A stretch of DNA of 34,448 nucleotides from assembly GCA_028821475.1 (NCBI GenBank), contig JAPPGB010000044.1, forward strand, positions 1 through 34,448, given 5' to 3'. The position numbers and the translations under genes are program-made. The notes beneath the pieces are model-generated. The model ran no database searches and was not told where the DNA came from. It was given only the letters and a program-made list of their open reading frames with translations. The stretch is from Spirochaetaceae bacterium. GTDB lineage: Bacteria; Spirochaetota; Spirochaetia; SZUA-6; Bin103. Positions 1-34,448 of this stretch are shown here, piece by piece; positions within the stretch are counted from its first letter, which is position 1; the number at the start of each line of letters is the position of its first letter.

Positions 1-177
1 CAGCAGGCGCGCGGCCGCGGCGGCCGCGCCGGCCACGATCAGCACGCCCGCCACGGTCGCCGCGGCATGCTGCAGGGCGTGCACGGCCGCCCCCGCCGCC
101 GCCGCCACGACCGCCAGTGCAATCACGATGGCCGCGGCTCCGGCGGGTCGAGCGGGGCTGAGCAAGGCGCGCGGCAC
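1..177 (-). CDS. Membrane sensor kinase, N-terminal fragment (putative)
   Basis: The minus strand reads openly from about 177 off the window edge, giving 59 residues: a basic start (VPRALLSPARP), then two Ala/Val/Leu-rich hydrophobic stretches (around residues 16-32 and 39-58) separated by a short AVHALQHAA link. This looks like the first membrane segments of a sensor protein. It lies 82 bases downstream of an OmpR-family response regulator in the same orientation, where the partner histidine kinase (PhoR/EnvZ type) usually sits. No kinase motif is visible because the gene leaves the window, so the kinase identity is inference from position. The GTG at 175-177 is the chosen start; it has only a weak upstream GAG. 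Confidence 0.45.
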   Translation of the reverse strand, partial: MPRALLSPARPAGAAAIVIALAVVAAAAGAAVHALQHAAATVAGVLIVAGAAAAAARLL

Positions 178-223
178 GCCGGTTAGCTCATTGCAGCCGG
201 TGGCGGCAGCCGGGATGGATCGC

Positions 224-271
224 CGCTCGAGAGCAGCCGGTGTTTCGCCACGGGCTGCTCTAGGCGGTGGC
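224..271. repeat. Dispersed stop-codon-associated repeat, copy A
   Basis: This 48-base segment is nearly identical (about 41 of 46 aligned positions) to 15030-15075. Both copies contain the TAG stop codon of a minus-strand gene and extend just past it. Read on the minus strand copy A can fold: AGCAGCC pairs with GGCTGCT, then GTG with CAC, around a GCGAAA loop. There is no T-run, so it is not a classic intrinsic terminator. It may be a REP-like element or a conserved 3'-end hairpin. Confidence 0.5.
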
Positions 272-958
272 GTCCTTGAAGCGGTAGCCGACGCCGCGCA
301 CCGTCTCGATGAGCCCGCTGCCGGCGCCCAGCTTCTTGCGCACCCCCGCGATCAGCACGTCGATGGAGCGGTCGGTCACCGGGTAGTCGGGTCCATGCAC
401 CGCGGCGACGAGCTGGTTGCGCGTAAACACCCAGCCGGCGTGGCCGGCCAGGAACTGCAGCACCGAGAACTCGGTAGCGGTAAGGCGCACCGCCCGGCCG
501 CCGACCTTGACCTCGCGCCGGCCCGGATGGATGGTCAGCGCGCCCACGGTCAGCGGCGCCTGCCGGTCGTGCACCTCCGTGCCGTGCCGGCGCAGCACCG
601 CCTTGATGCGCGCTATGAGCACGCGCGGGCTGAACGGCTTGGTGACGTAGTCCTCGGCGCCCTGTTCCAGGCCGGCGATGATGTCGGCCTCCTCGCCCTT
701 GGCCGTTACCATCACGATCGGCACGCCGCGGGTCAGCACGTTGGACTTCAGGATCTGGCACAGCGCCAGCCCGTCCATGCCAGGCAGCATGAGATCGACC
801 AGGATCAGCAGCGGCGTGCTGTCCGCCAGCAGCCGCAACGCCTCCTCCGCGGAGCGCGCGGCGACCGTGACGAATCCCTCCCGCCCGCAGTTGAAGCGGA
901 TCAGCTCCATGATGTCGTCGTCGTCCTCGACGACCAGGATGTGGTGGGTCTTGGGCAT
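260..958 (-). CDS. OmpR/PhoB-family response regulator
   Basis: A 232-residue two-component response regulator. The receiver domain (about 1-120) shows the acidic pocket EDDDD (11-15), the phospho-acceptor Asp55 in LVDLMLPG, Thr85 in MVTAKG and Lys107 in YVTKPFS. The C-terminal winged-helix DNA-binding domain (about 130-230) has the typical LTATEFSVLQFL entry and the ending VRGVGYRF. It would bind DNA when phosphorylated by a membrane kinase, probably the one whose start lies directly downstream. The ATG at 956-958 is chosen because AGGCAG precedes it; a TTG five codons upstream (973) is possible. The gene follows the glycosyltransferase by 39 bases, so co-transcription is likely. The regulated genes cannot be read from the sequence. 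Confidence 0.93.
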   Translation of the reverse strand: MPKTHHILVVEDDDDIMELIRFNCGREGFVTVAARSAEEALRLLADSTPLLILVDLMLPGMDGLALCQILKSNVLTRGVPIVMVTAKGEEADIIAGLEQGAEDYVTKPFSPRVLIARIKAVLRRHGTEVHDRQAPLTVGALTIHPGRREVKVGGRAVRLTATEFSVLQFLAGHAGWVFTRNQLVAAVHGPDYPVTDRSIDVLIAGVRKKLGAGSGLIETVRGVGYRFKDATA

Positions 959-997
959 GTCTGCCTGGATCAATCCATCCGGGCGCCCGGCCGGCCG

Positions 998-2260
998 TCA
1001 AGGCGCATGCGTTGCCGGCAGCCGGGATCCTTTCCATTCGGCGCGTACGCCGGCAATGGCGAGTACCGTGATGTACGCGTAGAACCCCATGAAGAACAGC
1101 GTATACGGAACCACCCGGGCCAGGGCGCGGCGCCGGCGCGGGTGGTACAGCGCCGCGGCCAGGGCAGCCAGCGTGCCGATGCTCACCAGCGAGGTAAGCG
1201 GCCACACCACCAGCCACGGCACCAGCAGCGCAAACGGAGCGGCCGCCACGCTGAGGATCAGGAACAGCGTGACGTAGCGGTAGCCCCAGGCGGCGGCCGG
1301 GTCGTTGCTGTAGAAGGCGCCGCCGTTCCAGCGCACGTGCTGATTGATGAACGCGCGCCAGTCGGGCTGCGGCTCGGTGGTGACCAGCGTCTCGGCAAGC
1401 GTGGAGGCGCGCACCTTCCAGCCGGCGCGGCTGGCGGCGCCGATCAGCGCGGCATCCTCGGTAATGGTGTAGCCGAGCGAGCGGAATCCGCCGATCCCGG
1501 CCAGCACGGGCGCGCGCAGCGCCAGGTTGTTGCCGAAGCAGCCGGTCGGCTGGCCCAGCCCGGCGGTGCCGGTGGAGTACTGGTGCACCAGCGGCTGGTC
1601 GAACGCCTGGTAGCGGTCGGTAAAGCGGTCCGGGCCGCGGGCTGCGGCACCCTCGGTGCGGTCACCGTCGCCGCTGCCGCCGAAACCGATGCCGCTGCCG
1701 CTGCCGCCGGGCGCCTGCACCGCCAGTTGGCCGAACACCACCCCGGTTCTGCCGCCGGCGTCGGCGGTGAAGTAGGCGGTAAGCCGCTCCACCCAGGTCG
1801 GCGGCACCGTGCAGTCGGCATCGGTGAACAGCAGCAGTTCACCGGCCGCCGCGGCCACGCCGAGGTCCAGCGCCTGCTGCTTGCCGGTGCAGTCCTCGGG
1901 CGGCCGCCGGTTGCGCACCACCCGTACCGGGTAGGGTGCCGCGGCGCGGTGGCGCTCCATGATGGCGGCGGTGGCGTCGGTCGACCGGTCGTCGACCAGG
2001 ACCAGCTCGAAGGCGCCGGTGGTCTGCGCCGCCAGCGAGTCCAGCAGCCGCGGCAATGCCTGTTCTTCGTTCATGGCGGCCACCACCACCGATACCGGCG
2101 GAGCACTCCGCCGCCCGGAGGGGCGCCGCCGCCGCCGTGCTTCGTCCCGGCGGTCGCGCAGGCGTGCCGCCAGCACGCCGGCGGCCAGGGTGGCGTGGGT
2201 GAGCAGCATGGAGGCGCACAGCGCGAGCACGGCCCATTGCAGCGCGCCGGCCACGGTCAT
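998..2260 (-). CDS. Membrane glycosyltransferase, family 2
   Basis: A 420-residue inverting glycosyltransferase of the GT2 (GT-A fold) type. A hydrophobic N-terminal segment and a basic Arg-rich stretch precede the catalytic domain. Visible motifs are SVVVAAMNEE (strand 1), VDDRSTD, the metal-binding FTDADCT, ITEDAAL (the catalytic-base ED motif) and QHVRW, the QxxRW motif of processive-type GT2 enzymes. About three transmembrane segments follow, ending in EWKGSR, which resembles GT2 enzymes that glycosylate lipids or carotenoids. Donor and acceptor cannot be deduced. The start ATG overlaps the htpG stop in an ATGA junction, indicating translational coupling. The middle carries a Gly/Ser-rich insertion (around GGSGSGIGFGGSGDG) that is probably a flexible loop. 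Confidence 0.85.
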   Translation of the reverse strand: MTVAGALQWAVLALCASMLLTHATLAAGVLAARLRDRRDEARRRRRPSGRRSAPPVSVVVAAMNEEQALPRLLDSLAAQTTGAFELVLVDDRSTDATAAIMERHRAAAPYPVRVVRNRRPPEDCTGKQQALDLGVAAAAGELLLFTDADCTVPPTWVERLTAYFTADAGGRTGVVFGQLAVQAPGGSGSGIGFGGSGDGDRTEGAAARGPDRFTDRYQAFDQPLVHQYSTGTAGLGQPTGCFGNNLALRAPVLAGIGGFRSLGYTITEDAALIGAASRAGWKVRASTLAETLVTTEPQPDWRAFINQHVRWNGGAFYSNDPAAAWGYRYVTLFLILSVAAAPFALLVPWLVVWPLTSLVSIGTLAALAAALYHPRRRRALARVVPYTLFFMGFYAYITVLAIAGVRAEWKGSRLPATHAP

Positions 2261-4128
2261 GGCAGGGCGCGCTCCAGCGACCGGTTCAGGCGCGATGCGA
2301 ACGCCACCGGATCGGAGAGTTGTGCGCCCTCGATCAGCAGCGCCTGTTCCAGCAGCAGGTGGCTGGTATCCGCCACCACTTCGTCCGCGCCCTGCTTCAG
2401 CAGCGCATCGAGCTTGGTCACGATCGGGTGGTTCGGGTTGACCTCCAGGACCGGCTGAAACTTCTCCGCCTCCTGCCCGAGCGCGCGCAGCACGCCCTGC
2501 ATCGACACCGTCGGGTCGTTGGCATCCGCCACGATGCAACTCGGCGAGTCGGTCAGCCGGGCGCTCGCCTTCACCTCCTTCACGGCGTCGCCGAGCACCT
2601 CGGCAATACGCTTCAGGAGCGCGTCCAGCTCCTGCTCCTGCTTCTCGCTGGCGGCGGTCTTCAGGTCGTCGGCGGTGTCGCTGCGGTTCACGGACTTCAA
2701 CTCATGGTCCTCGAACTTTCCGATGGTCGGGATCACGAACCCGTCGATCTCGTCATCCATCAGCAGAACTTCGATCTGCTGTGCGCGGTACACCTCCAGC
2801 AGCGGCGAATGGCGCAGGTTGGCGCCGCGCTCCCCGGTGATGTAGTAGATCGCCTTCTGATCCTCACCCATCCGCTCCACGTACTGCTTCAGGCTGGTCA
2901 GGCCGTCGTGGGCGGTGGTGCGAAATCGCACCAGCTCGAGCAGCGCGTCGCGGTTGGCGAAGTCCTGGTACAGGCCCTCCTTGAGCGGGCGCCCGAACTC
3001 GGTGATGAAGGTGTCGTAGAGCTCGGGATTGTTGGTCAGGTCGCGGAACTCGGACAGCAGTTTCTTGACCGATGCGTTGCGGATGCTGGTCAGGAGGCGG
3101 TTCTGCTGCAGAATCTCGCGGCTCACGTTGAGCGGCAGGTCCTCGGAGTCGATCACGCCGCGTACGAAGCGCAGGTAGGCGGGCAGCAACTCCTTGTTGT
3201 CGTCGGTGATGAACACGCGCTTCACGTACAGCTTCACGCCGGGCCGGTAGTCGGCGTAGTACAGGTCGGGCGGCGCCTTCTTGGGGATGAAGAACAGGGT
3301 GGTGTACTCCTGGGTGCCCTCGGCGCGGGTGTGCACGTAGTGCAGCGGGTCTTCCTGGTCGTAGCTCAGGCCGCGGTAGAACTCGAAGTAGTCCTCGTCG
3401 GCCAGCTCCGACTTGGGGCGCTGCCAGAGCGCGCTGGCGGCGTTGATCTGCTCGCTATGCTGCTCTTCCTTCTTGTCGCGGGTCTCGGTGTAGTGCAGGT
3501 GGATCGGGTAGGGGATGTGGTTGGAGTACTTCTTGATTACCTCTTCGATCTGCCAGCGCGCGGCGAACTCGGCGCCGTCCTCGTTCAGGTGCAGGGTCAC
3601 GGTGGTGCCGGCGCCGGTGCGCTCCGCCGGGGAAATCTCGAACGAGCCGCGCCCGTTGCTCACCCAGCGGTGCGCCTGCTCCTCGCCGGCGCTCAGGCTG
3701 AGCACCTCGACGCGGTCCGCCACCATGAAGCTGGAGTAGAAGCCGACGCCGAACTGGCCGATCAGGTTGGCGTCGCCGCCGGCGCCATCCTTGGCGCTCT
3801 TCTGCACTGCATCGAGAAACCGCTTCGTGCCGGAGCGGGCGATGGTGCCCAGGTTGTCGCGCAGTTCGTCGGCGTTCATGCCGATGCCGCTGTCCGCCAC
3901 CGTCAGCGTCTTCGGTTTGCTCTCGGAATCGAACGAGATGTCGACCCGCGGCGTAAACGGCAACCCCTTGAAGTCCTCGTCGGTCAGGGTCAGGTAACGC
4001 AGCTTGTCCAGCGCGTCCGAGGCGTTGGACACCAGTTCGCGCAGGAAGATCTCCTTGTGCGAATATAGCGAGTGGATGATGAGATCGAGCAGCTGGCTGA
4101 CCTCGGTCTTGAATCGGTGCTTGGCCAT
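2257..4128 (-). CDS. htpG: Molecular chaperone HtpG (bacterial Hsp90)
   Basis: A 623-residue full-length Hsp90 homologue, an ATP-driven cytosolic chaperone acting as a dimer. The GHKL ATPase domain is clear: [12 protein letters not shown] near residue 35, DSGIGM near 82 and [11 protein letters not shown] near 127. The middle domain carries the conserved VKRVFITDD and SREILQQNR segments, the latter with the catalytic-loop Arg, and the C-terminal dimerisation domain ends in NRSLERAL. The length matches the family. It starts 67 bases after trpS and its stop overlaps the glycosyltransferase start, so it sits in the middle of a minus-strand run. No CIRCE or sigma-32-type site is visible in the short gap ahead of it. 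Confidence 0.98.
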
Positions 4129-4195
4129 TCGTTCCGTCTCGTCCTTAGTTCATGGGTTCAGTGTGTCGTGCCGCCGGCTCGGCGCGGCGCCGCGG

Positions 4196-5254
4196 TCAGG
4201 GGCGACCGAAGCCGAAGCCCATGGCGTCGCGGACCAACTCCATGGTGGCGCGCGCCTCGCGGCGCATGCGCTCGTTGCCGTCATGCAGAATCTCGTCCAC
4301 CGTCTCCGGCTGCGCCTCCAGGGCCGCGCGCCGTTCCCGGATCGGCTCCAGGAAGTCGTTCAGCGCCCGCGTCAGCTTGCGCTTTACCTCCACGTCGCCC
4401 ACCGTGCCGGCGCGGTAGCGCTCCTTGAGGTCGTCCACCTCGGCGCGGTCGGGGTTGAACGCGTCGTGGTAGATGAACACCGGGTTGCCCTCCACGCGGC
4501 CGGGGATGTCGGCCCGGATGCGGTTGGGGTCGGTGTACATGCCGCGCACCTTGCGCTCCACGGTGGCGGCGTCGTCGCCGAGGTAGATGGTGTTGTCCAG
4601 GCTCTTGCTCATCTTGGCTTGGCCGTCGGTGCCGACCAGGGTGGGCACCTCGCCGATGAGCACGTCCGGCACCGGGAACACCTTGCCGTACAGGCGGTTG
4701 AAGCGGCGCGCGAGTTCGCGGCTCACCTCCACCTGCGACTCGTTGTCCTTGCCCACCGGCACCAGGTTGGCGCGCGGCAGCAGGATGTCGGCCGCCTGCA
4801 GCACCGGGTAGCCAAGCAGCCCGAACGGCATCGCCTCCAGGTAGGCGGCCTGCGCCATCTCCTTGAGGCTCGGTACCCGCTCCAGGCGCGCCACCGTGGT
4901 CAGCATCGACAGCAGCGTGTTCAGCTCGTAGGTCTCGGCAACGGCGCTCTGCACGAAGATAACCGCGCGCTCCGGGTCGATGCCGGTGGCCAGGTAGTCG
5001 ATCGCCACGGCGCGGATGTTGGCGGCCAGCTCGCGCACGTGCACGCGCTCCGGGCGGGTGGTAAGGGTGTGCACGTCGGCGATGATGAAGAAGCACTCGT
5101 ACCGGTCCTGCAGCTCGATCCGGTTCTTGACGCTGCCCACGTAGTGGCCGACGTGCAGCGGGCCGGTGGGCCGGTCGCCGGTGAGGATGCGCGGCCGCGT
5201 GCCGACCTGAAACGACTTCCTGTGACCGGCGGGCGCCGCAACGGTGGAACTCAT
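4196..5254 (-). CDS. trpS: Tryptophan--tRNA ligase
   Basis: A 352-residue class I aminoacyl-tRNA synthetase that charges tRNA-Trp. The HIGH-type signature GPLHVGHY lies at residues 31-38 and the KMSKS signature (AKMSKSLDN) near residue 213. [20 protein letters not shown] is the usual tRNA/substrate segment. The N-terminus carries about 20 extra residues ([16 protein letters not shown]) before the core begins at [10 protein letters not shown]. The gene is divergent from higBA across a 106-base gap and is first in the minus-strand run trpS-htpG-glycosyltransferase-regulator-kinase. The functions in that run are unrelated, so it may simply be a transcriptional neighbourhood. Confidence 0.97.
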
Positions 5255-5319
5255 GAGGCACCCTGAAAGTACGAAGCCGCCATCCCCCGGTCAAACCGGC
5301 GTACATGTCCCGCAAGCGC

Positions 5320-5358
5320 TTGTAACCCGTTACGTGACATGTTACGCTAGGTTACAAT
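5320..5358 (+). promoter_or_regulatory. Probable higBA promoter/operator with GTTAC repeats
   Basis: Upstream of higB lies a cluster of GTTAC/GTAAC half-sites: GTAAC at 5322, GTTAC at 5329, 5341 and 5351. TGTAACC (5321-5327) and GGTTACA (5350-5356) form a perfect 7-base inverted repeat around the others. A candidate promoter overlaps it: TTGTAA (5320-5325), 17-base spacer, TACGCT (5343-5348). HigA antitoxins normally bind palindromes at their own promoter, so this is a good candidate autoregulatory operator. The calculated start point would lie only a few bases before the higB GTG, so the transcript may be nearly leaderless. Confidence 0.5.
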
Positions 5359-5360
5359 CC

Positions 5361-5639
5361 GTGGTTAAGAGCTTCAAACACAAGGGGCTGCAACGGTTTT
5401 TCGAAACTGGGAGCAAGCGCGGCATCCAGCCCAAGCATGCCGACCAACTCAGCGATATTCTGGCATCTCTGGATTCCGCCACGTCTCCGCGAGACATGGG
5501 GGCTCCCAGCTTTCGATTGCATCTATTGGAACCTCGCCATGCGGCCATCTGGTCTGTGTATGTTGCCAAGAACTGGAGTGTTGACTTCCGCTTCGTTGGC
5601 GAACATGTCGAATCAGTCGATTACGTTGATCACCACTAG
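5361..5639 (+). CDS. higB: HigB-type toxin (RelE/ParE superfamily)
   Basis: A 92-residue toxin of the HigB/RelE mRNA-interferase family. It has the family start VVKSFKHKGLQRFFETGSKRGI, then HADQLSDILASLD, the FRLHLLEP strand, WSVYVAKNWSVDFRF and the typical ending VDYVDHH. HigB toxins cut mRNA at the ribosome and are neutralised by HigA. The GTG at 5361 is chosen because HigB proteins begin at this M/V-x-K-S-F position; an open frame extends upstream into the promoter without homology. The toxin gene precedes the antitoxin gene, the usual higBA order, with a 9-base gap. Base composition is visibly lower in GC than the flanking genes, suggesting acquisition. Confidence 0.9.
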   Translation: MVKSFKHKGLQRFFETGSKRGIQPKHADQLSDILASLDSATSPRDMGAPSFRLHLLEPRHAAIWSVYVAKNWSVDFRFVGEHVESVDYVDHH

Positions 5640-5648
5640 GGGGTAGTG

Positions 5649-5939
5649 ATGAGAATGTATGATCCTCCCCATCCGGGCGGCGTCTTGCGAAGACAGTGGA
5701 TCGAGCCATTGGGTGTTTCCATTACCCAGGCAGCCAAGCGTCTCGGTGTGTCCCGCAAGGCGCTTTCCGAGCTTGTCAATGAACATACCGGGATCAGTCC
5801 CGAGATGGCGGTGAGGCTTTCCATTGCCTTGGATACCAGTTCCGAGCTGTGGATGAACATGCAGGCCAGCTATGACTTGTGGCATGCCGAGCAGCGTCGT
5901 GACGAGCTCACCGTAGCGACTCTTGTTGCGCCGCGGTGA
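5649..5939 (+). CDS. higA: HigA-type antitoxin (XRE helix-turn-helix)
   Basis: A 96-residue antitoxin that binds HigB and represses the operon. It opens with the family hallmark MYDPPHPGGVLRRQWIEPLG, followed by a helix-turn-helix of the XRE type (SITQAAKRLGVSRKALSELVNEHTGISPEMAVRL, given here only as positions about 25-60) and the WMNMQASYDLWHAE segment typical of HigA/VapI. AGGGGG at 5638-5643, placed over the higB stop codon, is the ribosome-binding site for the ATG at 5649; a GTG at 5646 and an ATG at 5655 are alternative starts. With higB it forms a complete, apparently intact module. Confidence 0.92.
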   Translation: MRMYDPPHPGGVLRRQWIEPLGVSITQAAKRLGVSRKALSELVNEHTGISPEMAVRLSIALDTSSELWMNMQASYDLWHAEQRRDELTVATLVAPR

Positions 5940-6137
5940 GCGGTTGACCGTGCCGCCGGGTGGCTGCCGGTCTTGAGGGCGGAAGGGTCAACTACGGGTA
6001 CCTAACGATCTGCTACGACCGCCGATCTGCCCGTGCCTTGTCAGACGCAATGAAAGTCGGGTGCTTGAAAGAAAGCTGCTGTATCAGCTCGCTGTTCATG
6101 CTGCCACGACCGGCCAGTGGCGCGTATACTCGCTGGT

Positions 6138-7136
6138 GTGAGCCATACCGCGCCGATTGATGCGTTCGTACCGGACTCGCTACGCGATTTGGCGGATCCG
6201 TCGCGGGATCTTCCGCGGTTGGCTAAGAGCCGGTCGACGATGGCGGCGATCGAGGCAGCCGTGGTCGAGGTCCCGACGCGGCATCGGTTGCTGCGCGGAG
6301 ACGCTCGGCTGGCGGCGCTGTCCCCCGGTTCGGTTCACCTCGTGGTCACCTCGCCGCCCTACTGGATTCTCAAGGAGTACCGCCGCGCCGATGGCCAGTT
6401 GGGGTGGGTGGAGGATTACCAGGAGTTCTTGGCCGAACTCGACCAGGTGTGGCGTATGTGCCACGAAGCGTTGGTGCCGGGGGGACGGCTGATCTGCGTT
6501 GTTGGTGACGTGTGCCTTGCGCGTCGCAGGAATCGGGGCAAGCATACCGTGGTGCCACTGCACGCTTCGATCCAGGAGCACTGCCGGGAGATCGGGTTCG
6601 ACAACCTGGCGCCGATTATCTGGAGCAAGATTGCCAACGCGGCTTACGAAGTGGACCGCGGTGGCGGTGGGTTCCTGGGTAAGCCGTACGAGCCCAACGC
6701 GGTGGTCAAGAACGATATCGAGTACATCCTGATGCAGCGGAAGGGCGGGGGCTACCGGAAGCCGGACCTGTCGGCGCGGATACTCAGTCTGCTTTCGGAG
6801 ACCTCCTTCAAGCGGTTCTTTCGGCAGATCTGGTCCGACATCCCGGGTGAGTCGACCCGTGATCACCCGGCGCCCTACCCGGTCGCCCTGGCCGACCGCC
6901 TGATTCGCATGTTCAGCTTCGTGGGGGACACGGTTCTCGATCCGTTCAACGGCACCGCCACTACCCAGGTCGCCGCTGCCGCCTGCGGACGAAACAGCAT
7001 CGGCATCGAAGTCGACCCGGTGTATTTCGAAGATGGACTCGACCGGCTGCGCCGGGAAATCGGAGGTCTCCTGAGCACGGCCCACGTGTCGACCGGCGAG
7101 GTAGGTGCGCGAAGTGGGCTGCCCGCCTCGGCGTGA
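6138..7136 (+). CDS. Solitary DNA methyltransferase (TSPPYW, N4-cytosine/N6-adenine type)
   Basis: A 332-residue S-adenosylmethionine-dependent DNA methyltransferase of the beta class, in which the catalytic motif precedes the cofactor motif. Motif IV is TSPPYWILKEY, a form typical of N4-cytosine enzymes such as M.PvuII. The AdoMet-binding motif near the C-terminus is DPFNGTATTQVA, departing from the usual DPFxGSGTT by T-A in place of G-S/G. No restriction endonuclease is adjacent, so it is an orphan by context. TATACT at 6125-6130 resembles a -10 box seven bases before the GTG at 6138, compatible with a leaderless start. GTG 6117 and ATG 6240 are alternatives in the same frame. The target sequence cannot be read. 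Confidence 0.88.
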   Translation: MSHTAPIDAFVPDSLRDLADPSRDLPRLAKSRSTMAAIEAAVVEVPTRHRLLRGDARLAALSPGSVHLVVTSPPYWILKEYRRADGQLGWVEDYQEFLAELDQVWRMCHEALVPGGRLICVVGDVCLARRRNRGKHTVVPLHASIQEHCREIGFDNLAPIIWSKIANAAYEVDRGGGGFLGKPYEPNAVVKNDIEYILMQRKGGGYRKPDLSARILSLLSETSFKRFFRQIWSDIPGESTRDHPAPYPVALADRLIRMFSFVGDTVLDPFNGTATTQVAAAACGRNSIGIEVDPVYFEDGLDRLRREIGGLLSTAHVSTGEVGARSGLPASA

Positions 7137-7245
7137 GCCGCCCCGTATGATCACTGCCCAGGACGCCGTTTCGACAACTTGATCGAGCAGGTCTCGGTCG
7201 GAAACCCCAACGCGGTCAGGACTGACTGATCGCCGCGGTCTGCGT

Positions 7246-7773
7246 CTATGCCTTCTCGGCATGGTGGCGGAGGGCGGGGAGGAGGGCTTGCAGGTAGCGG
7301 GCGACGTCCCGGTGTTCGGCGAGCAGGCGGGCGACGGCGGCGTCGATGGCGGTGCGCAGCGGCGGCGGCGTGGCGGCGGGGATTTCGTGGCGGTCGAGGA
7401 TGCGGGGGGCGGCGTGGGGCGTGAACAGGATGTCCACCCACAGGTCGCGCCAGTCGAAGCGGTGCGCGGCCAGCGATACCTGGTCGCAGATGTTGAAGTA
7501 GAGGGCGCGCGGGGCGGACAGGTCGGGCGCCATCCAGGCATACAGGTTGTAGGGGCGGTGCTCCCAGAACAGGCCGAAGGTCACGGTGCCGCGCGGCAGG
7601 TAGATGCCGCCGACGGCGTAGGCGCGGTCGCTGACGAAGTGCAGCACGCCGTGGCCGGGGCGCAGCAGCAGCACGCGGGAGCGGAACCGGTTGCGGCGGC
7701 CGTCGGGGTAGCGCTTCTCTTCGTAGCACCAGCGCGGATAGTAGCGTACGTCGCGATCGGCGTGACTGTTCAT
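7246..7773 (-). CDS. DUF402 family protein (possible nucleoside phosphatase)
   Basis: A 175-residue protein of the DUF402/FomD-like family. The diagnostic stretch is YNLYAWMAPDLSAPRALYFNICDQ followed by WVDILFTP and RILDRHEIP (residues about 85-145). Characterised relatives hydrolyse nucleoside di- or triphosphates, or CMP-phosphonates in the case of FomD; the substrate here is unknown. A clear AGGAGG precedes the ATG at 7771-7773, fixing the start. The gene converges with the methyltransferase across about 110 bases and lies 130 bases after the alkyltransferase-like gene on the same strand. Confidence 0.8.
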   Translation of the reverse strand: MNSHADRDVRYYPRWCYEEKRYPDGRRNRFRSRVLLLRPGHGVLHFVSDRAYAVGGIYLPRGTVTFGLFWEHRPYNLYAWMAPDLSAPRALYFNICDQVSLAAHRFDWRDLWVDILFTPHAAPRILDRHEIPAATPPPLRTAIDAAVARLLAEHRDVARYLQALLPALRHHAEKA

Positions 7774-7903
7774 GCGGCCTCCTTTTGCTCGTCGGCGCGT
7801 GCACCGCGGCGGGCTACGGCGCTGCCGGATGCGCCGGCGCTTGGTACGGGCACGGATGAAACGCTGCTCACGGGCAGATCTGCGCCTTGCGTGCCGCGGC
7901 CGG

Positions 7904-8239
7904 TCATGGGCGCCACTGGTGGGCTGCCAGGTCGAGGCGTCCGTCCGGGCTCACGGCCACGCCCTCGGCGAGCAGCAGGGAGCGCTGTCGCTTGAGCCCG
8001 TCGCCCGGCAGCCGGATCGCTCCGCCGGCCCCGACGACGCGGTGCCATGGCAGTCCACTGTCGGCGTAGGCACGCAGCGCCCAGGCCACCTGCCGCGCGG
8101 CGCGCCGGTTGCCCGCCTGCGCCGCCACCTGGCCGTAGGTCGCCACCCGCCCCGGCGGGATCGCCGCCACTACCGCCGCGATGCGCCGCAGCAGGCCGGC
8201 GGAGTCGGGAGTCCTTGTCGTCGGGGCGTCCGACCGCAC
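7904..8239 (-). CDS. Alkyltransferase-like protein (ATL), MGMT family
   Basis: This protein has the fold and motifs of the O6-methylguanine-DNA methyltransferase C-terminal domain: IPPGRVATYGQVAAQAG (residues 27-43), RAARQVAWALRA and LPWHRVVGAGG (63-73). The methyl-accepting Cys of the PCHRV motif is replaced by Trp65 (PWHRV). Such proteins are alkyltransferase-like: they bind O6-alkylguanine, flip it and hand the lesion to nucleotide excision repair, but do not transfer the alkyl group. The GTG at 8239 gives 111 residues, the usual size. The frame stays open upstream to 8455, but that extension shows no family similarity, so the start is uncertain. Confidence 0.85.
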   Translation of the reverse strand: MRSDAPTTRTPDSAGLLRRIAAVVAAIPPGRVATYGQVAAQAGNRRAARQVAWALRAYADSGLPWHRVVGAGGAIRLPGDGLKRQRSLLLAEGVAVSPDGRLDLAAHQWRP

Positions 8240-8722
8240 ACGTTCACGTTCGGCCTCTTCGGGAGGCGGCTCGTCAAGCTCCCGCGGTGCCGCCGAGCGG
8301 ATGGACCCGCGCCTGAGCGCGTTCGGGTCATCCAGATCGTGGCGCGGTTTCGTGGCATGGCCAGTCCACGGTTCAGCGTGTTCCTGACCGACGCCCGCAG
8401 ATGGGCCGCCGTTCTCCATCAGACGCGTCATGGGGAGCGCTCCCGGGCACGGCACAGGCGAGAGTCCCCGGTGCGAGTGCCGCCACGGTCGCGGCTCGGT
8501 TCGGCGGCAGGGCCGGTGAGCGACGCCAGACGCCGACCACTGCTACCCGAGCGGAGGTCGCCGGGCTCACGGAGCGGCGTCACTGCCGGCTCTCCCAGGC
8601 ACGGAGCCTGGCTCGCCCGCGGCGAAACACCGGCCTTCGAGGAGCGCTCTCGGTGCGAAGCCTGTATTCGCGACGGACGGGCCGTGCGCCGGAGGGGGCG
8701 CCGCCCCACGGTGGCGGCGCGG
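8240..8722. other. Gene-poor interval with structured sequence
   Basis: I see no convincing gene between the alkyltransferase-like gene and purM (both minus strand). On the plus strand about 8436-8550 there is a block resembling a degenerate cobalamin riboswitch: CCCCGGTGCGAGTGCC, then CCGCCACGGTCGCGG, then about 40 bases later CGACGCCAGACGCCGACC. No plus-strand gene follows, so it would be a relic or a chance match. Near the purM end there is a perfect hairpin (CCAGGC-ACGGA-GCCTGG, 8595-8611), and 8703-8713 is a GGGGCG/CGCCCC-rich palindrome just beyond the purM stop that could help end its transcript. Confidence 0.4.
8611..8650 (-). repeat. Possible third copy of the stop-associated repeat
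   Basis: On the minus strand this stretch reads GCCGGTGTTTCGCC followed by GCGGGC. It shares the core of the repeat at 224-271 (GCCGGTGTTTCGCCACGGGC) with one mismatch across about 20 bases; the arms differ. It lies some 75 bases past the purM stop. The orientation relative to the neighbouring gene is opposite to that of copies A and B. Confidence 0.3.
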
Positions 8723-9769
8723 TCATCGGAAGGCCGGCCAGCGCAGGGCGCCGCGAAAGGCGACGCGTTCGCCGGGCGCGTCGGCGGCCACGATCCGGCC
8801 CACCGGGTAGCAGGCCACGCGGGCGGCGCCGGCTGCCGAGCGCACCTCGCCCTCGCTGCCGGCGGCGACCACGGCGAGCATGCCGGCGCCGCAGTTGAAC
8901 ACGCGCAGCATCTCGCTGTCGGGCAGCGATCCGGCGGCGCGCAGCACGGCGAAGATCTCCGGCACCACGAGGCGCGACAGGTCGATCTCGGCGGCCGTGC
9001 CGGGCGGCAGCACGCGGCTCAGGTTGGCGGCGATGCCGCCGCCGGTGATGTGCGCGAGGCCGTGCAGGTTGTCGCTGGCCAGGCAGGGGCGCAGCGCCGG
9101 CAGGTAGCAGCGGTGCGGGACCAGCAGCGCGTCGAGTACGGAACTCTTGCCCAGCGTCCGCCCGGCGAGGGACGGATCCGCGTCCAGCAGCCGGCGTACC
9201 AGCGAGTAGCCGTTGGTGTGCACGCCGCTTGAGGCCAGCGCCAGCACCGTATCGCCGGCGCCGATCCGGCTGCCGTCGATCACCTTGGAGTACTCCACCA
9301 CGCCCACCACGCTCGCGGCCAGCACGTAGGTGCCCGGCTCCAGCACGCCCGGCTGCTCGGAGGTCTCGCCGCCGGTCAGGCTGCACTCCTGCGCCCGGCA
9401 CGCCTCGGCCAGCCCGGCCACCAGCGCGGCGACCGCCTCGGGTTGCAGCGAACCGCAGATGATCGCGTCCTGCACCGCGACCGGCGCCGCGCCCATCACC
9501 ACGATGTCGTTGACCAGGTGGTTCACGAGGTCGAAGCACAGCGACCGGTAGGCTCCGTGCGCCACGGCCAGCTTCTGCTTGGTGCCCGGCTCCTCGGTCT
9601 TGAACACGATCACCGGGTGCCGGTACTCGGGAAACGTCGCGTCGATCAGGGTGGCGAACGGACCGACCCCGTTCAGGATGCGCGGATCGCGCGGCGCGAG
9701 CAGCCGTGCCATGTCGCGCTTGGCGGCGTCCGCGGCGGCAATGTCCACCCCCGCCGCGGCGTAGCTCAT
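8723..9769 (-). CDS. purM: Phosphoribosylformylglycinamidine cyclo-ligase (AIR synthetase)
   Basis: A 348-residue PurM that converts FGAM to AIR with ATP, the fifth step of purine synthesis. The start MSYAAAGVDIAAADAAK is classic. PGTKQKLA (near 60), VNDIVVMGAAPV (near 87), LTGGETSEQPG (near 134), SSGVHTNGYSLVR and HITGGGIAANLSRVLP follow in family order. A family difference is FKTEEPGTKQKLA, where most PurM proteins have SGTDGVGTKxxLA. It is the last gene of the minus-strand run purO-tag-nyn-purM, 39 bases after the NYN gene, and shares the purine pathway with purO. Confidence 0.95.
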   Translation of the reverse strand: MSYAAAGVDIAAADAAKRDMARLLAPRDPRILNGVGPFATLIDATFPEYRHPVIVFKTEEPGTKQKLAVAHGAYRSLCFDLVNHLVNDIVVMGAAPVAVQDAIICGSLQPEAVAALVAGLAEACRAQECSLTGGETSEQPGVLEPGTYVLAASVVGVVEYSKVIDGSRIGAGDTVLALASSGVHTNGYSLVRRLLDADPSLAGRTLGKSSVLDALLVPHRCYLPALRPCLASDNLHGLAHITGGGIAANLSRVLPPGTAAEIDLSRLVVPEIFAVLRAAGSLPDSEMLRVFNCGAGMLAVVAAGSEGEVRSAAGAARVACYPVGRIVAADAPGERVAFRGALRWPAFR

Positions 9770-9808
9770 GCCTGCGCCGGCGGATCCGGCGGCCGACTCG
9801 CTCAGCGG

Positions 9809-10645
9809 TCAGTCCTTGATGCGGACCATGATGCGGTGGCGGATCCGGTCGCGCTTTACCTCGAAGGCGTCCTGCCGCGCGGCGATCACCTTGACCAGCT
9901 TGGAGGAACCGTAGGTGCGCGGGTCGAACGCCGGATCGAGCTTCTTGAGATTGTTGGCGATCTTGCGCAGGTCCACCCACGCCGACTCCTGGTCCACCAT
10001 CTCGTGCGCCTCGGTCACGATGGAGACCAGGTCGGCGTCCTCGAACCCGTTGCTTTCGTTCGCTGCCGTCGTTTCGGCGCTGCCTGCACCGTTGCCGGAA
10101 CCGTCGGTACTGCCTGCCCCGGCGGCGGACCCGGCGCCATCGCCGCTGCGGCCATCCCGGCGCCGGGAACGCCGCCGCCGGCTGTCGCTCTCGTAGCTCT
10201 TCATGATGTTCTCGACGTAGCGGAATTCGTTGCAGGCGTTCACGAACGGCTTCGGCGTGTGGTGCTTGCCGATCCCGATCACCTCCATCCCGGCCTCGCG
10301 CAGGCGGATTGCCAGTTTCGTGTAGTCGCTGTCGCTCGATACGATGATGAACCCTCCGACGTGGTTGCTGTACAGTATGTCCATCGCATCGATGATCATC
10401 GCCGAGTCGGTAGCGTTCTTGCCCACCGTGTTGCTGAACTGCTGCACCGGCTGGATGGCGTGCACCGGCAGCTTCTTCTTCCAGGATTCGAGTTGCGTGG
10501 TGGTCCAGTCGCCGTAGATGCGGCGAATGGTCACGACGCCGAATTTCACGACTTCCTTCATGACGTGTTCGATTTGCGATGCCTGCGCGTTGTCGCCGTC
10601 GATCAGGACGGCCAGACGCCGCTCGGCAGTTGTGCTGGTACTCAT
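9809..10645 (-). CDS. NYN-domain nuclease with C-terminal LOTUS/OST-HTH domain
   Basis: A 278-residue protein with two domains. Residues 10-150 form a NYN (LabA/DUF88-type, PIN-like) domain: the acidic metal-site residues are visible in VLIDGDNA (Asp16, Asp18), NATDSAMIIDAMD (Asp80) and SSDSDYTKLA (Asp105, Asp107). A basic Arg-rich patch and a Gly/Ser/Ala linker (about 155-200) lead to a winged-helix of the OST-HTH/LOTUS type (about 205-278). NYN domains are RNA-cutting nucleases, and LOTUS domains bind RNA. The target is unknown. AGAGGA precedes the ATG at 10643-10645, which overlaps the tag stop (ATGA), so the two genes are translationally coupled. Confidence 0.88.
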   Translation of the reverse strand: MSTSTTAERRLAVLIDGDNAQASQIEHVMKEVVKFGVVTIRRIYGDWTTTQLESWKKKLPVHAIQPVQQFSNTVGKNATDSAMIIDAMDILYSNHVGGFIIVSSDSDYTKLAIRLREAGMEVIGIGKHHTPKPFVNACNEFRYVENIMKSYESDSRRRRSRRRDGRSGDGAGSAAGAGSTDGSGNGAGSAETTAANESNGFEDADLVSIVTEAHEMVDQESAWVDLRKIANNLKKLDPAFDPRTYGSSKLVKVIAARQDAFEVKRDRIRHRIMVRIKD

Positions 10646-11352
10646 GTGTTCCTCTTGTTGGTTGAGACTCGCGCCCTCTCGTGGGGCGCGGCGCTGCGCC
10701 GGTCCGCATCGGAGCGGGCGGTTGATGGGGAGGGCCCGGCCGGCGCGCCGGGGTGCGATGCCGGGCGGTTCCCGGCTGCTGCGGCAAGTTCGACGAAGCG
10801 GAAGCAATCGCGCAGGTGGTCGTTTACCAAGCCCACCGCTTGCAGGTGCGAGTATACGATTGTCGGGCCGACGAAGCGAAATCCGCGCGCCTTGAGGTCC
10901 CGGCTCACGCGCTGCGACAACCCGGTCTGCGCGGGAACCTCGTCCTCGCCGCGCCAGCCGCCCACTACCGGCGCCCCGTCGACGAAGCGCCACAGGTAGG
11001 CGCTGAAGCTGCCGAACTGTTCCTGTACGGCCAGAAAGGCGCGCGCGTTGGCGATCGACGCGTCGATCTTGAGCCGGTTGCGCACGATTTCCCGGTTCTG
11101 AAGCAGGGCTGCGCGTTCGGCGGCGCCGAAGCGGGCCACGCGCGTGACCGCGAAGTCGTAGTAGGCGCGGCGGTAGCCGGCGCGCTTGTGCAGAATGGTA
11201 CGCCAGCTCAGGCCCGCCTGCGCCCCTTCCAGGGTCAGGAACTCGAACTGGAGGCGGTCGTCGTCCCACACCGGCGTGCCCCACTCGCAGTCGTGATAGG
11301 CCTGCATCAATGCATCGCCCGCGCACCAGGGGCAGCGCCTCGGCTCGCCCAT
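10642..11352 (-). CDS. tag: DNA-3-methyladenine glycosylase I
   Basis: A 236-residue base-excision repair enzyme that removes 3-methyladenine. It has the family start RCPWCAGDALMQAYHDCEWG, the FEFLTLEGAQAGLSWRTIL segment and FVGPTIVYSHLQAVGLVNDH near the C-terminus, where Tag has its conserved His and zinc ligands (Cys4-type, His17 and later His/Cys residues). About 35 Ala/Pro/Arg-rich residues follow the usual end at RFVELAAAAG, making the protein longer than the usual 185-200 residues. Its stop overlaps the NYN gene start. Together with the alkyltransferase-like protein nearby it gives two alkylation-damage repair genes in 4 kb. Confidence 0.93.
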   Translation of the reverse strand: MGEPRRCPWCAGDALMQAYHDCEWGTPVWDDDRLQFEFLTLEGAQAGLSWRTILHKRAGYRRAYYDFAVTRVARFGAAERAALLQNREIVRNRLKIDASIANARAFLAVQEQFGSFSAYLWRFVDGAPVVGGWRGEDEVPAQTGLSQRVSRDLKARGFRFVGPTIVYSHLQAVGLVNDHLRDCFRFVELAAAAGNRPASHPGAPAGPSPSTARSDADRRSAAPHERARVSTNKRNT

Positions 11353-11432
11353 CAGGCGCCTCCCCCGTCGCCGCGGTCGCGGCCGACCGGCGCATGGGTC
11401 GGGCGCCGGCGACAGCGGACCGGGCGCGCCGG

Positions 11433-12206
11433 TCACGATCCGTTCTCCCCGCCGCCGCGGTTGCGGTTGATCAGCTCGATGCGCACCGCGCCGCCGGCGC
11501 GGTCGATGAACTTCGCGGCCGCGGACACCCGGTTGTCGCGGTCGAGCAGGTCCCACAGCTCCGCCACGGCCCGGCGCGGGTCCGAGGCCACCGGCAGCGG
11601 AAACGGCTCGCCGGCGAACGGCGGCAGCGGTATGCCGTCCCCCTCGTAGGTGGTGATGCAGTACCCCCAGCCGGGGCGCACGCCGCGGTACCTGAAGTGC
11701 TGGTGGCTGGTGTGCGGCGGCGCGCCGCCGGCCGTCTTCACGATCGCCAGCTCGCAGCACTGCACGCCCCCCGAGCCGCCCACGGTCAGCGCGCCGGCGA
11801 TGCGCGCCGTGTAGTGGGGGGCGTCCGGTTCCACGTCGCGGCGCGAGAACGCGGCGCTGAACGACTCGCCACCGGCCAGGCCCGCGGCGATCGTGTCGGT
11901 CTGGTCGCCGTTGCCCACCACGTGCGTGACGCGTCCGTCGCCGTGCCGCACGGCGCACAGCGCCCGGTACAGCAGCAGGCTCGGGTCGCCGCGCTGCACT
12001 CCCGCCGCGGCGTCGGCAACCACCACCCGCACGCTGCCGTCCGGCTCGCGCACCAGGCGCCGGTTGCGGCTTCCCGCGCTGCGCCCCATGGTCCAGTAGA
12101 GTTGCACGCCGGCCGCGCCGTCGGCCGTGCAGCCGACCACCAGCCCGCGTCCCGGATAGCCGGTGCGCCGCAGCCAGCCGCGATCCTTGCATACCGGCCC
12201 TACCAT
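11433..12206 (-). CDS. purO: IMP cyclohydrolase, archaeal PurO-like
   Basis: A 257-residue protein of the PurO-type IMP cyclohydrolase family (distinct from the bacterial PurH), which closes FAICAR to IMP, the last step of purine synthesis. Family marks are YPGRGLVVGC, then YWTMGRSAGSRNRRL (the MGRSxxSRNR motif), VGNGDQTDTI and the late PRRAVAELWDLLD/NRVSAAAKFIDR segments. The family is best known from archaea, with scattered bacterial members; bacterial ones commonly act beside a stand-alone formyltransferase. It heads the minus-strand run that ends with purM, so the pathway context agrees. The ATG at 12204-12206 starts 62 bases from the divergent folC. Confidence 0.85.
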   Translation of the reverse strand: MVGPVCKDRGWLRRTGYPGRGLVVGCTADGAAGVQLYWTMGRSAGSRNRRLVREPDGSVRVVVADAAAGVQRGDPSLLLYRALCAVRHGDGRVTHVVGNGDQTDTIAAGLAGGESFSAAFSRRDVEPDAPHYTARIAGALTVGGSGGVQCCELAIVKTAGGAPPHTSHQHFRYRGVRPGWGYCITTYEGDGIPLPPFAGEPFPLPVASDPRRAVAELWDLLDRDNRVSAAAKFIDRAGGAVRIELINRNRGGGENGS

Positions 12207-12268
12207 GGCTCGCCGCCCGGCGCGGAGCGCCCTTTACAGCCGATTCGGCGCGCGTCTACGATCCTGCC

Positions 12269-13726
12269 GTGGCGCGTGGCGGGGCCTTCGAGGCGGCGGT
12301 TGAACGACTGATGGGGCTGACCGATCTGCGCCGGCCCGCGCCGCCGGGGGAGCGCCACCACTACCGCGCGCAGCGCATGCGCGCCTTGCTGCGCCAACTG
12401 CACGACCCTCACCTGGCGGTGCCCACGATCCACGTCGCCGGCACCAACGGCAAGGGCTCCACCGCCGCCATGCTCGCCGCCATGCTGCACGGCGCCGGAC
12501 TGCGTGTCGGTCTGTTCACCTCTCCTCACCTGCACTCGGTGGTCGAGCGCATCCGCATCGGGCCGGACCCGGTCACCCGCGAGCAGTTCGCCGGCCTGTT
12601 CGCGCGCGTCTGGCAGGCGGCGCAGGCGGTCGCGCGCGATCCTGCGCTGCCCGGCGAGCGCGGCGCCGTGACCACGCTGGAGGTGCTGACGGCCATGGCG
12701 TTCCACTTCTTCCGCGAAACGGGAGCGGCATACCAGGTCGTGGAGGCGTTCGTCGGCGGACGCCATGACACCACCAATATCGTGCAACCCGTGCTGTCGG
12801 TCATTACCAATATCAGCCGCGATCACGTGCCCGCTCTCGGCACCACCCTGCGCGAGATCGCCCACGCCAAGGCAGGCATCATCAAGCCGGGGGTCCCGGT
12901 GGTCGTGGCGCCGCAGCGCCCTGCCGTGCATGCCGTGCTCGCGCGCGAGGCGACCACCCTCGGTTCACCGCTGGCGGCGGTTGCACGCCCGGCGCAGCCG
13001 ACGCAAGCCCCCGCCCTGGAGGACTCCCATCAGGACCTGTGCTGGCGCGGCCGCCACGGCAAGTACCGGGTTGCGCTGCCGTTGCGCGGCCTCGCGCAGC
13101 GCGAGAACGCGGCCGTCGCCATCACGGCGGCGGAGCGGCTCATCGACCAGGGCGCTCCGTTGTCCGCCGACGCGATGTGCCGCGGTCTGGGAGGCGTCAC
13201 CTGGCCGGGCCGGCTCGAGCTGGTGTGCCGCGGCCCGGTCCCGGTGCTGGTCGACGGCGCCCATTGCGCACGCGCCATGGATTGCCTGGTCGCCGAATTG
13301 CGCCGGCTGTGGACCGACACGGGCGCACGCTCCCCAACGGCGGAAATCCTGGCAGCGAGTGCACCGGAGTCGTCTGCCGGGAGCGGCACTCGGACCGGCA
13401 GGAGGGTGACGGCGCTGGTAGGCGCCCAGCGCGGACACCAGGCCGTCGCCACGCTCCGCCGCCTGCACGCACTTGCAGATTCCGTCGTGGCCGTGCAGAC
13501 GCGCCACCCGCGCTCGCTGCCCGCCGAGGAGTTGGCGGCAACCCTGCGGGCCGCCGGAATTCCGGCCAGTGCCGGAGCGCATTCGGTGGGCGGCACGGTG
13601 CGCCGGCTCATGGCCACCGCCCGCGCGGACACCCTCCTGCTCGCAACCGGCTCGTTGTCGGTTGCGGCCGAGGTTCGCGAGGAACTGCTAGCCGGGATAC
13701 GGGTGGACCACTACCCGGAAACGTGA
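12269..13726 (+). CDS. folC: Folylpolyglutamate synthase / dihydrofolate synthase (divergent)
   Basis: A 485-residue Mur-ligase-type enzyme that adds glutamate to (dihydro)folates. The ATP loop is VAGTNGKGSTAA (56-67). TSPHLHSVVERIRI, EAFVGGRHDTTNI, TNISRDHVPALGTTLREIAHAKAGIIKPG and QRENAAVAI follow in the usual order. Departures from the consensus are AHAKAGII (usually AxEKAGII) and VDGAHCARAM where the family has LDGAHNPxA, so the Asn that normally follows the His is Cys. An Ala/Ser/Gly-rich insertion lies near residues 350-375. The GTG at 12269 is the only start ahead of the conserved region. It converges on the histone gene. Confidence 0.88.
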   Translation: MARGGAFEAAVERLMGLTDLRRPAPPGERHHYRAQRMRALLRQLHDPHLAVPTIHVAGTNGKGSTAAMLAAMLHGAGLRVGLFTSPHLHSVVERIRIGPDPVTREQFAGLFARVWQAAQAVARDPALPGERGAVTTLEVLTAMAFHFFRETGAAYQVVEAFVGGRHDTTNIVQPVLSVITNISRDHVPALGTTLREIAHAKAGIIKPGVPVVVAPQRPAVHAVLAREATTLGSPLAAVARPAQPTQAPALEDSHQDLCWRGRHGKYRVALPLRGLAQRENAAVAITAAERLIDQGAPLSADAMCRGLGGVTWPGRLELVCRGPVPVLVDGAHCARAMDCLVAELRRLWTDTGARSPTAEILAASAPESSAGSGTRTGRRVTALVGAQRGHQAVATLRRLHALADSVVAVQTRHPRSLPAEELAATLRAAGIPASAGAHSVGGTVRRLMATARADTLLLATGSLSVAAEVREELLAGIRVDHYPET

Positions 13727-13762
13727 AGGAAGCGTGCGTCGTGGGGACGGATCAGGTCGCGA

Positions 13763-13945
13763 TCAGGTGACGTCGGTGCCGCGGACGGTCTTGCGCTTGG
13801 CGGCGCGCGCGCTTTCCATCGCTTCGTCGCACACCGCGCGCACCTTGTCCGACAGCGCTTCTGCGACCGACGCGGCTGTGTTCATACCGCCCTTCTCCTT
13901 GATGTAGTTCTTGACCTTGGAAGTAACGATCAGAATGTCAGCCAT
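13763..13945 (-). CDS. Bacterial single-domain histone
   Basis: A 60-residue protein with a complete histone-fold pattern: the start MADILIVTSKVKNYIKEKGG, then MNTAASVAEALSDKVRAVCDEAMESARAAKRKTVRGTDV. It matches the bacterial histone type described in Bdellovibrio (HBb, Bd0055) and Leptospira: helix 1 with KVKNYIKE, the long helix 2 ending in basic residues, and the RKTV loop followed by a short helix 3. These proteins dimerise and bind DNA; the Bdellovibrio one bends or coats DNA. A strong AGGAGG lies 11 bases before the ATG at 13943-13945, suggesting abundant production. It converges on folC, and the next gene upstream (K+ channel) ends 129 bases away, so it is probably transcribed alone. 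Confidence 0.85.
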   Translation of the reverse strand: MADILIVTSKVKNYIKEKGGMNTAASVAEALSDKVRAVCDEAMESARAAKRKTVRGTDVT

Positions 13946-14074
13946 TGAACCAGGCCTCCTGTGTCAAGTGTGGCGTCCGTCACCCGCAACTGCGGGCGCG
14001 GCCAACGGCGGCACTATACAGGATAGCTCGGCCCGCGTCAGCAGGCGGCAGGATACTGGGGATATTGGCGTGGC

Positions 14075-14896
14075 TCACCGCTCTTGCAGTGCGTGTCCGC
14101 AGTGCCGGCAGTAGCCGGCGTCGGGTTGATGACCCGATCGTCCGCACGCCCGGCAGTGGCGCCGGTCGCGTACGCGAAACGTCTGCGACACTACCTCCGC
14201 GGTGACCAGGCCGGTCGGGACCGCGATGATCCCATAGCCCATCACCATGATGATCGCGGCCAGGACTTGCCCGAGCCCGGTACGGGGCGTCAAGTCGCCA
14301 TACCCGACCGTGGTGAGGGTCACGATGGTCCAGTACATGCTGCGCGGGATGCTGGTAAAGCCGTGCTCTTCCCCCTCGATGACGTAGATCAGCGAGCCGA
14401 GAATCACCGCCATGATAAGCACCGCGAACAGGAACACGGTGATCTTGCGGCGGCTGGCGCGCAGCGCGTCCAGGATGACCACGGCTTCTTTCATGTAGGG
14501 CACCAGCTTCAGGACGCGGAACACGCGCAGGACGCGCAGCAGGCGCAGGACCGCCAGGTAGTGCGTGCCCGGCAGCAGCAGGGCGACGAACGCCGGCAGC
14601 ACCGCGAGCAGGTCGATGATTCCGAAGAAGCTGCGCGCATAGTGCAGCGGGCGGCGAACGGTCACCAGCCGCAGGAAGTACTCGGCCATGAACAGGACGG
14701 TAAAGCACCACTCGGCCACGCGCAGCACGGGGCCGAGCAGCGATTCCACCGGGCGTGAGCTCTCCAGCAGCACCACCGCCACGCTGGCGATGATGGTGGC
14801 GATGACCGCGATGTCGAAGCCCTTGCCGGCGCGCGAGTCGGAAAGAAAGATGACGCTGCGCAGTCTGGCGCGCCAGCGGAGGGTGCGGCGTCTCAT
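14075..14896 (-). CDS. Voltage-gated potassium channel with zinc-ribbon tail
   Basis: A 273-residue six-transmembrane Kv-type channel. S1-S3 fall at about 27-45, 58-78 and 90-108. S4 (118-135) carries regularly spaced arginines (RLLRVLRVFRVLK). The pore helix and selectivity filter TLTTVGYGD lie at 193-201, and S6 spans about 208-235. The short cytosolic tail contains CRAC (248-251) and CRHC (263-266), a four-Cys pattern like a small zinc ribbon. In bacteria such channels set membrane potential or potassium flux. The zinc ribbon could help tetramer assembly or sense redox/zinc; that role is inference. No partner gene is evident. Confidence 0.9.
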   Translation of the reverse strand: MRRRTLRWRARLRSVIFLSDSRAGKGFDIAVIATIIASVAVVLLESSRPVESLLGPVLRVAEWCFTVLFMAEYFLRLVTVRRPLHYARSFFGIIDLLAVLPAFVALLLPGTHYLAVLRLLRVLRVFRVLKLVPYMKEAVVILDALRASRRKITVFLFAVLIMAVILGSLIYVIEGEEHGFTSIPRSMYWTIVTLTTVGYGDLTPRTGLGQVLAAIIMVMGYGIIAVPTGLVTAEVVSQTFRVRDRRHCRACGRSGHQPDAGYCRHCGHALQER

Positions 14897-15029
14897 GTCC
14901 AGCGTGGGCTCCGTCCGACAGGCGCCCGGGCCATCGGGGATGCCTGGTCCGAGAGAGCCGGCTGGCCGGCGATGCTTGGGAAACGGTGTTCGTCGTCTGC
15001 CATGGCACCGAGTGACCGGACAGACCCAT

Positions 15030-15075
15030 CGCTCGAGTGCAGCCGGTGTGCCGCCACGGGTTGCTAAGCGGTGGC
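15030..15075. repeat. Dispersed stop-codon-associated repeat, copy B
   Basis: This is the second copy of the element at 224-271. It includes the murA TAG stop (15064-15066) and about 34 bases beyond it. Two bases are deleted relative to copy A next to the stop, and the hairpin is weaker because one arm has mismatches, although GCC/GGC and GTG/CAC pairings remain. The placement over the stop codons of unrelated genes (a response regulator and murA) makes simple gene duplication an unlikely explanation. Confidence 0.5.
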
Positions 15076-16512
15076 TGGCTGCGCGGTTGCCGGTTCCAGC
15101 ATCCGTTCCTCGATCTGCCCGCCGAGCGTGCGGATCTTGGCGAGCACCGACTGGTAGCCACGCTCGATGTTGCCGACCTGGGTGAGCGTGCTCTCCCCGT
15201 CCGCCACCAGGGCGGCAAGCAGGTAGGCGAACCCGGCGCGCAGGTCGGGCACCTCGAGCTCACCCGCAACCAGCGGGGTGGGACCGGAAATCACCGCGCT
15301 ATGGTAGCAGCCCCGGCCGCGGAACCGGCACGCGGCGCTGCCCAGACACTCGGTGCTCAGGTCCACCGCGGCGCCCATCTCGCCGAGCGCGTCGGCATAC
15401 CCGAGCCGCCGCTCGTAGACGGTCTCGTGAATGATCGATACGCCGTCGGCCTGGGTGAGCAGCACCACCAGGGGCGGCTGCCAGTCGGTCATGAATCCGG
15501 GGTGCGGCGCCGTTTCCACCGTTACCGGTCGGAGCCGGCGCGGGGCGCGGAACCGGATGCCGGCGGCATCCGCGTCGCAGGTTCCACCCACGCTGCGCAG
15601 CACGGCCAGGAAGGAGCGCAGGTGGGCGGGTTCGGCGCCGCGCACGAACAGGTCGCCGCCGGTGGCGACCGCTGCCGCCGCGTAGGAGGCCGCCTCCAGG
15701 CGATCGCCGATGATCCGGTGCCGGGCCCCGTGCAGGGACGCCACGCCGTCGATTACCCAGGTGCGCCCGCCCGCGTGCTCGATGCGCGCCCCCATGGCGC
15801 GCAGCAGGCCGACCAGATTGCCGATCTCCGGCTCGATGGCGGCGTTGCGCAGCATCGTCCGCCCCATCGCCCCCGCGGCCGCGACCAGAACCTGCTCGGT
15901 GGCGCCGACACTCGGGTAGGCGAGCCGGATGTCGGCACCACGCAGCACGTCTCCGCGAAACCGGGTAATGACCCCGTCGCGCTCGATGTCGACGCCCAGG
16001 AGACGCAGCGCGTGCAGGTGAAAGTCGATGGGACGGGCACCGATGGCGTCGCCCCCGATGGCGGCGATCTGCGCGCGACCGGTCCGGTGCAGCAGCGCCG
16101 CGATGAACAGCATGCAGGAGCGGTGTTCGGGACTCACGTCGGCCGGTATGCGCCAGCCGTTGACGGTGGAGGGGTCGACTTCCAGCGTGGACGCGTCGAG
16201 CCACCGCCAGCGCACCCCGAGAGCGGCGCAGATGCGCAGGGTCAGTTGCACTTCGCCGATGCGCGGCACGTTCTCAAGCACACTCGGCTGCGGCGCCAGC
16301 AGCGCGGCGATGATCATCTTCGGCGCCGCGTTCTTGGCTCCGGCGACCGCCAGCTCGCCGTGCAGCGGCTTGCCCCCGCTGACCCGGTAGGCGCGTTCGG
16401 CGCCGGCGGTCAGCGGATCGGGCGCCGGGACGATGGCGTCCCGGACGGTGCGGCGGATGCCGGCGCCCGTATCGGTAGCGAACGAGTCAATGGAATCGGT
16501 GTGAGTACGCAC
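15064..16512 (-). CDS. murA: UDP-GlcNAc 1-carboxyvinyltransferase with Asp at the Cys115 position
   Basis: MurA transfers enolpyruvate from PEP to UDP-GlcNAc, the first committed step of peptidoglycan synthesis. The two-domain EPT fold is clear: AVAGAKNAAPKM (Lys60/Asn61), GGDAIGARPIDFH (153-165), TAPHPGFMTDWQ and the late EVPDLRAGFAYLLAALVADG. In the catalytic loop the residue equal to E. coli Cys115 is Asp155. This Cys-to-Asp form occurs naturally in mycobacteria, Chlamydia and Borrelia and makes the enzyme insensitive to fosfomycin. The 482 residues include about 40 extra N-terminal residues from the GTG at 16512; a later start is possible. It lies downstream of rpmE2 on the same strand. 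Confidence 0.92.
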   Translation of the reverse strand: MRTHTDSIDSFATDTGAGIRRTVRDAIVPAPDPLTAGAERAYRVSGGKPLHGELAVAGAKNAAPKMIIAALLAPQPSVLENVPRIGEVQLTLRICAALGVRWRWLDASTLEVDPSTVNGWRIPADVSPEHRSCMLFIAALLHRTGRAQIAAIGGDAIGARPIDFHLHALRLLGVDIERDGVITRFRGDVLRGADIRLAYPSVGATEQVLVAAAGAMGRTMLRNAAIEPEIGNLVGLLRAMGARIEHAGGRTWVIDGVASLHGARHRIIGDRLEAASYAAAAVATGGDLFVRGAEPAHLRSFLAVLRSVGGTCDADAAGIRFRAPRRLRPVTVETAPHPGFMTDWQPPLVVLLTQADGVSIIHETVYERRLGYADALGEMGAAVDLSTECLGSAACRFRGRGCYHSAVISGPTPLVAGELEVPDLRAGFAYLLAALVADGESTLTQVGNIERGYQSVLAKIRTLGGQIEERMLEPATAQPATA

Positions 16513-16615
16513 GAGGCCCCCAGCGCGAACGAGTTACTCTCAATGTTCGGCGGCGATGGCTCCGCAGCCAAGCTGCGACGGCGCCACGGCCAACCTGGAG
16601 GACGTGGCGGGAACG

Positions 16616-16867
16616 TCAGGAACCGCGCAGACCGTAGCGGCGGCGAAACTTCTCGATGCGGCCCGCGCTGTCGACCAGCGTCTGCTTGCCGGTATAGAAC
16701 GGGTGCGATGCGCTGGAGATCTCGATATTGATCAGTGGATACTCCTTACCGTCCTGCCAAGTGATCCTTTCCTTCGACGACTGGGTGGAACGGCTCAGGA
16801 ACTCGAAGTCGGAAGAGGTGTCCTTGAACACCACGAAGTGGTACTTGGGATGAATATCCTGCTGCAT
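16616..16867 (-). CDS. rpmE2: 50S ribosomal protein L31, type B
   Basis: An 83-residue L31 of the zinc-free type B form: [20 protein letters not shown]-type [30 protein letters not shown] and the ending [10 protein letters not shown]. It lacks the CxxC pair that marks the zinc-binding type A form. In bacteria with both forms type B replaces type A under zinc shortage, but many have only type B. No Zur box is evident in the 111-base gap upstream. AGAGGC lies close before the ATG at 16865-16867. Confidence 0.96.
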
Positions 16868-16978
16868 GCGTGCTGCCTCTTGTGGCCTTTGCTTGTGCCG
16901 GTCCGGGGATTCTGAACTGCCGCCGGAGCTTCCGGCCGGTGTCCGCCGGAGCGTCCCGCCGATCGGACCGGAAGCTCG

Positions 16979-17491
16979 TTATTCGTTCCCCGGTAGACGC
17001 GTAGTATACCAAACGCCGCGCCCGAGCGACAATTTCTTGACGTTGGAAATCTCCGGGGTGCTGCCCTTCCGGTAGCCCCAGAATCGTTCGATCACCTCTT
17101 CCGCGAACTCGATCTGGGTGATCTGCTGCAGGTTCTCGATCTGTTCCCACGACGCCTTCTTTTGCCTGACCTGGGCCGGCGTCATCTCCCGGATTTCCTC
17201 TTCGTACTGTTCAATGAGCGAGTCGATCATCTCGACCAGCTCCTGCTTGTTCACGCTCGGCTCGTCGGGGACCACGTCGGCGGTCACGAACGGCGTGACG
17301 CCGGACTCGGGATCTTCGCCGCCGGCTTCGGCGGCGGTTGCCGCGGCAGCGTCCGGCGCCGGCGCGGTCGCGGAGGCTGCGCCGGCATCGGGGTCGGCGG
17401 CGGGGGTGGGGGGCGGGTCCGGCTTCTTGCGGAAGGTGCGGTACAGAATGTAGATGGCAATGATTACGCCGCCCAGGAGTGCGAAGGTCAT
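16979..17491 (-). CDS. Membrane-anchored protein of unknown function
   Basis: A 170-residue protein I do not recognise. It begins with one transmembrane helix (MTFALLGGVIIAIYILYRTF) and a basic RKK stop-transfer, then a Pro/Ala-rich linker (about 25-75). A charged, probably helical C-terminal domain (about 85-170) includes EMIDSLIEQYEEEIREMT, SWEQIENLQQITQIEFAEEVIERFWGYRKG and LSLGRGVWYTTRLPG. The topology suggests a single anchor with a cytosolic domain. AGGAAG lies 9 bases before the ATG at 17489-17491. It precedes rpmE2 in the same orientation with a 111-base gap. Confidence 0.75.
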   Translation of the reverse strand: MTFALLGGVIIAIYILYRTFRKKPDPPPTPAADPDAGAASATAPAPDAAAATAAEAGGEDPESGVTPFVTADVVPDEPSVNKQELVEMIDSLIEQYEEEIREMTPAQVRQKKASWEQIENLQQITQIEFAEEVIERFWGYRKGSTPEISNVKKLSLGRGVWYTTRLPGNE

Positions 17492-17571
17492 GACTTGGGG
17501 CTTCCTGCGACTAAGGTACCGCCGCGCGCGCGTGATCGCATACTGTCCGCCAGCATAACATGCACGGGCAC

Positions 17572-17916
17572 TTACGCCACGACCTCGGGATCGATGCCGA
17601 CGCCCAGCCCGGGAGTGGTGGGCACGGGCATGCAGCCGCCGGGACCGACCCCGGGCGGCTCGGCCAGGGTGGCGAACAGGTGCCGGTAGTGGTCGGCACC
17701 GACCAGGTGCGGCTTCGCCGCCGCCACCACGTCGGCAGCCACGTCGGGGCCGATGCCGGTGACGCCGGCATCGGTACGCACCTCCAGGTACGCGCCGCCG
17801 CCGCGCACCACGCGATTCACGCTCCCCGGACTCCACGCCGGCTCGATCTCGCCGACGGTACCCAGTTCCCGTAGCCGCACCCGTACGACATCGGTAATGC
17901 GCAATCGCTCGCTCAT
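17572..17916 (-). pseudogene. Enolase-superfamily (mandelate racemase/MLE-like) gene with its barrel deleted
   Basis: The 114-codon open frame joins two ends of a mandelate racemase/muconate lactonizing enzyme. Residues 1-90 match the N-terminal capping domain (RITDVVRVRLRE, YLEVRTDAGVTGIG, AAKPHLVGADHYRHLFATL). The last 22 residues, VPTTPGLGVGIDPEVV, match the extreme C-terminus of such enzymes. The TIM barrel that holds the metal ligands and catalytic Lys/His, about 250 residues, is missing between them (junction near GPGG-CMPVP). The deletion kept the frame. The product cannot be an active enzyme, though a stable small protein is not excluded. It is divergent from the CoA-transferase gene 91 bases away. 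Confidence 0.7.
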
Positions 17917-18007
17917 CGCAGCAATTGTACCGGCGGCGCGGAAAGCGGGGTAGAGCAGGGGTAGCCGCCGTCGACGGCCGCGGGCGAATGGCGGTAGGGT
18001 GGCGGCA

Positions 18008-19297
18008 ATGGCTGCTGCGTCGCCCCCGCTGAGCGGCATCACCGTGCTCGACCTGACCCGCGTCCTGGCCGGACCCTACTGCACCATGGTGCTGCGCGAT
18101 CTCGGCGCCGAGGTGATCAAGGTGGAGCCTCCGCAGGGCGATGAAGCGCGCGGGTTCGGGCCCTTTCTCGCCAGTGGGGATGGCGGCGGACGCGGTGAGT
18201 CCGCCTACTTCACCAGCCTGAACTGCGGCAAGCGGTCCGTGGTGCTCGACCTCAAGGAGGAGCCGGGCAGCAGTGCGCTGGCCGGGCTGATCCGCCGCGC
18301 CGACGTGCTGGTCGAGAACTTCCGTCCCGGTACGCTGGCGAAGCTGGGGTTTCCCGCCGACCGTCTGCTGGCGCTCAACCCGCGCCTGGTGTACGCCGCC
18401 ATCAGCGGCTTCGGCGCCACCGGTCCGGCCGCTCAGCGACCCGCCTACGACATGATCATTCAGGCGCTGTCCGGACTGATGTCGATCACCGGCACGGAGC
18501 CGGTAGCACCGGCCGGTGCCGCGCCGGACCCGGCCGGTGGCGCGGAGACGCCGACCGCGGCGGCCTCCGCAATGCCGCCCTCCGGATCGGTTCCGCACGG
18601 GCAGCGGGTGCGGGTCGGCACGTCGATCGCCGACATCGTCAGCGGGCTGTACGCCGCGGTCGGCATCGTGGCGGCGCTGGCGCAGCGCGCGCACTCGGGG
18701 CACGGCGCGGTGCTCGACCTGGGCATGCTCGACGCCACCGTCTCGGTGCTGGAGAACGCCGTGGCCCGTTACCAGGTCACCGGTGCGGTGCCGGCCCCCC
18801 TCGGTACCCGCCACCCCTCGATCACCCCGTTCGAGGCCTACGCCACGGCGGACCAGGAGATCGTGGTCGCAGCCGGCAACGACCGCCTGTTCGCCAGCCT
18901 GTGCGCGGTGGTCGGGCGCGGCGACCTGCCTGCCGACCGCCGTTTCGCCAGCAACGCGGCGCGCAACGAGCACGTGGCGGCGCTGAAGGATGAACTGGAG
19001 TCGGCCCTGCGCCGCCGCCCCGGTGCACACTGGCTCGAGCGGCTGGCCGCCGCCGGCGTGCCGGCCGCGCCGGTGAACACCATCGCCGACCTGTTCGAAG
19101 ACCCTCAGATCGCCGCCCGCGGCATGCTGGTGCCGGTAGCCGGGCTGCAGCGCTTCCTGGTGCCCGGCTCGCCGCTCAAGTTCACCGGCGTCGCGGCGGA
19201 AGGCCGGCGCCCGCCGGCGCCCCGGCTCGGCGAGCACACCGCCCAGGTGCTGGCGGAACTCGCGTCGGAGCCCGCCGCCGCCGCTCCCGAAGGCTGA
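18008..19297 (+). CDS. CaiB/BaiF-type CoA-transferase (family III)
   Basis: A 429-residue family III CoA-transferase that moves CoA between carboxylic acids. Family features are GITVLDLTRVLAGPYCTMVLRDLGAEVIKVE at the N-terminus, SLNCGKRSVVLDLK, ADVLVENFRPGTLAKLG, ISGFGATGPAAQRPAYDMIIQALSGLMSITG with the likely catalytic Asp in AYD, and GVPAAPVNTIADLFEDPQ. A low-complexity Ala/Pro-rich insert (about residues 160-200) interrupts the protein after MSITGTEP, before VRVGTSIADIVSGLYA. The acyl substrates cannot be read. The ATG at 18008 is chosen; a GTG three codons upstream is equally possible. The gene converges with the FG-GAP pair, leaving a 240-base gap with nothing recognisable. Confidence 0.92.
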   Translation: MAAASPPLSGITVLDLTRVLAGPYCTMVLRDLGAEVIKVEPPQGDEARGFGPFLASGDGGGRGESAYFTSLNCGKRSVVLDLKEEPGSSALAGLIRRADVLVENFRPGTLAKLGFPADRLLALNPRLVYAAISGFGATGPAAQRPAYDMIIQALSGLMSITGTEPVAPAGAAPDPAGGAETPTAAASAMPPSGSVPHGQRVRVGTSIADIVSGLYAAVGIVAALAQRAHSGHGAVLDLGMLDATVSVLENAVARYQVTGAVPAPLGTRHPSITPFEAYATADQEIVVAAGNDRLFASLCAVVGRGDLPADRRFASNAARNEHVAALKDELESALRRRPGAHWLERLAAAGVPAAPVNTIADLFEDPQIAARGMLVPVAGLQRFLVPGSPLKFTGVAAEGRRPPAPRLGEHTAQVLAELASEPAAAAPEG

Positions 19298-19537
19298 CGC
19301 ACGGCCCCACAGCCGGCGGTGACGGCTTGGCGACCGCCACGCGGGGTTGACCACGTCGGCGGGGAGATGCAGGCGTGGCGGGGCTGGCACCGGCGCCTGC
19401 CGGCGGGCGAGCGCGTGGGCGGCGGTAGCGGGCGGCTGTCGATGCGGCGAGAGCAACGGCGGCGGCCTCGGCGCGCCGGCGGGCACGACAGCGCCACGGC
19501 GCGGCGGGCGCCGGGAGGGTTCGGGGGTGCGGGTCCG

Positions 19538-21304
19538 CTACCGCGGGGCGGGATGGATGGCCGCGATCAGCGTCCCGGCCGTCGGCGCCGGAATGAGCGA
19601 GCGGGTGCCGTCCGGCCAGCGGATTTCCAGGCGGATGAGGGTGGCGCCGCGCGGCACTCCGAAGTGAAGCCGGCTGGTGTCGCCGGAGAAGTAGCCGCTC
19701 TGCGACCGCACTTCGCGGGTCAACTGCAGCGGCGCCCCGCCGAGTTCGCCCACCAGCCGCACCTGGGCGCCGATGGCGTGCGTGTTGCCGGTGCCGGGCT
19801 GGCGCAGGTCGACCAGCAGGTTGGCGCCGCCGCAGACGCGGTTCTCGAACACCTGCGACGGTTCGCGCATGTTGCTCACTACCACGTCCAGGTCGCCGTC
19901 GCCGTCCAGGTCCGCCATGCTCATGCCGCGCCCGCTGCGCTCGCTGCCCAGCCGCCACTCCGGCGCCGGGGCGAAGCTGCCGTCGCCGCGGTTGCGCAGC
20001 GCCTGGTTCTGCTCCACCAACTCGTCATCGGGCAGATGTCCAAATACCAACGCGTCGATCATGCCGTTCACCGCGTACAGGTCCAGGAAGCCGTCGCTGT
20101 CCAGGTCGCCGAACTTGGCCGACCAGGTCCAGCCGGTGGCGTCCACGCCGCGCTCCGGGGCCGCGTTGTCGAATGCCACGGCCCCGCCGGCGCCGGCATC
20201 GGGTTCCGGCAGCAGCAGCACGTTTTCGTTGGCCTGCACGTCGTCGGGCGGCGGCAGGATGGTGATCCGCTCCCACGCGTAGCTCACCTCCGGGTCGCGC
20301 CGGTAGGGCTTCATGTCCGCCACGAACAGTTCGTCGCGGCCGTCGTTGTCGATGTCGCCGGCGTCGTAGCTCATGGTGTTGGTGGCGGTGGCGCGGAACG
20401 GCGCCGCTTCCCGCCAGCCGTGCTCGGCGTCCGGCGCGCGCAGGAACACCTGGTCCGGGTGGTCGTAGTCGTTGCCGATGATGATGTCGGGGAGCCGGTC
20501 GCCGTTCAGGTCGGTGAGCAGCACTGCCAGCGCCTCGGCCGTCTTGCCGAGCAGGGTGAGGTGCAGGCTGCCGTCGCGGTTTTCGTAGTAGGCCACGCCG
20601 CCGCCGAGGGCGAAACCGCCGCCCAGGTCGGGCAGCTCGCTGTTGTAGCTGCCGGTCACCAGGTCCAGGTCGCCGTCGCCGTCCAGGTCGCCCCAGCCCA
20701 TGGCGTTGGCGATGTAGCCGGCGCCGAGGCGGGCCACGCGGTGGTACCGGTCGTAGGCGGCGGCGCCGGGGCCGGCCGCCCCCAGGCTGAGCCACAGCGA
20801 CGGCGGCGCGCCCGGGTGGGTAAAGGCCAGGTCGAGCCAGCCGTCGCCGTCGAAGTCGATGGCGTTGACTGCCCGCGCGGCGCCGGTGGCCAGCGGCTCG
20901 GCGCGGAATCGCATGCCGCCCTCGTTCCAGTACACCGTGCTCGGGCGCGCCAGGTTGGCCAGCACCAGGTCCAGGTCGCCGTCATTGTCCAGGTCGCCCA
21001 CGGCCAGGCCGGAGCCGATGGTGTCGAAATTGGTGATGCGCCCGCCGAGCCACTCGATGCGGTGCTCCAGGTCGATGGCGCCAAAGCCGCCGTCGCACGC
21101 CGCCGGCTCGGCCAGCGGGGTGACCGTGTAGGGCGGCGGCGCGGCCGGCGGTAGCGTGGAAACGACGAGCGGCGGCGGATCGGATGCGCACGCTGCCAAC
21201 ACCGTCAGCGCCGCCAGCAGGACAGTGGTTGCGCGCACGCCGCGGGCCGCCGGCTCGGCGGTCGGGGTTGCCTTCGCGCCGGCCGGGCGGAACGTGACGG
21301 TCAC
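19538..21304 (-). CDS. FG-GAP/VCBS repeat lipoprotein with ASPIC/UnbV domain (paralogue 1)
   Basis: A 588-residue exported protein. The signal ends at a lipobox, LTVLAACASDPPP, so it is probably a lipoprotein. The body is a beta-propeller of FG-GAP/VCBS repeats carrying calcium-loop motifs such as DLDNDGDLDLVL, DLDGDGDLDLVT, DIDNDGRDELFV and DLDSDGFLDLYA. The C-terminus (about 500-588) is an ASPIC/UnbV domain with NTHAIGAQVRL, QSGYFSGDTSRLHFGV and IRWPDG. Such CRTAC1-like proteins bind calcium at the cell surface; the ligand is unknown. The GTG start overlaps the stop of the upstream paralogue (GTGA), so both are co-translated. A later in-frame start nearer the signal is possible. Confidence 0.88.
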   Translation of the reverse strand: MTVTFRPAGAKATPTAEPAARGVRATTVLLAALTVLAACASDPPPLVVSTLPPAAPPPYTVTPLAEPAACDGGFGAIDLEHRIEWLGGRITNFDTIGSGLAVGDLDNDGDLDLVLANLARPSTVYWNEGGMRFRAEPLATGAARAVNAIDFDGDGWLDLAFTHPGAPPSLWLSLGAAGPGAAAYDRYHRVARLGAGYIANAMGWGDLDGDGDLDLVTGSYNSELPDLGGGFALGGGVAYYENRDGSLHLTLLGKTAEALAVLLTDLNGDRLPDIIIGNDYDHPDQVFLRAPDAEHGWREAAPFRATATNTMSYDAGDIDNDGRDELFVADMKPYRRDPEVSYAWERITILPPPDDVQANENVLLLPEPDAGAGGAVAFDNAAPERGVDATGWTWSAKFGDLDSDGFLDLYAVNGMIDALVFGHLPDDELVEQNQALRNRGDGSFAPAPEWRLGSERSGRGMSMADLDGDGDLDVVVSNMREPSQVFENRVCGGANLLVDLRQPGTGNTHAIGAQVRLVGELGGAPLQLTREVRSQSGYFSGDTSRLHFGVPRGATLIRLEIRWPDGTRSLIPAPTAGTLIAAIHPAPR

Positions 21305-23046
21305 CGGCGCGTCACGGTCACCCGCGTCGCCGGCGCGAGGTCGCGCACCACCGAGCGCTCGCCGTCCGGCCAAGTGATCGCCAGCGCCGCGGGGGCGTCG
21401 CCGGCGGGGATGCCGAAGTGCAGCCGGCTGGTGTCTCCCGACAGGTAGCCGCTCTGCGCGCGCACCTCGCGCCGTATCTCTACCCCCGCCGCGGTGGTCA
21501 GCACCACCCCGGCGCCGAGCGCGTGGGTATTGGCGGTGCCGGGCCGGCGCAGGTCGACCAGCAGGTGGCCGCCGCCCTCGCACAGGCGGTTCTCGAACAC
21601 CTGCGACGCGGCGCGCAGGTTGCTCACCACGATGTCCAGGTCGCCGTCGCCGTCCAGGTCCGCCATGCTCATGCCGCGCCCGCTGCGCGTGCTGTCCAGG
21701 CCCCACTCCGGCACCGTCACGAAGGTGCCGTCGCCGGCCCCGCGCAGCGCCTGGTTCTCCTCCACCAGCTCGTCGCCCGGCAGGTGGCCGAACACCTCCA
21801 CGGTGATCACGCCGTTGACGACGTACAGGTCCAGGAAGCCGTCGCCGTCCAGGTCGCCGAACTTGGCCGACCAGCTCCAGCCGGTGGCATCCACCCCGGC
21901 CGCTTCCGCCCGGTCCCGGTAGCCGCCGTCGGCGCCGGCCGCCAGCAGCACGTTGGCGTTCACCTGCACCTCGTCCGGCGGACTGGCGGTGCCCAGGTCG
22001 CCCCATGCATCGTGCGTCTCGGCGTCGTCGCGGTACGGCTTCATGTCGGCGGCGAACAGCTCGAAGCGGCCGTCGTTGTCCACGTCGCCGGCGTCGTAGC
22101 TCATCGTGTTGGTGGGCGTGGCGGCGAACGGCTCCACCTGCGCCCAGCCCATCGGCGCCGCGGGGTCGCGGGTGAACACGTAGTCGGGGCGCGCGTAGTC
22201 GTTGCCGATCACGATCTCGCGCACGCCGTCACCGTCCAGGTCGGTCACCAGCACCGCCAGCGCGTCGGCGCCCGAGACCAGCAGCGCCGGCAGCAGTCCG
22301 GGGTTGCGGTTCTCGTAGTAGGCCACGCCGCCGCCCGGGATGAAGCCGTCGAATTCCTTGGCCAGCAGGTAGTCGTAGGTGGCGGTGACGATGTCCAGGT
22401 CGCCGTCGCCGTCCAGGTCGCTCCAGTCCATCACGTGCGCGAAGTAGCCGGCGCCGAAGTCGGGGTCGCGCACGAACCGGCGCCCGCTGCCGGCGGCACC
22501 GCCGGAGCCGTCATCCGCCGGCGTGTTGCGCCACAGGGCGGGCGGGCGGTTGGTGTGGGTCACGGCCAGGTCGAGCCAGCCGTCGCCGTCGGTATCGACC
22601 GCCACGATGGCGCTGGTGGGCTTGCTGTCCTCGGCGCCGGTCAGGTCCGTGCGCCGGAACCGCGGCGCACCGCCGGGCATGGTTTCGTTCCACAGCAGGG
22701 CGGTCGGTCCGTCCAGGTTGGCCAGCACCAGGTCGACGTCGCCGTCGTTGTCCAGGTCTCCGGCGGCCAGGCCGGCGCCGAGCGAGTCGTAGTTGAACAC
22801 CCGTGGCGAGTCCACCTCGATTTCGTGCGGCAGGTCGGCGGCGACGAACGTGCCGCTGCACTGTCCGGCGGCGAGCGGGACCGTCTCCACGCTCACCGGG
22901 GCGTGGCCCGCCAGCACGTCCGCCAGAGAGGCGCACCCACCGAGGCTCAGCACCGCGGCGAGCGCCAGCAGCGCTGGCGGGGCGAAGAAGACGAATGGAC
23001 GGAAGGTTGACCCAGTATCCAAAGCGTCGGTATGGTAGCCTGTCAC
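21301..23046 (-). CDS. FG-GAP/VCBS repeat lipoprotein with ASPIC/UnbV domain (paralogue 2)
   Basis: A 581-residue close paralogue of the next gene with the same order of parts: lipobox LSLGGCASLADV, repeats DLDNDGDVDLVLANL, DTDGDGWLDLAVTH, DLDGDGDLDIVTATY, DVDNDGRFELFAAD and DLDGDGFLDLYVVNG, then the ASPIC/UnbV domain with NTHALGAGVVL, QSGYLSGDTSRLHFGI and ITWPDG. Long blocks such as RSGRGMSMADLDGDGDLD are shared word for word with paralogue 1, so the pair arose by tandem duplication. The GTG at 23046 is the nearest start before the signal peptide (a TTG at 23022 is an alternative). It is divergent from the peptide-binding protein gene 40 bases away. Confidence 0.88.
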   Translation of the reverse strand: MTGYHTDALDTGSTFRPFVFFAPPALLALAAVLSLGGCASLADVLAGHAPVSVETVPLAAGQCSGTFVAADLPHEIEVDSPRVFNYDSLGAGLAAGDLDNDGDVDLVLANLDGPTALLWNETMPGGAPRFRRTDLTGAEDSKPTSAIVAVDTDGDGWLDLAVTHTNRPPALWRNTPADDGSGGAAGSGRRFVRDPDFGAGYFAHVMDWSDLDGDGDLDIVTATYDYLLAKEFDGFIPGGGVAYYENRNPGLLPALLVSGADALAVLVTDLDGDGVREIVIGNDYARPDYVFTRDPAAPMGWAQVEPFAATPTNTMSYDAGDVDNDGRFELFAADMKPYRDDAETHDAWGDLGTASPPDEVQVNANVLLAAGADGGYRDRAEAAGVDATGWSWSAKFGDLDGDGFLDLYVVNGVITVEVFGHLPGDELVEENQALRGAGDGTFVTVPEWGLDSTRSGRGMSMADLDGDGDLDIVVSNLRAASQVFENRLCEGGGHLLVDLRRPGTANTHALGAGVVLTTAAGVEIRREVRAQSGYLSGDTSRLHFGIPAGDAPAALAITWPDGERSVVRDLAPATRVTVTRR

Positions 23047-23086
23047 GCAATTCCAATAAACAGAGGTTTGGAAGGAGGAAGATGAA

Positions 23087-25111
23087 GTGACTCTATTCAT
23101 GAATCGATTGCTGGCGCTCGGCCTGGTAATGGCGGCGCCGGCGATGCTGATGGCCGGCGGCGAGTCCGACAGCGGGACGGCCAGTTCCGGCGCCGTCGCG
23201 ATGGCGGCACCCGGCCAGTTCAGCGAGGCGCCGATGCTGGCGGCCATGGTGGCGGCCGGCGAGTTGCCGCCGCTGGAGGAGCGCATCGCCGCCGATCCGG
23301 TGGTGCAGGAAATGCTCGCCGACGGCGTCGGCAAGTACGGCGGCACGCTGCGGGTGTCGGACGCCACCGGTGCGATGAACCGGCGCGGCCACGAGATGAC
23401 CAACCAGGAGGTGGACATCTATCTGCTCAAGATGCACCAGGAGACGCGCGAGATCCTGCCCAACATCGCCAAGGGCTACGACGTGTCGGCCGACGGCCTC
23501 ACGGTGACCCTGGAGCTGCGCCCCGGTACCAAGTGGTCCAACGGCGACCCGTTCATCGTCGACGACATCATGTTCGTGATGGAGGACCTGCGCTGGGATG
23601 ACCGCGTCGATCCCGGCTGGCGCCCCAACGAGACGCCGCCCACCGCGACCAGCCTCACCAAGATCGACGACTACACGCTGCAGTTCAACCTGTCGGCCCG
23701 GGACCACGTTATTATTCCCGGCTGGACCACCTGGAAGGGCGGCAACTACGTGCAGTACGCGCCGAGCACGTTCCTGAAGCAGTGGCACATCCGCTACAAC
23801 TCGGACGCCCAGAAGCTGGCCGAGGAAGAGGGTTTCGAGACCTGGGCCGAGGCGGTGGTCGCGCACTGGGACATCGTGGTCGGCGTCGGCCTGCTGGAGA
23901 CGCCCACCATGTTCCCGTGGGTGCCCAAGGAGATCGGCGCGCAGGCGGAGATCTGGGAGCGCAACGCCTACTTCTGGAAGGTCGACCCGGCCGGCCAGCA
24001 GCTTCCCTACATCGACCGCGTGCTGTCCACGCCCAACGCCGACGTGGAGGTGTTCAACCTCAAGGCGATCGCCGGCGAGGTGGACTGGGCCATCGCGCAG
24101 ACCAACTTCGCGTCGCTGCCCGACTACAAGGAGAACGAGGATCGCGGCAACTACAAGATCACGCTCGTTCCCGGTGTCGACGTGGGCCGCGCATTCGGCT
24201 TCAACCCCACCTACAAGGATGAGAAGTACCGTGCCCTGTTCCACGACGTGCGTTTCCGGCGCGCCATGTCGGTGGCGCTCGACCGCGACGAACTGAACGA
24301 GGTGTACTTCCTCGGTCTCGGCCGCCCGACCGCGGCCACCATCCACTCCGACGCCCGCTTCTACCGACCCGAGTGGCAGACCCTGTGGGCCACCTACGAT
24401 CCCGATCTGGCCAACCAGCTCCTCGACGAGGTCGGCCTCGACGGGCGCGACCGCGACGGCTTCCGGACCTTCCCGGACGGCTCCAACCTGACCATCCAGG
24501 TTGCCGCCCGCACCGGCGGTTCGGTGGACATCAGCAAGCTGTTCGAGATCGAGATCGCGCAATGGGGCGATGTCGGACTGCGCGTGGTGCCGCGCCTGGT
24601 GGACAACGCCGCCTGGGGCGAGAACCGCGAACAGGACGAGTTCATGCTGCAGCCGGGCGTCATCGACGCCATCACCGAGTTCTGGAACTGGATCAACGAC
24701 GGTGCCGGTTCCGGCGGCGTCGGCCTGCACGGCGACTTCAACATGGCCGGCAGCTACGACATCTGGGAGACCGCGCGCGTGGCGATCGAACGCGGCGAGC
24801 GCAAGCTGGAGGACTACGGCGGCGAGTTGCCCGGCACCGAGCCGCCCGAGGAGTGGAAGCGCTACTTCCAGTGGCAGCGCGATTTCGGGGCATCCGAATT
24901 CGGCACCCCCGAATGGGTCGAGATCGCGCAGAAGATGTACGACTGGACCGGCGACAACGTGTTCGTCATCGGCACCGTCGGCGAGGCGCCCGCGGTCCTG
25001 CTCACCAGCCAGGACCTGCGCAACGTGCCGACCGAGTTCCCGGTCTCCAACACCGACTGGAAGGGCAACCTGATGTACTGGGCCGACCAACTCTGGTTCG
25101 ACCGCGAATAG
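23087..25111 (+). CDS. ABC transporter peptide-binding protein, family 5 (Opp/Dpp type)
   Basis: A 674-residue periplasmic substrate-binding protein of the SBP family 5. The signal segment NRLLALGLVMAAPAMLMAGG is cut probably after MLMA; there is no lipobox Cys. GGTLRVSDATG, DGLTVTLELRPGTKWSNGDPFIVDDIMFVMED and VRFRRAMSVALDRDELNEVYF are family landmarks. Such proteins deliver oligopeptides or other solutes to DppB/DppC-type permeases, here encoded 2.9 kb downstream. AGGAGG (23073-23078) lies 8 bases before GTG 23087, which fixes the start. An ATG-AAG-TGA mini-frame (23082-23090) overlaps that GTG. The gene ends in a strong terminator. Confidence 0.93.
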   Translation: MTLFMNRLLALGLVMAAPAMLMAGGESDSGTASSGAVAMAAPGQFSEAPMLAAMVAAGELPPLEERIAADPVVQEMLADGVGKYGGTLRVSDATGAMNRRGHEMTNQEVDIYLLKMHQETREILPNIAKGYDVSADGLTVTLELRPGTKWSNGDPFIVDDIMFVMEDLRWDDRVDPGWRPNETPPTATSLTKIDDYTLQFNLSARDHVIIPGWTTWKGGNYVQYAPSTFLKQWHIRYNSDAQKLAEEEGFETWAEAVVAHWDIVVGVGLLETPTMFPWVPKEIGAQAEIWERNAYFWKVDPAGQQLPYIDRVLSTPNADVEVFNLKAIAGEVDWAIAQTNFASLPDYKENEDRGNYKITLVPGVDVGRAFGFNPTYKDEKYRALFHDVRFRRAMSVALDRDELNEVYFLGLGRPTAATIHSDARFYRPEWQTLWATYDPDLANQLLDEVGLDGRDRDGFRTFPDGSNLTIQVAARTGGSVDISKLFEIEIAQWGDVGLRVVPRLVDNAAWGENREQDEFMLQPGVIDAITEFWNWINDGAGSGGVGLHGDFNMAGSYDIWETARVAIERGERKLEDYGGELPGTEPPEEWKRYFQWQRDFGASEFGTPEWVEIAQKMYDWTGDNVFVIGTVGEAPAVLLTSQDLRNVPTEFPVSNTDWKGNLMYWADQLWFDRE

Positions 25112-25129
25112 CCTTTCCCGCAACCTGAC

Positions 25130-25168
25130 GATGAGGGCCGGCCGCCAAATGGCCGGCCCTCATCTTTC
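25130..25168 (+). terminator. Rho-independent terminator after the binding-protein gene
   Basis: A perfect 14-base stem (GATGAGGGCCGGCC at 25130-25143 with GGCCGGCCCTCATC at 25151-25164) encloses the 7-base loop GCCAAAT and is followed by a short T run. It lies 18 bases after the stop codon at 25111. It should stop most transcription before the inserted small genes and the permeases, so the permeases probably use another promoter or a small read-through. Confidence 0.9.
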
Positions 25169-25251
25169 GCACCCCTCCGTAGTGCGCCAGCGTCAGTTGC
25201 CATCGATGCATGTTCGCGCTACAAAGGATGCGACAGGAGCCTGAACTGCCA

Positions 25252-25611
25252 ATGCGTCTCCAGATCAGTCCTCGGAACCACGAGCACATCAACCGCAAGA
25301 TCTCCTCTGGGCGCTATGGTTCTGCCGATGACGTGCTCCAGGCGGCGCTGGCTTTGCTCGACGAACGCGAAGCAGCGCTGGCCGGGGAGCTTCGTGACGT
25401 GCAGGAACAGGTGGAGAACGCCACCGCACAAGCGGATGCCGGCGAACTGGTTCCCGCGGCGGAGGTATTCGCCGAACTCCGGCACCGCACAGCCGCTTGG
25501 CGGGAGTTGGCACTCCCAGCTCGCTGGAAACAGCAAACACGGAGCATCGGCGATGGAGCCGGCGGTGGTTGTAGCCGCTCGTCGTGGTCAGACGCTACAT
25601 CCTGCCGATAG
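25252..25611 (+). CDS. ParD-like ribbon-helix-helix antitoxin
   Basis: A 119-codon frame whose first 85 residues match type II ParD antitoxins: LQISPRNHEHINRKISSGRYGSADDVLQAALALLDEREAAL, a short beta strand plus two helices for DNA binding, then an acidic toxin-binding helix (LRDVQEQVENATAQADAGELVPA). The last 30 or so residues (from about WKQQTRSIGDG) are Ser/Gly/Arg-rich and not family-like; ParD proteins normally end near 85 residues, so the 3' end has probably shifted frame or been replaced. The ATG at 25252 fits the family start. The expected ParE toxin downstream is reduced to a stub. Confidence 0.75.
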   Translation: MRLQISPRNHEHINRKISSGRYGSADDVLQAALALLDEREAALAGELRDVQEQVENATAQADAGELVPAAEVFAELRHRTAAWRELALPARWKQQTRSIGDGAGGGCSRSSWSDATSCR

Positions 25612-25622
25612 AGAAACGATGA
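25584..25622 (+). pseudogene. ParE toxin stub (12 residues)
   Basis: Overlapping the ParD end by 28 bases, a GTG at 25584 opens the peptide VVRRYILPIEKR and then stops. ParE toxins commonly begin with a similar R-Y-x-L-S/T-P strand, and the overlap with parD is the usual arrangement. The rest of the toxin (about 80 residues) is missing. The match is short, so the identification rests mainly on position. Confidence 0.35.
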
Positions 25623-25768
25623 TCGCCGTGTTGCTGGCCTGCGCGACGATATTGGTGGTGATCGGCGCCGTTTGCTGGTGGGCCGACTATCGAACCCGCT
25701 TGCAGGGGAGACGCACTGATGTTCCAGGACCCGAAGACACGGGCGACTGGAAGGATGTTCCGTTCTAA
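25619..25768 (+). CDS. Small single-pass membrane protein, unknown
   Basis: A 49-residue open frame starting at the ATG that overlaps the ParE stub's stop (ATGA). It encodes one strong transmembrane helix, MIAVLLACATILVVIGAVCW, followed by a polar tail ending GDWKDVPF. I do not recognise a family. The hydrophobic start and coupling to the preceding frame make it plausible as a translated gene, but it lies among gene remnants and could be chance. Confidence 0.4.
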   Translation: MIAVLLACATILVVIGAVCWWADYRTRLQGRRTDVPGPEDTGDWKDVPF

Positions 25769-25780
25769 AGGCGGGGCCGA

Positions 25781-25946
25781 CCCACGCTCATCGTTACGCA
25801 CCGCGCCGGCGCGGCTGGCCGACCGCATCCTGGTGCTGGACGGGGGGCGCATCGTCGAAGACGGCACCCACGAGCAACTCCTCGCCCGCCGTGGCCTGTA
25901 CCATCGTATGTTCACCGCCCAGGCCGCTTGGTACCGGCGGAATTGA
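25781..25946 (+). pseudogene. C-terminal remnant of an ABC exporter ATPase
   Basis: The sequence keeps only the end of an ABC-type ATPase domain of the MsbA/LmrA kind. In one frame PTLIVTHR gives the H-loop (25781-25804). After a frame change the reading continues ARLADRILVLDGGRIVEDGTHEQLL and ARRGLYHRMFTAQAAWYRRN to a stop at 25946. The Walker A, signature and Walker B motifs and the membrane domain are absent. This is a decayed fragment, not a functional gene, and shows that deletions have occurred in this stretch. Confidence 0.75.
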
Positions 25947-26008
25947 CGCCGCCCGCGGGTGAGTGCGTTAGCTTGTGAGCGTGGGGCGCTGCTGGTACGG
26001 TTGATCGC

Positions 26009-26365
26009 GTGGCGGGTTCCCGGTTCTCCACCGATGTTCTGGATCGGGCGATCGAGCGGCGGCGGCGCGCTGCCGAGCAGTTCAGGACGGCGATGAGAGC
26101 GCGCCTGGTGCAGGCGCTGGAGGCTGCCCCGGTGCCGGTCGAGCAGGCGATCATCTTCGGCTCCATAGATCGCCCCGGCCGCTTCGACGCCAATTCGGAC
26201 ATCGATGTCGCCGTCGGCGAGCTTCCGGCGCGCGACTACTTCACGCTCAAAGGCCGCCTGGAGCTTGCCCTGTGCCGGGAAGTCGACCTGGTAGAGCTCG
26301 ACCGTTGCCACTTCGCGGCGAGCATCCGGCGCACCGGAACGACATGGACGAGGCGCGCTACGTAG
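26009..26365 (+). CDS. MNT-type nucleotidyltransferase antitoxin
   Basis: A 118-residue minimal nucleotidyltransferase. The polymerase-beta-type active site is seen in AIIFGSIDRPGRFDANSDIDVAV: Gly51-Ser52 and the metal ligands Asp64 and Asp66. In HEPN/MNT toxin-antitoxin modules the MNT protein neutralises the HEPN RNase by transferring AMP to it. The GTG at 26009 is the start; the 3' end overlaps the HEPN gene by 22 bases, the typical arrangement for this pair. The C-terminal dozen residues (TGTTWTRRAT) run into the overlap. Confidence 0.85.
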   Translation: MAGSRFSTDVLDRAIERRRRAAEQFRTAMRARLVQALEAAPVPVEQAIIFGSIDRPGRFDANSDIDVAVGELPARDYFTLKGRLELALCREVDLVELDRCHFAASIRRTGTTWTRRAT

Positions 26366-26853
26366 TCTTCGCCGCCGAAGCGCGTGCTCAACTGCGGCGG
26401 ATCGCGCTCAACCACGAGCGCATCGACCACCGCGAGCGGGAGAGCGCCGTGGCAGGGCTGGAGAGTCTGGGCTACCAGCTTCACAACCTGTACGGCGCGA
26501 TCGAGGAGTTGTTCGAGCTGGTGGCGGCGTCGTTCGAGAATCAGCTTCAGGAGAATCAGCTTCAGGGTGGTGGCGGGTACCACATCGAGTTGCTCAGACG
26601 CATGACCATGGACGTCGACAAGGTGCGGCCGCGGGTGATTTCGGATCGCACCCTGAACGCGCTCAACTCGTTGCGCGGCTTCCGCCACGTGTTTCGTCAT
26701 GCCTACGGCGGAGGACTGGATCGGCGCAGGATCCGCCCTGCTTGTCGAAGACGCGCGCGCGGTGCGCGAGCCGCTCGCTGCCGAGGTGCAGGCCTTCATT
26801 GCTGCCGTGGCACCCGCCGATGCCTGACTGTCGCACGGCGAATATCACGGTAG
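26344..26853 (+). CDS. HEPN-domain toxin partner, frameshifted near its C-terminus
   Basis: A helical protein whose Rx4H ribonuclease motif of HEPN toxins is intact at residues 114-119 (RHVFRH) in LNSLRGFRHVFRHAYGG. Downstream of it the frame seems to be lost: residues from about 125 on are Arg/Cys-rich, whereas the neighbouring frame encodes a normal acidic helical tail, LLVEDARAVREPLAAEV, then QAFIAAVAPADA with a TGA at 26825-26827. A one-base deletion (or two-base insertion) around 26705-26745 would explain it. The core motif remains, so partial activity is conceivable. ENQLQ is duplicated at residues 65-74. Confidence 0.72.
   Translation: MDEARYVVFAAEARAQLRRIALNHERIDHRERESAVAGLESLGYQLHNLYGAIEELFELVAASFENQLQENQLQGGGGYHIELLRRMTMDVDKVRPRVISDRTLNALNSLRGFRHVFRHAYGGGLDRRRIRPACRRRARGARAARCRGAGLHCCRGTRRCLTVARRISR
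26536..26565 (+). repeat. 15-base tandem duplication inside the HEPN gene
   Basis: Two perfect adjacent copies of GAGAATCAGCTTCAG (26536-26550 and 26551-26565) encode ENQLQ twice in frame. Perfect identity suggests a recent slippage event. Confidence 0.9.
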
Positions 26854-26988
26854 GGGATGGGCCCTGCGTAGTCCCTGGCGACGCCGTGCGTGCCGGTGCC
26901 GAGATGCCGCCGATGCCGCCGCGGCCGGCGTGACGCTCCCCCCAGTCGGTGTATGCTGTGCTCATCAGGGTGATGAGGTGATGACGGC

Positions 26989-27318
26989 ATGAGCGGCGAC
27001 ACCCTAGCGGTGCTGGGCGTCGGAGTGACGCTGTTGGCCGCGATCCTGACGTTCGGCTTCGCGTTGCTGGGCGCGCACCGCACCACGCGGGCCACCGTGA
27101 ACGCCCGCATGGACCGCATGGATCAGCGCATGGACCGCATGGAAACGGCCTTGAACGATCTGAGGCGAGACGTGACGGATATCGACCGTCGCCTGTCGCG
27201 CATCGAAGGAGCGGTGTTGGGCCCGTGGCGCCCGGAGCCGCCCACAGAGCCACTACCGGAGCGGGACGCGCGCCAGGAGCCGGTGCCGGCGGCCGGCACC
27301 GGCAGCCCCCGGCAATAG
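26989..27318 (+). CDS. Small membrane protein with coiled coil
   Basis: A 109-residue protein with one N-terminal transmembrane helix (about residues 5-28, LAVLGVGVTLLAAILTFGFALLG). A heptad-like coiled coil (about 35-75) with the repeated MDRMDQRMDRMETALNDL pattern follows, then a Pro/Glu-rich tail. This resembles the many short anchored coiled-coil proteins of unknown function; no enzyme motif is present. TGATGAGG precedes the ATG at 26989, and a TATGCT box sits about 30 bases further upstream. Confidence 0.7.
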   Translation: MSGDTLAVLGVGVTLLAAILTFGFALLGAHRTTRATVNARMDRMDQRMDRMETALNDLRRDVTDIDRRLSRIEGAVLGPWRPEPPTEPLPERDARQEPVPAAGTGSPRQ

Positions 27319-27503
27319 ACCGCAAGCGCGTACGCGTCGCCGCGAACGACCCCGCCGCCGCCGAACCGATCATCCGCAACACCGGCACCGCATGGTACGC
27401 ACCGTAAACCTGTCGACACGTCGCCGCCGGCACGGGCGCGGACGCGCGTACCCCGATTGCGGTAGCATCGCGCCTGAGAGAGAGCGAGAGGAGGAGAATC
27501 GTC

Positions 27504-27941
27504 ATGAGCGAGTACATTCCGAGTCCGGCGCAGTGGGTGCGAGACCAGGTGGAGTTGTACGAGGGCAGCGGCGGCACCGAGGGGCTGACCCTGCGCGATA
27601 CCGGGTTGCCGGTAATCATCGTGACCCATGTCGGCAACAAGACCGGCGCCATCCGCAAGACGCCGTTGATGCGCGTGGCGGACGGTGACGGTTACGTGCT
27701 GATCGGGTCGCAGGGAGGCGCGCCCAAGAACCCGGTGTGGGTGTACAACCTGCGCGCCAACCCGGGGGTGACGATCCGCGATGCGACGGCGGTGCAGGAG
27801 ATGCGGGCGCGTGAGGTGCATGATGACCCGGAGCGGGCCAGGCTGTGGGCCCTTGCCGAGGCCGCCTTCCCGCCCTACACCGACTACCAGAACAAGACCG
27901 CGCGCCGGATTCCGGTATTCCGAGCCGAACCCGTCACCTGA
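27504..27941 (+). CDS. Deazaflavin (F420)-type nitroreductase, DDN family
   Basis: A 145-residue flavin/deazaflavin-dependent reductase of the DDN fold. Family features are the N-terminal helix AQWVRDQVELYEGSGG, the cofactor-binding LPVIIVTHVGNKTGAIRKTPLMRV, YVLIGSQGGAPKNPVWVYNLRANPGVTI and YQNKTARRIPVF. Mycobacterial relatives use cofactor F420 to reduce nitroimidazoles and quinones; others use different substrates. AGGAGG directly precedes the ATG at 27504. Whether this genome makes F420 cannot be seen here. Confidence 0.88.
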   Translation: MSEYIPSPAQWVRDQVELYEGSGGTEGLTLRDTGLPVIIVTHVGNKTGAIRKTPLMRVADGDGYVLIGSQGGAPKNPVWVYNLRANPGVTIRDATAVQEMRAREVHDDPERARLWALAEAAFPPYTDYQNKTARRIPVFRAEPVT

Positions 27942-28022
27942 GCGGCCTGTACATGCAGTAGCCGCGCGGCACCGCCCGCACTGCTTCGGTTGGTTGACCG
28001 GGGCCGGGTGCGTCGCTAAGGT

Positions 28023-28038
28023 TCCCCGTTGTCGGGGA
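28023..28038 (+). promoter_or_regulatory. Small hairpin just upstream of the permease start
   Basis: TCCCCG (28023-28028) and CGGGGA (28033-28038) can pair around a TTGT loop, ending 10 bases before the GTG start of the first permease gene and next to its weak GAAGAG ribosome site. It could affect translation, or be incidental. Confidence 0.3.
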
Positions 28039-28048
28039 TCGAAGAGCC

Positions 28049-29047
28049 GTGATTCAATACTTCATACGCCGCGTCGGCTACATGCTGGTAACCCTGCTGG
28101 GAATATCGATCCTGGCGTTCGTCATCATCCAGGCGCCGCCGGGCGACTATCTCGACATCTACATCCAGCAGCTTCGCGAGCGCGGCATCGAGACCGACCG
28201 CGAGGAACTGGCCGGCCTGGAGGCGCGCTACGGGCTCAATCAGCCGGTTCTGGTCCAGTACTTCAAGTGGATGGGCAACCTGATCACTCTTGACCTGGGC
28301 AAATCGCTGGCCACGCAACAGAGGGTGATCGACATCCTCGGCGAACGGGTGCCGCTGACCGCCATGATCACGCTGCTCACCACGGTGTTCACCTTTGCCG
28401 TGGCGATCCCGATCGGCATCTACGCCGCCACCCACCAGTACTCGCTGACCGACTACTCGGTGTCGACGCTCGGCTTCATCGGCCTGGCCACGCCCAACTT
28501 CCTGCTCGCCCTGATCCTGATGTTCCTGGCCAGCCGCTGGCTGGGGGTCAGCATCGGCGGCCTGTACTCGCCGGAGATGGTGACGGCGCCGTTCAGCCTG
28601 GCCAAGCTGTGGGACCTGATCAAGCACCTGCCGGTGCCGATCATCGTGGTGGGCACCGCCGGAACTGCGGGGCTGATCCGCATCATGCGCGCCACCATGC
28701 TCGACGAGCTGCGCAAGCAATACGTGATCACGGCGCGGTCGAAGGGCGTCGAAGAGGGGCGCTTGCTGTTCAAGTACCCGGTGCGGATCGCGGTCAATCC
28801 CCTGGTCAGCACCATCGGCTGGCTGCTGCCGGAGATCATCTCCGGGGAGACCGTCACCGCGGTCGTCCTGAGTCTGCCCACCGTGGGGCCGCTGCTGCTC
28901 ACCGCCCTGCTGCAGCAGGACATGTACCTGGCCGGCAGCATCATCATGGTGCTGAGCCTGCTCGTCGTGATCGGGACGCTGATCTCCGACATGCTGCTGG
29001 CGGTGGTCGATCCGCGCATCCGGATGGAGCGCAAGGCGGCGGCGTGA
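28049..29047 (+). CDS. Peptide ABC transporter permease, DppB/OppB type
   Basis: A 332-residue inner-membrane permease. It opens with the family signature MIQYFIRRVGYMLVTLLGISILAFVI, and six transmembrane helices follow. The EAA loop reads QYVITARSKGVEEGRLLFKYPVRIAVNPLVS, the site that contacts the ATPase. It pairs with the next gene (stop and start overlap, GTGA) to form the transmembrane channel. The GTG at 28049 fits the family N-terminus. The binding protein for this system is likely the gene at 23087, now separated by an accessory stretch. Confidence 0.95.
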   Translation: MIQYFIRRVGYMLVTLLGISILAFVIIQAPPGDYLDIYIQQLRERGIETDREELAGLEARYGLNQPVLVQYFKWMGNLITLDLGKSLATQQRVIDILGERVPLTAMITLLTTVFTFAVAIPIGIYAATHQYSLTDYSVSTLGFIGLATPNFLLALILMFLASRWLGVSIGGLYSPEMVTAPFSLAKLWDLIKHLPVPIIVVGTAGTAGLIRIMRATMLDELRKQYVITARSKGVEEGRLLFKYPVRIAVNPLVSTIGWLLPEIISGETVTAVVLSLPTVGPLLLTALLQQDMYLAGSIIMVLSLLVVIGTLISDMLLAVVDPRIRMERKAAA

Positions 29048-30180
29048 GCACGGGTCTCGACCTGCCGGTACCGGAAACCGCCGCCACCGACCAACGGCAG
29101 GAGCAGTACTTCGTCGCCTCCCAGTGGCAATTGGTGTGGCGCAAGTTCCGCCGCCACCACCTGGCGTTGCTGGGCATGAGCATCCTCGCCGTGCTCTACC
29201 TCCTGGCGGCGTTCGCCGAGTTCTTCGCCCCCTACGACAAGCTGCTGCGCAACACCGACCTGCGCTTCGCGCCGCCGCAGCGGATCCGGATCTTCGAGAA
29301 CGGCCGGCTCACCGCGCCCTTCGTGTATGGCTACACCACCGAGCGCAACCCGGAGACCTTCCGCGAGGAGTTCACGGTCGACGAGAGCCAGCGGTTCCGC
29401 GTCGGCCTGTTCGTGCGCGCCGGCGAGTACCGCCTGTGGGGCCTGTTCAAGACCGACCTGCACTTTTTCGGCACCCGCGACGAGGGCGGTTACGTGTACC
29501 TGCTCGGTACCGAGCGGCTCGGTCGCGACGTGTTGTCGCGCATCATCATCGCGTCGCGCATCTCGCTGAGCGTCGGCCTGGTAGGGGTGTTCATCGCCTT
29601 CATACTCGGCTGCCTGCTCGGCGGCCTGTCAGGCTATCTCGGCGGCTGGGTGGACAACACCATCCAGCGGCTGGTGGAGATCCTGATCTCGGTGCCCACC
29701 ATCCCGCTGTGGCTGGCGCTGAGCGCCGCCCTGCCCGCGACCTGGTCGATCGTTGCCGTCTACTTCGGCATCACGGTGATCCTGTCGCTGATCGGCTGGA
29801 CCGGGTTGGCGCGCGTGGTGCGCGGCAAGCTGCTGGAGGTGCGCGAAGCCGACTTCGTGCTCGCCGCACGCATCGCCGGCAAGCGCGAGATGCCGATCAT
29901 CCGCGAGCACCTGCTGCCCTCGTTCACCAGCTACCTGGTAGTGGACATGTCGCTGCGCATCCCGGGCATGATCCTCGGCGAAACCGCGCTGAGTTTCCTC
30001 GGTTTCGGCATTCGCCCACCGGCGGTGAGCCTCGGGTCGCTGCTGATCGATGCCCAGAACGTGGCCACCCTCACCACCCACCCGTGGATGCTGATGCCCG
30101 CGCTGCTGGTGATCGTGATCGTGCTGTGCTTCAACTTCGTCGGCGACGGCCTGCGCGACTCCGCCGACCCCTACCATTAG
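29044..30180 (+). CDS. Peptide ABC transporter permease, DppC/OppC type
   Basis: A 378-residue permease partner of the preceding gene. The N-terminal OppC segment is VWRKFRRHHLALLGMSILAVLYLLAAFAEFFAPYD. After the first transmembrane helix there is a long extracytoplasmic insertion (about residues 65-155, rich in Arg, Phe and Glu, ending YLLGTERLGRDVLSRI). Then come the core helices and the EAA loop ARIAGKREMPIIREHLLPSF. The enlarged loop is found in a subset of OppC proteins. No DppD/DppF ATPase genes follow: the next gene is on the opposite strand. Confidence 0.94.
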   Translation: MSTGLDLPVPETAATDQRQEQYFVASQWQLVWRKFRRHHLALLGMSILAVLYLLAAFAEFFAPYDKLLRNTDLRFAPPQRIRIFENGRLTAPFVYGYTTERNPETFREEFTVDESQRFRVGLFVRAGEYRLWGLFKTDLHFFGTRDEGGYVYLLGTERLGRDVLSRIIIASRISLSVGLVGVFIAFILGCLLGGLSGYLGGWVDNTIQRLVEILISVPTIPLWLALSAALPATWSIVAVYFGITVILSLIGWTGLARVVRGKLLEVREADFVLAARIAGKREMPIIREHLLPSFTSYLVVDMSLRIPGMILGETALSFLGFGIRPPAVSLGSLLIDAQNVATLTTHPWMLMPALLVIVIVLCFNFVGDGLRDSADPYH

Positions 30181-30187
30181 GCTGCTA

Positions 30188-30838
30188 TCAGGCCACCGGG
30201 ACGAAGGTGAGGTAGCGCAGCAGGGCGCCGGCGAGCGACATCAGCCGGGAGAACACTGGTACGCCGACGATGCCAAGCAGGATCAGCCCGAGCAGCAGGT
30301 AGGAGCCGAAGCGCGCGTTGTAGTGGCGGTAGGCGTCGGCGGCGCGCGCCGGCAGCAAGTGGGGCAGGATGTAGTGGCCGTCGAGCGGGCCGAGCGGGAT
30401 CAGGTTGAACAGCATCAGCAGCAGGTTGACCCGCGCCAGCAGCACGAAGAAGGTCACCGGCCCCTCGCTGAAGAACAGGTCCACGCCGGCGGCGCGCAGC
30501 AGCAGGAACAGGTTCCAGGTCACCACGGCGAGCAGCAGGTTGGCGGCCGGGCCGGCTGCGGCAATCCACAGGTCGGCGCGCGGAGTGCGGAAGTTGCGCG
30601 GGTCGGTAGGCACCGGGCGGGCGTAGCCGAAGCCGACCAGCACCACCATGGCCAGGCCCATAGGATCGATGTGGCGCACCGGGTTGAGGGTGAGCCGGCC
30701 GGCGTACTCGGCGGTGCGGTCGCCGTTCAGCTTGGCCACGTAGGCGTGGCCGAATTCGTGCACCGACAGCGATGCGATCAGCGCCGCCACCAGCAGTGCA
30801 AAGAGCAAGACCTCACCCCGAAACAGCAGCTCGATCAT
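30188..30838 (-). CDS. Site-2-type intramembrane zinc protease (M50 family)
   Basis: A 216-residue membrane metalloprotease-like protein of the M50B family with about five membrane segments. The zinc site is HEFGH (His27, Glu28, His31) near the start of the protein, and the third ligand is Asp153 in NLIPLGPLDGHYIL. NPVRHIDPMG and AAGPAANLLLAVV are also family marks. These enzymes cleave membrane-bound substrates, often anti-sigma factors. The gene begins with MIELLFRGEVLLF. That sequence is repeated in two short frames upstream, and its ATG overlaps the stop of the second (ATGA), so its translation probably depends on the upstream frames. Confidence 0.9.
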   Translation of the reverse strand: MIELLFRGEVLLFALLVAALIASLSVHEFGHAYVAKLNGDRTAEYAGRLTLNPVRHIDPMGLAMVVLVGFGYARPVPTDPRNFRTPRADLWIAAAGPAANLLLAVVTWNLFLLLRAAGVDLFFSEGPVTFFVLLARVNLLLMLFNLIPLGPLDGHYILPHLLPARAADAYRHYNARFGSYLLLGLILLGIVGVPVFSRLMSLAGALLRYLTFVPVA

Positions 30839-30900
30839 CGCGACTCAAGCCCTCCAACAGAGAACAGCAGCACTTCGCCCCGGAACAGCAACTCGATCAT
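30835..30900 (-). CDS. 21-codon frame, repeat unit 2
   Basis: ATG at 30898-30900, 21 codons and TGA at 30835-30837. The peptide starts MIELLFRGEVLLF, identical to the first 13 residues of the M50 protease encoded immediately downstream, then SVGGLESR. Its stop overlaps the M50 start codon and its own start overlaps the stop of unit 1. It may be a translated leader that couples M50 expression to upstream translation, or the remnant of a deleted duplicate protease gene. Expression is not proven. Confidence 0.5.
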   Translation of the reverse strand: MIELLFRGEVLLFSVGGLESR

Positions 30901-30962
30901 CGTTCTCCGAACGCCTCCCACGTGAAGGGCAGCACCTGGTGCCGGAACAGTGGCTCGATCAT
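30897..30962 (-). CDS. 21-codon frame, repeat unit 1
   Basis: ATG at 30960-30962, 21 codons and TGA at 30897-30899. The peptide starts MIEPLFRHQVLPF and ends TWEAFGER. It shares 9 of the first 13 residues with unit 2 and the M50 start. Its ATG overlaps the stop codon of the NHL-repeat gene and its stop overlaps the start of unit 2, so four frames are linked by ATGA overlaps. The later half differs from unit 2, showing divergence. Confidence 0.45.
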   Translation of the reverse strand: MIEPLFRHQVLPFTWEAFGER

Positions 30963-31894
30963 CGCGCCGCGGGTGCCTCGAGGTCGTGGCGCAGCACCAC
31001 GTGGTGGTAGCGGTCCGCGGTGTACAGGGAGCCGGGCGCCCACGCCAGCGGCCCGATGATGGCGCGCCGGCCCAGGCCGACGTAGCCGGCGGCGATGGCG
31101 GGCTCGAAGGTGCCGTCCGGCGCGATCACCTGGATGCGGTAGTTGGAGCGGTCGGCCACGTACACGCGGTCACGGTCGTCCACCACCAGGCCGGAGGGGA
31201 AGATGAACGCGCCGGTTGTGCGCCCGCGCTCGCCCCACTCGGCCACGAACTCGCCATCGGCGGTGAACTTCTGCACCCGGTGGTTGTGCGCGTCCGCGAC
31301 CCACACGTTGCCGAGCGAGTCCACGGCCACGGCACGCACCTCCCGGAACTCGCCGGGCCGCGGACCCTCGCGTCCCCACGTGGCGAGGAAGGCGCCGTCG
31401 CCCGAGAAGCGCTGGATGCGATGGTTGCCGGTATCGGCCACGTACACGCCACCGTCCGGCGCCGCGGCGATCGCGCGCGGGCGGGCGAACTCGCCCGGAC
31501 CGCTGCCGTTGCCGCCCCAGGTGGTCAGCAACTCGCCGTCGGCGCTGAACTTCTGCACCCGGTGGGTGGTGAACTCCACCGTGTAGACGGCCCCGTCGCC
31601 GGCGACGGCGACACCGCTCAACCCCAGGAACTGTCCCGGCTCCGATCCCCAGGAACCGAACGAATCCACGAACTCCCCGTCCGCGGTCAGCTTCTGCACG
31701 CGGTGGTTGTCCGTGTCGGCGACGTACAGGAAGCCGGCAGCGTCGACGGCAATGTGCGCCGGGGTAAAGAACTCACCCGGCTCGAACCCGCGCGAGCCGA
31801 TAAGGGCTATCCTCTCGTCGTTGACCGCGCAACCCGCCCCGGCCACGACCAGGACGAACAGCAGCAACAAGCGGGTGGCGGCAACACGACGCAC
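30959..31894 (-). CDS. NHL-repeat lipoprotein (beta-propeller)
   Basis: A 311-residue exported protein. The signal peptide ends in the lipobox VVAGAGCAVN, so it is lipid-anchored. The body is a propeller of NHL repeats, about six blades, each with a form of the pattern VAVDSLGNVWVADAHNHRVQKFTADGEFV and a GxPGEF turn. NHL propellers bind proteins, peptides or other ligands; this one has no attached enzymatic domain. It is the first gene of the overlapping run leading to the M50 protease, and could act with it at the envelope. The GTG at 31892-31894 fits the signal peptide start. Confidence 0.88.
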   Translation of the reverse strand: MRRVAATRLLLLFVLVVAGAGCAVNDERIALIGSRGFEPGEFFTPAHIAVDAAGFLYVADTDNHRVQKLTADGEFVDSFGSWGSEPGQFLGLSGVAVAGDGAVYTVEFTTHRVQKFSADGELLTTWGGNGSGPGEFARPRAIAAAPDGGVYVADTGNHRIQRFSGDGAFLATWGREGPRPGEFREVRAVAVDSLGNVWVADAHNHRVQKFTADGEFVAEWGERGRTTGAFIFPSGLVVDDRDRVYVADRSNYRIQVIAPDGTFEPAIAAGYVGLGRRAIIGPLAWAPGSLYTADRYHHVVLRHDLEAPAAR

Positions 31895-32055
31895 GGATCA
31901 ATGGTCTGCAAGCAGCGCGCCACAGGCAAGCCGGTGGCCTCCGCTGCCCATAGAATGCGTACAGCGAATCGGCGCGACGCCGTGGGGCGAGCGGAGGACG
32001 GTGACTGTACCTGATCCGGGATGCGTCGGGTGACGAGGATGGGCGACTGTGACGG

Positions 32056-32893
32056 TCAGTCGTCGTCGCGGTGTTGCGCCAACCAGGGGGCGGCGAAGCC
32101 TACCAGCGCCTGTGCGCAGAGCAGCGTGCAACAGGCTTGGCCGGCCAATCCGGTGCGGGTAGTCGTGTCCTGCCGCTCGAAGGCAGCGCCTACCTCATCG
32201 AAGTCGTGTTCATCAATGTCGGGCTCGCGGTAACTTACCCAATCGCCTGACCCCGTCGACCAGGACCGGCGCGCCGGCCGGCTTCTTCTCCTGGTCGTCG
32301 CCGAGCGCGCGCCGTTCGGCAAAATGCAGCATGGTGTTGTTCCGGTGCCCGACCTTGCGCCCGACCCCCAGGAGCAGGACGTGGCCACCCAGGTCGTGGA
32401 CCACCGACAGAGGCGATCCTTCGCCCATCGGATCCTCAAGCCGCTGGGCGGCGACGATCGGTGCCGCGTACCGCCCGAGGGCCGCGAACGAACAGGACGG
32501 ATGATTGCTGCGAACCGCACCTGGCCAGGTACGGAATAACTCCGGGATAACGCCGATGAAGGTCGTGGGAGTGACGGCGGCGTCGAACGCCGGCATCGTC
32601 GCTCGGATCGTCTCCCGCCAGGCAGACGGCACCGGCGGATTCTCCCATCCCGCCGGGTCAGACAGGGCCGTGGAATGAGCGGGCATGACTATGGTGCCGG
32701 TCGTGCCTACTGCCTGCAGCAGCGCCCGGATCACGGCAACCGGCCCGCCGCAGACCCAGCCGATGGCGCTCAACGAGGAGTGGACCAGCACGACCATCCC
32801 TTCGTCCACTCCCAGCGTCCGCAAATCCGTGGCCAGAGACTGCTCTGTGGCCATCTCGTTTCCCGACGCGGCGATTACGTCCTGCTCGCTCAT
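32056..32893 (-). pseudogene. Aminoglycoside N3'-acetyltransferase (AAC(3)) gene with a frameshift
   Basis: The first part reads as an AAC(3)-family acetyltransferase: VLVHSSLSAIGWVCGGPVAVIRALLQAVG, TIVMPAHSTALSDP, RSNHPSCSFAALG, HDLGGHVLLLGVGRKVGHRNNTMLH. Near 32247 a single extra T changes the frame, so the reading ends early at 32213. The normal C-terminus continues in the other frame (DWVSYREPDIDEHDFDEVG, then QDTTTRTGLAGQACCTLLCAQALVGFA and the end at 32056). If the base is real the gene is inactive; a sequencing or assembly error is also possible. GGAGAG precedes the ATG at 32891-32893. Confidence 0.82.
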
Positions 32894-33449
32894 GTGTCTC
32901 TCCATCCAGCCCGAACCGTCCGACAGTATCACAAGCATTCCCGTATTACTGCATTGCATTCAGGTCGCGGAGGGTTGTTGCGACCTTACAATGCAAGCAA
33001 GCAAAGCAAGCACCTGGGCGGTGTGCAAGCAAACAGCGGTGGAGGCGGTTGACGAAGTCGGCACGCACCGATCTCAGCCCACCGCTGCGGTCGGCGCGGC
33101 AGCAGATGGGGGACCGGGCGGGCTGCCGCGGGCGCCGGTGGTCGTGAGGGCCCACGTCCCGGGCGGGTCGGACAAATCATTGCGGCGTGGGGTGGGTTCC
33201 TGCGCCGCCGTGGGCGGCGTCCGACCTGCAACAAAAATACTGCAGAAAAATCGGGCGCAGGGGTTGACGCACTTTGCCGCTGCCGCTGAAGGCCCCTGGC
33301 GGGCCGTGAAGTCCGCCAATGGTCTGCGACCGTCAAGTGGCCGAACGCGTGCCCCTGGAGCCGCCGATTCGCGCCCCACAGGCGCCGCAGTTACCGGGTC
33401 GAAGACCTGCAAGAAAGTGCTATCTACAGGCCAGTGTTATATTTAAGGC
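32894..33449. other. Gene-poor interval
   Basis: I find no convincing gene between the acetyltransferase and the HNH-type gene. It holds the inverted repeat at 32950-32995, followed by a low-complexity run of GCAAGCAA-like units (32991-33022). The remainder (33050-33440) is ordinary GC-rich sequence without recognisable coding similarity; open frames there have skewed composition. Confidence 0.6.
32950..32995. repeat. Long imperfect inverted repeat
   Basis: TGCATTG (32950-32956) pairs with CAATGCA (32989-32995) and AGGTCGC (32962-32968) with GCGACCT (32980-32986), giving a stem with a 5/2-base internal bulge and an 11-base loop. It lies 57 bases upstream of the acetyltransferase start. It may be a bidirectional hairpin, a protein-binding palindrome or the relic of a mobile element end. 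Confidence 0.5.
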
Positions 33450-34448
33450 ATGACAAACATGACCGGCGGGACCGCCAGACGACCCTTCAGCTCACTCGGT
33501 GATCAGCAGCTCCTCGAGCAGACCAGGCGCTTGGCGGCCAACCAGCGCGGCCTCGAGGTGCACATCCTGGACCATCTCGACGAGATCGACCGACGTGGGC
33601 TGGCGCTGCGGCGCGGGTTCTCGAGCCTGTTCGACTACGCGGTGCGGGAGTTGCGGTTCACCGATGCGGCCGCGCAACGGCGCATTCAGACCATGAGGTT
33701 GTGCCGGCGGCATGGCTGGGTGCGGGCCATGCTGCACAGCGGCGAGTTGAGTGTGACGTCGGCGGCGCAGTTGGAGACCGCGTTTGGCGCGGCCGAGCGC
33801 CAGTGCCGGCGAGCGAGCGCGCCCGTCGATGAGGAGCGCTGCGAAGGTCTGCATGGGCTGCCTGCTGCGCCGGGCGGAGCGGGAGACCAGGATGGCGAAG
33901 CGTCGGGAGCGGGAGCGGGGATGGCCGGTGCCGCGGCGATGACGGCAGCGTCGCCGCCCGGCGTGGCCGCCGTCGACCAGGAGGTGCGGTCGCTCGGTGA
34001 CGCCGGAGGCCGCGGGGCCCGGCACACCGGGAACGACGGCTGCAGCCGACCGCCGGACGAGCCGGAGGCGCGGTCGCTCGATGACGCCGGAGGCTACGGG
34101 GCCCGGCACACCGTGAGCGACCGTTGCAGCCCAACGTCGGACGGCTCGACGGCGCGGTCGCCCGGTGCCGCCGGAGGCCACGGGGCCCGGCGTACCGAGA
34201 GCGACCGTTACAGCCCATCGTCGGACGTCTCGGCGGCAGTCGGTGCCCGCCCGGCAGCGGCGGGTGCGCAGCCGGGTGGCCGATTGGATTCGAGTGCCGC
34301 CACCTCGGGCGCTGCACCGGCTTCGACGCCCGCCACGCTGCACGCGCCACCGCCTGCGGCGCCGGGGCGTGTACCGCGGCCCGGGCTCGCGGGTAACGAG
34401 GCGGCGGCCACGCCGGTGGTGCCGGTGGCGAGCCACGCGGCTGCGCAG
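33450..34448 (+). CDS. HNH-endonuclease-type (DUF222-like) protein, 5' part
   Basis: An open frame runs from 33450 off the window edge with no stop, 333 codons. The N-terminal helical domain (about residues 15-120) has LLEQTRRLAANQRGLEVHIL, LDEIDRRGLALRRGFSSLFDYAVREL and AAAQRRIQTMRL. That pattern precedes an HNH nuclease domain in a family often present in many genome copies. The HNH motif would lie beyond the window, so the nuclease call is inference. An Ala/Gly/Pro-rich linker (about 125-333) follows and contains three 28-residue repeats. ATG 33450 or ATG 33459 starts the gene; the AAGG at 33445 is better spaced for 33459. Confidence 0.72.
   Translation, partial: MTNMTGGTARRPFSSLGDQQLLEQTRRLAANQRGLEVHILDHLDEIDRRGLALRRGFSSLFDYAVRELRFTDAAAQRRIQTMRLCRRHGWVRAMLHSGELSVTSAAQLETAFGAAERQCRRASAPVDEERCEGLHGLPAAPGGAGDQDGEASGAGAGMAGAAAMTAASPPGVAAVDQEVRSLGDAGGRGARHTGNDGCSRPPDEPEARSLDDAGGYGARHTVSDRCSPTSDGSTARSPGAAGGHGARRTESDRYSPSSDVSAAVGARPAAAGAQPGGRLDSSAATSGAAPASTPATLHAPPPAAPGRVPRPGLAGNEAAATPVVPVASHAAAQ
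33987..34238 (+). repeat. Three 84-bp in-frame tandem repeats in the HNH-type gene
   Basis: Units begin at 33987, 34071 and 34155, each 84 bases (28 codons). They encode versions of ARSLDDAGGYGARHT followed by SDRCSPTSDGST. Copies differ at scattered positions but keep length and frame, as expected for a variable-length linker that grows and shrinks by recombination. Confidence 0.85.

Follow-up and report, generated by a model that had tools for sequence, protein, structure and literature searches.

Micro-frames echoing the start of an M50 protease gene in a Spirochaetaceae genome: possible recombination scars at gene boundaries

Described systems closest to the array

Leader peptides and small upstream ORFs of bacterial operons are short frames that lie directly upstream of a gene and are linked to its start. 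The two 62-bp units described here, which stand between a lipoprotein gene and an M50 protease gene, are likewise short, directly upstream and linked to the protease start. Unlike operon leaders, however, they have neither an attenuator structure nor an amino-acid-rich sensor, they are absent in the sister species, and their peptide copies the N terminus of the downstream protein itself. Termination-reinitiation coupling has been described at ATGA overlaps, and each unit resembles such coupled pairs in beginning and ending with a 4-nt ATGA overlap (PMC6728339). Those pairs are functional genes, whereas the putatively coupled frames here span 21 codons and echo the start of the gene that follows. 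Homology-facilitated illegitimate recombination (HFIR) is described for naturally competent bacteria and Escherichia coli conjugation (PMC3240628), and it has been proposed for the remnant arrays of orphan immunity genes in the Vibrio cholerae T6SS clusters (PMC5361080). The likeness to the V. cholerae arrays lies in sequential, one-side-homologous insertions of diverged alleles that leave remnants beside an intact gene (PMC5361080); the V. cholerae arrays keep whole immunity genes, which are likely useful, whereas here only heads of about 39 bp are present and we infer the mechanism. In the open-access literature, we found no description of micro-ORFs that echo the head of the next gene.

Layout of the array and its absence in the sister species

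The window, that is, the whole stretch of DNA analyzed (34,448 nucleotides), carries on its minus strand an ORF for an NHL-repeat (beta-propeller) lipoprotein (30959..31894; Pfam NHL, 5.8e-42) and an ORF for an M50 site-2-type membrane protease (30188..30838; Pfam Peptidase_M50, PF02163, E 1.3e-19), whose HExxH motif is present as VHEFGHAY in the translation. Between them lie two minus-strand micro-frames of 21 codons plus TGA, namely, micro-frame 1 (30897..30962), translated as MIEPLFRHQVLPFTWEAFGER and a stop, and micro-frame 2 (30835..30900), translated as MIELLFRGEVLLFSVGGLESR and a stop; the protease begins MIELLFRGEVLLFALLVAAL. The 11-mer CGATGATCGAG occurs in three identical copies on the minus strand, starting at 30964, 30902, and 30840, and the ATGs of unit 1, unit 2, and the protease (30962, 30900, and 30838) are spaced by exactly 62 bp. 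All three junctions along the series of lipoprotein, unit 1, unit 2, and protease have a 4-nt ATGA stop/start overlap; at the first, the terminal TGA of the lipoprotein ORF (31894..30959) overlaps the unit-1 ATG. The initial annotation had reported a lipoprotein stop, two 21-codon frames, and a protease start joined by this identical junction at 62-bp intervals, and this description was confirmed. Tandem Repeats Finder independently called the array at 30810-30966, with a period of 62 and 2.5 copies.

Each 62-bp unit consists of a 39-bp head matching codons 1 to 13 of the protease and a 23-bp tail. Unit 1 (30901-30962) has its head at 30924-30962 and its tail at 30901-30923, unit 2 (30839-30900) has its head at 30862-30900 and its tail at 30839-30861, and protease codons 1 to 13 (30800-30838) form the third head. 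Past codon 13, neither unit shows any resemblance to the protease, and the tails were rejected by inspection as a continuation of it. The similarity of the tails to the lipoprotein end was not beyond chance (permutation P 0.11-0.58); the last 11 codons of the lipoprotein are themselves very different between the source genome and its sister species. A whole-genome search returned no other match to the 62-bp units, which rules out a dispersed repeat. Within 1.2 Mb of the genome, window included, only one other micro-frame running from xTGA to xTGA with a repeated 10-base junction was detected, at L115, and it looked like chance. RNA folding at the units was not unusual (fold z-score +1.21), and no Rfam family matched there. 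Elsewhere in the window, an 84-bp tandem repeat (33980-34237; 3.1 copies, 85% identical) lies in or beside a coding frame near the contig end. The peptide-ABC permease gene of the window has approximately 44 homologues in the genome, a very large expansion that is common to the sister genome.

The family comprises four genomes, and the lipoprotein-protease pair was found in only one relative, the sister species G002 (Spirochaetaceae bin103), which is therefore the one informative relative. Its protease is 94% identical in amino acid sequence, and it holds the only lipoprotein orthologue (87%). In G002, the lipoprotein is joined straight to a single protease start through the same CGATGATCGAG. 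The G002 boundary is exactly 124 bp, or two units, shorter; the flanks align well, with an overall identity of 84% including the 124-bp gap. Thus, the closest relative shows what the initial annotation had named as refuting its reading, a single protease start without the repeat; conservation of frame and peptide, as expected of a selected leader, is not seen at this boundary in the one available genome that shares the pair. Proteases related more distantly lie downstream of other genes and are not preceded by units; in two MAGs at 71%, the gene upstream is a different one and overlaps the protease by GTGA. No second close copy of the protease was found in the source genome, the gene is single copy in all close relatives, and no viral contigs were recovered. 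MAGs labelled Gammaproteobacteria and Chromatiales also carry close relatives of the protease (L030 and L031-L034), with differing upstream genes, which suggests transfer or mislabelled bins.

Divergence of the heads and echoes at other boundaries

The head peptides are MIEPLFRHQVLPF in unit 1, MIELLFRGEVLLF in unit 2, and MIELLFRGEVLLF in the protease. Between the heads of unit 2 and the protease, 8 of 39 bases are different and every change is synonymous (Sd 8, Nd 0), which verified the earlier observation that the two keep the same first 13 residues despite eight base differences. By contrast, the unit-1 head differs from that of the protease by six synonymous and five non-synonymous changes, which replace 4 of the 13 residues, two of them Leu to Pro, and cluster in four codons (P 0.0012). 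Thus, the peptide is kept in unit 2 (13/13 residues) and not in unit 1, and the 13-residue peptide is not preserved in the array taken as a whole. Units 1 and 2 are nonetheless related, since both carry the derived bases GTG and TTC; their heads agree at 30 of 39 positions and their tails at 8 of 23 (P 0.0014).

With the G002 head as a guide, four of the eight differences between unit 2 and the protease fall on the protease branch and the other four on that of unit 2, where all are synonymous (P ~0.008 for four neutral changes in the head). The G002 head differs by five bases from the unit-2 head and by five from the protease head of the source genome. Under neutral duplication, synonymous and non-synonymous changes should be alike, an expectation that agrees with unit 1 but not with unit 2 (8/0). 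We simulated duplications in which purifying selection acted on one head while its copy drifted freely; of the 11,983 outcomes with eight differences, none had synonymous changes alone, which bears out, for unit 2, the argument that random decay of a duplicated stub would not keep the peptide.

The heads have also diverged more than the two species. Eight of approximately 9.8 synonymous sites differ between the unit-2 and protease heads (pS 0.81), against a pS of 0.185 for the whole protease between the source genome and G002 and a mean pS of 0.28 for 74 orthologous gene heads. A unit copied from its own protease head after the species split should differ less (P ~0.001), which calls for a source that had already diverged or for a far older origin. 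That is, either the duplication predates the species split and was lost in G002 with the peptide kept in the source lineage, or the heads are alleles that diverged before they met. Both readings predict heads that are more alike than tails, because the tails are unconstrained. The initial interpretation was right to reject simple decay but left out the possibility that the two heads diverged before their juxtaposition.

The protease echo is not isolated, and the same oddity is found at several other boundaries of the genome. We scanned 2.15 Mb (37%) of this genome alone, with genes called by a simple hexamer model (a crude gene finder), and each start was set against its 400 bp of upstream sequence, as DNA and as protein. 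As DNA, a score of 34 or more was reached at 8 of 1016 boundaries, compared with 2 of 4064 shuffled pairings. Such scores were no rarer in gene interiors (49/3889, many of them probably protein repeats); therefore, short tandem copies are common in the genome and boundaries are not enriched for them. As protein, the 627 boundaries with a gap yielded four micro-frames that echoed the N terminus of the next protein at least as well as the best of five shuffles, namely, those ahead of the M50 protease, pstB, dppC, and rsmD, of which that of rsmD only equals the best shuffle. Further candidates (L119, L187, L202, L211, and L237) were attributed to chance, to protein repeats, to mispredicted starts, or to simple repeats at boundaries.

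In the pstA-pstB gap (L181:14965-15100, minus strand), a micro-frame reading VATQMNTHAADLPAAVAAGGAHAGKE and a stop repeats the pstB start; the echo (beginning VATQMNTHAADLPA) is separated from that start by six synonymous changes and none that are non-synonymous. G002, where the boundary is single, lacks the echo, and the pst locus of a further genome, G003, gave no readable match. At the dppB-dppC boundary (L184:3736-3810), a 24-codon frame that echoes the dppC start is joined to both neighbors by GTGA. This echo occurs in both species with both GTGA overlaps intact, the G002 frame (L219) being shorter with a 30-bp in-frame difference; between the two genomes, ten clearly aligned codons, counted by eye, show six synonymous and no non-synonymous changes.

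Other boundary copies have lost their start or frame, namely, those at the opp boundary, rsmD copy 1, and the sulfatase. The oppD/oppF boundary (L116:9765-9925, contig C32) holds an 86-bp tandem duplication, with the start codon of the copy destroyed, and is single in G002. Like the protease array, it is a head-to-tail copy across a gene boundary with intact neighbors; its copies are 89% identical and decayed, whereas the protease heads differ only synonymously (unit 2) and the tails are unrelated. Ahead of the rsmD-like gene (L238:12826-12960, minus strand) are two copies of approximately 80 bp, of which copy 1 is frameshifted; the G002 boundary is about 100 bp shorter. At the sulfatase boundary (L127:10190-10345), a direct repeat of approximately 65 bp covers the leader and start of the sulfatase. 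The upstream copy has a 2-bp frameshift and reads PNIVFICT against PNILFVMS in the gene, as the start of another sulfatase would read, and the gene upstream (Fic-like by eye) is absent in the sister genome.

Explanations of the micro-frames

We tentatively favor, at a confidence somewhat short of probable, the reading that the micro-frames are scars of recombination with diverged alleles at gene boundaries and are not genes. It takes together the array structure, the absence in the sister species, the excess divergence, the recurrence of echoes, and the decay of several copies, and it would entail a donor allele, an out-of-register join, and a lack of function. Incoming or sister-chromatid DNA carrying a lipoprotein-protease boundary would have been joined out of register, which would have put approximately 23 bp from directly ahead of a protease start behind codon ~13 of one protease head, and the 62-bp unit would then have been copied once more in tandem. 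The arithmetic of the unit and the CG shared before each ATG point to such a join. Both heads would have diverged while each opened a working protease gene, ahead of their juxtaposition, the diverged head coming from a relative's allele through recombination with one illegitimate end; the synonymous-only differences suggest that the copied head probably evolved earlier in that role. Heads that are alike with tails that are not would be expected, because the heads would derive from working genes and the tails from an unconstrained 3′ end. The join would be harmless, since the gene before it keeps its own stop and translation of the protease begins at the last of the ATGs. The ATGA overlaps could let ribosomes pass through the units by termination-reinitiation, keeping the neighbors coupled, and trapped units would decay afterward, as in unit 1. 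Out-of-register boundary copies at the opp, pstB, rsmD, and sulfatase loci favor this reading. Against it, a search for the donor allele found none, the units match nothing else in the genome, the unit-2 head is no closer to the G002 head than the protease head is (five differences each), the tails resemble the lipoprotein end no more than chance allows, and the dppC echo, kept in both species with its GTGA overlaps and 6/0 substitutions, hints at constraint.

Such a constraint would be explained if the micro-frames upstream of the protease, and of pstB and dppC, were translated, coupled leaders in which the amino acid sequence of the head matters, for example, because the head sets reinitiation or the micro-peptide acts on the protease or its membrane partner. 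We regard this as possible but rather doubtful. Synonymous-only divergence at two independent loci (8/0 in unit 2 and 6/0 in the pstB echo), intact frames and ATGA or GTGA linkage (both units, and the dppC echo in each species), the conservation of heads relative to tails, and the intact echoes that the protein-level scan picked out at the protease, pstB, dppC, and rsmD all speak for it. However, the echoes at the protease and pstB are absent in G002, 4 of the 13 residues are replaced in unit 1, with Leu to Pro twice, other echoes have lost their start or frame, and there is no RNA family or unusual RNA folding at the units. To our knowledge, the protease, the phosphate ATPase, the peptide permease, and the rRNA methylase share no regulation, which also counts against selected leaders. 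The proposal of the initial annotation that the micro-peptides are themselves selected is thus unsupported as a default, given the absence of the repeat in G002, the four replacements in unit 1, and the decay of other echoes. The broader idea of echo micro-ORFs as a class that selection maintains in this spirochaete lineage at the amino acid level, and that controls several unrelated genes (M50 protease, pstB, dppC, and rsmD), for example, by a ribosome relay, we consider unlikely.

If the lipoprotein-protease boundary had simply been duplicated in tandem in this lineage and had then drifted neutrally, an excess over G002 of exactly two unit lengths would be accounted for; such duplication has a clear recent parallel in the opp boundary, and short tandem repeats are common in the genome. 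We nevertheless consider this origin quite improbable, and it is disfavored for unit 2, because the simulation never gave eight differences that were all synonymous and because the heads have diverged beyond the age that the absence of the units in the sister species allows. Full tandem protease paralogues, each deleted to 62 bp, would explain the signature of purifying selection in unit 2, but this second proposal of the initial annotation found no support and is very improbable: the genome has no other close protease homologue, the gene is single copy in all close relatives, the tails bear no likeness to the protease C terminus, and to reach the identical 62-bp length twice, a deletion would have to be followed by a duplication. 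An assembly artefact chaining strain variants of the boundary is barely credible, even though the genome is a 183-contig draft and the heads resemble alleles, since the repeated junction of 11 bp is too short for a misjoin at usual assembly word sizes, the array of 186 bp should be within ordinary read-pair reach, and the dppC echo is also present in an independent assembly.

Under either a scar or a selected-leader reading, annotation pipelines and surveys of small proteins may mistake such echoes for genes. If the heads are translated and their peptides matter, the micro-frames would represent an undescribed form of gene control by repetition of a gene's own start. If they are scars, gene boundaries would record recombination with diverged relatives, and the echoes could be interpreted as relics of earlier exchange, from which new small ORFs and coupled starts could also arise.
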